From positions 1-64,000 of the forward strand of contig NZ_NBWU01000001.1 of the NCBI RefSeq assembly GCF_002514735.1: DNA of 64,000 nt, written 5' to 3'. The notes beneath the pieces were generated by a model that had not been told where the DNA came from, did no database searches, and saw nothing but the letters and a program-made list of their open reading frames with translations. This document shows, in pieces, positions 1-64,000 of the stretch. This stretch comes from Sediminicola luteus. GTDB lineage: Bacteria; Bacteroidota; Bacteroidia; Flavobacteriales; Flavobacteriaceae. The position numbers and the translations under genes are program-made. How positions within the stretch are numbered: position 1 is the stretch's first letter; the number at the start of each line of letters is the position of its first letter.

Positions 1-100
1 GGTCGTCATCTGTAGCAAGCTACAATGTTACCCCTCGACTTGCATGTGTTAGGCCTGCCGCTAGCGTTCATCCTGAGCCAGGATCAAACTCTTCATCGTT
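1..100 (-). rRNA. rrs: 16S ribosomal RNA, 5' end only (partial)
   Basis: The reverse complement contains the universal 16S 5' motif AGAGTTTGATCCTGGCTCAG (72-94), followed by the GATGAACGCTAGCGG and ACACATGCAAGTCGAG blocks. The gene runs off the left edge, so only the first ~100 bases are present. The mature 5' end is placed near base 100 by comparison with other bacterial 16S genes and could be off by a few bases. Confidence 0.97.
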
Positions 101-323
101 AAATCATAAATATTATTTACCACTCATGCGATCAAAAATTTCCCGGCCCGATATCGGATGTTCCGTCTATCTAAATCTTCGGTTCGTTCAAAACTTACGT
201 TTTAAACCTTCCAAGTGCGAGTTATAAAAACTCGCTGCTGTCTCTTCAAAATTTCAATGAACTTGTCTTGTTCTTCGCCTTGGCAGCGCTCATTTGTGTA
301 ACGCCTTATTGCCTTAGCGGCTG

Positions 324-356
324 CAAATATAGAACCCTTTTTTTGATATGCAACAA
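324..356 (-). promoter_or_regulatory. rRNA operon promoter, Bacteroidetes sigma-A type
   Basis: On the minus strand a TTGTTG element (356-351) is followed after exactly 19 bases by TATATTTG (331-324). This matches the Bacteroidetes -33 TTG / -7 TAnnTTTG consensus. It lies about 225 bases upstream of the 16S 5' end, which leaves a normal-sized rRNA leader (323-101). No gene is visible in that leader. Confidence 0.85.
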
Positions 357-443
357 GGATTTTCCAATTATTTTTCAATTTTTTAATCTATCGGCTCTTG
401 TCTGCTGTTTTACAGAACGTTACATTAACTAAATTATTTTAGC

Positions 444-472
444 AAAAAACAAGCTCCTGTTTACGGAGCCCT
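444..472 (-). terminator. Probable intrinsic terminator downstream of the porin gene
   Basis: Read on the minus strand, GCTCC and GGAGC form a 5-bp stem extended by G-U pairs around a 7-base loop, followed by TTGTTTTTTGC. It is about 255 bases past the porin stop codon and would also insulate the rRNA promoter from upstream transcription. The rest of 473-636 shows nothing recognisable. Confidence 0.55.
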
Positions 473-636
473 CTCCCATTTCCAATTGCCGGAAAAAGCT
501 TGAATTATATCGTAGTGTAAAACATCCCCTCAAATTCAATTACAATCATAAGGGAGTATTTACGGGAACCGTCTTCAACTATCTTAATAAAGCCAAGCTT
601 CCAACTATATCATAAATAAACATTGGTAACACTGTC

Positions 637-722
637 GCGTTAGGGATTGCAACAGAAAACCCGCAGCCCTGAGGCACGAAGTGGCGCGGATTTGACGTGG
701 AAAGCCCGCCCGAAGGGAACGC
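637..722. ncRNA. Candidate structured RNA or dispersed structured repeat beside the porin stop
   Basis: This is a GC-rich, strongly folded block in an AT-rich intergenic region. An outer stem GCGTT (637-641) pairs with AACGC (718-722). Inside are CCGC/GCGG with GCC/GGC, a CAC-GAA-GTG hairpin and a CCC-GAA-GGG hairpin. It begins four bases after the porin stop on the minus strand. It resembles a block I recall as common in flavobacterial intergenic regions, possibly the Flavo-1 RNA motif, but that name is unverified. Strand and function are unknown. Confidence 0.5.
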
Positions 723-726
723 CCTA

Positions 727-2835
727 TTAAGAAAACAAATTCCAGACGATACCGAAGCGGATCACAAAATCGCGATACGGATAGTTTGGCGCAGCGTAGT
801 ATTTGGGTTGTGTGGTAAATAAGGTATTGAAGTGCTCGGCCTTTAAAAAGATACGGGTCTGGCGCACCTTGGCGTTTATAAAGAAATCGAGCAAGGGGTA
901 GTTACCAATCTTCTCTTGGGTTTGTATATAAAACTCGGCCATGAGCGGATTATAGCCATCCATATAGTATTCCCCAAAGTATTTAAAGGTAACCCCGGTT
1001 TGCAGATACATGGCCTTTTTGAATACATGCGACGAGTAAAACAGACTATTTCGGGTAACGTATTGGGGCAAATTCAACACTTCTTGGTCTTGATCGACCT
1101 GATTGTACATAATGGTATTGGCCAAGGTCCAGCCGCGCCAGGTAAAATCTTTACGATACTTTAGCTTTGCATAATTGATGGTACCCGAGGCCTGCATGGG
1201 CTTTATATAGGCAATCTCGGTACTGTTCTCCGGAATCTCATCGGGGACATCGGTGGGAATAAAATAGGTATGGTTGTCGAGTATGGCGTATTGTGCCTCT
1301 AAATTTCCGAATTTTTTAGAATTGAATTGCAGCCCAAAACGGTTGACTTCTTCTTTCTTAAAGGTATTGGCATTATACCAAATAAAATTACTGTAGTCGC
1401 TATGGTACAACAAGGTATTGAAATCGGGCATTTGGGAAGCTGAATGCAGCTTAAAAGTCAAACGCCCAATCTTGGGCAGATCATAGCCCACGGAAGCCTG
1501 TGCGGTATGGCCCGTCATATTGCCCGAAACCCCAATACTCCCTTTTCCGTTCACAAAAAAGTCGCCGATCTTCTTTTCGAATGAGGCACCGGCCAAGATA
1601 TCTTCGCCTTCTAATCGATTAGGCACTTCGCCATCGGGGCCAATTCGAATGCTATTAAAGTAATAATTATACCAGTTATAGCTAGCAAACACGCCTATCT
1701 TACCCAGAATGGGATTGGTAAAGCTTAGCCCTAACTCGTTCTGCATAACCTTTAAGCGTGCCCGATCGGCAATATCGTCTTTTAACCGTGGGCCAAAATA
1801 CTCTTGCATGCCTGGGAGCTTATCTACCCCGGGCTGGGTATAATCGTAGATTTTGGTCTCGTAATTAAAGGTATGGTGCACCTCTAATGCCGGTACCTTG
1901 TGCAGCGAATCGATCTTGCGTTGAATAATATCGAAACCATGCTGAAAATAATAGCGTTTGCCCTGAAGCTTGTTCTTGGCATTATTGAACATGACATTTA
2001 AACGCCTTCGGTCGTCAAAGTCGGGGTCACCCGATTCAAACTGGGCTTCTTTTTGTGAAAGACCCCCATTCTCTTCGCCTTCTATGGTTTGCATGGCAAT
2101 ATGGGCCTGAAAATCGTAGCGTCCGTTTTTAGACGAACTGTTGGCCGTTGCCCTAAAATTGCCCGACTCGGCCTGGGACCAACGGTATTTACCCAACGAA
2201 CGAAAACCTTTGTAGGCCAAAGACAGGTTGGTACGTTCGGAGGTGTTGGCCGCTAGCGATGCGTCTACCAGTTGCCCTTGTTCGAAGGTGGTCTTAAAAA
2301 AAAGCTCGGTTAATGGCGTGGGCACATTATAATAGGGTACATCGTCAATTTCGAAATAATTGGCATGCTTGGTATGGGCCCCCATTTCGGGTATGGCCCG
2401 ATCTATGGTAAAATCGGCCCCAAGTCTGTTATAGGGCTGCCCCATATTAGCAAAAGGCAATTGCTCAAAATCGTCTTTTCGCAGGTAATTGTGCCTGTAT
2501 TCTTTATCTATGGTCAAGGTAGTATCTACAGCAACCGTATCGCGCTCATGGGATATGATCTTGTAGGCGGCAATGGTAAAATCGCCATAAGGAGATATGC
2601 CAAAAGGTCTTTTCTTCTTCTCCCCTTTCCCTATGCTACCCAAATCGGTCTTGGCTTTCTTGGTCTTGGCTTTCTTGGTTTTGGCAGGCTTTGGGGTCTG
2701 GGCCGGTTTTCCGTTTACAGTATCTTTAACGGCCAAGTTAACGGAATCGGGTTGTTGTACCGATGGTATGGAATCTTGTTGGGCCCAGAAAAATTGACTC
2801 ACGAACAAAAGTCCGGCGAATAAGATATATTTCAT
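727..2835 (-). CDS. Putative outer-membrane porin (Porin_10-like)
   Basis: The 702-residue product starts with a signal peptide (hydrophobic core about 3-17, cleavage after WAQ). A low-complexity stretch rich in Lys, Ala, Thr and Pro follows at about 45-75, then a long Tyr/Phe/Asn-rich region of alternating beta-strand character to the end. The last residues (IRFGIVWNLFS) end in an aromatic-rich strand, as outer-membrane barrels do. Length and layout fit the Bacteroidetes 'putative porin' family, though the substrate is unknown. It is divergent from rnhB across about 140 bases. The assignment rests on overall character rather than a catalytic motif. Confidence 0.8.
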   Translation of the reverse strand: MKYILFAGLLFVSQFFWAQQDSIPSVQQPDSVNLAVKDTVNGKPAQTPKPAKTKKAKTKKAKTDLGSIGKGEKKKRPFGISPYGDFTIAAYKIISHERDTVAVDTTLTIDKEYRHNYLRKDDFEQLPFANMGQPYNRLGADFTIDRAIPEMGAHTKHANYFEIDDVPYYNVPTPLTELFFKTTFEQGQLVDASLAANTSERTNLSLAYKGFRSLGKYRWSQAESGNFRATANSSSKNGRYDFQAHIAMQTIEGEENGGLSQKEAQFESGDPDFDDRRRLNVMFNNAKNKLQGKRYYFQHGFDIIQRKIDSLHKVPALEVHHTFNYETKIYDYTQPGVDKLPGMQEYFGPRLKDDIADRARLKVMQNELGLSFTNPILGKIGVFASYNWYNYYFNSIRIGPDGEVPNRLEGEDILAGASFEKKIGDFFVNGKGSIGVSGNMTGHTAQASVGYDLPKIGRLTFKLHSASQMPDFNTLLYHSDYSNFIWYNANTFKKEEVNRFGLQFNSKKFGNLEAQYAILDNHTYFIPTDVPDEIPENSTEIAYIKPMQASGTINYAKLKYRKDFTWRGWTLANTIMYNQVDQDQEVLNLPQYVTRNSLFYSSHVFKKAMYLQTGVTFKYFGEYYMDGYNPLMAEFYIQTQEKIGNYPLLDFFINAKVRQTRIFLKAEHFNTLFTTQPKYYAAPNYPYRDFVIRFGIVWNLFS

Positions 2836-2976
2836 GCTATCGGGTTACCGGGCAAAGGTACTTTTTTTTGCTATTAAGGAAATTATAAAATTTCATAGCG
2901 CTTGCCAAAGTTGAAGAATTGGAAAGAGCGCTACATTTTAATTGGACAAGAATCGGTATACTTGCAAAAACAGCGG

Positions 2977-3573
2977 ATGCTTTTACCTTATCTTGAAACT
3001 TGTGATGAAGCCGGTACCGACGAGGCTGGTCGAGGTTGTTTGGCCGGACCTGTTACGGCTGCGGCCGTCATCCTTCCGGAAGGTTTTAACGACCCCATAC
3101 TTACCGACTCTAAACAACTATCCGAAAAAAAACGGGAAGCCCTTCGCCCTGTTATTGAGGCTGGAGCTGTTACGTTTGGCGTCTGTCATGTGCTGCCCGA
3201 GGAAATTGACCAAATCAATATCTTGAACGCCTCCTTTTTGGCTATGCACCGATCTTTAGATCAATTAAAAAATCGACCCAAAATGATATTGGTAGATGGC
3301 AACCGGTTTACCCCCTACCCCAATATTGACCACCAGTGCATTATTAAAGGAGATGGTAAATACCTACATATTGCGGCCGCATCGGTCTTGGCCAAAACCT
3401 ACAGGGATAGCTATATGGAAAAAATACACCTCGAATATCCCATGTATAACTGGAAAAAGAATAAAGGTTATCCAACCCAAGAACATCGTGAAGCTATTCG
3501 CGAATTCGGTTTAAGCCCCTACCACCGTAAAAGTTTTAGGCAGTTACCCGAACAACTAAAAATGGAACTATAA
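2977..3573 (+). CDS. rnhB: Ribonuclease HII
   Basis: It cleaves the RNA strand of RNA-DNA hybrids and removes misincorporated ribonucleotides. The N-terminal [15 protein letters not shown] motif supplies the first two acidic metal ligands (DEAGRG). Further signatures are [11 protein letters not shown], an acidic ligand in the LVDGN strand, and [13 protein letters not shown] start at the ATG at 2977 (198 residues). The longer frame from a TTG at 2902 adds a 25-residue extension not expected in the family, and a TATACTTG box at 2957-2964 would then lie just upstream of the ATG. It is transcribed away from the porin. Confidence 0.95.
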
Positions 3574-3613
3574 GAGCCTGTTTAAATTTTATCCTTCAGT
3601 TTTGTTATGACCC

Positions 3614-3642
3614 TTCCCGCCTGCCGGACGGGCAGGCGGGAA
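3614..3642. repeat. Palindromic intergenic repeat, perfect GC-rich inverted repeat
   Basis: CCCGCCTGCC and GGCAGGCGGG flank a GGACG-type centre, giving a nearly perfect long hairpin. A second smaller hairpin, CCCCGA/TCGGGG, follows at 3654-3670. Neither is followed by a T-run. The sequence resembles REP-like palindromes scattered through Bacteroidetes intergenic space. The 3574-3826 interval otherwise holds a TATTTTTG -7 box at 3754-3761 that probably serves the next gene. Confidence 0.6.
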
Positions 3643-3826
3643 TGACCTGTAACCCCCGAATTACTCGGGGCCAAAAACAAAATTTACACAAACTCTAAGC
3701 CCAAAGACCAATTTCTTTTTTCCGGCCAACCCCACCAAAAAAGGCAAAAAACTTATTTTTGTGTGCAACGCCCAATGCCCGTATGCAATCGGGTACCCGG
3801 CCTAACATCAAGTAAACGAGCAACCC

Positions 3827-6286
3827 ATGCCATATCGCCAACAGCTTCTACTAGTATTCATAGGTCTTTTCGTATTTACCGCTTGTAAAAAAACGGTATC
3901 GAGTACCTACCCCATTTTGGATACGGTACCCCAGCATACCGAGGTCTTGATCTCTATCCAAGATTTTGCCCAATTAAAGAAAGGGCTAGCGGAGAATACG
4001 GCCCTACAACAATTGAAGAATACGCCAATCTATAAATCGTTACGCGGCGAACTACAGGTTTTGGATTCGGTAGTCTTCCCAGAAGAAAGCCTATTGGCCT
4101 TCCTGCCGCTTGGTGAAAACCGCTACGATTATTTAATAAGCCTGCCCAGCGATGGCATAGCCGGTTTTAAGGGAAATATGGCCTTGGACTCGGTATTGGA
4201 AATAGATTACCAAGGCGAAAAAATCACCCGGTTCTATCTTAAGGATAAGGAGATGTTTGCCACCGAACTGAATCGTTATACCTTGGTCTCCCCTTCGGCT
4301 ATCGTAATTGAGAACAGCATCAGGAACCAAGGGAAAAAACCGGGTGACACCAGTTTGGAAAAACTTTTCAAGTTAAGCCAAAACCGAAAAACGGCCAGTA
4401 TTTTCTTGAGAAGTACTGAAAATAGTGGCTGGACGAGCGCCTTTTTAAAAAAGGGAAACCACCGACTGGTTTCCGGCTTTTCGGACTGGTACGCCTTAGA
4501 TCTCACCCCACAGGCCAGCGGGTTGCAGTTCAATGGGGTGGCCTTACCCAAAGACTCGTTGCAAAATCTGGGCAACCTCTTTAAGGGTATGCCGGCCCTG
4601 GACCATGGAGCCCAAGACATTGCTCCCCTGAACAGTCGGGGACTCTTATCATTCACCTTTGGCGATTTCGACCGTTTCTTAAGAAACCAACAGCGTTACC
4701 TAAGCCTGGGCAAACCCAAGGCCCCACATTTTTCGGGTACCGAAGAATTAGCAATAAGCTGGCTGGCAGAGGGCAAAGTGGCCTTGCTCAAATCTTTCGA
4801 TGGCGAAGCCCTAGACGCCTTTCTTACCCCTTTACAAAGCAATTCCGAGACCTACCAAGAGTACCAAATCACCGCATTAAAGTCGGGGGATTTTCTAACG
4901 GAGTATTTTAATCCGTTGATCCGAGACTTTACTGCCAGCCATATGACCGTTATCGGCGACTACACCTTGTTTTCTAATAAGCCAGAAGCCCTAAAGGCTG
5001 TTATACGCAATTTTAAAAAAGGTACCGTATTCAGTGGCAGCCCTGTGTATATAGACGGCCGTAACAGTTTAAGTACCCGCTCGGCCATTTTATTTTTAGC
5101 TAAAGGTGGTTTTTTGCAACGCTTGGTTAACGCCGACAATTTCAAAAATTTCGCGTGGGACGACAGTGCCCTGGCCAAACAATCGTTAGCCGTTCAGGTG
5201 GTGCCTGAAAGTGATTTTGTGCATACCTACCTTCACCTAAAGGATATTGAGGAACAAAGCTCGACACATGCGGTGAGCCCCTTATTTTCCTTTCCGTTGG
5301 AGGCCGACTTGGTATTCGGACCACAATTCGTAACCAACCATAGAAGCCGAAAGCAAGAAATCGTAGCCCAAGACGCCAATAATACACTATACCTAATCTC
5401 ATCGAAAGGCGAGTTGTTGTGGAAAAAACAACTTGGCGGACCCGTTCAAGGCGATATGGCCCAGGTAGATCTTTATAAAAACGGTAAACTGCAATTGGCC
5501 TTTACTACCGACGAGCAGTTTATGATATTGGATCGCAACGGCAAAGTGGTAGCCCCATTTGAAATGAGCTTTCCCGGCGGCAACCTAAACCCTTTGGCCG
5601 TGTTTGATTATGATGGCACTAAAGATTACCGGTTCGTTATCACCCAAGGACGTAAAATTCGTATGTACAATAATCAAGGTAGCATCGTAAAAGGCTTTAC
5701 CCATACCGAAGCCAGTGCTCCCATCCCTTCGGCCCCAAGACATTTTCGCTTAGGCCGGAAAGACTATTTGGTCTTTGCCGAGGGCAATGCCCTAAAAATC
5801 CGCAATCGAGTGGGTAAGGAACGGGTTAAGAACAAGGCTTCTATAGAATTCACCGAACTGCCCATCTTTATTTATCAAGATAAGTTCAGTGCCATTGACA
5901 AAAAAGGAAACTTGGTTCAAGTAGATGAAAAAGGGGGCTTGGCCAGAACCCCGCTTAACCTTAGCACGGATTTCGGGGTAGATGCCACGAACAAAACCTT
6001 TGTGAGTATCAGCGAAAATATACTCTCTATACGTGGTAAAAAGACCGAATTGGATTTTGGGGTGTACTCCAAGCCCAAGATTATTTATCGTAACAACAAA
6101 ATCTATGTCGGCCTTACCGATATTCAGCACGAAAAGGTGTATTTGTTCGATAGCCAATCGCGGCCCATAAAAGGTTTCCCGCTTTTCGGGGTTTCGGCCA
6201 TGGACATTGGTCAAATGGATGCCGACCAGAATCTGGAGCTTGTATTCGCCGAGACCAAAAACCTCATCAGCGTATATAAAATGTAA
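3827..6286 (+). CDS. Large lipoprotein: N-terminal DUF3352-like region plus propeller-like C-terminus
   Basis: The 819-residue product has a type II signal (core about 7-18, lipobox FTAC with Cys20), so it should be membrane-anchored after export. Residues about 25-430 recall the DUF3352 type of secreted bacterial protein. The C-terminal half repeats blades such as LYLISSKGELLWKKQLGG and FMILDRNGKVV, which suggest a PQQ-like or FG-GAP-like beta-propeller. No catalytic motif is visible and the function is unknown. It follows rnhB in the same direction with a 250-base gap containing its own likely promoter, so it is probably not in an operon with it. Confidence 0.75.
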   Translation: MPYRQQLLLVFIGLFVFTACKKTVSSTYPILDTVPQHTEVLISIQDFAQLKKGLAENTALQQLKNTPIYKSLRGELQVLDSVVFPEESLLAFLPLGENRYDYLISLPSDGIAGFKGNMALDSVLEIDYQGEKITRFYLKDKEMFATELNRYTLVSPSAIVIENSIRNQGKKPGDTSLEKLFKLSQNRKTASIFLRSTENSGWTSAFLKKGNHRLVSGFSDWYALDLTPQASGLQFNGVALPKDSLQNLGNLFKGMPALDHGAQDIAPLNSRGLLSFTFGDFDRFLRNQQRYLSLGKPKAPHFSGTEELAISWLAEGKVALLKSFDGEALDAFLTPLQSNSETYQEYQITALKSGDFLTEYFNPLIRDFTASHMTVIGDYTLFSNKPEALKAVIRNFKKGTVFSGSPVYIDGRNSLSTRSAILFLAKGGFLQRLVNADNFKNFAWDDSALAKQSLAVQVVPESDFVHTYLHLKDIEEQSSTHAVSPLFSFPLEADLVFGPQFVTNHRSRKQEIVAQDANNTLYLISSKGELLWKKQLGGPVQGDMAQVDLYKNGKLQLAFTTDEQFMILDRNGKVVAPFEMSFPGGNLNPLAVFDYDGTKDYRFVITQGRKIRMYNNQGSIVKGFTHTEASAPIPSAPRHFRLGRKDYLVFAEGNALKIRNRVGKERVKNKASIEFTELPIFIYQDKFSAIDKKGNLVQVDEKGGLARTPLNLSTDFGVDATNKTFVSISENILSIRGKKTELDFGVYSKPKIIYRNNKIYVGLTDIQHEKVYLFDSQSRPIKGFPLFGVSAMDIGQMDADQNLELVFAETKNLISVYKM

Positions 6287-6545
6287 GGGAGCCATCACCC
6301 AATAGACCCTAGATTCCCTGTTACTTCTAATACAGAACTCCTTCATGTAATTGCGGCTAAAGGCTTCCATCGGTCGCCACTCATTTTCGGCAAGTTATAC
6401 CAACAGTACAGCCAAAACGACCATCTGTACATCTACGGCATCATTCCTTGTTTTATGGAATATCTTGTCGGGACAAGCCCAAAATGGGTGTTGTTCAACC
6501 AAACCCCGTAGTATAAATAAGCTACGGTTTATAACACTTTACGAG

Positions 6546-7217
6546 ATGAAAAAGCTAGTGCTATTGCCCCTCTTGTTTTTGGCTACCCAACTTATGGCCC
6601 AAGACGGATGCAGCCGTTTTTACCCTACCGAAAAAGGCACCTCCTTTGAGGTAACCCATTATGACAAAAAGAACAAAGTGAATGCCATTACCGCCTACAC
6701 GGTGGGCGATGCGACCTCAGATGGGGTTACCTATAATACCGTTGTTCAAAATGACAAAAAGGAGGAAATCGCCAAGGGGAGTTTTGGTATACTGTGTGAA
6801 GATGGCGGTATCAGTATCGATTTTAAATCGCTGTTCTCTGCACAGATGCAAGAGCAATATGCCAATATGGAGACATCGTTCAGTGGCACCAATATCGATT
6901 TACCGAATGATCTAAGCGTAGGCCAAACCCTTCCGGATGCCAATATGACCATGAAAGTGAATATGGGTGGCATTGGTATGAACATGACCGTGAACATCTT
7001 AAATAGAAAGGTGGAAAAACGGGAAGAGATTACCACCCCGGCCGGAACCTTTGATTGCTATGTAATCACCTACACCAATCAATTTAAAATGGGGATGACC
7101 AAAAAATTCGATGGTAAACAATGGATTGCCGATGGTGTTGGACTCGTAAAACACGAAGACTACAACAAAAAAGGCAAGGTGCTGAACAGCAGCATGCTTA
7201 CGGCTTTCCAGAAATAA
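6546..7217 (+). CDS. Secreted protein, DUF3108/TapB-like fold
   Basis: The 223-residue product starts MKKLVLLPLLFLATQLMAQ, a clean signal peptide ending LMAQ. This ATG is preferred because the longer open frame upstream has no signal and crosses a CCGTAG/CTACGG hairpin (6506-6527). The mature part is predicted all-beta. The C-terminal TPAGTFDCYVITY segment, followed by GLVKHEDYNKKGK, is typical of the DUF3108-like family of periplasmic proteins of unknown role. Cys pairs may be oxidised in the periplasm. The 6287-6545 gap holds nothing else recognisable. Confidence 0.75.
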   Translation: MKKLVLLPLLFLATQLMAQDGCSRFYPTEKGTSFEVTHYDKKNKVNAITAYTVGDATSDGVTYNTVVQNDKKEEIAKGSFGILCEDGGISIDFKSLFSAQMQEQYANMETSFSGTNIDLPNDLSVGQTLPDANMTMKVNMGGIGMNMTVNILNRKVEKREEITTPAGTFDCYVITYTNQFKMGMTKKFDGKQWIADGVGLVKHEDYNKKGKVLNSSMLTAFQK

Positions 7218-7242
7218 ATCTCCCAGTATTACCACACCCTCC

Positions 7243-7272
7243 TGTTAACCTTTCACCCAAAAAGGCATAAAG
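7243..7272 (+). promoter_or_regulatory. Candidate alternative-sigma promoter, copy 1
   Basis: TGTTAACCTTT (7243-7253), 12 bases, then CATAAAG (7266-7272). The same arrangement, preceded by the same CCCTCC, occurs at 11954-11983. An AACC element about 15 bases before the downstream box is typical of ECF-sigma promoters. It would start a leader of about 40 bases before the ATG at 7318. The link to the sigma factor at 11351 is an inference. Confidence 0.45.
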
Positions 7273-7317
7273 GGTACGGAATCGAAACCTCCATATGCGA
7301 GGGTGAAAAACTATTTT

Positions 7318-7815
7318 ATGAAGACCAAAACCATTATCAAACTATTGCCCGCAGTAGCCCTAGCCATGCTCGGCACGGCCTGCTCTTCCGAAACCATCAT
7401 TTCGGTTCAAGAAAGCGAACAAGCACTTCTTAAAACAACTGCCCCAAAAAAAGAAAGTACATCCAAAACCTTATCGAAAGATATCCTTTGGGAACAGCAG
7501 GGCCAAATCTTGGATCTATTATCCAAAAAGAAAATCAGGCCCAAACCGCCGTGCCCAACTAAAGAATGCGCCAAACTTTGGGAAGCCGGGGTTGCTTTAA
7601 TGCCTACGGAAGTGCTCGAACTGCAACTTACCAACGAAAAAGGTGACCTTTTGGGCGGACTAAGCAAAGAGGCCGTTTACCAAGATGAAAAAAACGGTTT
7701 CGAGATTTTTCCTTTATGGTTGGAGGACGAACTTAAAGGCATGGTTTATATTACCGCCAAGAAATATGACGAAAAAGGAAACTATAGCTATATCGAAGAA
7801 AAACTGGAGTTCTGA
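7318..7815 (+). CDS. Small lipoprotein of unknown function
   Basis: The 165-residue product has a lipoprotein signal (KLLPAVALAMLGTAC, lipobox GTAC). I choose the ATG at 7318; a GTG at 7303 would add five residues. The mature part has a KPPCPTKECAKLWEAG segment with two closely spaced Cys that could form a disulphide, followed by predicted beta-strands. I do not recognise a family. It lies downstream of the first copy of the sigma-type promoter motif and overlaps the start of the CHAT gene, so it is probably part of that stress-like cluster. Confidence 0.7.
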   Translation: MKTKTIIKLLPAVALAMLGTACSSETIISVQESEQALLKTTAPKKESTSKTLSKDILWEQQGQILDLLSKKKIRPKPPCPTKECAKLWEAGVALMPTEVLELQLTNEKGDLLGGLSKEAVYQDEKNGFEIFPLWLEDELKGMVYITAKKYDEKGNYSYIEEKLEF

Positions 7816-10600
7816 ACCGGTAAAAACATCGTTACAACCAGTCCAATTTAATAGCCCTTTAAGCCTACAACCCGTTTGTAGGCTTTTTCTGTTTGCCATA
7901 TTTTTTGGGAGCTGGCATACCGTACTGGGGCAAAGCGACTGGCTTACCGAAGCCGAATCGTATCTATATACCGACCCCGAAAAAACACAGAACATAACCG
8001 ATACCCAATGGCCACGTCTTTGGCAAGAAAACCAATGGGAAGCTACACTTACCGCCCTGTTATATGCCAATGAGACCAATTACTATCACGGTCGATTAGG
8101 GGCATTAAAAAGCGGTCTTAGCCGTCAAGATTCTCTAATGCAGCTCATGGGGGCGGGTTTAGATAGCGTGCCTGACCAACTGTACTATAAAGTGTTCGGC
8201 GAATTTCATCGCTTGGGCTATTACCATCGTTTGGGGCAACACGAAAAATCGAGAAAGGTGGCGACCCATTTGTTGGCATTGCTCAAAGACCAGCCTCAAG
8301 AGACCCTGGCCACGGATTATGCCGAGTTTATTACGGCCACCTATGCCACCTTAGCCGTGGGTTTCCAAGATGAATTTCGTTATAACAAAGCCGAAACACA
8401 TTTAAAAGAAGCCCTGCGGTTACATACCCAGTTCAATCACGATCAAGGGACTTTATTGAACACCCAAAACCTGTTGGCCCAACTTTATGCACGACAACAA
8501 AAATGGTCGGCCTCGAACCGCTTATTGACCCAGGCTTTAGATTATTACGAAGCAGTGGGTATTGACCAATTCAAAAACAGTTTTACCTCCTGTGCCATTC
8601 TACTGACCGAAAACCTGTATAAGCAAAAACAAACCGCTTTAGCCCTAATGCATTTAGAGCGTTGGAAGCCCTATATAAAATCGGATTACAAATACTTTGG
8701 CGCCCTACAATTACAGCATGCCCAAATCTTATTGGAGTCCGATGCCTATGACCAAGCTCTCACGTTGACCGAACCCCTATTGCAGCTAGAAAACGGGAAC
8801 AGTCAACCATGGAAACTTAAGGCCCAGGCCCATAACCTATTGGGTGACTATTACGGACGAAAACGGCGTTATAAAACTGCTCAAGAACACTACTTGAACG
8901 CCTATACCATAGAAAACGCTAACAACCCGGCCGGTTACAAACAACCGTGGAATTTTGAAACCCTGAACAAACGTAGCCAAACCTACACCAAACAAAATAC
9001 CGAAACCGCTTGGGATTCCATTATCGCCCTAGGCCATGAAGCGGTACGTAAAATGGAATACCTCCAAAAAATTCACCAAGCCGATGGCGATAAGGCCATT
9101 TTGGCCCAGCAAGTTTTGCCTTTATTGGCCCAAAGTATAACAGCCTGTCACCAAAAATATATGAAGCAGACTGATCGTAAATGGCTGGAATCGGCCTTTT
9201 ATTTCAGTGAGAAAAGCCGGAGCAACATTTTATTGGATGCCCTTCAACGAAATCGGGCTACCACCTACGCCGGAGTACCCCATGATCTACTTGAAAAAGA
9301 AGCCCTTTTAAAAAGACAATTAACGGAACAAGAGACCCCGGCCGAGTCCACTTCATCTTTCGAGACCAAACGCGAGCTGGATTCCTTAATCACCCAACTC
9401 GAAAAATCCTATCCGGCCTATCATAAGTTGAAATACGACCGCAACACCCAATCCCTAATGCAACTGCAACAAAAACTTAGGCCAGGGGAAAGTGTTTTAT
9501 ACTTTATGGTGACCCAAAATTCCGTCTATGGTATGGGCATCACTCTAGACGAGGTCAGCTGGCAAGCCCTAGGTGCCGATGGTAGCGAAGATCCAGCACT
9601 CTCGGAATTCATTGGTTTATTGAGCGACCCGAATTCTGATCTAGAGCAAATCCGAATTTTGGGCAACCGCATTTACCAATCCTATGTAGCCCCCGTGCTT
9701 CCAGAGGAAAGCCAACGGATTATCATTATCCCGGACGGGCGATTGCAAAACCTACCTTTTGAAAGCCTCTACCACTCAGAGAAGGAACAATATCTTTTGG
9801 AAAAAGCACCCATAAGTTACACACACTCGGCCACGCTTTTCGATCAATTACAAAACAACACAGCCCAAACCAACGCCAAAACCCTGGTTCTCGCCCCTAG
9901 TTTTACAACTGCGGACGGTTTTTCTCCTTTAGCCCATAACCAACGGGAAGCGGAAACGGTAACCGAAAATTTCCCAGGCCAAGTCCGAGCTGGTAACTCG
10001 GCCAGCTTGACCCAATTTAAACTAGACGCATCTAATTACGGCATTATACATTTCGCCACACATGCCCAAGTAAACGATTCCGTTCCCGACGCTTCGTTTT
10101 TAGCTTTAAGTCCTACCGAAAAGACTCATCGCTTGTTCATCCAAGACCTATACAATCTACGTATCCCCAGTCAGCTGGTAACCTTAAGTGCTTGTAGTAC
10201 AGAGCAGGGCAAACAAATTCAAGGTGAAGGGGCCAGCAGTCTGGCCAGGGCCTTTTTTTATAGTGGTACACAAGCTTTGGTCTCTACCCATTGGCAGATT
10301 AATGACCGATCTACCGCCCAGATCATGAAAGGGTTTTATGGGGCATTGGCCCAAGGCATGCCAAAAGATGAAGCGTTATTTAATGCCCGGACCCAATTTT
10401 TAAGCACCCATAAATTCGATGGATATGCCCACCCCTATTTTTGGGCGCCCTTTGTTTTAAAAGGGAATAGACAACCTATAAAAAACGAAGGTTTACCAGA
10501 TTATTTTTGGAAATACGCCTTAGCGGGCTTGGCCTTGGGTACGTTAGGGATGCTTTACTCTAAAAGATTCCGTAATTCCTCGGCCTCTTCTACACTATAG
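7766..10600 (+). CDS. TPR and CHAT domain membrane protein (caspase-like protease fold)
   Basis: A hydrophobic segment LFLFAIFFGSW ending VLGQ serves as signal peptide. Several TPR-like helices follow, then a CHAT domain in the last third. The predicted catalytic pair is His in HFATHAQ and Cys in LVTLSACST, both intact. A transmembrane helix (WKYALAGLALGTLGMLY) near the C-terminus anchors it. CHAT proteins are caspase/separase relatives that cleave partner proteins; the target here is unknown. The start is unclear: ATG 7766 gives a 944-residue product with an oddly long N-region, and no ATG, GTG or TTG lies closer to the signal. A terminator hairpin (7862-7889) sits inside the frame. Confidence 0.85.
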   Translation: MTKKETIAISKKNWSSEPVKTSLQPVQFNSPLSLQPVCRLFLFAIFFGSWHTVLGQSDWLTEAESYLYTDPEKTQNITDTQWPRLWQENQWEATLTALLYANETNYYHGRLGALKSGLSRQDSLMQLMGAGLDSVPDQLYYKVFGEFHRLGYYHRLGQHEKSRKVATHLLALLKDQPQETLATDYAEFITATYATLAVGFQDEFRYNKAETHLKEALRLHTQFNHDQGTLLNTQNLLAQLYARQQKWSASNRLLTQALDYYEAVGIDQFKNSFTSCAILLTENLYKQKQTALALMHLERWKPYIKSDYKYFGALQLQHAQILLESDAYDQALTLTEPLLQLENGNSQPWKLKAQAHNLLGDYYGRKRRYKTAQEHYLNAYTIENANNPAGYKQPWNFETLNKRSQTYTKQNTETAWDSIIALGHEAVRKMEYLQKIHQADGDKAILAQQVLPLLAQSITACHQKYMKQTDRKWLESAFYFSEKSRSNILLDALQRNRATTYAGVPHDLLEKEALLKRQLTEQETPAESTSSFETKRELDSLITQLEKSYPAYHKLKYDRNTQSLMQLQQKLRPGESVLYFMVTQNSVYGMGITLDEVSWQALGADGSEDPALSEFIGLLSDPNSDLEQIRILGNRIYQSYVAPVLPEESQRIIIIPDGRLQNLPFESLYHSEKEQYLLEKAPISYTHSATLFDQLQNNTAQTNAKTLVLAPSFTTADGFSPLAHNQREAETVTENFPGQVRAGNSASLTQFKLDASNYGIIHFATHAQVNDSVPDASFLALSPTEKTHRLFIQDLYNLRIPSQLVTLSACSTEQGKQIQGEGASSLARAFFYSGTQALVSTHWQINDRSTAQIMKGFYGALAQGMPKDEALFNARTQFLSTHKFDGYAHPYFWAPFVLKGNRQPIKNEGLPDYFWKYALAGLALGTLGMLYSKRFRNSSASSTL
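7862..7889 (+). terminator. Intrinsic terminator after the lipoprotein gene, inside the CHAT frame
   Basis: AGCCTACAA (7862-7870) and TTGTAGGCT (7876-7884) form a perfect 9-bp stem with a 5-base loop, followed by TTTTCTGTTT. Its position 47 bases past the lipoprotein stop is normal for a terminator, but it also lies within the 5' part of the CHAT reading frame. It may attenuate CHAT expression, or the true CHAT start may be downstream of it. Confidence 0.65.
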
Positions 10601-11346
10601 CCTTTGTTTCGTACCAATTCCTTCAAACAAAAATCCAATAGTTCTTCTGCCTCATGAGCTTTATAACCTTTATTTCTTGCTATTTCAGTCAAATAAGGTA
10701 TCGCCGCCTCTGGACTTTCCCTAGTGAACAATAAAGCTATATACCATTTCGATTCCAGCGTAAAGTCCCCTCCTTGGACCATCACGGATTTAAATTGCCC
10801 GTAGGCCGCGCTATACTCCTTTTCGGCCAAATAGGCCTGACCTAAAAAAAAGTGGTACTTAGGTACATCAGATCGTGACGCCAATTTCTTTAAAGCAGAA
10901 ATCGCCCTGCTATAATCGCCCGCATCATAGGCCGCAAAAGCAATCTGTTCTATATCATCATTAGTATCAGCACTTCTGGAAATACTTACAACGGTATTAG
11001 GATAGGCTTCATAATATTGCTCAAAAGTATCGCGCCCAGCACCGACATTAGAGCTTAGATACCACAACAAAGAAGTAAGCAGTAACAAGGCCAAACTAGC
11101 GGCCATGGCCAGGAAGGATTTACTCTCTCTCCATGACTTGGGTCTTTCTTCAAGGGCCTCTAATTTGACCTTTAAACGCTTGCGTTCGTTCAAGGCTATA
11201 GCCTTGCCCAAATCGTATTCGAACGCCAATTTTTCATCCAAAACAGGGCCCTGTGCCCTTAACTGGGCCAATCGTTGGGCCTGGGCCTCGGTAAGCGTAT
11301 CTTGAAGATAGGCCTTTTGCAAGCTATCCAATTCAGACTGTTCCAT
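10555..11346 (-). CDS. Single-pass membrane protein with TPR-like domain, possible anti-sigma factor
   Basis: The 263-residue product has a cytoplasmic N-terminal helical region (about 1-75), one transmembrane helix (about 82-100: SFLAMAASLALLLLTSLLWY) and a periplasmic TPR-like region. The C-terminus holds two imperfect copies of a (V/A)RNKGY...EEAEEL unit, suggesting a small internal duplication. It is encoded 4 bases after the sigma-factor gene and is surely co-transcribed with it. This order and topology fit an anti-sigma factor, although no zinc-binding HxxxCxxC motif is seen. Its last 46 bases overlap the 3' end of the convergent CHAT gene. Confidence 0.75.
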   Translation of the reverse strand: MEQSELDSLQKAYLQDTLTEAQAQRLAQLRAQGPVLDEKLAFEYDLGKAIALNERKRLKVKLEALEERPKSWRESKSFLAMAASLALLLLTSLLWYLSSNVGAGRDTFEQYYEAYPNTVVSISRSADTNDDIEQIAFAAYDAGDYSRAISALKKLASRSDVPKYHFFLGQAYLAEKEYSAAYGQFKSVMVQGGDFTLESKWYIALLFTRESPEAAIPYLTEIARNKGYKAHEAEELLDFCLKELVRNKGYSVEEAEELRNLLE

Positions 11347-11350
11347 GTGA

Positions 11351-11899
11351 TTATCTCATGCGTTCTTTTAGTGTCTTTAAACAGCGCGATTTTTGGCTTT
11401 TAACCACATTATCGCTACTATAGTTTCCTTTTTTACGTATGGTGGCAATATCATAACCCTGATAATAAAACCATTTTAGCACCTCCTGGCATTTCTTGCC
11501 CAACAAAGCAAACTGATGGGCCAAGATTCGCTGTCGTTCCGTAGGTGTTTCTTCTTCCCCATCGAAAACCGATTCTTCCTCAGTTTGGTTATCCAAAATT
11601 GTATCGGCATATACCAAACGGCCCGTTTTACGCAAATGTTCCCGGATCTTGTTTTTTCCGATCGCCAGTATATAGGTTCCTATACTACTTTTCAATTCCT
11701 GTAGTTTTCCACTGGCCACATTCTGATAAAAAACGATATAGGCTTCCTGATAAATATCGAGCAAGTCGTGGTCGTTTAGCCCGTATTTACGCCCAAAATT
11801 CAAAAAGACCGCGCGGTGTTTTCTATACACCGATTCGAACGCCTTTTCAGATCCGCCACGCAACGCCTCCAGCAACCGCATTTCCTTGCCTCTATCCAT
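11351..11899 (-). CDS. RNA polymerase sigma factor, sigma-70 family, ECF-like
   Basis: The 182-residue product has a region 2 segment (AFESVYRKHRAVFLNFGRKYG, then LDIYQEAYIVFYQ) and a region 4 helix-turn-helix near 135-180 (CQEVLKWFYYQGYDIATIRKK, then KSQKSRCLKTLKE). Length and two-region layout are those of ECF-type sigma factors. It would direct RNA polymerase to a small regulon, plausibly the flanking envelope genes. The TPR membrane protein follows immediately in the same operon. Region 4 is closer to Bacteroidetes 'sigma-70 family' proteins than to FecI-type SusC/D regulators. Confidence 0.9.
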   Translation of the reverse strand: MDRGKEMRLLEALRGGSEKAFESVYRKHRAVFLNFGRKYGLNDHDLLDIYQEAYIVFYQNVASGKLQELKSSIGTYILAIGKNKIREHLRKTGRLVYADTILDNQTEEESVFDGEEETPTERQRILAHQFALLGKKCQEVLKWFYYQGYDIATIRKKGNYSSDNVVKSQKSRCLKTLKERMR

Positions 11900-11953
11900 T
11901 TAATGAAATCAATCGGCTAAAGTTAACATCATTATAAAAAAAACAACCCTCCA

Positions 11954-11983
11954 TGTTAACCTTTTTACCATCACTTCATTAAG
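11954..11983 (+). promoter_or_regulatory. Candidate alternative-sigma promoter, copy 2
   Basis: TGTTAACCTTT (11954-11964), 12 bases, then CATTAAG (11977-11983), with the same upstream CCCTCC context as the copy at 7243. It points toward the secreted-protein and collagen-like genes on the plus strand and lies in the intergenic region upstream of the divergent sigma gene. A further GTTAACC follows at 11985-11991. Confidence 0.45.
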
Positions 11984-12122
11984 CGTTAACCAAACATACC
12001 TAAGACATGAGATTAGACAACCTGATTTGTCTGCTTTTTCCCGCTTGGCAATCCATAACCTATCAAATCACCATTAAATAGAAACGAAACCAATGAATTT
12101 TATTAACAAAAACCATATCCCA

Positions 12123-12710
12123 ATGAAAAAATGTATTTCAACCCTTGCCGTATTGCTTATCGGTATGGGTACTTACGCACAAATCAATGTAAACCAGCCA
12201 AAAATCTCGCCCAAGCTTAAACCCGTGTTGAACACCAATATAAAGATAGATCCCATAGACCTAAATATGAATATGGATAATATTCGTATTGGTATTGAAT
12301 CTGGGAAAAAATGCTATCTGATAAAAGGGGTTGCCAATGGCCTTTTTAAACTTGAGCGCGGTGATTTTGCCAATAACGTAGTCGGGTATTTCGAAAATTT
12401 CAAATACCTATACACCGAGGCCGGGTATCTGAGAAGCGACAATAAACTGTTGCGAAACGACAAGAGATTTAAGAGTGGGAATCATTTTGAGGTCTTGATA
12501 TACCCGGACCGAAACGACAAAAGGCTCGTTAACAAAAATATGGTAAAGGTAACCTGGTGGACACCAGAGTTACAACTACGCACCTTTTCCCTTAAAAACG
12601 TTTCGGTACGCTACCAAAAGCAGGGTATTTTAATTACCGGCGACCACGAAATAGAGGGCAACCCCATGGGCTTTAGTTTCTCTATTACCCAAACCACCTG
12701 TTTACAATAA
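12123..12710 (+). CDS. Secreted protein of unknown function
   Basis: The 195-residue product starts MKKCISTLAVLLIGMGTYAQ, a normal signal peptide. An ATG at 12093 would add ten residues ahead of it and is less likely. The mature protein begins with an Asn/Lys/Pro-rich linker (about 20-50), then a beta-rich domain with one internal Cys (GKKCYLIKG) and one near the C-terminus (TTCLQ) that could pair. No family recognised. It is divergent from the sigma-factor operon and immediately upstream of the two collagen-like lipoproteins, suggesting co-regulation. Confidence 0.7.
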   Translation: MKKCISTLAVLLIGMGTYAQINVNQPKISPKLKPVLNTNIKIDPIDLNMNMDNIRIGIESGKKCYLIKGVANGLFKLERGDFANNVVGYFENFKYLYTEAGYLRSDNKLLRNDKRFKSGNHFEVLIYPDRNDKRLVNKNMVKVTWWTPELQLRTFSLKNVSVRYQKQGILITGDHEIEGNPMGFSFSITQTTCLQ

Positions 12711-12736
12711 CCTAGTATTTAAATTAAATCGATAAT

Positions 12737-13426
12737 ATGAAGATTACAATGAAATTGGGCCATGCCCTACTACTTGTCCTGAGCCTTGTTTTGATGGTTT
12801 CTTGTGAAGGAGACCAAGGCGAGATCGGCCCACGGGGTATACAAGGCGAACCGGGGCGCGACGGCGTAGATGGCACCAACGGAGTCGATGGTTCCGATGG
12901 CCAAGACGGCCAGGATGGCGTTGATGGCCAGAATGGACAAGATGGAGAAAACGGTGAGGACGGGGCAGACGGAAATGCCAATGTAATCGCCTCGGATTGG
13001 TTTGGGCCAACCGACCAATATTTTACCGTTAACGGTTATGCGAGATTCGCTGAATTCAATCGTGAAGTACCCGAATTGACCACAGCGATCATAGAAAACG
13101 GCACCATTCTGGTGTATGCTAAACTACCTAGTATTGTACCCGATCTTCTCCCTACAGGGCATATCTCACAATTACCCCTACAGATTAACCCAGGTAACCC
13201 CAGAAACGAATGGCACTTTGCCTATTTCGCTGGGGAAGGCAACTTGAAAATACGATTGACCCGTTTGGGATCGGCCACACCAGCCACCTATAGTTTTTCA
13301 AGCTCCCATAGGTTTCGCTACATCATAATTCCGGCCAATATCGCATCAACTACCGGAAAAACGGCAATAGACTATACCCAAATGAATTACGAAGAACTTA
13401 CCACCCATTTTAATCTTAAACCTTAA
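12737..13426 (+). CDS. Collagen-like lipoprotein 1 (Gly-X-Y repeats)
   Basis: The 229-residue product has a lipobox VSC (Cys about 23) followed at once by about 18 Gly-X-Y triplets (from GDQGEIGPRG through DGQDGQDG to DGADG). It then has a globular beta-rich domain beginning NANVIASDW. The triplets are Asp/Gln/Asn-rich with few Pro, as in other bacterial collagen-like proteins. This predicts a trimeric, lipid-anchored stalk carrying a C-terminal head on the cell surface. The next gene is a paralogue four bases downstream. The DNA of the repeat region is a 9-base-periodic GAYGGC-type array. Confidence 0.85.
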   Translation: MKITMKLGHALLLVLSLVLMVSCEGDQGEIGPRGIQGEPGRDGVDGTNGVDGSDGQDGQDGVDGQNGQDGENGEDGADGNANVIASDWFGPTDQYFTVNGYARFAEFNREVPELTTAIIENGTILVYAKLPSIVPDLLPTGHISQLPLQINPGNPRNEWHFAYFAGEGNLKIRLTRLGSATPATYSFSSSHRFRYIIIPANIASTTGKTAIDYTQMNYEELTTHFNLKP

Positions 13427-13430
13427 TCAC

Positions 13431-14054
13431 ATGTACAATACAAATAAAATCACTGACAAACTTCGACTAAGACACATTCTCAGCCTTATCATCTTAATGG
13501 TCGGCTTGACCGGATTTACAGCTTGCGAAGGCGACCAAGGCGAAATGGGTCCCGCAGGCATAAACGGACAAGATGGTCGCGACGGGGTAGATGGCCAAGA
13601 TGGGGAAGATGGTAATGCCAATGTGATTTCAATTCCCTGGACAGATGTCACTTTTGGCGGATTTGGAATTATCCGTCGCCAATGGTTTGAAATAGATGAC
13701 ACACGCATTACACAAGAGGTTTTAGATAATTACGCCGTTTTGGGTTTTATAAAGATAATCGGGGAGGATATAGTTTATTCTTTGCCAGTAAAATTCCCAA
13801 TATCAAAGTTGATTCTAAATAATTATTTAACCTTAAATACCTATACGCTTCATATAGACGATGAAGGTTCTGGCCCAATGGAAGTGCCAGACCCTGGTGT
13901 TATTAAAGTACGCTATGTACTCATAGAAGCCACTAGCATGGCGCCCACTGGCAAATCGGGGCACTCTGAACCCTCTGCCCTTCAAAAAATGCTGGATGCC
14001 GGTATCGATACCACCGATTACAATGCCGTGGCCCAATATCTAAACTTGGAGTAG
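13431..14054 (+). CDS. Collagen-like lipoprotein 2, tandem paralogue
   Basis: The 207-residue product has lipobox TAC followed by EGDQGEMGPAG, a shorter collagen-like tract of about 11 triplets ending DGEDGNANVIS, then a head domain with a NANVIS/IPW start like its neighbour (NANVIAS/DW). The heads diverge after that but both end in a Tyr-Asn/Gln...(Y/H)LNLE or HFNLKP-type tail. It probably arose by duplication of the upstream gene. The two genes are spaced by four bases and share one terminator at 14082. Confidence 0.85.
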   Translation: MYNTNKITDKLRLRHILSLIILMVGLTGFTACEGDQGEMGPAGINGQDGRDGVDGQDGEDGNANVISIPWTDVTFGGFGIIRRQWFEIDDTRITQEVLDNYAVLGFIKIIGEDIVYSLPVKFPISKLILNNYLTLNTYTLHIDDEGSGPMEVPDPGVIKVRYVLIEATSMAPTGKSGHSEPSALQKMLDAGIDTTDYNAVAQYLNLE

Positions 14055-14081
14055 GACACCGTTTTTAAAGCGTGTCGTATA

Positions 14082-14122
14082 AAAGGTTGCCCAATACCAA
14101 AGGGCAACCTTTATTTTTTTTT
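14082..14122 (+). terminator. Strong intrinsic terminator after the collagen-like genes
   Basis: AAAGGTTGCCC (14082-14092) pairs with GGGCAACCTTT (14102-14112), an 11-bp stem, followed by ATTTTTTTTT. The 3' arm overlaps the last codons of the convergent lipB gene. Confidence 0.85.
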
Positions 14123-14818
14123 GAATTCAGCCTCGAAAAGGCTGGTAAAATGGGCCAGTAATTTTTGTTTTACTTCTTCCATGGGTACTTCGGCCTTGCC
14201 CAATTCTACATTTAAGGAAGTAACCGCCTTGTCTTTGATCCCGCAGGGTATCATTAAATCGAAATATCCCAAATCGGCATTAACGTTCAATGCAAAGCCA
14301 TGCATGGTTACCCACCTACTGGCACGTACGCCCATGGCACAGATCTTACGCGCAAAAGGGGTACCCACATCGAGCCAGACCCCGGTTTCGCCTTCCGATC
14401 GTTCGGCTTTTAAACCGTATTCGGCCAAGGTACGTATGACCATTTCTTCCAATAACCGCAGGTATTTATGTATGTCGGTAAAGAAATTCTCGAGATCTAA
14501 AATAGGATAACCCACGATTTGGCCCGGGCCATGGTAGGTAATATCGCCCCCACGGTTTATCTTATAAAAACTGGCCCCCTTGGCATCTAGCTGGGCCTGA
14601 TCTACCAACAAGTTGGCCATATCGCCACTTTTGCCCAGGGTATATACATGAGGGTGTTCTACGAACAAAAAATGGTTCCGGGTCGTTTCTTGGGCATTTT
14701 GCCTTCGGTTACGGATCTTGGTATCTACAATGGCTTGGAAAAGCCCTTCTTGATAGTCCCAGGTTTCTTTATAATCTTTTAGACCGAGGTCTTGTAGTTC
14801 AATGGTTTTGTTACCCAT
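14111..14818 (-). CDS. lipB: Lipoyl(octanoyl) transferase
   Basis: It moves octanoate from acyl carrier protein to lipoyl domains of 2-oxoacid dehydrogenases and the glycine cleavage system. The family signature RGGDITYHGPGQIVGYP is complete at about 84-100. The catalytic lysine and cysteine motifs are also present: the segment MGVRASRWVTMHGFALN and IPCGIKDKAVTSL with the active-site Cys. Length (235) is normal. Its start shares one base with the stop of the upstream lipoprotein gene (TAATG), so the two are translationally coupled. Confidence 0.96.
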   Translation of the reverse strand: MGNKTIELQDLGLKDYKETWDYQEGLFQAIVDTKIRNRRQNAQETTRNHFLFVEHPHVYTLGKSGDMANLLVDQAQLDAKGASFYKINRGGDITYHGPGQIVGYPILDLENFFTDIHKYLRLLEEMVIRTLAEYGLKAERSEGETGVWLDVGTPFARKICAMGVRASRWVTMHGFALNVNADLGYFDLMIPCGIKDKAVTSLNVELGKAEVPMEEVKQKLLAHFTSLFEAEFKKK

Positions 14819-15600
14819 TAGCGTTCAAATTCGACTTCTATATCAAAATACTCCAACTCTTCCTTCATCTTCTTTAGTGGTCCGGTGACTTCTACAGACT
14901 TGAAGTCGGAACCGATCTTGGCGTTCGGATTGCTCACCGACTTTACCTTGTACGGAAAACGGTAGACCTGTTTGATCTGTAGCATATCCATAAACTGGCC
15001 CATTTCGCCACCGAAAATAGAGTCTTTTTGCGCTATGAATTCCTGCCTGGCCTTTTCAGTCATTTTACGGCTGAAATTCTTTTTACTAAAGTGTGTCGTG
15101 TACGACTGCCCCATTTGAAGGAAATCGTCGTCTCCATCTTTTTTCTTTTCCTTGGGTTTACCCCCACCTTTGCTAACCATTTCGCCCAGGTATTCGCCAT
15201 CCAATTCGCCCATGGCGGTGAACATTTCGGTTAGGTTATCGAGGTTTTTAAAAGGCATATCCAAGGCAAACTCCATTTTACCGGCCGCTTCATCCTCTAC
15301 ATACCCGAACTTCATGGGACGCAGTAACTCCAAGTTCCGTTGATCTTTGGCAGGCAAGAGCTTTATACTGTCCTTGCGTTCATCCAAAATGTCGGCAAAA
15401 TGCACGGTGGTATCGCGGGCTACCCGAGATTCTTGTGCCGTACTGTCCATACCCTCTTTGGCAGCCGCCATAACCTCCGACATATCCATACCCACGGAAT
15501 AATTACCACTCCCGTTTTTTTCAAAGACGAATTCCTCTTTTAATTGACAGCTTCCTAAAACAAGGGGCAATACAAGACCCAAAAACAAAATTTTCCGCAT
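14818..15600 (-). CDS. Lipoprotein of unknown function
   Basis: The 260-residue product starts MRKILFLGLVLPLVLGSC, with lipobox LGSC. The ATG at 15600 is chosen over a longer frame because the signal peptide begins there. The mature protein has a FVFEKNGSGNYSVGMDMS beta-hairpin start and a Lys/Asp-rich loop (PKEKKKDGDDD). The tail resembles the unassigned 'EFVF.KDGSG' lipoproteins of Bacteroidetes. No catalytic motif. It is co-transcribed with lipB, with a TATTTTTG -7 box at 15641-15648 just upstream. Confidence 0.75.
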   Translation of the reverse strand: MRKILFLGLVLPLVLGSCQLKEEFVFEKNGSGNYSVGMDMSEVMAAAKEGMDSTAQESRVARDTTVHFADILDERKDSIKLLPAKDQRNLELLRPMKFGYVEDEAAGKMEFALDMPFKNLDNLTEMFTAMGELDGEYLGEMVSKGGGKPKEKKKDGDDDFLQMGQSYTTHFSKKNFSRKMTEKARQEFIAQKDSIFGGEMGQFMDMLQIKQVYRFPYKVKSVSNPNAKIGSDFKSVEVTGPLKKMKEELEYFDIEVEFER

Positions 15601-15640
15601 GGTTTGATGGTTATGCCCCGGTTCGTTCCGAAAGGCCCTG

Positions 15641-15648
15641 CAAAAATA
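15641..15648 (-). promoter_or_regulatory. -7 promoter box of the lipoprotein-lipB operon
   Basis: CAAAAATA on the plus strand reads TATTTTTG on the minus strand, matching TAnnTTTG, about 40 bases upstream of the ATG at 15600. The -33 TTG is not clear. Confidence 0.45.
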
Positions 15649-15821
15649 CGAAATAGGACGGAGGGTAAGCCTACTACTTTTGCTTGGAAAATAAACCAAA
15701 AAAATCCGAATTGGGAGAAACCTCTACAAACCTAGTCACTCCAAAACGACCTCGGAAAGCCTATCGCAAGGGTTTCGCCATCATAAAACATTACTGGTCA
15801 ACCGTATTGCCCTCAGCCCGA

Positions 15822-15844
15822 CCTTCTCCCTGAGGGAGAGGGGG
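15822..15844. repeat. Dispersed palindromic repeat, copy 1 of 3
   Basis: A CYTCTCCC...GGGAGAGG hairpin is preceded by CCTCAGCCCG. The same layout, CCTCACCC-CGGCC followed by a CCCCTCTC/GAGAGGGG hairpin, recurs at 45852 and 50524, always intergenic and always in the same orientation. The surrounding 15700-15892 interval holds no gene. Confidence 0.55.
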
Positions 15845-15892
15845 ATTTGAAGCCAAATACAAAGTTACCCACCCTAAAGTGGACTTGGCATC

Positions 15893-16051
15893 TTAATTAT
15901 CCGGGTTGTTCAAAATCACCAAGGCAGCGATTACCCCGGGCACCCAGCCGCAGAGGGTTAACAGAAATACGATAAGTATGGATCCGCAACCTTTCCCGAT
16001 TACGGAAAGGGGCGGAAACAATATCGCTAATAATACGCGTAAAAAACTCAT
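15893..16051 (-). CDS. YqaE/Pmp3 family small membrane protein
   Basis: A 52-residue frame read by eye: it starts MSFLRVLLAILFPPLSVI, continues with GKGCGSILIVFLLTLCGWVP and ends GVIAALVILNNPDN. These two hydrophobic helices with the FPPLSV, LTLCGWVPG and ALVIL signatures are those of the YqaE/Pmp3 (UPF0057) family, proteolipids linked to stress and membrane potential. Length matches the family exactly. It is a single gene, divergent from lysS. Its leader carries an ATCAATCAATCA stretch also seen upstream of the acidic repeat gene at 21736. Confidence 0.93.
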   Translation of the reverse strand: MSFLRVLLAILFPPLSVIGKGCGSILIVFLLTLCGWVPGVIAALVILNNPDN

Positions 16052-16141
16052 AAACTATTTTTTGATTGATTGATACTTATAGGTAGCAAAAAGGGCGATA
16101 AAGTTACAAAAACAAACGAAAGAGTTATGCTGGGCCACCCT

Positions 16142-16170
16142 TTGTGTTCGGGGCAGACTTCCTATATTTG
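16142..16170 (+). promoter_or_regulatory. lysS promoter
   Basis: TTG (16142-16144), an 18-base spacer, then TATATTTG (16163-16170), matching the Bacteroidetes consensus. The -7 box ends 20 bases before the lysS ATG, so the leader is very short. Confidence 0.7.
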
Positions 16171-16190
16171 CAGCTTATAATAAAACTGAC

Positions 16191-17879
16191 ATGCAGCTAT
16201 CAGAACAGGAAGCCGTAAGGCGCGAGAAACTGACCAAATTAAGGGCCATGGGCATAGACCCCTATCCGGCCGCACAATTCCCGGTAAACCATACCTCCAA
16301 ACAGATTAAGGAAGAATATAGCGAAGGGAAACAGGTAATCGTGGCCGGCCGTTTGATGAGCCGCAGGATACAAGGTAAAGCCTCCTTTGCCGAATTACAA
16401 GATAGCGAAGGCAGGATACAAGTGTATTTTAACCGTGACGAGATCTGTACAGGGGAAGACAAGACCCTATATAACGAGGTTTATAAAAAACTGCTCGATA
16501 TAGGCGATATCATCGGCATTGAGGGTACCTTGTTCACGACCCAAGTAGGCGAGCAAACCGTTATGGTAAAAGATTTTAAGTTGTTGAGCAAAGCCTTACG
16601 ACCGCTTCCCCTACCCAAGGTAGATGCCGATGGTAAGGTTTTCGACGAGTTCAACGACCCAGAACTACGCTATAGGCAGCGCTATGTAGATTTAATCGTA
16701 AACCCGCAGGTAAAAGATACTTTTATAAAGCGTACTAAGATTACGAACAGTATACGCGATTTCTTTAACCAAAGGGATTACCTTGAGGTTGAAACCCCTA
16801 TTTTACAACCCATTCCCGGGGGTGCCGCGGCCAGGCCGTTCATTACCCATCACAATGCCCTGAACATGCCGTTGTACCTGCGCATTGCCAACGAACTTTA
16901 TCTTAAAAGATTGATCGTAGGTGGTTTTGATGGAGTGTACGAATTCGCCAAGGATTTTAGGAACGAGGGTATGGACCGCACCCATAATCCGGAGTTTACC
17001 GTAATGGAACTCTATGTGTCCTACAAAGATTATAATTGGATGATGGACACTACCGAGCAATTGCTCGAGAAAGTGGCTCGCGACTCCAACGGTGACACCC
17101 AAGTGACCGTGGGCGAGCATACCATCGATTTTAAGGCACCTTACCCAAGGGTACCCATTTTAGAGGCCATAAAAATACATACCGGAAAAGATGTAGCCGG
17201 TATGGATGAAGCCCAATTAAGGGCCACCGCTCAAGAACTAGGCCTCGAAGTAGACGAGACCATGGGCGTGGGCAAATTGATCGACGAAATTTTCGGGGAG
17301 CTTTGTGAGCACCATTACATTCAGCCTACCTTTATTACCGACTACCCAAAGGAAATGAGTCCGCTGACCAAGGAACATCGCGAAAACCCGGCCCTTACCG
17401 AGCGCTTCGAGCTTATGGTAAACGGTAAGGAATTGGCCAATGCCTATTCCGAGCTTAACGACCCTATTGACCAGCGTGAACGTTTCGAAGATCAATTGAA
17501 ACTTTCGGAAAAAGGGGACGATGAAGCCATGTTCATAGACCAAGATTTCTTAAGGGCCTTGGAATACGGTATGCCCCCAACATCGGGTATCGGTATCGGG
17601 ATCGATCGTTTGGTAATGCTTATGACAAACAATGCCTCTATACAAGAAGTATTGTTCTTCCCACAGATGAAACCCGAAAAGAAACCATTGGCGATCAGCG
17701 AGGAGGCCAAAGGGGTATTGGACCTATTAAAGGCGGCCGAAAAAATGCCTTTAAACGATTTAAAGGCCCAAGCCGGACTATCGAATAAAAAATGGGACAA
17801 AACCATTAAGGAATTGACCAAAAACGATTTGGCCAAAGTTGAAAAAACAGATGAAGGCCTTTGGGTCTCTCTAGCTTAA
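16191..17879 (+). CDS. lysS: Lysyl-tRNA synthetase, class II
   Basis: It charges tRNA-Lys with lysine. The N-terminal OB-fold anticodon-binding domain (about 50-145) includes [17 protein letters not shown] and GRIQVYF. The class II core follows with motif 1 ([23 protein letters not shown]), motif 2 ([20 protein letters not shown]) and motif 3 ([13 protein letters not shown]). About 60 residues after motif 3 form a helical C-terminal extension (from [16 protein letters not shown] to DEGLWVSLA), which I believe is common in Bacteroidetes LysRS. It is monocistronic, with its own promoter and terminator. Confidence 0.98.
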
Positions 17880-17902
17880 GATTTCCAAAATCTATAAGAT
17901 TC

Positions 17903-17928
17903 AAGGTCGCCCAAGGGCGGCCTTTTTT
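17903..17928 (+). terminator. lysS terminator
   Basis: AAGGTCGCCC and GGGCGGCCTT form a stem with an AA loop (17903-17922), with a run of six T following. Confidence 0.8.
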
Positions 17929-18081
17929 GGTTTAAACACCTCCATTAGGTAATGACATCCGTTAAACCATAAAGCTACAAAACTATCGTTTTCATACATC
18001 TAATACAGTTATTTTGTTATTTGTATATTTTTTTGATCCGTATTTTGTTATATTCGCAACTATTAACTAAACATTAACAAC

Positions 18082-19284
18082 ATGAAAAAATACATGCTTT
18101 ATGGCGTAATGGCAACGACCGCTATAGTTCTTTACAGCTGTAGTACCGATTCCCAGGACGAAACCTTGCAAGAAACGGCAGCCGAAAAAATAATCGAGGT
18201 TTCGGAGGTGGAAGATTTCGGGACCTTTACCACCGTCCCAATAGAAGGCAGGTACATTGTGGTATTACATAAAGGCAGCACAAACAATTCGAGTAAAGCC
18301 CAAGTTACTTCCAAGGCCCGATCGGTTCTAGCCAAGGCCGGAATCTCAAAAACACCCCAACTCGTTTTTAATACGGCCCTGAGAGGTTTCGTGGTCGAAA
18401 TGAGTAAATCGGAAGCCGGTGCAGTAGCCAAGAATGGCGATATAAGCTATATTGAACAAGACCGAATGATTATATTGAAACCGGGAAAAGGTAAACCCGG
18501 TGGTGGAGGAGGTGGTTCCCAACCACAAGAGACCCCATGGGGTATTGATCGCGTAGGTGGGGCCGCAGATGGCAGCGGATTGACCGCATGGGTAATCGAT
18601 ACGGGGATCGATTTAGACCATGCCGACCTAAATGTGAATGGTACTGACGGATTCTCGGCCTTTACCAGAGGAAAAGATGCCGGTTTTGACGATGGCAATG
18701 GCCATGGCACCCATGTTGCCGGAACTATTGCCGCTAAGGATAATACCATTGGGATAATCGGTGTCGCCGCGGGCGCCACGGTGGTTCCGGTTAAGGTTTT
18801 AAACAGAAGGGGTTCGGGTTCAAATTCCGGGGTAATTGCCGGAGTAGACCATGTTGCCGCCAATGGATCTACCAATGACGTAGCTAATATGAGCTTGGGT
18901 GGTGGTGTCTCATCGGCCCTAGACCAAGCCGTTCAAAACGCCGCGGCCACAGGTATTAAATTCGTGTTGGCAGCCGGTAACGAATCGGACGATGCCAATA
19001 ACCATTCCCCTGCCCGTGCCAACGGTGCCAATATTTATACCATTTCGGCTTCCGATATCAACGATAATTTCGCCTCATTTTCCAATTACGGTAGCGCGGT
19101 AGACTACTGTGCGCCTGGGGTTTCTATCGCCTCTACCTGGAAAGACGGCGGTTACAATACCATTAGTGGTACCTCTATGGCCAGTCCGCATGCGGCTGGG
19201 GTTATCTTATTGGGCAATCCATCAACCGATGGTTTCGTAAACGGAGATCCCGACGGAAATCCGGATCCCATTATCCACAGATAA
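18082..19284 (+). CDS. Subtilisin-like (S8) serine protease, lipoprotein
   Basis: The 400-residue secreted protease has a type II signal ending LYSC (Cys about 20). An I9-like propeptide region follows (about 50-130, with GRYIVVLHKG and ISYIEQDR), then a Gly-rich hinge (GGGGGG) and the S8 catalytic domain. The triad is Asp in WVIDTGIDLDHADL, His in GHGTHVAGTIAA and Ser in SGTSMASPHAAG, with the oxyanion Asn in LAAGNES. All are intact. It ends shortly after the catalytic Ser block, without a T9SS sorting domain. Monocistronic, with a strong terminator. Confidence 0.95.
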   Translation: MKKYMLYGVMATTAIVLYSCSTDSQDETLQETAAEKIIEVSEVEDFGTFTTVPIEGRYIVVLHKGSTNNSSKAQVTSKARSVLAKAGISKTPQLVFNTALRGFVVEMSKSEAGAVAKNGDISYIEQDRMIILKPGKGKPGGGGGGSQPQETPWGIDRVGGAADGSGLTAWVIDTGIDLDHADLNVNGTDGFSAFTRGKDAGFDDGNGHGTHVAGTIAAKDNTIGIIGVAAGATVVPVKVLNRRGSGSNSGVIAGVDHVAANGSTNDVANMSLGGGVSSALDQAVQNAAATGIKFVLAAGNESDDANNHSPARANGANIYTISASDINDNFASFSNYGSAVDYCAPGVSIASTWKDGGYNTISGTSMASPHAAGVILLGNPSTDGFVNGDPDGNPDPIIHR

Positions 19285-19302
19285 AAATGCCCTCAATATA
19301 GT

Positions 19303-19335
19303 AAAGGCCGCCATTTGTGCGGCCTTCTTTTTTTT
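19303..19335 (+). terminator. Terminator after the S8 protease gene
   Basis: AAGGCCGC (19304-19311) pairs with GCGGCCTT (19319-19326), followed by CTTTTTTTTTCCC. Confidence 0.85.
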
Positions 19336-19377
19336 CCCTCACATTTAACGTAGTTTAGGCGACAAGAATAAAACAGC

Positions 19378-20808
19378 ATGACAATTACCCGAAAACTGGG
19401 CCTTATCGCCGGGCCAATTTTGTTCCTTCTAGTAAACTATTTACCCATTACCTTGGTCTCCGATATGGGAGACACCATTATCGCCATTGCCCTGTGGATG
19501 GTTACTTGGTGGATAACCGAGGCTGTTTCCATTTCGGTTACCGCCCTTTTGCCTTTGGTGTTGTTCCCCTTGTTAAAGGTCATGCCTATTGATCAGGTGG
19601 GTGCCAATTATGGTAGTCCTATCATTTTTCTGTTCTTTGGAGGCTTCGTTATGGCCTTGGCCTTGGAAAAGGTAAACCTGCACAAACGGATTGCCCTGAA
19701 TATTATCCGACTGACCGGTACCACACCCAACCGGGTGATTTTGGGTTTTATGATCGCCACGGCCTTTTTAAGTATGTGGATCAGCAACACGGCCAGTACC
19801 GTGGTCATGCTACCCATTGCTGCCTCTGTTATACAATTGTTGGTCGATGACGAAGACGGGTTTACCAAAAGAGACCGGAATTTTGCCCTGAGTGTAATGC
19901 TGGGCATTGCCTTTTCGGCCAATGCCGGCGGTATAGCCACATTGATTGGCACCCCGCCCAATTCCATTATGGTGGGTTTGCTCGAAAACGAATATAATAT
20001 CGAGATTTCCTTTTTAAAATGGATGGTGATAGGCGTGCCCTTTTCCGTTTTAATGATCGGAATCACCTATTTCGTTTTGGTAAAATGGATGTACTCGAAC
20101 GGCGACCTTCGTTTTTCCGCCTCTTCCGATATCATTAAATCGGAAATTGAAAAATTAGGACCACTTTCCAAAAGGGAGAAAACCGTGTTGGTCATTTTTG
20201 GGGTTACCGTATTCCTTTGGATCTTTAGATCTTTAATCAACAAATTTATTCCAGGCATGGAATTAAAAGATGCCGTAATCAGTGTTTTTGCCGCCATTGC
20301 CTATTTTACCATACCCTATGAAGGCAAAAAAGGCCGTTTTGTGCTGGAATGGCGCGACACCGAAAAACTGGCTTGGGGAATCTTGATTCTTTTCGGAGGT
20401 GGCTTGGCCTTGGCCAAGGGCATGTCGGCCAGTGGAATCGTGGCCCTAGTTTCCGAGGCCATTTCGTCCGGTAACCTAGGGGTTTTGTTAACAGCTTCTG
20501 TATTGATCTTATTAATGCTCTTTATGACCGAACTCATGAGTAATGTGGCCTTAGTTGCGGTATTGGCCCCTGTGGTGGCGGGTATTGCCTTAGGTCTAGA
20601 TGTTCCGGTTTTACACCTATTAATTCCGGTAACCATGGCCAGTAGTTGTGCTTTTATGTTGCCCATGGCCACCCCTCCAAACGCCATTGTATTTGCCAGC
20701 GGCCATATTAAGGTGGCCCAAATGGCCCGGGTTGGGTTTATACTGAACTGTATTGCCGTACTGATCTTGATCGGTATGTTTCAATTCGTGATCCCCTTAC
20801 TGTTTTGA
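19378..20808 (+). CDS. Anion:sodium symporter, DASS/SLC13 family
   Basis: The 476-residue protein has about 11-12 hydrophobic segments. The two Ser-Asn-Thr substrate loops of the family are present: SMWISNTASTVVMLPIA near 122-140 and ELMSNVALVAVLAPV near 383-398. GGIATLIGTPPNSIMVG and MATPPNAIVFASGHIK are also typical of the family. Expected substrates are dicarboxylates such as succinate, or sulphate; the sequence alone does not decide. Monocistronic. Confidence 0.93.
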   Translation: MTITRKLGLIAGPILFLLVNYLPITLVSDMGDTIIAIALWMVTWWITEAVSISVTALLPLVLFPLLKVMPIDQVGANYGSPIIFLFFGGFVMALALEKVNLHKRIALNIIRLTGTTPNRVILGFMIATAFLSMWISNTASTVVMLPIAASVIQLLVDDEDGFTKRDRNFALSVMLGIAFSANAGGIATLIGTPPNSIMVGLLENEYNIEISFLKWMVIGVPFSVLMIGITYFVLVKWMYSNGDLRFSASSDIIKSEIEKLGPLSKREKTVLVIFGVTVFLWIFRSLINKFIPGMELKDAVISVFAAIAYFTIPYEGKKGRFVLEWRDTEKLAWGILILFGGGLALAKGMSASGIVALVSEAISSGNLGVLLTASVLILLMLFMTELMSNVALVAVLAPVVAGIALGLDVPVLHLLIPVTMASSCAFMLPMATPPNAIVFASGHIKVAQMARVGFILNCIAVLILIGMFQFVIPLLF

Positions 20809-20905
20809 TCGTTATCCCTTGACGGTACACTACCTCGGTAAAAGCACAATAAGCAAGCCTGCCCACATTTTGGCAGGAAACCCTTTTGGCGGTGCCCATA
20901 AAATA

Positions 20906-20924
20906 ACCCCGCTCTGGGCGGGGT
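20906..20924 (-). terminator. Hairpin terminator between convergent genes
   Basis: ACCCCGC (20906-20912) pairs with GCGGGGT (20918-20924). On the minus strand it is followed by TATTTTATG, so it most likely ends the acidic repeat gene. It may act on both strands. The remainder of 20809-20968 is unremarkable. Confidence 0.55.
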
Positions 20925-20968
20925 CTAGCTAACTTAAATAATTCAAACCTTAAATGTTATTACTACAC

Positions 20969-21736
20969 TTATTCAGTATAAGGGTTAAATCCGTTGGGTA
21001 AATAATCGGCCGTATCAAAATCCAATTCAATAGTTTCCTCTTCCTCTACATAATTGATACTACTTAGGGCCGCTGTACTTTCATAGGCGTCGAAGCCTTC
21101 AGGTAACAACTGAGCTACCTCTATTTCTTCCGCTTCCTCTACGTATTCGATGGCATCTAGGTTTACATAACTTTCTTGGGCATCGAAATCAGCGGGTAAA
21201 TATTCGGAGACCGATGGATCTACCTCATACGCTTCTTCGATAAAGGTTATGGTGTCCAAGTTTAGATAATAGCCATTGGCATCGAAACCATTAGGCAAAT
21301 AATCTTGGGTATTGAAATCGAATTCGATCGCTTCCTCTTCCTCTATATATTCAATGGTATTCAAGTCAAGAAAATAGGCATTGGCATCGAACCCGTTAGG
21401 TAAATAGTCTTCAGTATTGAAATCCAATTCGATTGTTTCTTCTTCCTCAATGTACTCTATAGTACTTAAATCTAGGTAATAGTCGATTTCGATGATTTCT
21501 TCCGTTTCAATGAAGTTGATTTCATTTAACGCCAATTCTTGGGATACGGGAATTTCGAAAAGAGACTTGACATCGATGGCCATGGGGGTATCGAATAAAT
21601 CGTCATTTGAGAACTCGCGGTCAAGGGCGAGGGGTGCATTTCTAGAATAATCAGGAGATACCGATATTCGTTCACTTACTTTGGCGCCCCCAAGAAGGAT
21701 GATAAAGAGAGCGCCGAGGGCTAATAGATTGTTCAT
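20969..21736 (-). CDS. Acidic tandem-repeat protein with N-terminal membrane anchor
   Basis: The 255-residue product has an uncleaved-looking hydrophobic N-terminus (about 4-17) and then an extremely Glu/Asp-rich body. Five imperfect units of 31-35 residues carry a (D/Y)LPxGFDA motif, beginning near residues 111, 146, 179, 210 and 245. Each is preceded by a L(S/N/D)(T/S)I(E/N)(Y/F)(I/V)EEEE(T/A)IE(L/F)DF-type strand. Lys and Arg are nearly absent after residue 57. I do not recognise a family. Strand/acidic-turn periodicity suggests a calcium-binding or highly charged surface repeat. The downstream-read neighbour at 22300 is also small and acidic. Confidence 0.8.
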   Translation of the reverse strand: MNNLLALGALFIILLGGAKVSERISVSPDYSRNAPLALDREFSNDDLFDTPMAIDVKSLFEIPVSQELALNEINFIETEEIIEIDYYLDLSTIEYIEEEETIELDFNTEDYLPNGFDANAYFLDLNTIEYIEEEEAIEFDFNTQDYLPNGFDANGYYLNLDTITFIEEAYEVDPSVSEYLPADFDAQESYVNLDAIEYVEEAEEIEVAQLLPEGFDAYESTAALSSINYVEEEETIELDFDTADYLPNGFNPYTE

Positions 21737-22299
21737 TTTTAATTCGTTTTTTGATGATGATGATTGATTGATTGATGTTGTACCTTGTTCTTTCGAACGT
21801 ACACTTATAAGACTGCCGAGTGCTTCAATTGTTACACTACCCCATTCATTTTAACAAATAACTAACAACCAAAACCGGGTTATATATAATAGGTATAGGT
21901 CAGCATTAAAAAAAATATCCGTTAACTGTTTTTTAGGTTCTTTTTGGAAGTTACAAGAACTATTGGATACCACAATTCGAGATGAATCGGCAACCTTCAT
22001 CCCGGCCTAATTGACTTTATCATGTTCCTTGGCAAAAAATCTTGGGATTGACCTGGACACCGATAGTCGATGGTTTTTATCCACGAATGGTATTGGATGG
22101 TCCGTTAATCGATGAAAAGTGCATTTCAACTTTTAAAAATCTGTAGGATTCCTACAAATCAAAAAATCTTGAATTTTTCACCACAACATAAGGCGATTTC
22201 ACCACCCTAAAACCCCAATTTGGCAACATTCGATTAACGGTAAGACGTTATTGCCTAATTTTACATCAGCGTTTAAGTCCCAAACTTAACAGACAAATT
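21737..22299. other. 563-base intergenic region without a gene
   Basis: It holds the divergent control region of the acidic repeat gene and the small gene at 22300. On the minus strand the leader has ATCAATCAATCAATC followed by CATCATCATC (21748-21777). A near-perfect palindrome TGTAGGATTCCTACA lies at 22142-22156 and could be an operator. No tRNA, convincing ORF or clear TAnnTTTG promoter was found. Confidence 0.6.
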
Positions 22300-22488
22300 A
22301 TGACCTACAAATTCAAAAGTTTATTGTACCTGATGTGCTTTATTGCCGCCTGTGGTGTTTATTACCAAATGGATGCGCAACCAGAAGCTGAATTATTGGC
22401 TGATAAAATGGAAGAACCCCAAGAGCAGCCCATTGAAAATGCCGAGGAAGAAGGCCCATTTGCCCATTTAGAATTCAACAAAGAATAA
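22300..22488 (+). CDS. Small acidic exported or membrane protein
   Basis: The 62-residue product has a hydrophobic N-terminus (LLYLMCFIAACGVYY; a lipobox-like IAAC is possible), then an acidic tail rich in Glu, Pro and Gln ending FAHLEFNKE. No family recognised. It is supported as a real gene by a strong terminator 40 bases downstream and a coherent signal-plus-tail organisation. It is divergent from the acidic repeat gene, and both are unusually Glu-rich. Confidence 0.6.
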   Translation: MTYKFKSLLYLMCFIAACGVYYQMDAQPEAELLADKMEEPQEQPIENAEEEGPFAHLEFNKE

Positions 22489-22526
22489 GCTAAGGCAAAC
22501 GAGAACAACCCACCAACAAAACATAC

Positions 22527-22571
22527 AAAAAGGTCGTTACGAAACTAAAACGTAACGACCTTTTTTGTTTT
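22527..22571 (+). terminator. Strong intrinsic terminator
   Basis: AAAAGGTCGTTACG (22528-22541) pairs with CGTAACGACCTTTT (22551-22564), followed by TTGTTTTCC. Confidence 0.88.
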
Positions 22572-22642
22572 CCCTACCTCTAAAGTGATTAAACCTTTTC
22601 TGGGTACAAGCCATCTTACTAGTAAACAAAAAGAAATTTATC

Positions 22643-23113
22643 ATGAAAAAAACAGTAGTAGTATTGATGGCCCTATTTATGGGACTGACGGTAATGGCAC
22701 AAAAAAAAGAAGGGCAAATGCGAAAAATGCATGATACCTTCAAAGATATGAGTCCGGAGCAGGTCGCCACCTTGAAAAGCAAAAAAATGGCCTTGCACCT
22801 TGACCTATCCGAATCCCAAACACAGCAAATAAAAGCCTTGGAAAAAGAGCGCATAACGGAAATGCGCGCCCAGCATGAAGCACGTAAGGCGCAAAAGGAA
22901 AAAGGGGAGGCCCAAGATGCCGACACCCGCTTTAAAATGATGGAAGCCCGATTGGACCAGCAATTGGCCCATCAAAAACAAATGAAACAAATTCTGAATG
23001 CCGAACAATATGAGCAATGGAAAAAAATGCGGCATAAAAAGGAGGCCATGGTTAAGCGGTCACAAAAGAAGAAAAAAATGCACAAACGCATGAAAAATGG
23101 GGAACGGAAATAA
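22643..23113 (+). CDS. Periplasmic Spy/CpxP-like helical protein
   Basis: The 156-residue product starts MKKTVVVLMALFMGLTVMAQ, a signal peptide. The mature protein is almost all charged helix, rich in Lys, Met, Gln and Glu. An LTxxQ-like turn reads LDLSESQTQQIKALEKER, and a second reads ILNAEQYEQWKKM. This two-motif layout is that of Spy/CpxP-type periplasmic chaperones and the DUF4890-like proteins of Bacteroidetes. The C-terminus is a basic KKKK-rich tail. The next two genes encode envelope proteins. Confidence 0.78.
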   Translation: MKKTVVVLMALFMGLTVMAQKKEGQMRKMHDTFKDMSPEQVATLKSKKMALHLDLSESQTQQIKALEKERITEMRAQHEARKAQKEKGEAQDADTRFKMMEARLDQQLAHQKQMKQILNAEQYEQWKKMRHKKEAMVKRSQKKKKMHKRMKNGERK

Positions 23114-23142
23114 AACCTTATAGCCCCATACCAATACATTGA

Positions 23143-23175
23143 AAAGACCGGTAAAAAACCGGTTTTTTCTTTTTG
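23143..23175 (+). terminator. Intrinsic terminator
   Basis: ACCGGT (23147-23152) and ACCGGT (23158-23163) form a stem with a 5-A loop, extended by AAA/TTT, followed by TTTTTCTTTTT. Confidence 0.8.
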
Positions 23176-23186
23176 ACCTAGGTCAA
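23173..23186. promoter_or_regulatory. Perfect 14-bp palindrome, CRP/FNR-like operator
   Basis: TTGACCTAGGTCAA is a perfect palindrome whose TTGAC-N4-GTCAA half-sites differ by one base each from the FNR consensus TTGAT-N4-ATCAA. It lies 55 bases upstream of the beta-barrel gene at 23241 and overlaps where a -33 element would be expected. A GAATTTTG near-match to the -7 box is at 23209-23216. The regulator is inferred only from the motif shape. Confidence 0.5.
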
Positions 23187-23240
23187 GAATAAAAAAAACG
23201 AAAGGCCTGAATTTTGTCCCATAATCTTAAAACAAGTGTT

Positions 23241-23792
23241 ATGAAAAATTGGATCTTTCTAAGTTTTATGCTAGTATCGGTTATGGGTTTTGCCCAATCC
23301 GACCAGAATGCCTATAGAAATGTATCGGTTGAATTCGGACCTAAAATAGGCCTTAACAGGGCTACAGTTACCGATGGCGATTACTTGACCGGGTTTACCG
23401 GAGGCTTTTTTGTTGAAATACCCATGGGTAAGAAATTGGCCTTGCGTTCCGAGTCCCTGTTTTCACGCCAAGGGGCAAAGGCCAAAGGAAGCACTCCTGA
23501 ACTAAAACTAAACTATCTCAATTTCCCTATTTTGGCCAAATACTATCTGGGGGAAAAATTCAGCTTTGAAGGCGGACCCCAGATCGGTTTTCTCCTCAGC
23601 GGAAAAGGAGGCAATTTAGTCACCGACGACTATAAAGTGGTCGATTTCTCGGTAGCCATGGGGGTGAACTACCGCATCATTGACCAAATAGAAGTAGGGC
23701 TACGCTTTACCCCAGGTTTAACCGATATTACCAAACCCCGCGGGAACGTAAAAAATACCGTATTCCAGTTGGGACTTTCATTCAGTCTATAA
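23241..23792 (+). CDS. Outer-membrane beta-barrel protein, PorT/OMP_b-brl_2-like
   Basis: The 183-residue product starts MKNWIFLSFMLVSVMGFAQ, a signal peptide; a TTG at 23214 would add nine residues and is not favoured. The mature part is alternating hydrophobic beta-strands: FGPKIGLNRATV, GGFFVEIPMGKKLALRSE, LNFPILAKYYLG and EGGPQIGFLLSG. It ends in VFQLGLSFSL, the usual C-terminal strand of small eight-stranded barrels in Bacteroidetes. Specific function unknown. It is followed by another secreted-protein gene 21 bases downstream, likely one operon. Confidence 0.85.
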   Translation: MKNWIFLSFMLVSVMGFAQSDQNAYRNVSVEFGPKIGLNRATVTDGDYLTGFTGGFFVEIPMGKKLALRSESLFSRQGAKAKGSTPELKLNYLNFPILAKYYLGEKFSFEGGPQIGFLLSGKGGNLVTDDYKVVDFSVAMGVNYRIIDQIEVGLRFTPGLTDITKPRGNVKNTVFQLGLSFSL

Positions 23793-23813
23793 ATAACATT
23801 AAAAAATAAAACC

Positions 23814-24269
23814 ATGAAGTATATGAAATCCCTTTGTATGGCTTTCGCCTTATTGTTACCCAGTCTTTTTTTCGCCCAAACGGTAGACAAGGAAATCGAT
23901 AATGCATTAAAAGAAGCCTTTAAAGAATACAAAAGCATCGTTTCGCCCTATATCGAAGTTTCCAAAGAAAATGAAGAAGGCTATTGGAATATTGTTAAGG
24001 AATACCGCACCGAATACAACGAGATCTTTAAAAACCAAGTGCTATTGCTCTCAAAAGATGTAGCCCTGATGTCTCCCAAGGAAATAACCGATTTCACCAA
24101 AGAAATCAAAGGTTCCCAAAAGTCACTGGAAAAGGTACGCCAGAAATATTACGGGCGTCTAAAAAAGGTCTTGGCCCCGAAAGAAGTACTTAAGTTTATG
24201 CAAGTAGACCATTTTTTGAATATTTACCGCGAATACAAATTGGCATCCTATACCCCTTGGGTAAAATAG
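23814..24269 (+). CDS. Secreted helical protein of unknown function
   Basis: The 151-residue product starts MKYMKSLCMAFALLLPSLFFAQ, a signal peptide. The remainder is predicted helical with spaced Tyr/Phe and Lys/Glu. A segment near 75-125 (DFTKEIKGSQKSLEKVRQKYYGRLKKVLAPKEVLKF) recalls the Spy/CpxP-like layout of a helix pair before an LxPxQ-type turn. It follows the barrel gene in the same operon. The Spy-like gene, barrel and this protein together suggest an envelope-stress set. Confidence 0.7.
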   Translation: MKYMKSLCMAFALLLPSLFFAQTVDKEIDNALKEAFKEYKSIVSPYIEVSKENEEGYWNIVKEYRTEYNEIFKNQVLLLSKDVALMSPKEITDFTKEIKGSQKSLEKVRQKYYGRLKKVLAPKEVLKFMQVDHFLNIYREYKLASYTPWVK

Positions 24270-24285
24270 CCAAAATACTAACCAT

Positions 24286-24318
24286 AAAAAAAGGGCCGGA
24301 AAAACCGGCCCTTTTTCT
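24286..24318. terminator. Bidirectional terminator between convergent operons
   Basis: AAAGGGCCGG (24290-24299) pairs with CCGGCCCTTT (24305-24314). T-runs follow on both strands (TTTTTC forward, TTTTTTT reverse), so it serves both the 23.2-24.3 kb operon and hemL. Confidence 0.85.
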
Positions 24319-24359
24319 TTTCAAATAGGTAACTCTCCTGTGTATTGGAGGGCCACTTT

Positions 24360-25640
24360 TTATGCAAAGGTCTTTTCAACAGCAGCTATGGTCTTATCGA
24401 GATCTTCGTAAGACAAAGCATCGTTCAGGAAATAGCTTTCAAAGGCCGATGGCGGTAGGTATACCCCTTGGGCAAGCATTCCATGAAAATATTTCTTAAA
24501 AGTATCGTTATTGCCCTTGGCCGAACTTTCAAAGTCGATTACGGGATCTTCGCAGAAATGCACCGAAATCATAGACCCGTACCTATTGATTTGGTTTACG
24601 ATACCCTTTCGCTCCAATACCTGGGCAATACCTTTATGCAAATGCTCGGTTTTTTGCGCCAAACTTTCGAATACACCCGGATTATCATTCAATTCGGTAA
24701 GCATGGCCAACCCAGCACTCATCGCCAAAGGATTCCCACTTAAGGTTCCGGCTTGATAAATAGGCCCTTCCGGGGCCAAATGGGCCATAATCTCGGCACG
24801 GGCGCCAAAGGCACCAACGGGTAGGCCGCCACCGATTACTTTACCAAAACAGGCTATGTCGGCCCGGATACCCAAAGCTTCCTGGGCCCCGCCACGACCC
24901 AAACGGAAACCGGTCATAACCTCATCAAAAATCAACAGGGCCCCATGGGCATCACATAGTTCACGCAAGCCTTCCACAAACCCGGGTTGGGGTACGATAC
25001 AGCCCATATTTCCGGCAACGGGTTCTAGAATTATTGCAGCTATCTCTCCTGCATTAGCCTGAAACAGTTCCGATACATTTTCCAAATCATTGTAACGGGC
25101 CAGTAAAGTGTCTTTCGCTGTGCCTTGAGTTACCCCCGGACTATTGGGCGCCCCAAAAGTAACGGCCCCACTACCTGCTTGGATCAAAAAGGAATCGGAA
25201 TGGCCATGGTAACAACCGGCGAACTTTATGATCTTATCACGACCCGTATAACCACGGGCCAAACGTACGGCACTCATACAAGCCTCCGTTCCGCTATTTA
25301 CAAAACGGATTTTATCTATATGGGGTACCATGGACACGGCCAGTTGGGCCAATTCGGTCTCAATTTGCGTTGGCATTCCAAAAGAAGTTCCTTTTTTTGC
25401 CTTTTCAATAACAGCGTTGATTACAGGTTCATGGGCATGACCCAAAATCAAGGGCCCCCAAGAGGCGATATAATCGATCAGGGTATTGCCGTCTTCGTCA
25501 TAGAGATAGGCGCCTTTGGCCTCTTTTACGAATATAGGGTTACCCCCAACGGCCTTAAATGCCCTTACGGGAGAGTTAACCCCACCCGGAATTACCTTTT
25601 GCGCTTCTGCGAATAGCGCACTACTTCTTTGATAAAGCAT
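24360..25640 (-). CDS. hemL: Glutamate-1-semialdehyde 2,1-aminomutase
   Basis: It converts glutamate-1-semialdehyde to 5-aminolevulinate in the C5 haem pathway, using PLP. Signatures are [13 protein letters not shown] at the N-terminus, [15 protein letters not shown], the PLP-aspartate strand [12 protein letters not shown] and the Schiff-base lysine in [31 protein letters not shown] is also characteristic. Length (426) is normal. It is the last gene of a minus-strand operon starting near 27.7 kb. Confidence 0.98.
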
Positions 25641-25642
25641 AG

Positions 25643-26449
25643 TTAGCGTCTTTTCTTTACTATCAATTGCTGACCTACCTGAAGGGTGGTCGTTTTTAGT
25701 TTATTCAATGCCATAAGTTCGTCTACCGAGATAAAATACCGGCGCGAAATAGCGTAGAGTGTTTCTCCTTTGGCCACTATATGTATGGTACGTTCGCCAT
25801 CGGGTACTTCCCGAGGGGTATAATCGCCTCGGGCGATTACTTCCCTATCGTATTTATCTAGCTCGTGTCTTTCTATGAGGGCCATTAGTTTCTGCGGATA
25901 TTTTCGATCCGTAGCATATCCGGCCTTACGTAAGCCGTATGCCCATTTTCGATAATCGGTAGGCTTGTATTCGAACAAAAAGGCATAACGTGATCGGGAG
26001 CTTAGAAACTCACTGTGATCGCGAAAGGATTGGTTGGGGTTATTGTATTTACGAAAGCATTCTCCCTTGGCGTCGTCATCGTGATAGACACGTCCACCGG
26101 TCCAACCTTTATGACATTTAATGCCGAAATGATTGTTCGTTCGCCGGGTCAATTGGCCTTTACCAGCACCACTTTCCAATAGGCCTTGGGCCAAAGTTAT
26201 ACTGGCCGGTATGCCGTATTGTTTCATTTCCGATTGCGCGATAGGTGCGAATACGGTGATATATTCTTCAGTGGAAGCAATGGGATAATATTTAAAACGC
26301 CCTGTATCTTCAATAGGTTTCGGGTTTGAAGGGGGCACGGAAACTTCCTTTTTGGCTTTTTCTTTTTTGGCATAGGTGGTCTTTTTCTTGGCTAAGCAAG
26401 AGACCAAGCTTAGGCTGATCAATCCTAAGTATAAAAACCTTTTTATCAT
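25643..26449 (-). CDS. Peptidoglycan N-acetylglucosaminidase (GH73-type) with LysM, lipoprotein
   Basis: The 268-residue product has lipobox VSC, a Lys-rich linker (about 20-45) and a glucosaminidase domain. That domain has the catalytic-Glu segment [17 protein letters not shown], then [12 protein letters not shown] and [20 protein letters not shown]-terminal LysM repeat ([29 protein letters not shown]) binds cell wall. This is the usual Bacteroidetes arrangement for a muramidase or glucosaminidase acting in wall remodelling. The start overlaps the upstream PLP-enzyme gene by four bases. Confidence 0.92.
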
Positions 26450-27348
26450 GCGATCAAAGGTAAGTTCTTTTTTTGCAATTTTTGGTTCATGCCGGCAATG
26501 CCTTGTAAACCTCCCGTATGTATAGCCAGTATTCGGGACCCCTCAGAAAACCTTGCCGCGCTGATCATATCGAGTATACCAAACATCATTTTTCCGGTAT
26601 AGACCGGATCTAAAGGAATTCCGGTAACCTGTTTAAAATCGTTGATAAAGCCAACCAATTCCTTCGACATCTTGGCATAACCCCCAAAATGGTAGTCGGC
26701 AACCAAGGCCCAATTGTCGCGTGGCGTCAACGCTTTGATTTCTTGCTTCAAAAAATCTCCTTTTAGGGCCGGGAAACCCAAAACTTCCTGATTCGGTGAA
26801 GCTCCTTGGCTTAAACCGGCTATGGTGCCCCCGGTACCCACTGCGGTACAGACAAAATCAAAACCGGTATCAATGGGGTTTAAGATTTCTGTGCATCCTT
26901 TAACGGCCAAGGTATTGGTACCTCCTTCGGGCACCATATAAAATGGGCCTAAATGACTTTCTAACGATGCGATAAACTCCAGAGAATCCTTTTCCCTGTA
27001 GCGGCTTCTACTTATAAAGTGAAAACGCATACCATGGTCGTAGGCCTGTTTCAAGGTAGGGTTATCGATCCAGTTTCCCTCCAATTCCTCGCCCCGGATC
27101 ACGCCAATGGTCTTAAGACCGTGTTTATAACCCGCATAGGCCGTAGCTGAAATATGGTTCGAAAAGGCGCCACCAAAAGTAAGTAAGGTAGTGGCACCTT
27201 TTTTTTGGGCTTCCTCAATATTGTATTTGAGTTTCCGGAATTTATTCCCCGATATCCACGGGTGAAGCAGGTCTTCTCGTTTTAGGTACAATCGGATGTT
27301 TTTTTCGGCCAGTCCGGGCCAAATAATTTCCTGATTTTCCGAAATCAT
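26446..27348 (-). CDS. 1-aminocyclopropane-1-carboxylate deaminase / D-cysteine desulfhydrase family
   Basis: A PLP enzyme of the tryptophan synthase beta fold. The lysine motif is HPWISGNKFRKLKYNI, with the cofactor-binding FGGAFSNHISATAYAG next. EGGTNTLAVKGCTEI and VGTGGTIAGLSQG form the phosphate-binding segments. Length (300) fits. The substrate, D-cysteine or ACC, cannot be settled from sequence; the bacterial default is D-cysteine desulfhydrase. It is embedded in the hemL operon. Confidence 0.9.
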   Translation of the reverse strand: MISENQEIIWPGLAEKNIRLYLKREDLLHPWISGNKFRKLKYNIEEAQKKGATTLLTFGGAFSNHISATAYAGYKHGLKTIGVIRGEELEGNWIDNPTLKQAYDHGMRFHFISRSRYREKDSLEFIASLESHLGPFYMVPEGGTNTLAVKGCTEILNPIDTGFDFVCTAVGTGGTIAGLSQGASPNQEVLGFPALKGDFLKQEIKALTPRDNWALVADYHFGGYAKMSKELVGFINDFKQVTGIPLDPVYTGKMMFGILDMISAARFSEGSRILAIHTGGLQGIAGMNQKLQKKNLPLIA

Positions 27349-27354
27349 CTAAAA

Positions 27355-27681
27355 CTACTTCAAAAACCGTAAAAAAGAGAAAGGGCGTCTTTTTTTCAAA
27401 TAGGCGTGATCCATTTCGTGGGCATAGGCCTCTTTTTCAAATGAGATATTGCGGTAGGCCTGATACGAATCGCCATATTTGAACATGCCCACACACCATT
27501 CGATGCCATACCAAAGATAAAAGGGTAAGATGAGTAGTTCGAACTGCTGGCGTAGATGAATACGTTCGTGATTAAGCAAGACCGCATCTTGTTTAAGGTC
27601 GGTCTCCCTTAAGATAATGAAAGGCCAAACGGAGAGGCCCACATAGTCTTTATAAAAAAAATACCTGAATATGAGTATCAT
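27355..27681 (-). CDS. Miniature HExxH (zincin-like) membrane protein
   Basis: The 108-residue product carries LLNHERIHLRQQFELL, a complete HExxH motif (HERIH), plus a downstream acidic/His segment FEKEAYAHEMD that could give the third metal ligand. A hydrophobic segment (LLILPFYLWYGIEWCVG) lies between. The layout is like the metal site of M48/M56 peptidases cut to minimal size. Activity is unproven. I use the ATG at 27681; a longer frame adds eight residues. It is the first gene of the hemL operon, behind a TATATTTG promoter. Confidence 0.75.
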   Translation of the reverse strand: MILIFRYFFYKDYVGLSVWPFIILRETDLKQDAVLLNHERIHLRQQFELLILPFYLWYGIEWCVGMFKYGDSYQAYRNISFEKEAYAHEMDHAYLKKRRPFSFLRFLK

Positions 27682-27702
27682 AGGTCGGGTCAGTGATGTA
27701 CA

Positions 27703-28029
<327 letters not shown>

Positions 28030-28099
28030 GTTACGGCATGGTTTTTGAGGTAAATAAAATTAAAACGGGCACGCTACTGGCCTTGTAAACCTTATTGTT

Positions 28100-28651
28100 A
28101 TGAAAAACGCTTTTTACCTCTTGCTTTCCTTTGTCTTTTTGTTGGGTTCCTGTACATCGGTCCGGGTATTGTCTGACTACGATAAAGAAGTAGATTTTAA
28201 TGGGTATAAGACCTATGCTTTTTATAGAACAGGAATTGACAAAGCCCAAATATCCGATTTGGACAAAAAACGAATCCTTAGGGCCGTAGAACGTGAAATG
28301 AGCCAAAAAGGCTATGTAAAATCGAAAACACCCGATTTATTGGTAAGTATTTTCACCAAAGAACGGGAACAGGTAGATGTTTATCGCAATGCCGGTTTTA
28401 TGTACGGCTGGAGCCCCTATTATTGGGGTTGGGGCTGGGGCCCGGGCTTTTACGGCGATCAAGTCAGTGTAAGCACCGAAGGCTCTTTATACATAGACCT
28501 ACTCGATGCCAAGAAGAAGGAGCTGGTTTGGCAGGGTAAGGGTGTTGGTACCCTTAGCGAAACCAGTAATATCGAAAAGAAGGAAGAACGCATCAACGAA
28601 TTCGTAGCCAAGATCATGACACAATACCCTCCCGGTCAGGAGGGTGAATAA
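28100..28651 (+). CDS. DUF4136 lipoprotein
   Basis: The 183-residue product has signal MKNAFYLLLSFVFLLGSC with lipobox LGSC. Family signatures follow: VRVLSDYDKEVDFNGYKTYAFY, RILRAVEREMSQKGY and LLVSIFTKERE. A Gly/Trp-rich loop (GWSPYYWGWGWGPGF) precedes LYIDLLDAKKKELVWQGKG. The function is unknown; it is an abundant outer-envelope lipoprotein type in Bacteroidetes. A Pro-Gly tail follows. Confidence 0.92.
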   Translation: MKNAFYLLLSFVFLLGSCTSVRVLSDYDKEVDFNGYKTYAFYRTGIDKAQISDLDKKRILRAVEREMSQKGYVKSKTPDLLVSIFTKEREQVDVYRNAGFMYGWSPYYWGWGWGPGFYGDQVSVSTEGSLYIDLLDAKKKELVWQGKGVGTLSETSNIEKKEERINEFVAKIMTQYPPGQEGE

Positions 28652-28682
28652 TATTTTGGTACTTACCAAAATTTGACAGCGG

Positions 28683-28717
28683 AACGGGAGTAGGCACACC
28701 AACCACTCCCGTTTTTT
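28683..28717 (+). terminator. Intrinsic terminator after the DUF4136 gene
   Basis: AACGGGAGT (28683-28691) pairs with ACTCCCGTT (28705-28713), with a T-run following. Confidence 0.78.
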
Positions 28718-28844
28718 CATTTTTAACGATCATACTTCAAAATCCCTATACATCTTTCAGCATTTTAACTAAATGCGCCCGGCACAAACCCTTGACCCTA
28801 TGGGGCCATTTTTCGTATTTTTAGAGAAACCCATTTAGGCCATT

Positions 28845-30599
28845 ATGCAATACGAAAGCAATCCCATTCTGGACAAGTTGCCCGAACACCTTAGGCAATA
28901 CATCAAAGCGCAAGACTACGATGCCTATAGTGCCATTGACCAAGCCGTTTGGCGCTATGTAATGCGCAAAAATGTGGATTATCTTGGGCAAGTAGCCCAT
29001 ACTTCTTATGTAAACGGACTTAAAAGCACAGGTATCTCCATAGACCATATCCCGAATATGTATGGCATGAACCGTATTCTACAAGAAATAGGTTGGGCAG
29101 CAGTAGCGGTAGACGGCTTTATACCCCCTGCCGCTTTTATGGAGTTTCAGGCCTATAATGTGTTGGTAATCGCTTCGGATATACGGCAGTTGGAGAACAT
29201 CGAATATACCCCTGCCCCCGATATAATTCACGAAGGAGCCGGACATGCTCCCATTATCGCCAATCCGGAATATGCCGAATACCTCAGGCGTTTCGGAGAG
29301 ATTGGCTGTAAGGCCATCAGTAGTGCCAAAGATTATGAACTGTACGAGGCCGTAAGGCATTTGAGCATTATCAAGGAAGCACATGGTACACCGGAAACCG
29401 AAATAAAAAAGGCAGAAGACCATATCGCCTTTCTACAGGAAAACATGGGCGAACCATCGGAAATGGCATTGATCCGCAATTTGCATTGGTGGACGGTAGA
29501 ATACGGACTTATCGGAACCGTAAACGACCCCAAGATTTATGGGGCCGGCTTGCTTTCATCCATAGGCGAAAGTAGCTGGTGTATGACCGACCAAGTAAAG
29601 AAACTACCATACTCCAGTGAAACGGCCCAAGTAGGGTTTGATATCACCAAGCCCCAGCCCCAACTGTTCGTAACCCCCGATTTTGCATTCCTGAGCCAGG
29701 TACTTGAAGAATTCGCGAATACCATGGCCCTGCGTACCGGGGGTATCAAAGGCATTCGAAAACTTATAGCTTCTAAAGCCCTTGGCACTTTGGAACTGAG
29801 TACCGGTCTACAGGTTTCCGGTATCTTCACCCGGGCCATAGACCACGAGAACAAAGCCGTTTACCTGCAGACTTCCGGACCTACCGCCCTGAGTTACCGG
29901 GAAAAGGAATTGGTAGGCCATGGGATTGAAATGCACCCCCACGGTTTTGGCTCACCTTTGGGCAAATTAGAAGGCATTAACCTGGCTATTGAAGATATGA
30001 GCCCGCGCGACCTAAAGGCCTATGACATTTACGAAGGCAAGACCGTAACCCTAGAATTTGAAGGGGGTATTACCGTTACCGGCGACATTATTACCGGTAC
30101 CCGTAACCTTCAAGGCAAAATACTGTTGATTACGTTTAAAAATTGTCGTGTTACCCATGGCGAAGAAGTGCTGTTCGAGCCTGATTGGGGACTGTACCAT
30201 ATGGCCGTGGGCCAGCGCATCGTCTCGGCTTTTAACGGCCCGGCCGATCTAAGCTCGTTCAATTTAATCAGCCATGAGATTAAGGACACCACCATAAAAG
30301 CTAAAAAATCGGAGGAGCGCATAGCCTTGCAAAAACTCTATGCCCAAGTGCGTGATTTCCGGGAAGGCACCAATACCACGGTCTCCCGAAACAAAATTTT
30401 TAAGGTACTGCAAAACGACCACCCAACAGATTGGTTATTGGCCGTTGAACTCTACGAATTGGCCGTTTTGGGTAATGATTCCGATTTTGCCGAAGCCATA
30501 AAACAGCATCTAGAAAAAGTAAAAGGCGAAAAACCCGAAGTGGGCCATCTTATAGACGGCGGATTGGCATTGGTTGACCAAAACCTAAAAAACGCTTAA
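28845..30599 (+). CDS. Aromatic amino acid hydroxylase (phenylalanine 4-monooxygenase type), long form
   Basis: A pterin- and iron-dependent hydroxylase. The HEGAGH iron site is at about residues 129-134 (IIHEGAGHAPIIANPEY), and the pterin-domain flanks MEFQAYNVLVIASDIR are present. At 584 residues it is clearly longer than the 260-300 residues of proteobacterial PAH or the ~450 of animal enzymes. The extra C-terminal ~250 residues carry no known motif (VTLEFEGGITVTGDIITGT looks beta-rich). The substrate is probably phenylalanine, by family. Single gene. Confidence 0.9.
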   Translation: MQYESNPILDKLPEHLRQYIKAQDYDAYSAIDQAVWRYVMRKNVDYLGQVAHTSYVNGLKSTGISIDHIPNMYGMNRILQEIGWAAVAVDGFIPPAAFMEFQAYNVLVIASDIRQLENIEYTPAPDIIHEGAGHAPIIANPEYAEYLRRFGEIGCKAISSAKDYELYEAVRHLSIIKEAHGTPETEIKKAEDHIAFLQENMGEPSEMALIRNLHWWTVEYGLIGTVNDPKIYGAGLLSSIGESSWCMTDQVKKLPYSSETAQVGFDITKPQPQLFVTPDFAFLSQVLEEFANTMALRTGGIKGIRKLIASKALGTLELSTGLQVSGIFTRAIDHENKAVYLQTSGPTALSYREKELVGHGIEMHPHGFGSPLGKLEGINLAIEDMSPRDLKAYDIYEGKTVTLEFEGGITVTGDIITGTRNLQGKILLITFKNCRVTHGEEVLFEPDWGLYHMAVGQRIVSAFNGPADLSSFNLISHEIKDTTIKAKKSEERIALQKLYAQVRDFREGTNTTVSRNKIFKVLQNDHPTDWLLAVELYELAVLGNDSDFAEAIKQHLEKVKGEKPEVGHLIDGGLALVDQNLKNA

Positions 30600-30604
30600 G
30601 GCTT

Positions 30605-31243
30605 TTACATACGACCTTTAATGAACTTGATCTGACCGTTGTGGTTGCTTTCGTGCTCAACGACGTGAAACCATTTGCAATAGTTATTGGTAGATTGATT
30701 CCCAAAGAATTTAGTGCTTTCCATTAGCCAATCGTCGGTTTTACCCTTTAAGAGTTCTTTGGTTTGATCCCGTACCTCGGCCAAAGCATCTGTATAATAC
30801 GAAAGCGGGTTGCCCTTAATTTCCAGACGGCCTTTATCTCCTAAACCCATGGCCACATCCCATCTTTTTTCATCGGCTTCAGACCAGCTTCCCCAAGGTT
30901 TGTTCTCAAAGGTATGTATCTGATAGTATTTTTCCGTAGCCGCCAAATGCATTAACATAGCCCCAATACTATTGGCCTCATCGTCCAATAAAAAGTCGAG
31001 TTCCTTAACCGATAGCCCTCGTACCGAGCGCAAGACGGTCGCGCGCATCCAATCCATCATTGAAACCAGAATACTAATCTCAGGGGCATACCCTTTTCGA
31101 GGACCGAATTCATGTAAACCTAATTTCTTTTTAGGCATTTCCATACCGGCCATTCCGGAAAATGGCAGTAACAATCCGCCCCCAATCATGCTGACATTTT
31201 TAATAAAATTTCGTCTTTGATTTTTGTTTTCGAGTGTGTCCAT
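30605..31243 (-). CDS. DinB-fold (DUF664-like) exported protein with Tat-type signal
   Basis: The 212-residue product starts with QRRNFIKNVSMIGGGLLLPF, a twin-arginine signal. The mature domain is a DinB four-helix bundle with its three-His metal site: LMHLAATEKYYQIHTF in the first half and KWFHVVEHESNHNGQI in the second. DinB proteins are metal-dependent and often thiol-linked; the role of this exported form is unknown. It is convergent with the hydroxylase gene across five bases. Confidence 0.88.
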   Translation of the reverse strand: MDTLENKNQRRNFIKNVSMIGGGLLLPFSGMAGMEMPKKKLGLHEFGPRKGYAPEISILVSMMDWMRATVLRSVRGLSVKELDFLLDDEANSIGAMLMHLAATEKYYQIHTFENKPWGSWSEADEKRWDVAMGLGDKGRLEIKGNPLSYYTDALAEVRDQTKELLKGKTDDWLMESTKFFGNQSTNNYCKWFHVVEHESNHNGQIKFIKGRM

Positions 31244-31338
31244 AGGTAGTTGTTTTGCTTCAAATTATCAAAAAGACATAATTATACAACCACTCTTAAT
31301 AAGAAATTAACTTTAAAATAGTAGCCTACCCTTAGGAT

Positions 31339-32007
31339 TTAAATCAGGGTATAACATACCGTTTTAAGCACACCTTTTCCGTTTTCGGGTATTACCGACA
31401 CCCATTCTTGCGCATTCCTTACCCGAAAATTAAATGGCGGGGCCAACAGATCGACCCCACTCCCCTTTTTCAAGCGAATACCTTGACCCGAAATAATATC
31501 GAGATTCGGTTCAAATTCACCCCGGGGCAAATGCTCCGTTAATATTACATACCGATACTGTGAAAGTTTACTCAATATTTGTTGTATCTCATTATTGCAT
31601 AAATGTTGTAATACCTGCCGAACTAGAACTACATCGGCCTGTGGCAGCTCATCTTGTGCCGCATCTAGAGCTAAAAAACTGAGATTATCGGCCTTAAAGG
31701 TTTTTTGATTCCGTTGAATCAATTCGGGCACAATATCTAGGGCGATATATTCCTGTACGAAAGGCAATAGTTGTTTACCGATATTAAAATCGCCACAACC
31801 TAGATCACAAAGTCGAACCGGTCGGGGCAATCGGTGCAAGAATTCTTGGACGGCTTTTACATAAGGAAACACCAAGGCTGGGTCATGGGAACCTTCCCCA
31901 GAATAAAAGGTGTCGGCTGCCCCGCCCCACAGATTTTTCTCATAAATCTGGGCCATGGCCTTTCGGGTAGGCCAAGGGGTTTTCTCTTTTCTTTTCGGCT
32001 TTTCCAT
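31339..32007 (-). CDS. Class I SAM-dependent methyltransferase
   Basis: The 222-residue product has motif I VRLCDLGCGDFNIGKQL and the acidic post-I strand YIALDIVPELI. DVVLVRQVLQHLCNNEI is the motif IV segment. The C-terminal half (RYVILTEHLPRGEFEPN) fits small-molecule methyltransferases. The substrate is unknown. It is six bases after the DUF4230 gene and likely co-transcribed with it. Confidence 0.88.
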   Translation of the reverse strand: MEKPKRKEKTPWPTRKAMAQIYEKNLWGGAADTFYSGEGSHDPALVFPYVKAVQEFLHRLPRPVRLCDLGCGDFNIGKQLLPFVQEYIALDIVPELIQRNQKTFKADNLSFLALDAAQDELPQADVVLVRQVLQHLCNNEIQQILSKLSQYRYVILTEHLPRGEFEPNLDIISGQGIRLKKGSGVDLLAPPFNFRVRNAQEWVSVIPENGKGVLKTVCYTLI

Positions 32008-32013
32008 TATCTC

Positions 32014-32637
32014 CTAATCCTTCAGCAAAAGGTTACTTTCAATTACGTCTGGAGTATGCACGGGCTTGCCATGATATTCAAGTGTCCATCCCAAACTATG
32101 GGTTAGGACATACATTTTCTGTAATTCGGACAACAGGCGATTTTGGGCATTTTTGCGTAGGTCGGAAGCATCGATTTTGGTTTGAAGCGAACGCATCACC
32201 CTATTTTTAATGGCATTGTAGTCCTTGGCCTCGAACGGATTAAAATAATCTGCCGAGATATCGTAGTATTCAAAATCAGGGGCGATTTTAACCTCAGGTT
32301 CTGGGATATGATTGATTTCCAAGGTCTTTGAGGCAGCATCCAATTCGTATGTGAGTTGGGCCAAATCGTACGAAATGGCCACTTGGGCGTTTACCACAAC
32401 TAAGGCCTTTTTATCGGCGGTAATCAGATTACCGAACAGTTGCTGGCTATCTTTGTAACTTAAGACCTCGGCAAAATGCCCCTCGGTTACTACCAATTTG
32501 GAGACGTTTTTTATCTCTTCCTGTATCAAGGCTGTATGGGCTTCCAAAACAGTAGCCTCCTTGTTTTGGTTATTCCAAGACTGGTAAATGAGTACGATAG
32601 CTAACGTAATGAGGGCCCCGAATAGTATTTTTCGCAT
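32014..32637 (-). CDS. DUF4230 membrane-anchored protein
   Basis: The 207-residue product starts MRKILFGALITLAIVLIYQSW, an N-terminal membrane anchor. The mature part has the family's beta-rich block (LVVTEGHFAEVLSYKDSQ, LVVVNAQVAISYDLAQL) and a helical tail with RSLQTKIDASDLRKNAQ. DUF4230 proteins have no known function. The ATG at 32637 is preferred; a longer frame adds 12 residues before the anchor. Confidence 0.85.
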   Translation of the reverse strand: MRKILFGALITLAIVLIYQSWNNQNKEATVLEAHTALIQEEIKNVSKLVVTEGHFAEVLSYKDSQQLFGNLITADKKALVVVNAQVAISYDLAQLTYELDAASKTLEINHIPEPEVKIAPDFEYYDISADYFNPFEAKDYNAIKNRVMRSLQTKIDASDLRKNAQNRLLSELQKMYVLTHSLGWTLEYHGKPVHTPDVIESNLLLKD

Positions 32638-32685
32638 ATCATTGGGTGGTATGTATATACCCAAAGATATCAATTCGAAACGAGC

Positions 32686-33207
32686 CTATTCAGACCAAAA
32701 ATCAACCAAAGTTTGTATATCGAAACCGGCCTCTTTGGACACGTAGGCATTATCCCAATAAAACTGGCCTTCAATTTGTACGAAAACACGATAATAGCCC
32801 GGGGCTAAATCTTCGAAAGATATGGTAATGGGTTGAACCTCTATTGAGGGAGATTCGCTAACAGCTTTATCTCGAATTTCGGCCTCGGTATACAAGTCTG
32901 CATTCAGCAAAGTAGCAAAATCGACCTCTTTATATTTTCGTAAGGGTTTCCCCAGTACCAGATAGACCTTGGATATGTTTTGATCGGACGACAGCTGGAT
33001 TTCGTTATCGGCAGGATTTGGTTTTATAGTAAACACACCTAAATTACGCACATTCGGGTTTCCCAACACAAAACCCTCTTCAGGTACTATAGTAGGATTC
33101 CAAATCCCGGTGACCAAATCGAGTTGGGCGGCACCGCCACCTAAATCATCGGAATCACAACCTATAAACGCCAAAACCAGTACTAGCGGAAACCACTTCT
33201 TCATCAC
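32686..33207 (-). CDS. Lipoprotein of unknown function
   Basis: The 173-residue product has signal MMKKWFPLVLVLAFIGC, lipobox FIGC, followed by DSDD. A beta-sandwich-like domain then contains VFTIKPNPADNEIQLSSD, which recalls T9SS-type C-terminal domains (FxxYPNPxxD) but lies mid-protein. No catalytic motif. It is in the same minus-strand cluster as the DUF4230 and GSCFA genes. Confidence 0.7.
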   Translation of the reverse strand: MMKKWFPLVLVLAFIGCDSDDLGGGAAQLDLVTGIWNPTIVPEEGFVLGNPNVRNLGVFTIKPNPADNEIQLSSDQNISKVYLVLGKPLRKYKEVDFATLLNADLYTEAEIRDKAVSESPSIEVQPITISFEDLAPGYYRVFVQIEGQFYWDNAYVSKEAGFDIQTLVDFWSE

Positions 33208-33260
33208 TAAGTTTTTCTTTATTGAACTGCATCGACATTAACTTTAGTATATCGAAAACG

Positions 33261-34205
33261 TTAAAAGTTCATGTGGGGATATTGGTTAATCATATTAGCC
33301 ATCTCTTCTCGAAGTTTATTTAAGAACGCTAGGTGCCCATCGCTTTCAGGATTAAACGGTTTGTGGGCCAGTCCTTTCCTTATTTTGGCAACCATTTCCA
33401 TGGTTTTCCAGTCGGCTTCCGTAATCCATGTCTGTTTAAATCGTTCCCAAATAAAGTCAATGGCCAAGGGGTTCGGGTGTATCATGTCGCGCTCGTAATA
33501 GCGGTAATCGCGCAACTCGTCCATCATAAGTTCGTAGGCTGGAAAGTAGGTTACATCGGGGCGATCTAGTACCGGACCTAAACCGGCGAATAAATGCGAT
33601 TTAGAACGTTGGTTTTCTACCATACCATCTTTACTGTGCCGAACCGGGGAAACCGTAAACACCAATCGCAGCTTAGGATTCAACGTTTTTGCTAGCTCGT
33701 ACAAGCTTTCCAAAGATTCTGTAACTTCTGCTGGTAACAACAACTCCTTTGAAAATTGCCTTTGGGGAATTTTGTGACAATTGGCGACCAATTGCCCCGT
33801 TTCCAAATACCGATATACCCAAGCTGTGCCCAGGGTAACCACCAAGTGGGTGGCCTGTTTTAGATTGTCCCTAAGGCTTTGTAGGCCTTGGTTTAAGTTT
33901 CCCAAGGTGGTCTCGGCGGCCAGACTCCCTAAGCTGGAATGTACCTCAAGGCTATTCCAAACCCCATAGTTACATATCAAATCGGCTTCGGAAAACGGTT
34001 TTTCCTCAACCGCCCGTTCTAAAAGTCGTGCTAGGGCCGTTGGCTGGAACGAAATTCCCAAGGGATTGGTACTACTGGGTAATTGGTAATATTCGAATTT
34101 TCGTCCCATATGGGTCGCAAAGCAAGAGCCCAAAAAGACGGTCTTTTGCCCATAACCAATGGTATTGGCTTCTCTAGTTATGGTAACCGGGGTTCGAAAA
34201 TCCAT
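33261..34205 (-). CDS. GSCFA domain protein
   Basis: The 314-residue product has the eponymous GSCFA motif at about 26-30 (KTVFLGSCFATHMG). ATHLVVTLGTAWVYR, LVFTVSPVRHSKDGM and ERDMIHPNPLAIDFIW give the SGNH-like hydrolase blocks. The family is thought to act on glycans or lipids, but substrates are undefined. Ten bases separate it from the M81 gene upstream, so the two form an operon. Confidence 0.93.
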   Translation of the reverse strand: MDFRTPVTITREANTIGYGQKTVFLGSCFATHMGRKFEYYQLPSSTNPLGISFQPTALARLLERAVEEKPFSEADLICNYGVWNSLEVHSSLGSLAAETTLGNLNQGLQSLRDNLKQATHLVVTLGTAWVYRYLETGQLVANCHKIPQRQFSKELLLPAEVTESLESLYELAKTLNPKLRLVFTVSPVRHSKDGMVENQRSKSHLFAGLGPVLDRPDVTYFPAYELMMDELRDYRYYERDMIHPNPLAIDFIWERFKQTWITEADWKTMEMVAKIRKGLAHKPFNPESDGHLAFLNKLREEMANMINQYPHMNF

Positions 34206-34214
34206 TTTAAAAAT

Positions 34215-35795
34215 TTATTCGTTGGCCAAAGGTATCCATCGGGTACTTAAATCGGGATCCTTCATATCGGCATCTAAAGGAAACATGGGACGTTTAATAT
34301 TTTTATAGCCCAAGCGTTCTAGATCTTGGTCTACACCTCCAGGGGTAAGGGCCATAACCCAGTCTGCCCGTATATTATATAATTCCGGCACCAAATAGCC
34401 GATTTTAACCATGACGATATCGGCCTCACGCGGTTTCAGCCCCAAATTAGTAAAATCGGCCTCTTTATGGTAGGGCTTCCGTTTTTTGGTTACGATTACC
34501 TGTAAACTCCCCACTTGAACTACCACTTCGGTCTCGGCATGGGTATCGCCATGTCGAATGGCGGTAATGGTTCCTTCCAAAAGTACCGGTCCGGCAAAAC
34601 GATTATCTACATCGGCCCCGGCCGTTGCACTGATCTGGGCACCCTTACCCAAGGCGACCGCCTTTTCCACAAAATCGGGACCAGGTATGGAGGCATAGAT
34701 CAACTGCGGGCCATCGGCTTTTTTGAACTCGGGGCGTTGTAACAATTCATTCAAGGTCCAGGTAACATCGCCCGCACCCCCAGCGGTAGGATTATCGCCC
34801 ATATCGCTGATTATAAAAGGCTTTTTATCGCTGGCCAAAGCTTGACGCATGGCATCTTCAAAAGTGGTAGTGGTCGCTACGAACTCAAATTCGTGCCGTA
34901 CCCGCCAGAATTCCGCCGCCAATTGCTCGGCTGCCTCCGAAACTTGTTGTTCGTCATCGCCAACAGCCATGACCACCGCATGGTTGCGAGGCTCGTCGGC
35001 CCAGGCATAACCGATCCAAATGGCGGCATCGATAACCCCATTCTCTTTAGTCAAGGGGGCTACTTGGGCATAGAGACTTTTACCCGGCTCTATTCGGGTA
35101 CTGGTTTTTTCACCTGGCAATAAAATAGGCACGGGAATCCAGGCCTTGTACTTGGGTTTCCCCTTACCGCTTTCCAAACGATCTAACAGATTATCTACCG
35201 CCCGTTGTTTCGATTCCAAAGCGTCTTCATGGGGTGCCATTCGATAACAAGTGATCAAATCGGAATGTTGGGCCAAACGTTCCGAAACATTACCATGTAA
35301 ATCCATAGAGGTCGATATTAGGGTTTCGGGGCCCACCACTTTTCGTATCTGGGCTATCATATCGCCTTCAGGATCTTCAATGCCCTGTACGCTCATGGCC
35401 CCATGGATATCGAAAAAGAGTCCGTCGTAAGGTAAATTGGCTTTGAGTAATCGTAAGGTATGGTTCATCAACGAATCATAAGCCCGCCGCGATACGATTC
35501 CGCCAGGTAATGATTTACCCACCAAGGCAGGGTACCATTGGGCCCGGATCCTGTTTACCGAATCGGAATGCATAAAGGGATAACGGTCAAAAATAGCTTC
35601 CCCCATTTTGGAATGGAAGGCCTCCACTTCGGAAACCGCGGGGGAAAAAGTACTCGATTCAATCCCAAGACCGGCTATGGCCACCCGAGGTAATTTGGCT
35701 TCGTTGGTTGTTTCTGTTTCTTTAGGGGTCTGCTTGCAAGCTATAAGGCTACAGACCAGCCCTATCGTTAAAAATTTCCGTGATATGATTTTCAT
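34215..35795 (-). CDS. M81 family metallopeptidase (MlrC-like), lipoprotein
   Basis: The 526-residue product has a lipobox (LIAC) and then the MlrC fold. Characteristic segments are VAIAGLGIESSTFSPAVS, FFDIHGAMSVQGIEDPEGD, STSMDLHGNVSERL and FIISDMGDNPTAGGAGD. MlrC was described as a microcystin-degrading enzyme; homologues in non-degraders likely act on other peptides or peptidoglycan fragments. It is exported and membrane-anchored. First gene of the operon with GSCFA. Confidence 0.92.
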   Translation of the reverse strand: MKIISRKFLTIGLVCSLIACKQTPKETETTNEAKLPRVAIAGLGIESSTFSPAVSEVEAFHSKMGEAIFDRYPFMHSDSVNRIRAQWYPALVGKSLPGGIVSRRAYDSLMNHTLRLLKANLPYDGLFFDIHGAMSVQGIEDPEGDMIAQIRKVVGPETLISTSMDLHGNVSERLAQHSDLITCYRMAPHEDALESKQRAVDNLLDRLESGKGKPKYKAWIPVPILLPGEKTSTRIEPGKSLYAQVAPLTKENGVIDAAIWIGYAWADEPRNHAVVMAVGDDEQQVSEAAEQLAAEFWRVRHEFEFVATTTTFEDAMRQALASDKKPFIISDMGDNPTAGGAGDVTWTLNELLQRPEFKKADGPQLIYASIPGPDFVEKAVALGKGAQISATAGADVDNRFAGPVLLEGTITAIRHGDTHAETEVVVQVGSLQVIVTKKRKPYHKEADFTNLGLKPREADIVMVKIGYLVPELYNIRADWVMALTPGGVDQDLERLGYKNIKRPMFPLDADMKDPDLSTRWIPLANE

Positions 35796-35929
35796 GGCAT
35801 CTCTTAGTTTGGTTCCGCCTAAGGTAGCAAAACAATACCTATTGGGGTGCTAAAAACATCAAACAATCGGGCTATGTAGTGCCAATTGGCCATAGCGGCT
35901 TTATGTATCTTTACCACAAAGCTTAGCAT

Positions 35930-38167
35930 ATGTCTTCTAAATCGATATTCTTTTTCTTCTTGGGATGTTTTTCTTTCGTCCTACAGGCACAAACTGACCA
36001 AATGACCCTAGACCGTATGTTCTCGGGGGAATTCCGTCAAGATTACGAACGCACCATTCAATGGGATGCCACGGGCGACCACTATTTTACCATTGAAAAG
36101 TCGGCCAGTATCGATGGAGCCGACGAATTGGTACGCTATACCAGTGCCAACCAAGAACGTTCGGTCTTCGTGTCCGCCGAAAAACTTCGAACCCAAGGAA
36201 CATCTTTACATATCGAAAGTTTTAGTCTTTCGCCAGACGGTAGTAAAGTATTGATCTTCACCAACTCGAGTCGGGTGTGGCGCTCTAATACCAAGGGAGA
36301 CTATTGGGTGTTTGACCTAAATACCCAAAAACTGACCCAGTTGGGCGCTGATCTGGAGGCCTCTTCCTTGATGTTCGCCAAGTTCTCTTCGGACAACCGC
36401 TACGTCTATTATGTGCATAAATTCAATATCTATCGCGAAGATTTCAAAACCCAAACCAAAACGGCACTTACCCAAGATGGTACCGGTGCTATTATTAACG
36501 GGACATTCGATTGGGTTTATGAGGAAGAATTCGGCAAAAGGGATGGTTTTACCATTAGTCCGGCCGATAGCCGTATCGCCTTTTGGCAACTCGATGCCTC
36601 GGCGACCGGCACCTTTTACATGATCAATAATACCGACTCGATCTATTCGAGACCCATTCCGATCCAGTACCCTAAGGTGGGCCAAACCCCTTCTTCGGCA
36701 AAAATCGGTATTATCGACCTAAAAGACGACGCCATACATTGGGTAGGCTTAGAAGGCGACCCCAGACAAAATTATATTCCCGGAATCCAATGGGTTCATG
36801 ACGATCTATTGCTAATACAACGGTTAAACCGCCACCAAAACCATTTGAAAATTTGGGGCTATACCCCGAGCACCAAACAATTGAAGTTAATATATGAGGA
36901 AACCGAAGATACCTGGGTAGATATAGGCTACCCCGATGTTTCGTCGGATAGCTGGGGCAATAACGACCTACCCTTGGTAGACAAGAAAACCGCATTTTTA
37001 CGTATGACCGAAAATGATGCTTGGCGTCATGTGTACAAGGTAGCTATCGCAACAGGAAAGAAAACCTTGGTTACCCCATTCGACTACGATGTGGCATCGA
37101 TGCGTAGTGCCACCTCTAAAGGTTTGTTCTACATGGCCTCGCCAGAAAACAGCACCCAACGCTATTTGTATTATACCGATTTGAAAGGGAAAGGCAAGGA
37201 TAAACGCATTACTCCCGAAAGCTACGACGGCTTAAATGGCTACAATGTTTCCCCTAACGGAAAATACGCCATTCACAACCATCAAAGTGCCAAAAAAGCA
37301 AGAACGGTACGCTTTATTAGCCTGCCCGACCACAAGGTCATTAAAACCCTGGTAGACAATGCTAGACATACCCAGAAAATGGCCACTTTAGACCATCCAG
37401 AGGTTCGTTTTTCGCAAGTAACCACAGCCGAGGGCATTACCCTAGATGTACGCACCGTTTTGCCTACGGGTTTCGATCCTGCTAAAAAATACCCGGTCAT
37501 TTTCCATGTATATGGCGAACCTTGGTCGCAACAGGCCCTAGACAAGCCCATTGGTTCCTTTAATATCTTCTTGGCCCAACAAGGATATGTGGTCATCGAT
37601 ATGGATAATCGCGGCACCCCATGTTTGAACGGTAGCGCGTGGCGAAAGAGTATTTATAGGAAAATAGGGCTGATCAATGCCCAAGATCAGGCCATGGCCG
37701 CCCAAGAATTGTTAAAACTCGATTATCTCGATGCCGAACGTACTGCAGTCTGGGGCTGGAGCGGCGGTGGCTCCATGACCATGAACCTGATGTTCAAATA
37801 CCCGGAAATCTATAAAACTGGGGTGGCCGTAGCCGGGGTTTCCAACCAATTGGTCTACGACAATATCTATCAAGAACGCTATATGGGTCTACCCCAGGAA
37901 AACGAGGAAGATTTTATCAAAGGCTCTCCCCTAACCTATGCCAAAAACCTGGAGGGGAATTTATTGATTATCCATGGTACAGCAGACGACAATGTACACT
38001 ACCAAAGCGCCGAGCTTTTGGTAAACGAGTTGATCAAACACAACAAACAGTTCGATTTTATGGCCTACCCGAACCGTTCGCACGGTATCTATGAAGGCGC
38101 CAATACCAGCCGGCATTTATACACCTTGATCGCCAATTACTTTTTGGAGCATACGCCGGTGGATTAA
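35930..38167 (+). CDS. S9 family peptidase, dipeptidyl peptidase IV type
   Basis: The 745-residue secreted enzyme removes Xaa-Pro or Xaa-Ala dipeptides. The N-terminal half is an eight-bladed propeller of the DPPIV_N type, with the substrate-pocket DWVYEEEFG containing the two Glu residues. The hydrolase domain holds GWSGGGSMT (catalytic Ser), HGTADDNVH (Asp) and NRSHGIYEG (His). The signal peptide is short (SIFFFFLGCFSFVLQAQ). Monocistronic, divergent from M81. Confidence 0.96.
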   Translation: MSSKSIFFFFLGCFSFVLQAQTDQMTLDRMFSGEFRQDYERTIQWDATGDHYFTIEKSASIDGADELVRYTSANQERSVFVSAEKLRTQGTSLHIESFSLSPDGSKVLIFTNSSRVWRSNTKGDYWVFDLNTQKLTQLGADLEASSLMFAKFSSDNRYVYYVHKFNIYREDFKTQTKTALTQDGTGAIINGTFDWVYEEEFGKRDGFTISPADSRIAFWQLDASATGTFYMINNTDSIYSRPIPIQYPKVGQTPSSAKIGIIDLKDDAIHWVGLEGDPRQNYIPGIQWVHDDLLLIQRLNRHQNHLKIWGYTPSTKQLKLIYEETEDTWVDIGYPDVSSDSWGNNDLPLVDKKTAFLRMTENDAWRHVYKVAIATGKKTLVTPFDYDVASMRSATSKGLFYMASPENSTQRYLYYTDLKGKGKDKRITPESYDGLNGYNVSPNGKYAIHNHQSAKKARTVRFISLPDHKVIKTLVDNARHTQKMATLDHPEVRFSQVTTAEGITLDVRTVLPTGFDPAKKYPVIFHVYGEPWSQQALDKPIGSFNIFLAQQGYVVIDMDNRGTPCLNGSAWRKSIYRKIGLINAQDQAMAAQELLKLDYLDAERTAVWGWSGGGSMTMNLMFKYPEIYKTGVAVAGVSNQLVYDNIYQERYMGLPQENEEDFIKGSPLTYAKNLEGNLLIIHGTADDNVHYQSAELLVNELIKHNKQFDFMAYPNRSHGIYEGANTSRHLYTLIANYFLEHTPVD

Positions 38168-38184
38168 GAGGAAAGACTCAAAAG

Positions 38185-38222
38185 AAAAGCCCTGTCATCA
38201 TCTGTGACAGGGCTTTTATTAT
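38185..38222. terminator. Bidirectional terminator between the DPP-IV and alaS genes
   Basis: AAAAGCCCTGTCA (38185-38197) pairs with TGACAGGGCTTTT (38205-38217), a 13-bp stem. Forward tail TTTTATTATTT; reverse tail TTTTCTTTTG. Confidence 0.88.
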
Positions 38223-38242
38223 TTAATGCTATTGTCTAGTTT

Positions 38243-40879
38243 TTATTCCAAGTACCCCTTGGCCGCAGCTAAAGCTTCGCCTAGTCCGGCTGGGTTTTTA
38301 CCCCCCGCAGTAGCGAAAAAGGGCTGTCCCCCACCGCCACCTTGAATGAACTTGCCCAGTTCACGGACGATGGTTCCGGCATTCAGGTTTTTGGCCGCCG
38401 CCAATTCTTTGGAGATATAACAACTCAAAAGGGCCTTGCCGTTTTGTTCGGCCCCGAAAAGCAGAAAAAGGTTATCGGCATTGCTACCCAGTTCAAAACA
38501 GAGGTTTTTAATGGCTGCCGCATCTAAATCTACCTGCTTGGCCAAAAAGTCTACCCCGGCCACCGTTTCAATCTCGGCCTTAAGTTGCTGTTTTACGTTT
38601 TGGGCCTTTTCTTTTAATAAAGCTTCTATCTGTTTCTGTAGTTTCTGGTTTTCTTCCTGAAGATTACCCACCGCTTTTACCGGGTCTTTGGCATTGTTCA
38701 ATAGATCTTTGATCTCGTACAATTGGCGGTTGTTCTGCCAATAAAACTCTTTCGTAGCATCGGCCGTGATGGCCTCAATACGTCTGATTCCGGCCGCAAC
38801 GGCCCCTTCGGAAACAATCTTGAAATGCCAAAGTTCGTTGGTATTCTGCACATGGGTACCCCCACACAATTCTACCGAACTACCAAACTTTATGGTACGA
38901 ACCGTATCGCCATACTTTTCACCAAAAAGTGCCATGGCCCCTTGATCTAAGGCTTGTTGCATAGGCACCGTACGTTGTTCTTCCAAAGGCAAACTGGCCG
39001 CAATACGGGCATTGACGAAATTCTCGACCAATCGTAACTCATCTACCGTCATTTTACCAAAGTGCGAAAAATCGAAACGCAGGTATTTTGAATGTACTGC
39101 CGAGCCTTTCTGCTCTACATGCTCGCCCAAAATCTCGCGTAACCCTTGATGCAATAAATGGGTCGCCGTATGGTTACAAGCGGTTCTTCTACGTTGCTTT
39201 TTATCTACAATAGCCTTAAAAGTAGCCTCGGGATCCCTCGGAAGTGACTTAGCAAAATGCACGATCTCGTTATTCTCCCTTTTGGTATCTATGATATAGG
39301 TTAGGTTACCATTGGCGGCCTCTAAATATCCTTTATCACCCACTTGGCCACCGCCTTCAGCATAAAAAGGGGTCATATTGAACACCAATTGGTATTGATC
39401 GCCCTCTTTTTTAGTGGTCACCTTGCGGTATTTCTGGATCTTGATATCGGTCTCAAGGTAATCGTAACCCACAAATTCCTGTACTTGATCGGTTCCGATA
39501 ACCGTCCAATCCCCTGTGCTGGTTTCCGTAGCCTTACGGGAGCGGTTCTTTTGCTCCTCCATACGAAGGGCGAAACGCTCGGTATCTACCCCAAACCCTT
39601 TTTCACTGGCGATAAGCTGGGTAAGGTCGATAGGAAAACCAAAGGTATCGTATAACTCAAAGGCCTTATCACCCGATAGGGTCTGGCCTTCGGTGTTTTT
39701 CAAAGCGGCATCCAACAGCCCCAAACCTTGTTCCAAGGTCTTTAGAAATGACCGTTCTTCTTCTTGGATTACGTTTTCGATCAATTGCTGCTGCACCTTC
39801 AACTCTGGGAAGGCATGTTGGGCCATATAGCGCAGTTCCTTCACCAAAAGATGCATAAAAGGCTGCTTTAGGCCCAAAAAGGTAAAGCCGTATCGGATGG
39901 CCCTACGCAAAATCCTACGGATTACATAACCAGCACCCGTATTGGAGGGTAACTGCCCATCGGCAATGGAAAAAGAAACGGCACGAAGGTGATCGGCGAT
40001 CACACGAATGGCGATATCGGTTTCTTCCTGTTTCCCATAATCTACCCCCGAAATAGCCTCGATTTCTCGAATGATCGGTGTAAACACATCGGTATCGTAG
40101 TTCGATTGCTTGCCCTGCAGTACCATACACAAGCGCTCAAAGCCCATACCGGTATCTACATGTTTGGCCGGTAATGACTCTAGGCTACCATCGGCCTTAC
40201 GGTTGTATTGCATAAAGACCAGGTTCCAGATTTCTACCACCTGCGGATGGTCTTGGTTTACCAAACTGGCCCCGGATACTTTTTGTTTTTCTTCCTCGGA
40301 ACGGATATCGACATGGATCTCAGAACAGGGCCCACACGGACCTTGATCGCCCATCTCCCAAAAGTTATCCTTTTTGTCGCCCATTAAAATGCGGTCTTCC
40401 GGAATAATGGCCTTCCAAAAATCCATGGCCTCTTGATCCAAGGCCAAGTTATCGGCATCGGTACTGCCTTCAAAAACGGTTACGTACAGATTCTCCTTGG
40501 GTATGCCATATACCTCGGTAAGCAATTCCCAAGCCCAGGAAATGGCCTCTTTTTTAAAGTACCCATTGCCCTTGCCTGCCGGATCACCAAAACTCCAGTT
40601 ACCCAACATTTCGAACATGGTATGGTGATAGGTATCGCGGCCTACTTCTTCCAAATCATTGTGTTTCCCACTAACCCTAAGGCACTTTTGGGTGTCGGCC
40701 ACACGATGCGACTGGGGCGTACCTATACCCAAGAAAAACTCCTTGAACTGGTTCATTCCGGCATTGGTGAACATCAGGGTGGGATCGTCTTTGATCACCA
40801 TGGGTGCCGAGGGCACAATCTTATGCATTTTTTCTTCAAAAAAACGAAGGAACTGGGCTCTGACTTCTTGGGATTTCAT
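38243..40879 (-). CDS. alaS: Alanyl-tRNA synthetase
   Basis: The 878-residue enzyme charges tRNA-Ala. The class II core starts at [17 protein letters not shown] and has [48 protein letters not shown] and [10 protein letters not shown]. The editing domain has the zinc motif [12 protein letters not shown] and [13 protein letters not shown]. The C-Ala domain ends [14 protein letters not shown]. Length is full. Its TATTTTTG -7 box (40955-40962, minus strand) lies upstream, overlapping the divergent M23 promoter. Confidence 0.98.
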
Positions 40880-40977
40880 TGATATCGGGTAAGCTTCTTA
40901 GTATCATCGCGGTTTACGAAACAATTTCTATATTTGTTGGGATAAACCAGCGCACAAAAATAGGATAAAATCCGCTT

Positions 40978-41955
40978 ATGTCTAAGGTTAAATATTTTTA
41001 CGATCCCGATACGCTTTCGTATCGTAAGATCGAACCGAAAAAATCGCGAAAGTATCGAAACATCGGGCTTTTTCTGCTGGGTTCGGCCCTTTTCGGTTTT
41101 TTGGTGGTTATGCTGTTGATGAATACCAATTTGATCAACACCCCTAAAGAACTCTCCCTGCAACGCGAACTACGGAATTACGAACTGCAGTTTGAACTGT
41201 TGGACAAAAAAATGGAGCAGGTAGAGCAAGTTTTGGCCAATGTAGAAGAACGCGACAACAATATTTATCGTTTATATTTCGAAGCCAACCCTATTCCGGA
41301 AGAGCAACGCAAGGCCGGATTCGGGGGAATAAACCGTTATAAATCGTTGGAAGGTTTCAACAATTCGGAAATGATCATGGCCACGACCCAACGGTTGGAT
41401 ATCATTCAAAAGCAATTGGTGGTACAGTCGAAATCGCTGGACGAGATTACCAAACTGGCCAAGGAAAAGGAAAAACTGCTGGCTTCCATTCCGGCCATAC
41501 AACCCGTGAGCAACGAAGACCTTACCCGTATGGCTTCCGGTTATGGGTGGCGTTCCGACCCGTTTACCAAAGCTAGAAAAATGCACTGGGGTATGGATTT
41601 TACCGCGCCCAAAGGCACTCCTATTTATGCCTCAGGTGATGGTAAGATTACACGGGCCGACAATAAATCGTCGGGTTACGGAAAGCACATCCGTATCGAT
41701 CATGGTTATGGTTATCTTACCCTATATGCCCATTTAAGCAACTATAACGTGAAGGTGGGCCAAAAGGTAGAACGTGGCGATCTTATCGGTTTTGTGGGCA
41801 GTACCGGGCGTTCCCAGGCGCCGCACCTGCATTACGAGGTATTTAAGGACGGAAAACGTATCAATCCGATCAATTTCTATTATGGCAGTTTGTCTACCGA
41901 GGAATTTGCCAATATGCTCAAATACGCCCAACAAGAAAACCAATCGCTCGATTAA
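40978..41955 (+). CDS. M23 peptidase, membrane-anchored with coiled coil
   Basis: The 325-residue product has one N-terminal transmembrane helix (about 30-48: IGLFLLGSALFGFLVVML), a coiled-coil region (about 55-90), and a LytM-type M23 domain. Zinc ligands are visible in HWGMDFTAPKGTP and HLHYEVFKDG. It fits peptidoglycan endopeptidases of the lysostaphin-like class that act in the periplasm. A TATATTTG box at 40929-40936 is its likely promoter. The stop shares one base with the start of the next gene. Confidence 0.93.
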   Translation: MSKVKYFYDPDTLSYRKIEPKKSRKYRNIGLFLLGSALFGFLVVMLLMNTNLINTPKELSLQRELRNYELQFELLDKKMEQVEQVLANVEERDNNIYRLYFEANPIPEEQRKAGFGGINRYKSLEGFNNSEMIMATTQRLDIIQKQLVVQSKSLDEITKLAKEKEKLLASIPAIQPVSNEDLTRMASGYGWRSDPFTKARKMHWGMDFTAPKGTPIYASGDGKITRADNKSSGYGKHIRIDHGYGYLTLYAHLSNYNVKVGQKVERGDLIGFVGSTGRSQAPHLHYEVFKDGKRINPINFYYGSLSTEEFANMLKYAQQENQSLD

Positions 41956-42284
41956 TGCATATCGACCTTCCTGAAAAACTGTATTATTCCATTGGCGAAG
42001 TCGCCAAGGCTTTTGGGGTGAATACCTCTTTGATACGGTTTTGGGAAAAGGAGTTCGACGAGATCAAACCTAAAAAGAACGCCAAGGGCAATCGTAAGTT
42101 TACCCCACAGGACATAAAAAACCTCGAATTGATCTATCATTTGGTGAAAGAAAGAGGTTTTACCCTAGAAGGGGCCAAAACCCATTTAAAGGAAGAAAAG
42201 AAAAAGACCTTGACCAATTTTGAGATTATCCGGAAATTGGAAGGCATCAAGGCCGAACTCATCAAGATAAAAAGTCAATTATAA
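41955..42284 (+). CDS. MerR-family transcriptional regulator, short
   Basis: The 109-residue product has a MerR HTH: YYSIGEVAKAFGVNTSLIRFWEKEF and GNRKFTPQDIKNLELIYHLVKERGF. No C-terminal effector domain; the rest is one dimerising helix. It overlaps the M23 stop by one base (TAATG), so it is translationally coupled. The M23/MerR pairing suggests control of wall metabolism. Confidence 0.93.
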   Translation: MHIDLPEKLYYSIGEVAKAFGVNTSLIRFWEKEFDEIKPKKNAKGNRKFTPQDIKNLELIYHLVKERGFTLEGAKTHLKEEKKKTLTNFEIIRKLEGIKAELIKIKSQL

Positions 42285-42305
42285 CACAAACCTAATCCAT
42301 ACCTC

Positions 42306-42893
42306 ATGAAAAAATTCCTTCCCATATTGGTCATTTTAGGCCTACTCGCGCTGGCCGTTATGTATTATGTGAATACCAATAACCGTTTTGTAGAAATGAA
42401 AGGCCAAGCAACCAAGCAATGGGCCAATGTAGAGAGTTCGTACCAAAGACGGAGCGATTTGATCCCGAACTTGGTGAATACCGTTAAAGGGGCGGCCGAC
42501 TTTGAAAAGGAAACCCTTACCGCGGTTATCGAAGCCCGTGCCAAAGCTACTTCGACTACCATAGACCCTAGCAAGCTTTCCGCCGAGAATATGGCCCAGT
42601 TCCAACAGGCCCAAGACGGACTTAGCGGGGCTTTGTCGCGTTTATTGGTGAGTGTAGAGCGGTATCCGGAGTTAAAGGCCAACCAAAACTTTAGGGATTT
42701 ACAAGCCCAGTTGGAAGGCACCGAAAATCGTATTAATGTTGAGCGTAACCGCTTTAACGATATTGCCGGGGAATACAATATCGCCATTGCCAAAATACCG
42801 GCCAGCATTATCGCTAACCTAGCCGGTTTCGATGCCTTGAACCTCTTTAAGTCGGCCCCAGGTGCCGAGAATGCCCCAACCGTAGAATTTTAA
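42306..42893 (+). CDS. lemA: LemA family protein
   Basis: The 195-residue product has a transmembrane start (LPILVILGLLALAVMYYV) and then the family's helical bundle: QWANVESSYQRRSDLIPNLVNTVKGAADFE, RYPELKANQNFRDLQAQLEGTENRI and YNIAIAKIPASIIANLAGF. LemA function is not settled. It is followed by two TPM-domain genes 9 bases apart or overlapping, a combination widely conserved and probably an envelope-maintenance module. Confidence 0.95.
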   Translation: MKKFLPILVILGLLALAVMYYVNTNNRFVEMKGQATKQWANVESSYQRRSDLIPNLVNTVKGAADFEKETLTAVIEARAKATSTTIDPSKLSAENMAQFQQAQDGLSGALSRLLVSVERYPELKANQNFRDLQAQLEGTENRINVERNRFNDIAGEYNIAIAKIPASIIANLAGFDALNLFKSAPGAENAPTVEF

Positions 42894-42901
42894 GGCACCC
42901 T

Positions 42902-43339
42902 ATGTCCAAAACCGAGGATTTTCTTAGCCTGGAAGAGGAAAAAGCCGTGGTGGCCGCCATTGTGGCCGCCGAAAAACTGACCTCTGGCGAAATACGGGTT
43001 CATCTCGAAGGCCATAGTGAAGAAACGGCCATGGCCCGTTGCCAGGCCCTTTTCCATTACCTAAAAATGGACAACACCCAAGACCGGAACGGGGTATTGA
43101 TCTATGTGGCCGTAGAAGACCGCCAATTGGCCATAGTAGGCGATTCGGGTATTGACGCGGTTACCCCCGACAATTTTTGGGAGAGCACCCGAGACGCCAT
43201 TCTCAGTGCCTTTAAAAAAGGGGAGTTCTCACAAGGACTGATTAATGGGGTACAGACGGCCGGACGAGCTTTGGCAAAACATTTTCCCTGGAACGATAAC
43301 GACACCAATGAACTACCCAATGCGATCTCTAAAAGCTAA
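42902..43339 (+). CDS. TPM-domain protein, soluble
   Basis: The 145-residue product has the TPM (YgcG/repair of photosystem II) fold: VVAAIVAAEKLTSGEIRVHLE, NGVLIYVAVEDRQLAIVGD and GIDAVTPDNFWEST. No signal peptide or membrane segment, so it acts in the cytoplasm. It sits nine bases after lemA and is followed by an overlapping TPM gene with a signal. This paired layout is typical of Bacteroidetes. Confidence 0.92.
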   Translation: MSKTEDFLSLEEEKAVVAAIVAAEKLTSGEIRVHLEGHSEETAMARCQALFHYLKMDNTQDRNGVLIYVAVEDRQLAIVGDSGIDAVTPDNFWESTRDAILSAFKKGEFSQGLINGVQTAGRALAKHFPWNDNDTNELPNAISKS

Positions 43340-44123
43340 AATCCTTCTATTGGGTGTCTTGTTTTGGTGCGGCAATAGTGTCTGGGCCCAATTCGACATA
43401 CCTAAAGTTCCGACTAAAAACAAACAAACCGCAGTTTACGATTATGTAGGACTTTTGAGTTCGGGAGATAAAGCCTTATTGTCGACCAAACTATTGGGCT
43501 ATGCCGATACTACTTCTACACAAATCGTAATCATCGCCATACCCTCTACACAAGGGGAAGATATTAACCAACTGGCCGCCCAATGGGGACATAAATGGGG
43601 CATTGGCCAAGCCGATAAAGACAACGGCATTGTGGTTATGGTGGCCAAGAACGACCGGAAAATGGCCATATCTACGGGCTACGGCACCGAGCATTTGCTA
43701 ACCGACCTGATATCTAAACGTATCATAGACCAAGTGATTACCCCACGGTTTAAGCAGGGCCAGTTCTACGAAGGCCTTAATGCGGGAACAACGACCATAA
43801 TGCAGGTCATGAGCGGGGAATATACCGAAGACCGGGATTTTAGTAGCGGTGGCAGCAACTTTATCAGTAAGCTTTTTCCACTGATTATTTTCTTTATCAT
43901 TCTTTACATTCTCAGTCGTAGGCGCGGTGGTCGTGGTGGCCGTGGACCTGGCGGACGCGGTGGTGGATTCGATATCTGGGATGCCATTATCCTCAGTAAT
44001 ATGGGCCGTAGTAGCGGTGGTGGCTGGAGCTCCGGTGGGGGTGGCAGCTTTGGTGGCGGTAGTTTCGGTGGCGGCTTTGGTGGCGGAGGCTTTGGAGGCG
44101 GCGGTGCTTCTGGAGGCTGGTAG
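43308..44123 (+). CDS. TPM-domain protein with signal, membrane segment and Gly-rich tail
   Basis: The 271-residue product has a signal peptide (ILLLGVLFWCGNSVWAQ), a TPM domain (YDYVGLLSSGDKALL, TTSTQIVIIAIPST, GIVVMVAKNDRKMAISTGYG), a transmembrane helix (LFPLIIFFIILYIL) and an Arg/Gly- then Ser/Gly-rich tail (GGGFGGGGFGGGGASGGW). This is the YgcG type. Starts at 43308 or 43320 (MRSLKAK) are both possible; each overlaps the preceding gene, suggesting coupling. Confidence 0.9.
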   Translation: MNYPMRSLKAKILLLGVLFWCGNSVWAQFDIPKVPTKNKQTAVYDYVGLLSSGDKALLSTKLLGYADTTSTQIVIIAIPSTQGEDINQLAAQWGHKWGIGQADKDNGIVVMVAKNDRKMAISTGYGTEHLLTDLISKRIIDQVITPRFKQGQFYEGLNAGTTTIMQVMSGEYTEDRDFSSGGSNFISKLFPLIIFFIILYILSRRRGGRGGRGPGGRGGGFDIWDAIILSNMGRSSGGGWSSGGGGSFGGGSFGGGFGGGGFGGGGASGGW

Positions 44124-44175
44124 GGAATTGCCTATTTTCTATTGATTATTGAATATTGAATATTGATTTTACGCT

Positions 44176-44279
44176 GGAATCGTGGAATCGTGGAATCGTG
44201 GAATCGTGGAATCGTGGAATCGTGGAATCGTGGAATCGTGGAATCGTGGAATCGTGGAATCGTGGAATCGTGGAATCGT
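44176..44279. repeat. Tandem array: 13 copies of an 8-bp unit
   Basis: Thirteen perfect head-to-tail copies of GGAATCGT (104 bases), between the TPM operon and der. The run is followed by AAAGGAATGATT. Being 8-periodic, it reads in all three frames as the same 8-residue peptide repeat (ESWNRGIV on the plus strand), which explains an ORF there. It probably varies in copy number by slippage. The preceding 44124-44175 and following 44280-44374 stretches contain short AT-rich repeats and no gene. Confidence 0.97.
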
Positions 44280-44374
44280 AAAAGGAATGATTTTTATAGG
44301 TATACCAAAAGTAATCCCTACCAAAAACCCATTTCCATACTTCGTACTTTGGACTTTGGCCCTTGGACTTCTAC

Positions 44375-45676
44375 CTACTTCTTCCGCATAAACACATCTA
44401 TGGGAACGCCGGTAAAATCGAAATGTTCGCGTAGCTGGTTTTCCAAAAAGCGTTTGTAGGGATCCTTCACATATTGGGGCAGGTTACAGAAAAAGGCAAA
44501 CTGCGGATGATGTGTAGGCAACTGCGTAATGAACTTGATCTTTACATATTTGCCTTTATAGGCCGGAGGCGTATTGTTCTCTACAATAGGCAACAACACA
44601 TTGTTAAGCTCGCTGGTCTTTATCTTTTTGGTACGGTTTTGATAGACCTCTACTGCCGTTTCCAACACTTTTAACAAGCGTTGTTTGGTCAGGGCCGAAC
44701 CAAAGATGATGGGCACATCGGTAAAGGGGGCAATAGCCTCTTTGATCAACTGGGTATATTTCTTTACGGTATGGGTATCCTTGTCTACCAAATCCCATTT
44801 ATTCACCAAAATCACCACGCCTTTATGGTTTCGTTCGGCCAACCAGAAAATATTCTGCACTTGTCCGTCGAAGCCACGGGTGGCATCGAACAGTAAGATA
44901 CAGACATCTGAATGTTCAATGGCACGAACCGAACGCATTACCGAATAAAACTCCAGGTCTTCGCGCACCTTACTCTTTTTACGGATTCCGGCCGTATCGA
45001 CCAAGTTGAACTCAAAACCGAAACGGTTGTATTTGGTATCGATACTATCGCGGGTGGTTCCGGCTACATCGGTTACGATATTACGTTCTTCACCGATAAG
45101 GGCATTGATAAAGGAAGATTTTCCGGCATTGGGCCTACCGACTACGGCAAAGCGTGGCAGTTCGGTCTCTTCTTCCGCCCCTTCAGGCAATACTTCTACC
45201 AAGGCATCGAGCAACTCACCGGTACCACTTCCGTTTATACTACTCAAATTGTAATACTCGCCCAAGCCCAAAGCGTAGAATTCTACGGCATCGGCCTCAC
45301 GTTTGGCATTATCCACCTTATTTACCGCCAAGAAAACCGGCTTTTCTACCTTATAGAGCAATTTGGCCACTTCTTCGTCCATTCCGGTAATACCCGATTC
45401 TACGTCAACCATAAAAATAATGGCATCGGACTCATCTATGGCCAGTTCTACCTGTTTGTCGATCTCTTTTTCAAAGACGTCGTCGGAGCCCACCACATAA
45501 CCACCAGTATCGATAACGGAGAACTCTTTCCCGTTCCAATCACTCTTACCATAATGACGGTCGCGTGTAACCCCACTTACGGAATCTACAATAGCTTCCC
45601 TACGCTGTATCAAACGGTTGAACAAGGTAGATTTACCGACGTTTGGCCTACCTACAATGGCGACAATGGCTCCCAT
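44375..45676 (-). CDS. der: GTPase Der (EngA)
   Basis: The 433-residue ribosome-assembly GTPase has two tandem G domains: G1 ([10 protein letters not shown]) and DTGGY in the first, and a second at about 180 ([14 protein letters not shown]) with [15 protein letters not shown] and NKWD are the G4 motifs. A KH-like C-terminal domain follows ([17 protein letters not shown]). Length is normal. Confidence 0.98.
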
Positions 45677-45955
45677 AGCTCTAATTTAAGGCGGTAAAGG
45701 TAGTGAACTCGCCTGAACTTTGGCCAAATGCAACAAAATGAGCGTAACTATAGCCTGTACTTTTTAAAATTCAGTAACAAACATTATAGGTTTTAATCCA
45801 ATCCTAGGCCTGGCAGTGACCGCATTCCTATAAAGTTGCACTCACCCTCGGCCCCTCTCGCTCAGGAGAGGGGTGATTGATTGGCACGTTTATGTCTCAA
45901 AAAGCAAATTCCTTAAAAAAACATATATTGAAAGACCAATCAACTACAACCAAAC
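45677..45955. other. Intergenic region with one palindromic repeat
   Basis: 279 bases between divergent genes, no ORF or RNA gene seen. Contains copy 2 of the dispersed repeat: CCCCTCTC (45852-45859) pairing with GAGAGGGG (45866-45873), preceded by CTCACCCTCGG. Confidence 0.6.
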
Positions 45956-46450
45956 ATGGAATTATCGAACGAAGTCGTATTGCGGCCCCGGTTCCAACGG
46001 GAATTGACCAGCGATGCCCAAACGGTTCTAGACCGTTTTCATGAGGCCAATAGCCAACAAGACCAATTTGTGGTGAATACGGTAGAACATCATGTTTTTA
46101 TCCGCTATCCCAAAAACAACCAAACCTTTTGGACCCCCCAATTGCACTTGGAAATTGAAGACCGGGAAGATAGTGACGGGAGTTTGTTACGGGGCCTGTT
46201 CGGACCTAAACCGACCGTATGGACGCTCTTTATGTTCCTGCACTTTGTGGTAGTGACCCTTTTTTTGATACTTGGTGCTTGGGGTTATAGTTTATGGACC
46301 CTGGAAAAATCGCCGGTATGGGCGGTAGTGGGTATGTTTACCATGGTAGTACTTTGGTTCTTGCTTTATTTTGGTGGTCGCTTGGGTAAAAATTCACGGA
46401 CCGACGAAATGTTGGAACTGCACGCCTTTATGGAGTCTATCATCCACTAA
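45956..46450 (+). CDS. Two-pass membrane protein of unknown function
   Basis: The 164-residue product has a soluble N-terminal part (1-90; VVLRPRFQRELTSDAQTVLDRF, VEHHVFIRY) and two transmembrane helices (about 95-117: FMFLHFVVVTLFLILGAWGY; and 122-141: WAVVGMFTMVVLWFLLYFG). The C-terminus is charged. No family recognised. It is a single gene, convergent with the ThuA operon. Confidence 0.75.
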   Translation: MELSNEVVLRPRFQRELTSDAQTVLDRFHEANSQQDQFVVNTVEHHVFIRYPKNNQTFWTPQLHLEIEDREDSDGSLLRGLFGPKPTVWTLFMFLHFVVVTLFLILGAWGYSLWTLEKSPVWAVVGMFTMVVLWFLLYFGGRLGKNSRTDEMLELHAFMESIIH

Positions 46451-46456
46451 CACCCC

Positions 46457-46488
46457 ATAAAAAAACCGCTCCCAAATGGAAGCGGTCC
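46457..46488 (-). terminator. Terminator of the ThuA operon
   Basis: Minus strand: ACCGCTTCC pairs with GGAGCGGT around ATTTGG, followed by TTTTTTTATGG. Matching arms on the plus strand are 46465-46473 and 46478-46486. Confidence 0.72.
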
Positions 46489-46508
46489 TTTCGTTACGGG
46501 GTTACCCC

Positions 46509-47621
46509 CTATTTTTGGTCGGTTACTTTCATGTTCTTACTTTCCCAATATTCGTTTTTCTGGAAAGCGTACTGACTCGGGTTGTATTCCCCGATCACAT
46601 CTACATTGGCTTTGGCAGGCACTTTATCACCCAAAGACCAAATGATTCCGTTTACCAACAAACGTCGGGTGCCTTCTACCAGCAAATCGCTGGAAGAGCC
46701 CACGGTACTGGCAAAGGCCATACCTTTTTTACCACCAGGCAATTGATAGGGCTTTGTCCAAGCTACCGGCATCATGGGGTCGTTCAACTTCTGCCCTTTT
46801 TTATTGGTATCGGCCACTTCACTATCGCTAGGCTTCATCCCATACCAGACATCATTTGCATCGTATTCCCCAGCACGGTTGATCACTTGGCCCAATATCA
46901 TGGGCTGTACCCCATCCAACATAGGCAAACGCACGCCGTATACATCGGTAGACCCCCAAACATCGGCATCTTTGATACCATTGGTTATCGGATGCGAAGC
47001 ACTTTCGGCCGCTACGATACCGCGTGTACTTTGATGTTTATGATGCCCATGGTGTGAAATCCACTTTTCACCTAACACCAATCTGCCGAATCCGTCTGCC
47101 CATTCTTTTTTATCGCCCTTATACCCATTTTTATAATGGATATAGGAAGAATTAGCGTCATCAGCAAAATTAAAGGCATGGGTAGAAGTACGGATTCCCA
47201 CAACCGGACGGCCCGATTTCAGATACTCGTCGATATGCTTCATCTGGGCATCGGGCAATTTTCGGAAACGTGTAAAGATGACCATAAGGTCGGCATCGGC
47301 CAAGGCCTCTAAACCGGGAATGTTCATACCGTAATTCGGATTAATTACCCCAGGAACCGAAGGTTGTTGTGCGAACAATACCGTACAATCGTAACCATAG
47401 CGGGTCGACATGATTTTGGCCAGCATGGGCAAGGCCTCTTCGGAACGGTATTCTTCGTCACCGGAAACAAATACTATTTTTTTGGCGTCGGCTTTACCGC
47501 CGTTAAAGGACAGCCATTGCCCCGATTCATTTTGTCCCAATTGCCCCACCACTGGCTTTTGGGCCGTACAGCCTATTAGTATTACGAACAGACTGCCTAA
47601 CAGTAACTTGAAAAGTTTCAT
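46509..47621 (-). CDS. ThuA-domain lipoprotein
   Basis: The 370-residue product has a lipobox (LIGC) and a ThuA-like domain: KIVFVSGDEEYRSEEALPML, DADLMVIFTRFRKLPD, EYLKSGRPVVGIRTSTHAF and GHHKHQSTRG. ThuA proteins are linked to trehalose and other sugar utilisation, often with a sugar permease and dehydrogenases. Here the next gene is an MFS permease, which supports a carbohydrate role. The substrate is unknown. Confidence 0.9.
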   Translation of the reverse strand: MKLFKLLLGSLFVILIGCTAQKPVVGQLGQNESGQWLSFNGGKADAKKIVFVSGDEEYRSEEALPMLAKIMSTRYGYDCTVLFAQQPSVPGVINPNYGMNIPGLEALADADLMVIFTRFRKLPDAQMKHIDEYLKSGRPVVGIRTSTHAFNFADDANSSYIHYKNGYKGDKKEWADGFGRLVLGEKWISHHGHHKHQSTRGIVAAESASHPITNGIKDADVWGSTDVYGVRLPMLDGVQPMILGQVINRAGEYDANDVWYGMKPSDSEVADTNKKGQKLNDPMMPVAWTKPYQLPGGKKGMAFASTVGSSSDLLVEGTRRLLVNGIIWSLGDKVPAKANVDVIGEYNPSQYAFQKNEYWESKNMKVTDQK

Positions 47622-47634
47622 TTTAAAAAGGTTT

Positions 47635-48861
47635 TTATGCGGTGGCTTCTTTTTTATTTTTTAACCAGAAATACAATATGGTGAACAATACAATGAGGAT
47701 TCCGGGGAACAGCATCATGGTCCCCATGGTAGCCTGACCCGATACAAGGGCAAGCTCATCGCCGGTAAAGCCCTGTTGGGCGGCTTCGGCCGTATTCGAA
47801 TCTATCCACCCTCCGATAATAGGCTGGAAAATGGAACTGGAAAACATACCTACAGCACCGATAATAGACATTCCCAAGGCACCACTCTTAGGTACTTTGG
47901 TAGCTACCAAACCAATCATATTGGGCCAAAAATAGGCGATACCTAAAGCAAAGAACACCGCGGCTACATATGCCATTGAACCGGTTTGGGTACTGAATAG
48001 ATATATCCCTATAGTAGCTAGAACGGCTGACCCCAAAAGCACCCCGGTCTGATCGAACTTGGCCACCATGTTCCCACCAAAATAGCGAGCCACAGCCATA
48101 AGTCCGGCCGTTAAGGCTAATATAATCATCGGATGGGCACCACTTTTTGACAGAATCGGGCCTACCCATTGGTTGGGACCAAATTCAGAAATGGCGGTCA
48201 AGGTCATACAAACCGCTATAAACAAAAATAGTGGTGTAAACATGGCTTTGAGGTTGCCACCCATGGTAGCAGCTTCTTCCACCTTAGCCTTGGGCCAAGA
48301 CTGCCCCCAAAACAATACGGCATAAATTACGGTTGGGATCAAAAGCAACCATACTTGGTCACGACCTAAAATCCCCAAGTTATCGGTCATAAAACCAGAT
48401 AACAGACTCCCTAACGCAATTCCGCCAGGGAACCACATATGAAAACGGTTCAACATGGTACTTACCGCATTACCTTCATAGGCATCGGCAATCATAGGGT
48501 TACAAGCGGCTTCTGTACAGCCATTACCCAAGCCAATAAGCAAATTGGCCATAAGCAGCCCCACGAAGCTACCCGAGAAAATCAATAATAAAATACCGAC
48601 GGCGTGAGCGAAGAAGGCAAATTGCATAATAACCTTACCCCCTACTTTGTGGTAGATAAGACCACCAATGACCATAGAAATGGGAAAGCCCAAAAACCAC
48701 ATTGAGGTGGCAATACCGGCCTGACTCGCGGTCAAACCTAATTCCGTTTTAAGCTGGTCGAGAATACCCGCCGCAATGGCAAAAGAAAATGCCGTTGTGA
48801 TCAAGGCAAAACAACTGGCGTAAAACAGTCTGTTTTTGTTAGTTCCGGAAAGTTGTTCCAT
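47635..48861 (-). CDS. MFS permease, probably sugar transport
   Basis: The 408-residue protein has 12 hydrophobic helices with the MFS-type loops VGGKVIMQFAFFAH and WLFLIPTVIYAVLF. NLLIGLGNGCTEAACNPMIAD resembles the sugar-porter family of Bacteroidetes (FucP-like). The operon with ThuA and the upstream AraC regulator suggests a small sugar-uptake locus. The N-terminus (about 1-15) is hydrophilic. The 48862-49189 gap upstream contains no gene or clear promoter. Confidence 0.88.
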   Translation of the reverse strand: MEQLSGTNKNRLFYASCFALITTAFSFAIAAGILDQLKTELGLTASQAGIATSMWFLGFPISMVIGGLIYHKVGGKVIMQFAFFAHAVGILLLIFSGSFVGLLMANLLIGLGNGCTEAACNPMIADAYEGNAVSTMLNRFHMWFPGGIALGSLLSGFMTDNLGILGRDQVWLLLIPTVIYAVLFWGQSWPKAKVEEAATMGGNLKAMFTPLFLFIAVCMTLTAISEFGPNQWVGPILSKSGAHPMIILALTAGLMAVARYFGGNMVAKFDQTGVLLGSAVLATIGIYLFSTQTGSMAYVAAVFFALGIAYFWPNMIGLVATKVPKSGALGMSIIGAVGMFSSSIFQPIIGGWIDSNTAEAAQQGFTGDELALVSGQATMGTMMLFPGILIVLFTILYFWLKNKKEATA

Positions 48862-49189
48862 AGAGTTAATCGTTTAGATTGGTACGTAAATTTTATTAAG
48901 AGTCCTTACTTACGGGGAATCCCACCTCACTCCAGCAGCAGGGTTGCTCATTTTTTAGCAACTCAATATAAGCATAAAGCCGAATAATCAAGATAAAATA
49001 CCACCAATAACAGGGCGGGCTAGATAGAAGAACCGGGTAAAACCCCCATCTCAAACGATTGCGGAGGACATGAAAAAAATTGTGATATTTTACCCCTCAA
49101 AGGAAGGCATCCGAATCGAGTCATTTATACCAAACCAAGGATAACAGCCACCTACAAAACGTAAACAACCTAAAGAATAACAGTCTGTT

Positions 49190-50062
49190 CTAAGCCAAAC
49201 CTTGATAAAGCTTTCTATACTCACTAGGCCGTTTACCCGTAACGTTCTTAAATTGTTTGTTGAAATTGGACAAGGCATTGAAACCGCATTCAAAACTGAT
49301 CTGGGCTATACCCATATCGTCTTCGACCAATAGTTTTTTGGCATGTCCAATTCGGATATCGGTTACGAACTGCCCAAAGGTTTTATTGGCCCGCGGCTTA
49401 AAATACCTACAGAACGAACTCGGGGTCATATGTAATAGTTCGGCCACCTCACTTACCGACACCTCTTCATGAAAGTGTTCGGAAACATAATCGTGTACGA
49501 TTTCCATACGTTGGGCATCACTGCCCTTTAATGTGTTCTTATAGCCCGAACCTGCCAAGAGTTTAAAATCGGGGATTCGCGACATAAAATCGAGCAATTC
49601 GAAAAGATGTACCACCCGGGCAAAGCCCTCGAGTCCGTCAAAAGCCTTCATTTTATCACGAATGGCATCGCGGGCCTCACCGGAATAATGGATACCGCGC
49701 ATGGCATTTTTTAATAAGCGATCTATCTTATTAAAACGTTCCTTACCGGAAAGCAGTCCTTGTAACAGGCCTTCATCAAAATACAAAACCATACCATGGG
49801 TGAGCAGACTACTACCCTCTTCAAAATATTTAGCATCACTACGCCAGAGATGGGGCACATTGGGACCGGTAAAAACCAAATCGCCCGTTTCAAATGCCCC
49901 GACATGATCGCCGATATACCGCATGCCATGCCCATCTAGAATCATGGAAATTTGATACTCTGGATGGAAATGCCATTTCGGATTGAAATGGGGACTTACC
50001 AAATCTTTAAAAACGATAACCTCATCTACCGTAAGCGCTTTTTCAATCGTTGGATTAGCCAT
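49190..50062 (-). CDS. AraC-family regulator with cupin sensor domain
   Basis: The 290-residue product has an N-terminal cupin (FNPKWHFHPEYQISMILDGHG, GDLVFTGPNVPHLW), a linker, and two C-terminal HTHs: EEVSVSEVAELLHMTPSSFCRYFK and DMGIAQISFECGFNALSNFNKQFKN, then TGKRPSEYRKLY. It likely senses a sugar and controls the ThuA/MFS operon downstream in the same direction. A TATATTTG -7 box lies just upstream (50089-50096). Confidence 0.93.
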   Translation of the reverse strand: MANPTIEKALTVDEVIVFKDLVSPHFNPKWHFHPEYQISMILDGHGMRYIGDHVGAFETGDLVFTGPNVPHLWRSDAKYFEEGSSLLTHGMVLYFDEGLLQGLLSGKERFNKIDRLLKNAMRGIHYSGEARDAIRDKMKAFDGLEGFARVVHLFELLDFMSRIPDFKLLAGSGYKNTLKGSDAQRMEIVHDYVSEHFHEEVSVSEVAELLHMTPSSFCRYFKPRANKTFGQFVTDIRIGHAKKLLVEDDMGIAQISFECGFNALSNFNKQFKNVTGKRPSEYRKLYQGLA

Positions 50063-50569
50063 AATATTCCTTTTTTACCCTACCAAAACAAATATAGGAC
50101 AAAATTGAGTAGGTTTTTGCCATTAGCGAGGAAGCGCCAAGTCTTTTTGCGTGTTACATTTGTAACATCAATACGCGTAAAACCAAATGCTTTTTTGATA
50201 CCGAACCTAAAAATGGAATAGCAACCTACTATTCCGATATATAATAAAAAAAGGCACCGTTATACCGATGCCTTTACGATCCACCAAAGCCTGCGTCTTG
50301 GTTACGGACTTGTTCGTGACTATGGGCGCAGGATTTTTTTTCGATAATCTGGCCTGCCGGGTTCATTTATTCCTTTACGTTCGTTTCTACATAACTACCC
50401 TCAGATTTCCGGTTTAATCCAAAAACACTCAAGAATCTGAATTTTTCTTTAGTTTCATGAACCTAGCCTCTTCAATAACAAAGGCTAAAGGTTATACTAA
50501 ATCTGGCTGCCCTCACCCCCCGGCCCCCTCTCTCACGGGGAGAGGGGGAGTATTATAACCAGGTGTATC
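50063..50569. other. Intergenic region with terminator and dispersed repeat
   Basis: 507 bases. CAAATATA at 50089-50096 reads TATATTTG on the minus strand for the AraC gene. A minus-strand hairpin (AAAGGCA 50250-50256, TGCCTTT 50269-50275, then TTTT) could terminate era. CCTGCG...CGCAGG plus T8 (50291-50338) is a possible long-loop structure. Copy 3 of the palindromic repeat is at 50524-50548. No ORF supported. Confidence 0.55.
50524..50548. repeat. Dispersed palindromic repeat, copy 3 of 3
   Basis: CCCCCTCTC (50524-50532) pairs with GAGAGGGGG (50540-50548) over a 7-base loop, preceded by CCCTCACCCCCCGG. It matches the copies at 15822 and 45852 in layout and flank. Confidence 0.6.
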
Positions 50570-51460
50570 TTATTGTTTTTGGTTATACCCAAAACGGCGT
50601 AATTGCCGCTGGTCAGAGCGCCAGTTTTTATTCACTTTTACGTAGAGTTCTATATGTACTTGCTTGTCGAAGAACTTTTCGAGGTCTTTACGGGCTTCCA
50701 TACCCACGCGTTTTAGGGCGCTTCCTTTATGGCCAATGATTATTCCTTTTTGAGAGTCGCGCTCGACCATAATCACCGAGCGTATCCGAATTATTTTCTC
50801 ATCTTCTAAAAACTCCTCGGTCTCGACCTCTACGGAATAGGGAATCTCCTTTTTATAATGTAACAGTATCTTTTCACGAATGGACTCGTTCACAAAAAAG
50901 CGTTCGGGTTTGTCGGTGAGCTGGTCTTTGGGATAAAAGGCCGGACCCGGAGGCAATAAGGAAACGATACGCTCGAAAACTTCTTTAACATTAAAATTCT
51001 CTAAGGCGGAGATGGGATGCACCTCGGCTTTGGGCATTTGTTCTTGCCAATAGGCCATCTGTTCTTCCAACTTTTCTTGATCGGCCGTATCTATCTTATT
51101 CAACAGCAACAAAACGGGAATATCGGTCTGTTTCAACTTCTCAAAGAAATGGGCATCTTTTAAGGCCTTCTCCCCAATTTCGACCATATACACCAGTACA
51201 TCTGCATCCTCAAGGGCGGTTTTTACAAAATCCATCATGGATTCCTGTAAACCATAGGCCGGTTTAATGATACCCGGCGTATCGGACAATACCATTTGGA
51301 AATCGTCGCCATTGACGATACCCAAAATACGATGCCTTGTCGTTTGCGCTTTTGAGGTTATAATGGAAAGCTTCTCCCCAACAAAAGCGTTCATTAATGT
51401 CGATTTACCCACATTGGGGTTTCCGATGATGTTTACGAATCCGGATTTATGCTTCTCCAT
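50570..51460 (-). CDS. era: GTPase Era
   Basis: The 296-residue protein binds 16S rRNA in 30S assembly. G1 is [14 protein letters not shown] and the G3-type segment is DTPGIIKPAYGLQ. NKID is G4. The C-terminal KH domain has the HKGSALKRVGMEARKDLEKFF block. It is the downstream partner of the AGCS gene (14-base overlap). Full length. Confidence 0.97.
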   Translation of the reverse strand: MEKHKSGFVNIIGNPNVGKSTLMNAFVGEKLSIITSKAQTTRHRILGIVNGDDFQMVLSDTPGIIKPAYGLQESMMDFVKTALEDADVLVYMVEIGEKALKDAHFFEKLKQTDIPVLLLLNKIDTADQEKLEEQMAYWQEQMPKAEVHPISALENFNVKEVFERIVSLLPPGPAFYPKDQLTDKPERFFVNESIREKILLHYKKEIPYSVEVETEEFLEDEKIIRIRSVIMVERDSQKGIIIGHKGSALKRVGMEARKDLEKFFDKQVHIELYVKVNKNWRSDQRQLRRFGYNQKQ

Positions 51461-52811
51461 GTTTCAATCGCTTAAAGTATTCTTTGGCCTTGGCATTTAC
51501 CTTAGGTGCCAGCAAAAGTACGGCGATCATATTCGGAATTACCATTAGGGCGTAGGAAAGATCAATAAGATTTTTGACCAGCTCCAAAGAAGCTACGGCG
51601 GCAAAAACGATCATGAGTACAAAATAGTGGTTGTAATATTTGCCAATTTTGCTGTTAGTCAAAAAGCTTAAACATTTAACCCCGTAATAAGAATAGGTAA
51701 AGAGGGTTGAGAGTGCAAATGCGGTTACTATAACCATCAATAAATCATCGCCATAGCCGAACAAGGTACGTTCAAAAGCGGTCAGCGTCATAACGATACC
51801 GCTTTGATCTTCGGTATAGGCCCCGCTTAAAATAATGACAACGGCCGTAAAAGTACACACCAAAATCGTATCTATAAAGGGCCCCAACATGGCCACCAAG
51901 CCTTCTTTGATCGGGTTATCGGTCTTCGACTGTCCGTGATACATAGGCGCCGACCCCAGACCCGCTTCGTTCGAGAACATGGCCCTACGCACCCCTATTA
52001 TGACCAAGCCCCAAAATCCACCGGTTACCACGGTATCAAAATTCCAGGCTTCGGTTACGATCATTTTTAGGGCAGGAAACACCTCAGAAGCATTCATAAG
52101 CATCACTACGATAACTGCGATTAAATACACCAAAACCATAAAAGGTACAATGGCCGAAGCTACCTTGGCTATTTTAGTTAAACCCCCAAATATGACGAAG
52201 GAGGTTATGACCGCCAACACGATACCTATGGTCCATTGCCACGAAAGGGCATCCATATTATAAAGGGTAGATTGTGGCTCTACCACGCTCATAAAGGTTT
52301 CGGTAAACTGATTGGCCGTAAATACCCCCAAAAACCCGAAGAGACCACAAACTGCAAAAAAGATGGCCAAGGGCTTGGCCTTAGGGCCCAATCCTTGGGT
52401 AATATAATACATAGGCCCGCCTTGCGGATTGCCCTGGGCATCTTTACCACGGAACATAACAGCCAAACTACCCGAATAGAATTTGATCCCCATACCCAAA
52501 AGGGCGGTCATCCAAATCCAGAATACCACACCTGGGCCCCCATCGTGTATGGCAATGGCCACCCCAGAGATATTACCCAAACCCACAGTGGCCGCTACGG
52601 CCGCCGATAAGGCCTGAAAGGAGCTCACATCACCCTCGCCCCCCTTTTTGTCATATTTACCCGCCGTAATGGCAATGGCATGCCTAAAAAACCGAAAAGG
52701 CACGAACTTCGAATACACCAACAAAAACAATCCGCCACAAATAAGCAGTATAAACATGGGCCATTCGGTAAATGGCAAAGCGCCAGAGATGAATTGGTTT
52801 ATTTTATCCAT
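51447..52811 (-). CDS. Alanine/glycine:cation symporter (AGCS) family
   Basis: The 454-residue protein has about 11 hydrophobic segments. Hallmarks include SAAVAATVGLGNISGVAIAIH, GVRRAMFSNEAGLGSAPM (the AGCS signature) and GPFIDTILVCTFTAVVI. It imports alanine or glycine with Na+ or H+. I start at MDKINQF (52811); a longer frame extends 26 residues with no conserved sequence. Overlap of 14 bases with era. Confidence 0.93.
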   Translation of the reverse strand: MDKINQFISGALPFTEWPMFILLICGGLFLLVYSKFVPFRFFRHAIAITAGKYDKKGGEGDVSSFQALSAAVAATVGLGNISGVAIAIHDGGPGVVFWIWMTALLGMGIKFYSGSLAVMFRGKDAQGNPQGGPMYYITQGLGPKAKPLAIFFAVCGLFGFLGVFTANQFTETFMSVVEPQSTLYNMDALSWQWTIGIVLAVITSFVIFGGLTKIAKVASAIVPFMVLVYLIAVIVVMLMNASEVFPALKMIVTEAWNFDTVVTGGFWGLVIIGVRRAMFSNEAGLGSAPMYHGQSKTDNPIKEGLVAMLGPFIDTILVCTFTAVVIILSGAYTEDQSGIVMTLTAFERTLFGYGDDLLMVIVTAFALSTLFTYSYYGVKCLSFLTNSKIGKYYNHYFVLMIVFAAVASLELVKNLIDLSYALMVIPNMIAVLLLAPKVNAKAKEYFKRLKHGEA

Positions 52812-52973
52812 AGGGTAAATGATAAGCGATTTATAAGGGAACTTCCCTTGGCCAATATAGGGCTTTTTATGCAGGACGGAAGTGGTCAAAAAACTGTACC
52901 CGTATCCTTCTCTTACTTAGCCCGATAGCCGTTTGACACAAAAAAAGGTGAATTTTAACCCGATTCTATTTGG

Positions 52974-53001
52974 TTGTAAAAGAAAAATGGTCGTATATTT
53001 G
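52974..53001 (+). promoter_or_regulatory. tRNA-fMet promoter
   Basis: TTG (52974-52976; a further TTTG at 52969), a 17-base spacer and TATATTTG (52994-53001), 11 bases before the tRNA. Matches the Bacteroidetes consensus. Confidence 0.75.
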
Positions 53002-53011
53002 CCGTCCACAT

Positions 53012-53087
<76 letters not shown>

Positions 53088-53096
53088 GCAAAGACA

Positions 53097-53126
53097 AGGG
53101 TTTCAAGAGATTGAAACCCTTTTTTT
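53097..53126 (+). terminator. Terminator carried by the element, replacing the tRNA's own
   Basis: AGGGTTTCAA (53097-53106) pairs with TTGAAACCCT (53111-53120) over GAGA, then T6. It lies inside the element, next to attL. Confidence 0.88.
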
Positions 53127-53141
53127 ATACCCATAATTTTC

Positions 53142-53164
53142 TTGGGTACAACATAGGTACAACA
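53142..53164 (+). repeat. Element-end repeat, left copy
   Basis: TTGGGTACAACATAGGTACA plus ACA: 23 bases containing two GGTACAACA units 11 bases apart. It is identical to 61302-61324 at the other end, in the same orientation, and is a likely arm-type binding site for the recombinase. Confidence 0.8.
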
Positions 53165-53795
53165 AACAACTCTTGTAGAAAATATATTTAAATAGATTGA
53201 ATTGGGTAAGGATAATCTTTTGAAATCTGTGTTCAAACATGAAATAAAATTGACTTCTGGGCTGTTTGCAATTATCATAAATGTATGTCATGGATTCTTC
53301 AATTTATTCAGATGGTTCATCTAAATCTTTATAGGTCAAATTTCACAAGGTAACATTACCAATATCGGCCACTGATTAAATAATTAACGACGCTAAGCTT
53401 TATGTGTTTTATCCATTGAAGAATCCACTAAAACCATATTCGTCCTCCAATATTTTTTGAAAATAGAACCGAAATTTAGGCTGTGGGATAAAATTTGGAA
53501 ACCACAAAACTAGACCTGTATACTTAGCCATTTTAGTAGGCTCCTGAACAGGAATATTTGGCTTTCATGATTGCTGCTTCCCTGATAGGAAATCTGAATA
53601 CTTATCCTTTTTCGTTCAGTAGTTAAACTAAGGCTATAGAGTTCTCCGCGGATATCCAATAAAACCTGACTTTTATTTCTTGAAACACTACAAAAAAACA
53701 ATTGCCATTTTCCATTAGACTCATAAAAACTATTTTAAGTTTTTATGAGTCCATATGGCCATATATTTTTTGTCAGCACCTACTTTACTTTTAAA
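53165..53795. other. Left-end region of the element, no confident gene
   Basis: It contains a 13-bp inverted repeat TGGATTCTTCAAT (53291-53303) / ATTGAAGAATCCA (53415-53427). A 40-residue minus-strand frame (53409-53531; MAKYTGLVLWFPNFIPQPKF then RFYFQKILEDEYGFSGFFNG) looks protein-like but has no known family and a stop just upstream, so it may be a relic. Otherwise AT-rich with no feature. Confidence 0.4.
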
Positions 53796-55988
53796 ATGAA
53801 TAAAATCAAAACTATAAATACGCTTTTCTTATTTGTTTTTACATGTTTTTCGGTAACGGTTCAAGCTCAAAACAAAAAAATAGACAGCTTAAGAATTGAA
53901 TTGGCCAATCATAGAAAAAATGATACTACACAGGTTAATTTACTACAAGATTTAGCATCCTCCTTTTTTCGAACAAATATGGACTCTTCCATGGTGTACT
54001 TGAAGAAAGCTGAAGAATTAAGTAATGATTTAAACTATATAAAAGGAAAGGCAAATGTTTGTTACCTAAAGGGCATACACGAAAACATAAAATCGAATTA
54101 TGCAAAGAGTTTATACTTTTTTAAGGCCTCATTAAAGCACTACCAATCCATCAGGAATAAAAAGGGAATTGCAAATATTCATACGGCCTTTGGAATAACC
54201 CATTATGACCAGTCCCAATATGATGAAGCCATAGATGCCTATAAAAAGGCGATGGTGATTTATACTGAATTGGGAAATAGGAGAGAGTTGGCCACCACTT
54301 TAATAAACACGGCCAATGTATATACCGAAATGGGAAGGTATAATATAGCCATTGCCCATTATAAAAACGCATTAAGGCATAGCATTGCCATCGAAGATGA
54401 AGATGGAGTGGCTTTTGTACAATCTAACTTGGGGGCACTATACGCAAACCAAGGCAACTACCTTTTAGCTATTGAGAACTATAACAAAGCCCTGGACTAT
54501 AATCAAAAAACAGGTTATAGTTTATCCACAGCGAAAATATTAGACAATCTGGGAATGGTTTATAATTCTCTAAAAAAACACGACAAGGCAATATCATATT
54601 ATGAACAATCAATTAACCTTACCACAAAAAATGAAAGTAAACAAAGAACCGCAATAAACAACGGAAATATAGCGGATATTTACGTAGCTAAAAAAGAGTA
54701 TTCGAAAGCTCTTGAACATTACCATATATCGCTGGAAATAAGCGAAGAAATCAACGATTTAAAACAAGCATCCATAAGTTTGGGCAATATTGGAAAGGTA
54801 AATCTTAAATTGGACAAACCTTTAATCGCGCGCAACCATTTTATTGAAGCCAAGGATATTAGTCAGAAAATCGGTTATAAGGATATGTATTCCTCATGTC
54901 TATTAGCTATTGCCGAAACCTATCTTTCTGATAAAAAATATAATAAAGCGCTTTCTCTCACTGAAAAAGGAAAACAAATTGCTGAGGAACTCGAATTGTT
55001 GGGGAATCAAAAAAAAGCAAACGAAATTCTCTCAATAATTTATAAGAACAAGGGAGATTTTGAAAAGGCATTTTATAGTCTCCAGCAATTTAAAATTCTA
55101 AGTGACAGCGTTTTTAACAAGGAAAACATTGAAAAAATCACCCAGTTAGAATACGAATTTAAATACAAAAACGAATTGGAGTCAGCAGAAAAGAGAGAAT
55201 TACAGCTAACTAAAACGGTTTTGACCACCTCCGAGGATCTTGAAAAATCAAAACGAAACTATTTATGGGCCATCATTGGTGTTCTTTTGATTTCCATTGT
55301 ATCAATTTCCATTATTTTCTATCAAAAGTTACGAAACGAAAAAACGAAGACACTTAATGTTATGGTAGAGCAAAAATTATTACGTTCTCAAATGACACCT
55401 CATTTTATCTTTAATTCACTCTCCGTACTGCAAGGAATGATCTTGAATACAGAAACGAAAAAATCAGTCTCCTACTTGTCCAAATTCTCAAAACTACTTC
55501 GTATCATATTGGAAAACTCTAGGGATAAAACGGTTTTACTTTCACAAGAATTAACAGCTATAAGGAATTACTTGGCACTCCAAAATTTAGAAAATGAAAA
55601 CTACAATTATACGGTGCTAGTGGATGAATCTATTGATGAATCATTGTTTCATATCCCCCCAATGCTTATTCAGCCTTTTGTTGAAAATGCGATTGAACAC
55701 GCTTTTACCAGCCAACAAGATAATAGGTGTATTGCTATTCAATTGATTTATTCAAACAAAGAATTGACCTGTACCATTATAGACAATGGAATTGGAATCG
55801 AAGCCTCAAAGAGCAATAAAAACCAAAATAAAAAATCACTATCTACAACCATTACTTCCGAACGTATAAAAATACTTTCAAAAGATTTTAAAATGAAGGG
55901 GGCCGTTTCAGTAAAAGATAGAAGGAATTATAACGAACAAGGAACAATGGTTACACTGGTTATTCCTTATGAAATACACACTGCATAG
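53796..55988 (+). CDS. TPR-sensor histidine kinase, LytS/YpdA type
   Basis: The 730-residue product starts MNKIKTINTLFLFVFTCFSV (signal, cleavage after VQAQ). About eight TPRs fill 60-430 (DYNQKTGYSLSTAKILDNLG-like units), then a transmembrane helix near 503-520 (YLWAIIGVLLISIVSISII) and a His_kinase domain. The phospho-His motif is QMTPHFIFNSLSVLQ. N-box HIPPMLIQPFVENAIEHAF and the IIDNGIGI G-box are intact. A LytTR-type response regulator normally follows; here it is a pseudogene. Confidence 0.93.
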   Translation: MNKIKTINTLFLFVFTCFSVTVQAQNKKIDSLRIELANHRKNDTTQVNLLQDLASSFFRTNMDSSMVYLKKAEELSNDLNYIKGKANVCYLKGIHENIKSNYAKSLYFFKASLKHYQSIRNKKGIANIHTAFGITHYDQSQYDEAIDAYKKAMVIYTELGNRRELATTLINTANVYTEMGRYNIAIAHYKNALRHSIAIEDEDGVAFVQSNLGALYANQGNYLLAIENYNKALDYNQKTGYSLSTAKILDNLGMVYNSLKKHDKAISYYEQSINLTTKNESKQRTAINNGNIADIYVAKKEYSKALEHYHISLEISEEINDLKQASISLGNIGKVNLKLDKPLIARNHFIEAKDISQKIGYKDMYSSCLLAIAETYLSDKKYNKALSLTEKGKQIAEELELLGNQKKANEILSIIYKNKGDFEKAFYSLQQFKILSDSVFNKENIEKITQLEYEFKYKNELESAEKRELQLTKTVLTTSEDLEKSKRNYLWAIIGVLLISIVSISIIFYQKLRNEKTKTLNVMVEQKLLRSQMTPHFIFNSLSVLQGMILNTETKKSVSYLSKFSKLLRIILENSRDKTVLLSQELTAIRNYLALQNLENENYNYTVLVDESIDESLFHIPPMLIQPFVENAIEHAFTSQQDNRCIAIQLIYSNKELTCTIIDNGIGIEASKSNKNQNKKSLSTTITSERIKILSKDFKMKGAVSVKDRRNYNEQGTMVTLVIPYEIHTA

Positions 55989-56290
55989 TCAAAGTAAATC
56001 ACTACTGATAAAGGATAAGGAAAACACATCAAAAGGCTAGCTAGGTTGATGCCGAAGTAGAGGTGATTGGAAAATACGAATCGAGAAAAAATGCTTTGGC
56101 AATGGTAAATACCTGAGCTCAGTACTTTGTAGTATTGGATATTGATCTTACCGATGGTTGCGGATTTGATTTTCTTCTGAACAAACCGAGAACTTGAGTT
56201 TTAAAGTATTTTTTATTGTAGCCAATTAAGAGCATATGTAAATGCTTTTAAAAGTTGCCGTTTTTGAAACATGTGGCTTCATAGACTACA
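55969..56290 (+). pseudogene. Broken LytTR-type response regulator
   Basis: The start overlaps the kinase gene by the usual amount (ATG 55969). After a frameshift the receiver domain can be read: DAEVEVIGKYESRKNALAMV (from 56048), a stop, then YFVVLDIDLTDGCGFDFLLN, which holds the phospho-acceptor Asp context. A further frame change gives ENLSFKVFFIVAN then another stop. At least two frameshifts and several stops are present, and no DNA-binding domain can be read. Downstream to 56857 only fragments remain. Confidence 0.8.
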
Positions 56291-56857
56291 AAAGAACCTG
56301 AAGAATGTCTTTACACTGCTAACTATGAAGGCCTTCACCAATTCTTTAAGGCCAGTTTAAAGGTTAAAGACGAGTTTGACGAATCGGGTTTTACTCATTT
56401 CACAAATAGCAAAAAACACCTGAGTTCTCAAGAAAAAAAAAACAGTTTTGGAGCGCACTTTTACACTGGACCGCATACCAAAACTTGTTTCCTTACTCGG
56501 AAATCCTTTCAAATTCCACGTTTATTTATTCAAGAATTCCAGAAATAGGTTCATTATTTCCTCCTTCTCCTTCCGCATATACTTTTATCGCTACAATCAA
56601 CAATAGAGAATATGGACAAATCAAATCTAAGTACTGGTTTTAAACTCCTATAGCAAATCCAAACCTCATGAGGAGTATCAAGTATAAAGGACTAAGAAAT
56701 TTCTAAGACATCTGATTCAATCATATCATCATTAACACAAGATGAATTGATTATCACTATACAAACAAGCATCACCCTTCATTAGGATCTTTTAAAGATT
56801 TTTCCCCAACAGCAAGACTTGAGCTAAATAAAAACTAACCGGTTTATATCATAAAAA

Positions 56858-57436
56858 ATGAAAAAAATATCAATTGTACTATTTATAACAATCATTTTCT
56901 CTTGCAAGGGCAAGAAGGACCACATCAGTGACCCCGATGAAATCGAATCAATACAAGAGCTTGTAAATGAGATTTTTGAAAAGGACAAAGAGGTCTATTA
57001 CCTTTCCCTAAGTGCTGAGGACAAGTTAAGAGGAACATTAAGTTCAATCTATTTCACTTATAAGTTCAAGGACACATACTTTGATCAAACCTATGATGTG
57101 CAAAGTAAGACCTTTAGCGATCCCGCTAAAAAGTCGTACGACTACAAAAAAGGGTTTAAGATAGGTGATTTGGACATTGGCTCTATACCAGAATGGTATA
57201 TGGAAGCGCTACAAATTTTGAATGATAAAGAGCTTTTAATAGAAGATAAGCTTTACTATCTCGATGATTGGAACTATAGAGTTGATAACAAAGGGAAAAT
57301 CTACGCACGTTTCGCCTTGAACTATTATTTAAGTTCACATTCGAGAAGCAGTGGTAGAGGCAGAGTGACCACTACAACATACGCTTCCCATGACTTTTTA
57401 TTAAAAGACAATCAGTTAAAACTTTTAAATCACTAA
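56858..57436 (+). CDS. Lipoprotein of unknown function (element cargo 1)
   Basis: The 192-residue product has lipobox FSC in signal MKKISIVLFITIIFSC. The mature part is Lys/Asp/Tyr-rich, with a possible helix (IESIQELVNEIFEKD) then strands (YYLSLSAEDKLRGTLSS, IYFTYKFKDTYF). A Ser/Arg-rich turn (SSHSRSSGRGRVTTTT) precedes the C-terminus. No family recognised. It has weak architectural likeness to the next gene. Confidence 0.6.
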   Translation: MKKISIVLFITIIFSCKGKKDHISDPDEIESIQELVNEIFEKDKEVYYLSLSAEDKLRGTLSSIYFTYKFKDTYFDQTYDVQSKTFSDPAKKSYDYKKGFKIGDLDIGSIPEWYMEALQILNDKELLIEDKLYYLDDWNYRVDNKGKIYARFALNYYLSSHSRSSGRGRVTTTTYASHDFLLKDNQLKLLNH

Positions 57437-57438
57437 GC

Positions 57439-58053
57439 ATGATAAAAAGTAGTCTAAAATCCATTCTTTTTATTGCATTGTATTTGTCACTAATAAACTG
57501 TAGTGGTGGTAGTTCCGAAATAGTATTACATACCCAAGAAGGTATAGATAACTTGAACAAGTTACTTAAGAGTGAGTTTGATTTAGAAAAGGAAATTACA
57601 TCACTAAGCATTTCAAATCTAAACTCAAACTCTCCAAAAGTGGATCAAATCACAATCTTCTTTGTTGAGAATAACATGATGGACATGTGGTTTTACTCAA
57701 TAACTACATCAAAGCTTCATAAGCCAGACCCTAAAGAGAAAAGTGATTTCCAACCAAGGTCACAAAAAATCAAAGATTTAAATACGGCTAAAATCCTCAC
57801 CAATTATAAGGAAGCAGTAGCAATGATTACCAATACCACCGATGAATTTGCGAATTTTTACATATACGGTTACGAAATACAAGTAAATAAAGATTCAGAT
57901 ACGACAGAACACTCTTTTGATGTTTATGCAGAAAAAACATCAAAAGGGGTTAGTTACTATGGGAAAAGGTTGGTGGAAAACAAATTCAAATTTTCATTTG
58001 ATACAGATAAATCTGGACAACTAATTTGTACGGATGGGTTAGATGTTTTCTAA
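57439..58053 (+). CDS. Lipoprotein of unknown function (element cargo 2)
   Basis: The 204-residue product has lipobox INC in ILFIALYLSLINC, a Gly/Ser spacer, then a helix (GIDNLNKLLKSEFDLEKE) and strands (ITSLSISNLNSN, VDQITIFFVENN). The helix-then-two-strand start mirrors cargo 1 and suggests a common origin. It is two bases downstream of cargo 1, so they form an operon. Function unknown. Confidence 0.6.
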   Translation: MIKSSLKSILFIALYLSLINCSGGSSEIVLHTQEGIDNLNKLLKSEFDLEKEITSLSISNLNSNSPKVDQITIFFVENNMMDMWFYSITTSKLHKPDPKEKSDFQPRSQKIKDLNTAKILTNYKEAVAMITNTTDEFANFYIYGYEIQVNKDSDTTEHSFDVYAEKTSKGVSYYGKRLVENKFKFSFDTDKSGQLICTDGLDVF

Positions 58054-58096
58054 CACCATTCATATTGACATATTGAATAACAAAAAAACCAAAAAA

Positions 58097-58546
58097 ATGA
58101 AAGTCACAGTATTTAAGGCTATTGATGATCCAACAATCGATGATATAGAAAAAGTAATAAAAGACAAACTAGGCGACAAGTACACATATAAATCGTCCAG
58201 AAAAGCATCTAGTATGGCCGGTAAATTATTAAAAGGTTCTCCCGAAGACTCCATTACAGTAATAAAAAATGCGTATCACAGATACGTTGTGCTTTTGCGT
58301 GCTGATAAAGACCCTACATCAGCATCAGGAATGTATACAACAATTCATTTTTCAAGTGCAACATTGGCAGGCTGGTTAGGTTTTTTACATAGGGAAGTTG
58401 GTTTCATAGGTCGAATCATTATTCGTGCCATTTATGGAAATGATGACCCCATTTATAATGAAGTAAAAACGATTGTAACGGACAATTTTAAAATTGAAGA
58501 AGAAACATTTGACACTGGGATTGGATCTTTGTTTAAAAAGGGATAA
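58097..58546 (+). CDS. Protein of unknown function (element cargo 3)
   Basis: The 149-residue product starts MKVTVFKAIDDPTIDDIEKV with a beta-alpha-beta feel and no signal. A hydrophobic helix follows near 85-112 (ATLAGWLGFLHREVGFIGRI). I take the ATG at 58097; a start at 58043 would overlap cargo 2. Not recognised. It may work with the two lipoproteins upstream. Confidence 0.55.
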   Translation: MKVTVFKAIDDPTIDDIEKVIKDKLGDKYTYKSSRKASSMAGKLLKGSPEDSITVIKNAYHRYVVLLRADKDPTSASGMYTTIHFSSATLAGWLGFLHREVGFIGRIIIRAIYGNDDPIYNEVKTIVTDNFKIEEETFDTGIGSLFKKG

Positions 58547-60060
58547 CAAATCCACTCAACGATAATCAACAGGAAAAACGTATTAAAATCATACCAACTT
58601 TTCCCCAATGAATGACAAAAAAGACAGCCAGGTAAGATGAAAAGGTTGAAGCAATAGCCTTCATCAATGAGAAACAATATGATAAGGTTTCACCTACCAT
58701 ATTGGATAAAGCCAGGGTTTATTTATGAAGCAAGAAGAACAGCAATATATCTGAAACAGCCCATGGGTTTATTTGTTACTTCACTAATTGTGATAAATCT
58801 ATTGAGTGTTTCTAGGAGTTCATAGGGATTTTGTTACAATTTTGGAGATTGAACCTAAAACCCTCAACGTCTCGGATTCTCATAAATAGGGGCTTGAGAA
58901 GGGAAAATGGAAAAGTAACGGTGCGCCAGCACGTTACCCTCTTGCTATTCCATTTTCTCCCCACAGGGTCTAAAATTCCATACGACTTGATTAAAATCGG
59001 TCGCCAAAAGTCAAATCTACCCGGTGGCCTTCGAAGATATTTACTCCTATTGGGCAATTTCGTAATCCAATAAGATATAGTTAGGTTAGAGGGGCCTGAA
59101 ATGGAAGGTGCGTCTAGGTTAATTCTTACTGTTGCTCTTAAGGTTAAGGAAAAATTGGAAAACTGCCTAATCTTTATCATACAGTACAACCGCAAAGGAG
59201 AGGGTAATTATCAATGGAGAACTGGTATTGCCCTCTCTATTTTTTATGGATTTCCAAAGTAAAACACTCACCACTTAAGTTATCATTGTTTTTTCCATAT
59301 ATCTTTTTACCTTCTTCTGCCCTTACCATTTCCACGGCCAAACGGATTCAAATAAAATCAACTATTCTAAGAAAGGCTAAAGACTATGCCAAGCAGTTAC
59401 CCCAAAGGCTTTTCCCTTTTTCCGGAATAATGTGGTTCATAGATTGCCAATGGAAAACGCCCCAAAATCATCCAGCTTTCCATTAAAACCTGCTTTGTCC
59501 ATTTACCCATAAATGCCGATAAATCGTATTGAATTCGAATTGCCATGCCTATGACCTGTTCTTTTGGTGGGTCTTAAGGGGACAATCACTTATTTCTTTC
59601 ACATTAACCCCAAAATAAAAGAAGTGGGTTCGGTCAAGGCTTTTAGCGACCTATCGATTTCGGTTATGGACAACCCCTTAACAATGCCAAATAGATCACT
59701 CCGGTAACTTGGCTATAAGGTGGATAAAACCTTGCATGGCCTTGACGGGTTCCACAAAGGGGTTAGAAACCCTTTCCGGAGGGGGTGGGCGGAACTTGTG
59801 TACGGGGAGTTAAGCGAATGTAGCCCATCACTTCGGATTAGGGTTTCTTAGCCCATGCCCCGTTTTTCGTCGTCCCGATAAACGATTAGGGCTTCTTTTA
59901 TTATACCCCCTTAAGACCCTTATATCCAAGGCAAACCAATTGGCCGTTCAAGGTAAGAATGCAGTCATTGATAAAGTAGTGTAAATTACCAAACATTTCT
60001 GTATACCGATAGATTCTGTCATGGTTAAGAAAATTTCGATTAAACCCGAGGCATCCCTTG
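58547..60060. other. 1.5-kb decayed, non-coding part of the element
   Basis: No intact gene. Coding relics can be read: VEAIAFINEKQYDKVSPTIL then DKARVYL (plus strand, near 58640-58730); AVEMVRAEEGKKIYGKNNDN then LSGECFTLEIHKK (minus strand, near 59240-59340), broken upstream by stops. Hairpins: GTAACGGTGC/GCACGTTAC (58915-58937) and ACGGGG/CCCCGT with a T5 tail (59802-59868). Reads as degraded cargo plus possible structured DNA or RNA. Confidence 0.5.
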
Positions 60061-61269
60061 TTAAAAATCAATCACCTTATCCAAAGCACTATCAGCATCA
60101 TTTTTCATGAAACTGGCTTGATAGGCAACCGTCGTGGTAATGGATGAATGACGATACAGCTTTTGCAACATTTGAATAGGTATTTTATCACCCGAGATAT
60201 TCCCAAAGGTATGCCGTGCTATGTGCATACTTATTTTTTTATCTATCTCTAAATGATTACCCACCAATTGCAATCTTCTATTCAAGGTTCTAGTAACCGT
60301 CCGTATGCGAGTTAACTTCTCCTTCGCATCGTCGAAGTTTGTGCCCTTCAAATATGGAAAAACCAAACCGTTTTTATCCGAAGATGTCCTATTAAACTGC
60401 TGAAGTATTACTAAAGCTTTTTCCGGTATTTTAAGTGAAACCAGTTTTTGATTTTTATTCATTCTATAATGCAAACGATTATCATGAAAGTCTGACCATC
60501 GTAATTGCAAAACATCACTCACTCTTATCCCGGCAAAATAAAAACTCGTCAACCAAACATTAACGGCCTGTTGCTGTGCTGGGGTTAAACCATCCGCATT
60601 TTCTAATTTCTTTACTTCCTCAATGGACAACCCGATTTTTTCCGACTCAGGTATTTTGATTTGAATCTTCCCTTTTCCGAAAGGATAAGTATTGCGTTCG
60701 ATTATACCCTCAGAAATAGCCAGGTTAAAAATTTTACGGATTAAAATCATGTAGTTTACCGCTGTCCTAGGCTTCCTTTTTTCCTGATTAAGTATAAAGC
60801 TTTCGAAGTTTTTAAGTAAGAAAACCGAGATTTCTTTAAATGTAAGTGTTTGTTGTCCTGTAAACTTACGGAACTTCTCTATACGGCCTCTTTGAGTTTG
60901 GTATTGGCGATATTTTTCTGCCTTTTGAAGGTTGTCCAAATGAAGTTCTGCTACTCCGAAAAAATCCAATTGATTTGTTCCAATAATGTCCCCCCTTATA
61001 CGGGATGCCGTAACATTGACTTCGTTTATCTCTGCTTCAAGCAATTTCTCATTTGCTTTGGTGAGGTTTTTAAGAATTAAATGGTTTATACGAGAGGCAT
61101 TTGGATGGGATCGTTTTACCTTTCTATTAGTTGTGTCCCAATATTTTTGGTCTATATATTGACCAGTAGAGATAAACGAAGCCTTTCTATCCTTGGTAAT
61201 TCGTATAGCTATTGGGAATAGGTTTTGGGAATTCCTTTTTTTTCGTAAAACTGCTTGGACGGTTGCCAT
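60061..61269 (-). CDS. int: Tyrosine recombinase (phage integrase family)
   Basis: The 402-residue integrase has an N-terminal arm-type DNA-binding region (FPIAIRITKDRKASFISTGQ), a SAM-like core-binding domain (about 100-200) and a catalytic domain. Residues are Arg in AGIRVSDVLQLRW, a Lys-turn segment, HIARHTFG (His-x-x-Arg) and LYRHSSITTTVAYQ with His and the Tyr nucleophile. All are intact. It points inward from the right attachment site, 33 bases from the 23-bp repeat. Of the Bacteroidetes type with an N-terminal Arm domain. Confidence 0.96.
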   Translation of the reverse strand: MATVQAVLRKKRNSQNLFPIAIRITKDRKASFISTGQYIDQKYWDTTNRKVKRSHPNASRINHLILKNLTKANEKLLEAEINEVNVTASRIRGDIIGTNQLDFFGVAELHLDNLQKAEKYRQYQTQRGRIEKFRKFTGQQTLTFKEISVFLLKNFESFILNQEKRKPRTAVNYMILIRKIFNLAISEGIIERNTYPFGKGKIQIKIPESEKIGLSIEEVKKLENADGLTPAQQQAVNVWLTSFYFAGIRVSDVLQLRWSDFHDNRLHYRMNKNQKLVSLKIPEKALVILQQFNRTSSDKNGLVFPYLKGTNFDDAKEKLTRIRTVTRTLNRRLQLVGNHLEIDKKISMHIARHTFGNISGDKIPIQMLQKLYRHSSITTTVAYQASFMKNDADSALDKVIDF

Positions 61270-61301
61270 AATTTATACCCTGAATTTAAAGATACGATTT
61301 T

Positions 61302-61324
61302 TTGGGTACAACATAGGTACAACA
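61302..61324 (+). repeat. Element-end repeat, right copy
   Basis: Identical to 53142-53164 (two GGTACAACA units). It lies 33 bases upstream of the integrase start codon, so it could be both an arm site and an operator of int. Confidence 0.8.
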
Positions 61325-61429
61325 TTTGTTGATATTATATGGTTGTTTTTGAAGTAGAATAAAATTATTTTATTTCTATTTAATTGATAATCAGTGTTTT
61401 TGAATTTTATTACATCGTAACTGTAAATT

Positions 61430-61474
61430 CTCATAACCCGAAGGTCACAGGTTCGAGTCCTGTTCCCGCTACTA
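61430..61474 (+). other. attR: second copy of the 45-bp attachment repeat
   Basis: Exact duplicate of 53043-53087 (tRNA 3' half from the anticodon loop). It does not form a complete tRNA. It is followed by CGAAAGCC and a terminator. Confidence 0.93.
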
Positions 61475-61477
61475 CGA

Positions 61478-61510
61478 AAGCCCTTTTGATTACCTCAAAA
61501 GGGTTTTTTT
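61478..61510 (+). terminator. Displaced tRNA terminator next to the GIY-YIG start codon
   Basis: CCCTTTTGA (61481-61489) pairs with TCAAAAGGG (61495-61503), then T7 (61504-61510). The ATG of the GIY-YIG gene is the very next base. Confidence 0.88.
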
Positions 61511-61759
61511 ATGGCCAATTTTGTCACATACATCTTATACTCTGAAAAATATAGTAAAATCTATATTGGCTATACCTCAAACCTTATTGCTCGATTTAAA
61601 TCCCATAATGAGTTGGGGCAGTCAGGGTATACCAAGAAATTCAGGCCATGGATGGTGGCTTGGGTCTTTTTCCATGATTCCAAGAAGGAAGCTTTGGCAC
61701 ATGAACGTTTTCTAAAATCTGGAAAAGGTAGGGAGTACATTTACGCAAAAATCCTTTAA
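61511..61759 (+). CDS. GIY-YIG endonuclease family protein (82 residues)
   Basis: A minimal GIY-YIG nuclease domain like the UvrC N-terminus. Residues VTYILYS (GIY position) and KIYIGYTSNL (YIG position) are present, then Arg in LIARFKSHN, HN and an acidic residue (HERFLKSGKGREYI), giving the catalytic set. Length fits stand-alone Bacteroidetes members. It is not preceded by a promoter: its ATG adjoins the T-tract of a terminator. It is flanked by 37-bp tRNA-end repeats (61446-61482 and 61797-61833). Confidence 0.93.
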   Translation: MANFVTYILYSEKYSKIYIGYTSNLIARFKSHNELGQSGYTKKFRPWMVAWVFFHDSKKEALAHERFLKSGKGREYIYAKIL

Positions 61760-61796
61760 CAGCGCTAGGTAAGGCTCATATCCGCCCAAGGCGGAC

Positions 61797-61833
61797 ACAG
61801 GTTCGAGTCCTGTTCCCGCTACTACGAAAGCCG
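61797..61833 (+). repeat. Third copy of the tRNA 3' end (37 bp)
   Basis: Identical to 61446-61482, including the eight bases CGAAAGCC beyond the tRNA end. Preceded by a TCCGCC-CAA-GGCGGA hairpin and an incomplete tRNA-like stretch (GCGCTAGGTAAGGCTCATA), so it looks like the 3' part of a rearranged tRNA. Confidence 0.85.
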
Positions 61834-61860
61834 GATACGAAAGTATCTGGCTTTTTTTAT
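61829..61860 (+). terminator. Probable original tRNA-fMet terminator
   Basis: AAGCCGGATAC (61829-61839) pairs with GTATCTGGCTT (61844-61854) over a GAAA loop, then T5. A well-formed stem after the third repeat copy. Confidence 0.85.
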
Positions 61861-61888
61861 AGCCGTTGGTCGATGTTGGCATTTAATT

Positions 61889-63370
61889 CTATTGGCCCCT
61901 ATGTTTCACAAACTCCATGGGCTTTGAATACGGAAATTTCACTATCAGGGTATCGATCGATTCGTTTTCCTCCTTTACTGCAAAATCTATTTCTTCCGGA
62001 CCAATATCAAAATTCAAAAATGCCGTGAATTCCATTTTTTCTTTATGACCGACCGTTCCTTCGAAATCATAATACTTAAAATCAAATTGATCTTCTTTCG
62101 GTCTGGAGATTTTAATTTCACCATAAGCCGGATGGGTGTACCGTCCTGCCAAATCGGTTAGTCTATCGAGCAGATCTTTATTCGAAATACTGCGAATTTG
62201 CTGTTTTAGGTTGCTAAACTGACCACCTTTTTCTACTATGACATCAATTTCTTCTAGAACTTCCAGTTTATTATTCAAGAATATTTCCGTAGCATAATAA
62301 TCTATGGCATTCGATATAACACTTTGTTGGTTGGCCAAGACCACGATGCCATACCCTTTTTCCAAATTGAAGGTGAGCCTCGATCTTTGCCCGGCCGTAC
62401 TACCATTATGAAAGATGTTTCCATTTTCCAAGGCCACATTCCAACCTATTCCATAGGCTTGTTTGTCTTCTGGGTATCTTATGGTCAAAGGACTGGTGAT
62501 ATAGTCGAATTGTTCCTTGGCTATAAAAGGTTTATGGTTATGATTACCGCCATTGGTAAAGACCAACAACCATTTGCCCATATCGTTGATACTTGAGGTT
62601 ATGCAACCCGCAGGGGCCACTGACTCTATATTGTAATGTTTTATGATTTGCCTTCCGTCGGCATTATAACTGATCGCCCGATTCCGGCTTTCCATAAAAT
62701 CGTTAAAGTCTGTTTTGGTATCTGTCATACCCAGCCTTTCAAAAATATAGGTTTTGATTAGTGACCCCCAGGCTTTTTGGGTCACCCTTTCCTGTAAAAT
62801 TCCGGCAACGGCATACATATAGTTACTGTAACTAAAATCTGCCCGAAAACTGCCCTTAAAACTCATATGTGGCAGTCGGCCCAAAAGTTCTTGCATGGGA
62901 AAAACCGGACCGTAGTTCATAAAATAGTGTTCATACAAATTTACCCTATGGGTCAACAGATCTTGAACCGTGGCATGCTCCGTGGCATAATCGTCGGCCA
63001 ATTTAAACTCGGGTATATGCCTTATTACCTTATCCTGCCAAGAAAGCTCTCCCGCTTCTACCAATTGTGCCATTAAAACACCGGTAAATGCTTTTCCCAA
63101 GGAACCTATTTCGAAGAGGGTGCTATCGGTTACCGGTAGCTTCCCAACCAGATTCCTATAACCCCAGGTCTTTTTCAAAATCAATCGATTGTCATAAACT
63201 ACGGCTAGGGCCAGCCCAGGTGTATTGGCTTTTTCCTTTAACCTTTCAACAACCTTAATGAAATAAGAGAGCTTATCTTGTACATCCGCCTCCGAGCGGA
63301 CCGAATCCGGTGTTTGGGAAAAAACAAGGGTATGTACACCTATTAAAATCGTTATAAGTTTCACTCGCAT
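61889..63370 (-). CDS. Serine hydrolase, class C beta-lactamase-like (penicillin-binding fold)
   Basis: The 493-residue exported product has a signal peptide (LITILIGVHTLVFSQ) and then the fold. The SxxK motif is EIGSLGKAFTG (Ser-Leu-Gly-Lys), the YxN motif is SYSNYMYAV and the third box is HNGSTAG. A C-terminal beta-rich extension (about 370-493) is of the DUF3471 kind. Class: beta-lactamase-like amidohydrolases of unknown substrate. The gene after it is an AraC regulator. Confidence 0.92.
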   Translation of the reverse strand: MRVKLITILIGVHTLVFSQTPDSVRSEADVQDKLSYFIKVVERLKEKANTPGLALAVVYDNRLILKKTWGYRNLVGKLPVTDSTLFEIGSLGKAFTGVLMAQLVEAGELSWQDKVIRHIPEFKLADDYATEHATVQDLLTHRVNLYEHYFMNYGPVFPMQELLGRLPHMSFKGSFRADFSYSNYMYAVAGILQERVTQKAWGSLIKTYIFERLGMTDTKTDFNDFMESRNRAISYNADGRQIIKHYNIESVAPAGCITSSINDMGKWLLVFTNGGNHNHKPFIAKEQFDYITSPLTIRYPEDKQAYGIGWNVALENGNIFHNGSTAGQRSRLTFNLEKGYGIVVLANQQSVISNAIDYYATEIFLNNKLEVLEEIDVIVEKGGQFSNLKQQIRSISNKDLLDRLTDLAGRYTHPAYGEIKISRPKEDQFDFKYYDFEGTVGHKEKMEFTAFLNFDIGPEEIDFAVKEENESIDTLIVKFPYSKPMEFVKHRGQ

Positions 63371-63476
63371 GGTGCATTCAAGATTTAAAGTTTAAACTTG
63401 AGTGCACAAAGGATGTGAATAATACATCCCGACAGGTATTCCTTTTTCAAAAAGAGGTGCTTCTTTTTACATCTCT

Positions 63477-64000
63477 TTAATTACCAGTGCTTTGCCTGTA
63501 TTCCGATGGCGTTTGTTCGGCATACTTTTTAAACGCCTTGTTAAAGGGGGATTTAGAGTTGAAACCCACATCGAACATAATTTCTTTGATACTCAGACTA
63601 CCTTGGGAATCATTTTTAAGGAGACGCATGGCTTTCCGTATTCGGAATTCATTGATAAAATCGAAAAAGTGTGTTTCCAAATCATTATTGATCAAGGTGG
63701 ATAAATCGCGGACCGGCATATTCAACTGATCAGCCAGACTTTTTATCGTTAGGGAAGCATCTAGATAAGGCTCTTCTTTTTCAATAAAGGCACGGATTCT
63801 TTCTATGGTGGCACTATCTTTAGGATTGGCATGGGTACTTATGCTAACGCTTTTGATATTGCTTTCTATGCCCGTAAACAGTCTGGGGGAGTACAAGGCC
63901 TTTAATACTACCCAAGAAATAAACAGAATACCCCCTCCGAGCATTACCAACCGGGCCAAATCGGCATCGTTCGCATCCGGGTTAAACCGTAATGCATCTT
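63477..64000 (-). CDS. AraC-type regulator with membrane N-terminus, partial at window edge
   Basis: The frame stays open to the right edge of the window (DALRFNPDANDAD precedes LARLVMLGG), so the gene is truncated by the window, not by a start codon here. Visible: one transmembrane helix (MLGGGILFISWVVLKALY), linker, and a complete AraC HTH pair: YLDASLTIKSLADQLNMPVR and LSIKEIMFDVGFNSKSPFNK, then EQTPSEYRQST. It probably controls the serine hydrolase downstream. Confidence 0.9.
   Translation of the reverse strand, partial: DALRFNPDANDADLARLVMLGGGILFISWVVLKALYSPRLFTGIESNIKSVSISTHANPKDSATIERIRAFIEKEEPYLDASLTIKSLADQLNMPVRDLSTLINNDLETHFFDFINEFRIRKAMRLLKNDSQGSLSIKEIMFDVGFNSKSPFNKAFKKYAEQTPSEYRQSTGN

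Follow-up and report, generated by a model that had tools for sequence, protein, structure and literature searches.

A small GIY-YIG nuclease gene and a hairpin recur as a unit at bacterial tRNA genes

Here, we describe a small unit in which a gene for a GIY-YIG nuclease is typically flanked by an intact copy of a tRNA gene on one side and, on the other, by a truncated copy that is usually interrupted by a hairpin. The unit recurs on the strand of its tRNA, at genes of many isotypes and in several phyla; a conserved site is found both occupied and cleanly empty; the hairpin is associated with the nuclease and, in one of its classes, shows base-pair covariation; and the nuclease bears the mark of purifying selection. 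On balance, we consider it probable that nuclease and hairpin form a selfish unit that invades tRNA genes while sparing one intact copy.

The unit at tRNA-fMet

Within the window (the whole 64,000-nt stretch of Sediminicola luteus DNA analysed here), the intact tRNA-fMet now lies 8.4 kb from its GIY-YIG unit because a later island intervened. The features of the locus are the following.

53012-53085, + strand: intact tRNA-fMet (CAT), owner of the unit (ARAGORN and Rfam tRNA match)
60061-61269, - strand: tyrosine integrase of the later island, a neighbour outside the unit (ORF, Pfam)
61430-61474, + strand: tRNA-fMet 3′ part, 45 bp identical to 53043-53087 (sequence comparison)
61446-61482, + strand: first 37-bp repeat, tRNA 3′ end plus CGAAAGCC (exact copy)
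61481-61510, + strand: terminator-like hairpin (61481-61503) and T-tract, between the tRNA end and the ATG of P0001
61511-61759, + strand: stand-alone GIY-YIG nuclease gene P0001, 82 aa (ORF, Pfam, AF2 model)
61760-61780, + strand: degenerate 5′/anticodon-side remnant of the truncated tRNA copy, CAGCGCTAGGTAAGGCTCATA (sequence)
61781-61795, + strand: perfect 15-nt hairpin TCCGCCCAAGGCGGA splitting the truncated tRNA copy (sequence)
61796-61824, + strand: truncated tRNA copy, 3′ part, 29 bp identical to 53059-53087 (sequence)
61796-61832, + strand: second 37-bp repeat (exact copy)
61825-61858, + strand: second terminator-like hairpin and T-tract, 3′ of the truncated copy (sequence)

The initial annotation had already described the two 37-bp repeats as exact copies, which they are; the second, placed there at 61797-61833 with a period of 351 bp, occupies 61796-61832, and the period is 350 bp. 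It had also correctly noted that the ATG of P0001, at 61511, immediately follows the terminator T-tract, and the near-tRNA remnant that it pointed out proves to consist of degenerate sequence from tRNA-fMet (61760-61780) and, directly behind it, the 15-nt hairpin (61781-61795). For the 27-bp core of the repeat, the mean number of chance matches was 0.00, three matches being reached in 0/100 shuffles of the sequence, and the 25-bp tRNA-fMet end, with up to three mismatches allowed, has three sites in the 4.56-Mb genome, all at the window locus. A group I intron with a GIY-YIG ORF is rejected, as a search for intron RNA around the ORF (60900-62300) yielded nothing in Rfam at E values up to 1.

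The island is an 8.4-kb integrase element (53043-61474) that sits in tRNA-fMet between the 45-bp copies 53043-53087 and 61430-61474, the latter being both the right-hand island copy and the original tRNA-fMet 3′ end that bears the GIY unit. As had been stated previously, the two repeats of the unit agree for 8 bases past the 45 bp common to the island copies, and because of this the unit must be older than the island, an order of events that the initial annotation had proposed and that the extra common bases support. The use of tRNA-fMet by this island, together with the fact that tRNA 3′ ends are common att sites, could suggest that the tRNA pieces are old att sites of tyrosine integrases and the GIY gene leftover cargo. 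We regard this as very improbable, given that the unit copies run beyond those of the island, that many units are built on 5′ parts of the tRNA and have their hairpins within the tRNA copy, and that tandem units directly abut one another. Integrative elements with att sites at tRNA ends keep the tRNA intact by supplying a part of it, and they encode a recombinase; the present unit does not, its longest ORF within the 350 bp being the 82-aa nuclease, with no integrase inside.

Elsewhere in the same genome, about 63 kb (G000:C5:348188-412250; L056, L161) separate tRNA-Ala from its GIY array, which starts with an orphan 3′ part of the same tRNA; this stretch is probably another island in a unit-bearing tRNA.

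Linkage to tRNA genes within and beyond the family

A search of the organism's own genome with P0001 returned six matches, and a family profile returned seven at E<=1e-12, 7/7 of them beside tRNA genes or pieces. The units of this genome stand at fMet, Pro-GGG, Arg-TCG (two in tandem), Ala-GGC (two in tandem, one with a stop) and Phe, with the nuclease gene on the tRNA strand and truncated tRNA copies adjoining; in addition, nuclease-less hairpin-bearing tRNA fragments occur at Trp, Ala, Arg-CCT and Pro-TGG. Among 60 relatives, P0001 found matches in 23 genomes, and the family profile, built from 21 members that were chosen because they are tRNA-linked and that are counted among the unnamed loci below, had matches at 1e-12 in 78/110 genomes of the family.

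For the unnamed loci, where all listed matches above about 70 bits and some below were taken, tRNA linkage was seen in 61/62 at a profile score of at least 84 (the sole exception stops 16 bases short of a contig edge), in 14/26 at 66-84, in 1/10 at 60-66 and in 2/12 full-length matches below 60. The named loci, which are the best 79 of 541 candidates listed for public genomes with an Arg-clade profile, provide the more independent test of linkage, because the other profile was built from linked members. In this set, a tRNA on the same strand lies within 600 bp in 76/79 loci, and an exact extra copy of part (at least 13 nt) of this tRNA is present in 70/79. Besides Bacteroidota, the loci represent records of Uhrbacteria, Kerfeldbacteria, Neomarinimicrobiota and Scalindua; the Val-GAC nuclease of a Scalindua record groups as sister (100/84) with one from Flavobacteriales, and both are accompanied by tRNA halves of their respective hosts.

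The expectation of the initial annotation that homologues would sit at tRNA 3′ ends holds with regard to tRNA adjacency (76/79 and 61/62), but not with regard to the 3′ end, as, relative to the nearest tRNA, 94 of the 161 labelled units are on the upstream side and 67 on the downstream side (labels were assigned manually at 11 loci, and the Arg-clade search has enriched the set). In the upstream architecture, an orphan tRNA 5′ part with the hairpin is followed by the nuclease gene and then by the full tRNA; in the downstream architecture, to which the window unit belongs, the full tRNA is followed by a terminator, the gene and a 3′ part with the hairpin, often with a similar terminator behind it. 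When an exact 12-nt core is required and every array copy is counted, the acceptor strand is the same as that of the intact tRNA in 72/85 upstream and 30/38 downstream copies. The tRNA end had been thought to be carried by the unit; the partial copies are indeed there, but the 72/85 upstream copies that match the host speak against a foreign end. The tRNA copy in a unit is mostly the host's own rather than a carried donor end, and therefore target duplication or gene conversion between copies must be invoked. One half-converted hybrid tRNA copy was seen (array L131), and acceptor-stem mismatches, examined as a trace of imported tRNA halves, gave no clear signal either way.

Two or more copies or fragments are present in 24/106 unnamed locus/strand sets and 11/79 named loci. 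Tandem arrays without a nuclease, with periods of about 58-116 bp and composed of hairpin-bearing or truncated tRNA pieces, precede an intact tRNA at L118, L131, L175 and L300. In addition, copies of about 17 nt of the tRNA 3′ end (approximately positions 57-75) are located downstream of the genome's own tRNA-Arg genes TCT (L062), ACG (L084) and TCG (L081), and similar ones at L261, L279 and L319; at tRNA-Arg TCT and ACG they come after a similar stretch of about 110 nt lacking a nuclease ORF. These are perhaps a second family of tRNA-end repeats.

Plasmids and phages were considered as carriers, but the searches gave weak matches alone (three on plasmids with P0001, two in phages with the genome's own Arg-unit protein). 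Seven viral contigs bear relatives, with a tRNA within 600 bp in two of the seven and hairpin-bearing tRNA pieces in two others (L250, L252); these may represent host flanks. A number of contigs end at unit-bearing tRNA loci.

Occupied and empty sites

Comparison of closely related strains for a clean empty site was possible at another tRNA of the family, the yqeY-tRNA-Arg(TCG) locus, rather than at the fMet locus of the window, the genus of which is not among the 60 relatives. The set comprises 70 family loci, 30 from a listing and 40 picked from the remaining 77; the picks include three genomes with a known unit, and five occupied loci, one of them a duplicate, were added to the table. A nuclease unit is present in 4 of the 70 genomes, the tRNA alone in 64, and no tRNA-Arg was found in 2. 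Within one genus, 10 of 12 congeners are clean and 2 are occupied, one by a single unit and the other by three tandem units, the 10 clean sites having neither tRNA fragments nor CCTGnC hairpins. Occupied and clean empty alleles of one site thus exist at yqeY, as for free-standing homing endonuclease genes. In the two occupied congeners, the nucleases are 71% identical and the YqeY proteins 91%; a single origin of the two nucleases is not rejected (AU p=0.26), and independent acquisition within the genus is accordingly unsupported. One congener without the unit (L335) carries a clearly different tRNA-Arg(TCG) at this locus, possibly through tRNA gene replacement.

It had been foreseen that the idea of a mobile unit would suffer if empty sites already held the repeats. 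This is not so in 10/10 congeneric and 56/64 family sites lacking the GIY gene, the latter being without a tRNA fragment of at least 12 nt; the remaining 8 consist of three 5′ fragments, three 57-75 end copies and two 12-nt matches only. Of the GIY-bearing yqeY genomes in the table, 7/8 have a tRNA fragment of that length, and the eighth (L324) has a diverged fragment with a hairpin. That GIY-less tRNA fragments exist at all would fit rearrangements of tRNA genes that are unrelated to the GIY gene, which would then merely ride along, but fragments of at least 12 nt are absent from 56/64 GIY-less and present in 7/8 GIY-bearing genomes, and we give this explanation hardly any weight.

The hairpin

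The initial annotation mentioned the hairpin without interpreting it; our analyses show that it is the second recurrent component of the unit and that it tracks the nuclease clade. In size alone, the hairpin of the fMet unit is unremarkable, being one of 61 in the window with a stem of at least 6, and at least two further window hairpins have TCC..GGA arms (26593-26608 and within 3614-3642); what is telling is its recurrence at the same place in related units. A hairpin with a stem of at least 6 is present in 121/161 unit flanks, compared to 16/481 control windows from the same loci (161 of 189 rows were counted, the 28 without an assigned tRNA being left out); by this criterion, 40/161 units are without a hairpin. 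Unit hairpins are mostly about 14-40 nt long. At 33 Arg, Leu and Met loci, 35 of the 43 hairpin junctions that have two collinear exact tRNA matches are insertions with zero tRNA bases lost, most often after tRNA position 22, 32, 39, 26 or 15 (e.g. 22|23, 32|33, 39|40), and the commonest inserted hairpin is the 20-mer CCTGCCTGCCGGCAGGCAGG or a variant of it. Two tRNA copies (L184, L219) contain two insertions each.

Positions 5 and 12 of the CCTGnC hairpin covary, with C-G in 36 loci, T-A in 10 and a mismatch in 0/46. The looser TCC..GGA pattern, which also catches non-hairpins, has complementary outer pairs in 37/50 and inner pairs in 36/50. The hairpin of the fMet unit in the window is of the class TCCGCC..GGCGGA, whose 8 classified rows are Met-CAT units without exception.

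The dispersal of such hairpins in the organism's own genome differs between types. A general dispersed REP-type repeat is rejected for TCCCGA..TCGGGA, with 12 hairpins genome-wide, of which seven are located at tRNA genes or pieces of them; wider dispersal is seen for the CCTGnC type, with 60 matches versus 12 in the reversed control. CCTGCC..GGCAGG palindromes are also found as pairs with a spacing of about 60-100 bp, at sites without a listed tRNA gene (e.g. C1:443307/443366, C2:636567/636659 and C5:110957/111059), and these pairs look REPIN-like. The window hairpin at 3614-3642 is a 29-nt palindrome with the core CCTGCCGGACGGGCAGG, which is listed at three more genome sites (C1:1095646, C4:198845 and C4:407874).

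Hairpin class, nuclease phylogeny and tRNA isotype

The tree of 189 nuclease domains was built from 79 columns, and many of its forks are poorly supported. Isotype-and-side labels require 66 changes on it, the minimum possible being 37 and the shuffled mean 146. For hairpin class, compared in 119 of 161 rows (41 without a class and one with two were dropped) and with classes defined as patterns after the sequences had been inspected, 10 changes suffice, against a shuffled mean of 49.1 and minimum of 41 in 100 shuffles; in the same 119 rows, isotype takes 31 changes (shuffled 83.6) and side 15 (shuffled 36.1). By these counts, hairpin class is more tightly tied to the nuclease tree than tRNA isotype is. 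Moreover, the nearest nuclease at another isotype has the same hairpin class in 93/119 cases (shuffled mean 43, maximum 64), and for isotypes with several classes the nearest nuclease shares the class in 86/98 (shuffled 55.6). The Asn unit L019, for example, has a nuclease of the Pro clade and a hairpin of the Pro type CACGC, while in the nine other Asn rows the CCCGA type is found four times, TCCCGC and CCTGnC once each, and no type in three. Hairpin and nuclease thus tend to remain paired even where the tRNA differs; this agreement could be produced by common descent of whole units alone and falls short of proof of recognition.

A protein tied to short GC-rich palindromes that are kept through complementary changes recalls the RAYT/REP system, RAYTs being obligately associated with palindromes that match the protein (PMC2817692, in the part cited here). 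According to the same part of that source, RAYTs are tyrosine transposases resembling those of IS200/IS605, each placed between two inverted REPs, which are usually present in more than 100 copies. By analogy, the hairpin itself might be mobile, with the GIY-YIG protein as its mobiliser and the tRNA as a tolerated landing site, and GIY-less hairpin-bearing tRNA pieces would then be non-autonomous copies. This would account for hairpin class following protein clade, for insertions without base loss, including the two within one tRNA copy at L184 and L219, for the nuclease-less pieces that this genome has at Trp, Ala, Arg-CCT and Pro-TGG, and for GIY-less 5′ fragments at the yqeY locus in three family genomes, two of which have an evident hairpin (L316, L318). 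Nevertheless, of the RAYT/REP traits, a palindrome that follows the protein lineage is found here and an IS200/IS605-like (HUH) transposase is not, the fold being GIY-YIG; most units have one hairpin, inside the tRNA copy, rather than two inverted ones; and the fresh tRNA duplication that accompanies the nuclease gene is left unexplained. We therefore consider transposition of the hairpin in this manner unlikely.

The nuclease

P0001 matches the Pfam GIY-YIG family PF01541 (E=9e-16). Y6, Y17, G19, R27, H31 and E64, which we take to be catalytic residues, are among the positions invariant in 21 family rows, and the AF2 model (mean pLDDT 93) consists of the GIY-YIG fold alone. The nearest solved relatives by profile and fold are UPF0213 and SLX1 proteins (PDB 1zg2, 1ywl, 6seh, 7cq2), with fold matches to 1zg2 and SLX1 at a best E of 1.3e-3 and probability 1.00. 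The P0001 family is a member of the GIY-YIG nuclease superfamily. The SLX1 entries in the PDB are titled as acting on branched DNA, and their chains, of 183-324 residues with further parts, are unlike the present proteins of about 80 aa; to our knowledge, neither UPF0213 nor SLX1 forms a tRNA-linked unit. The median dN/dS is 0.21, with values below 0.5 in 37/38 pairs, which overlap and include tandem copies. The family proteins look to be under purifying selection, most of the compared copies having been kept functional; truncated or interrupted nuclease copies are also present among the units. In PHROGs, the window protein has no match at 0.001, and 5/21 relatives match phrog_314, 'homing endonuclease' (best 6.8e-6).

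SegB, which we take to be larger than these ~80-aa proteins with their catalytic fold only, is together with RAYT/REP the closest analogue that we found, tRNA linkage and tandem copies being seen in both SegB and the present units. In phage T6, it is a free-standing GIY-YIG homing endonuclease located in a tRNA cluster, and the tandem tRNA amplification that this phage enzyme brings about is described as adaptive against a tRNA-cleaving defence (PMC13096335, in the part cited here). The same part speaks of C-terminal truncation and mentions for this phage-borne enzyme neither a hairpin nor a pair of broken and intact tRNAs. By analogy with SegB, a break-and-repair cycle in the present units is plausible.

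The adaptive role of SegB, as described in that source, and the purifying selection on our nucleases may both be cited for a domesticated host function, in which nuclease and hairpin would regulate or protect tRNA expression or counter a tRNA-targeting attack and the arrays would be host adaptations. Still, presence at a conserved locus is patchy (4/70 family loci, 2/12 congeners), the multiplied material is mostly tRNA fragments rather than whole tRNAs, and truncated or interrupted nuclease copies exist, which makes a host function decidedly unlikely in our judgement.

A putative cycle and its implications

Under our preferred reading of a selfish unit, the nuclease would break a tRNA gene by DNA cleavage, and repair of the break would install the nuclease gene and the hairpin, leaving a second tRNA copy; the host would survive as one copy stays intact. 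Recombination between the tRNA copies could then amplify, homogenise or lose units, the hairpin may be recognised by the nuclease, and the unit would move horizontally. The weakest point of this scheme is that the intact copy should keep any site within the tRNA, leaving avoidance of self-cleavage unexplained: the hairpin disrupts one tRNA copy, yet an intact one persists. This objection would not apply to an enzyme that depends on flanking sequence or that has the hairpin as its substrate.

We also put forward, as a bolder proposal that we hold to be possible though somewhat less likely than its opposite, that a GIY-YIG protein of about 80 aa and its cognate hairpin constitute an undescribed mobile class, which crosses tRNA genes, isotypes and phyla with a fresh tandem copy of the host tRNA each time, by which the essential tRNA would survive, the hairpin serving as the recognition end and GIY-less hairpin copies being non-autonomous. 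No description of such a unit was found in the open-access literature, a scope outside which most subscription papers and preprints lie. If the proposal is true, these units would perhaps be among the smallest mobile elements with an enzyme of their own.

Some of the hairpin-bearing truncated copies (L015, L036, L037, L096) are labelled by ARAGORN as tRNA-SeC or as tRNAs with a stop anticodon, and such units are a source of false tRNA annotations. Small GIY-YIG genes are readily dismissed as having a repair or housekeeping role. The subfamily described here is, as a whole, linked to tRNA loci of Bacteroidota and several further phyla and has a hairpin as its partner. If mobile, these units would show how a parasite only a few hundred bases long can enter essential genes without danger, and they would provide a compact nuclease-hairpin pair whose specificity is directly testable through the hairpin classes and the tRNA positions.
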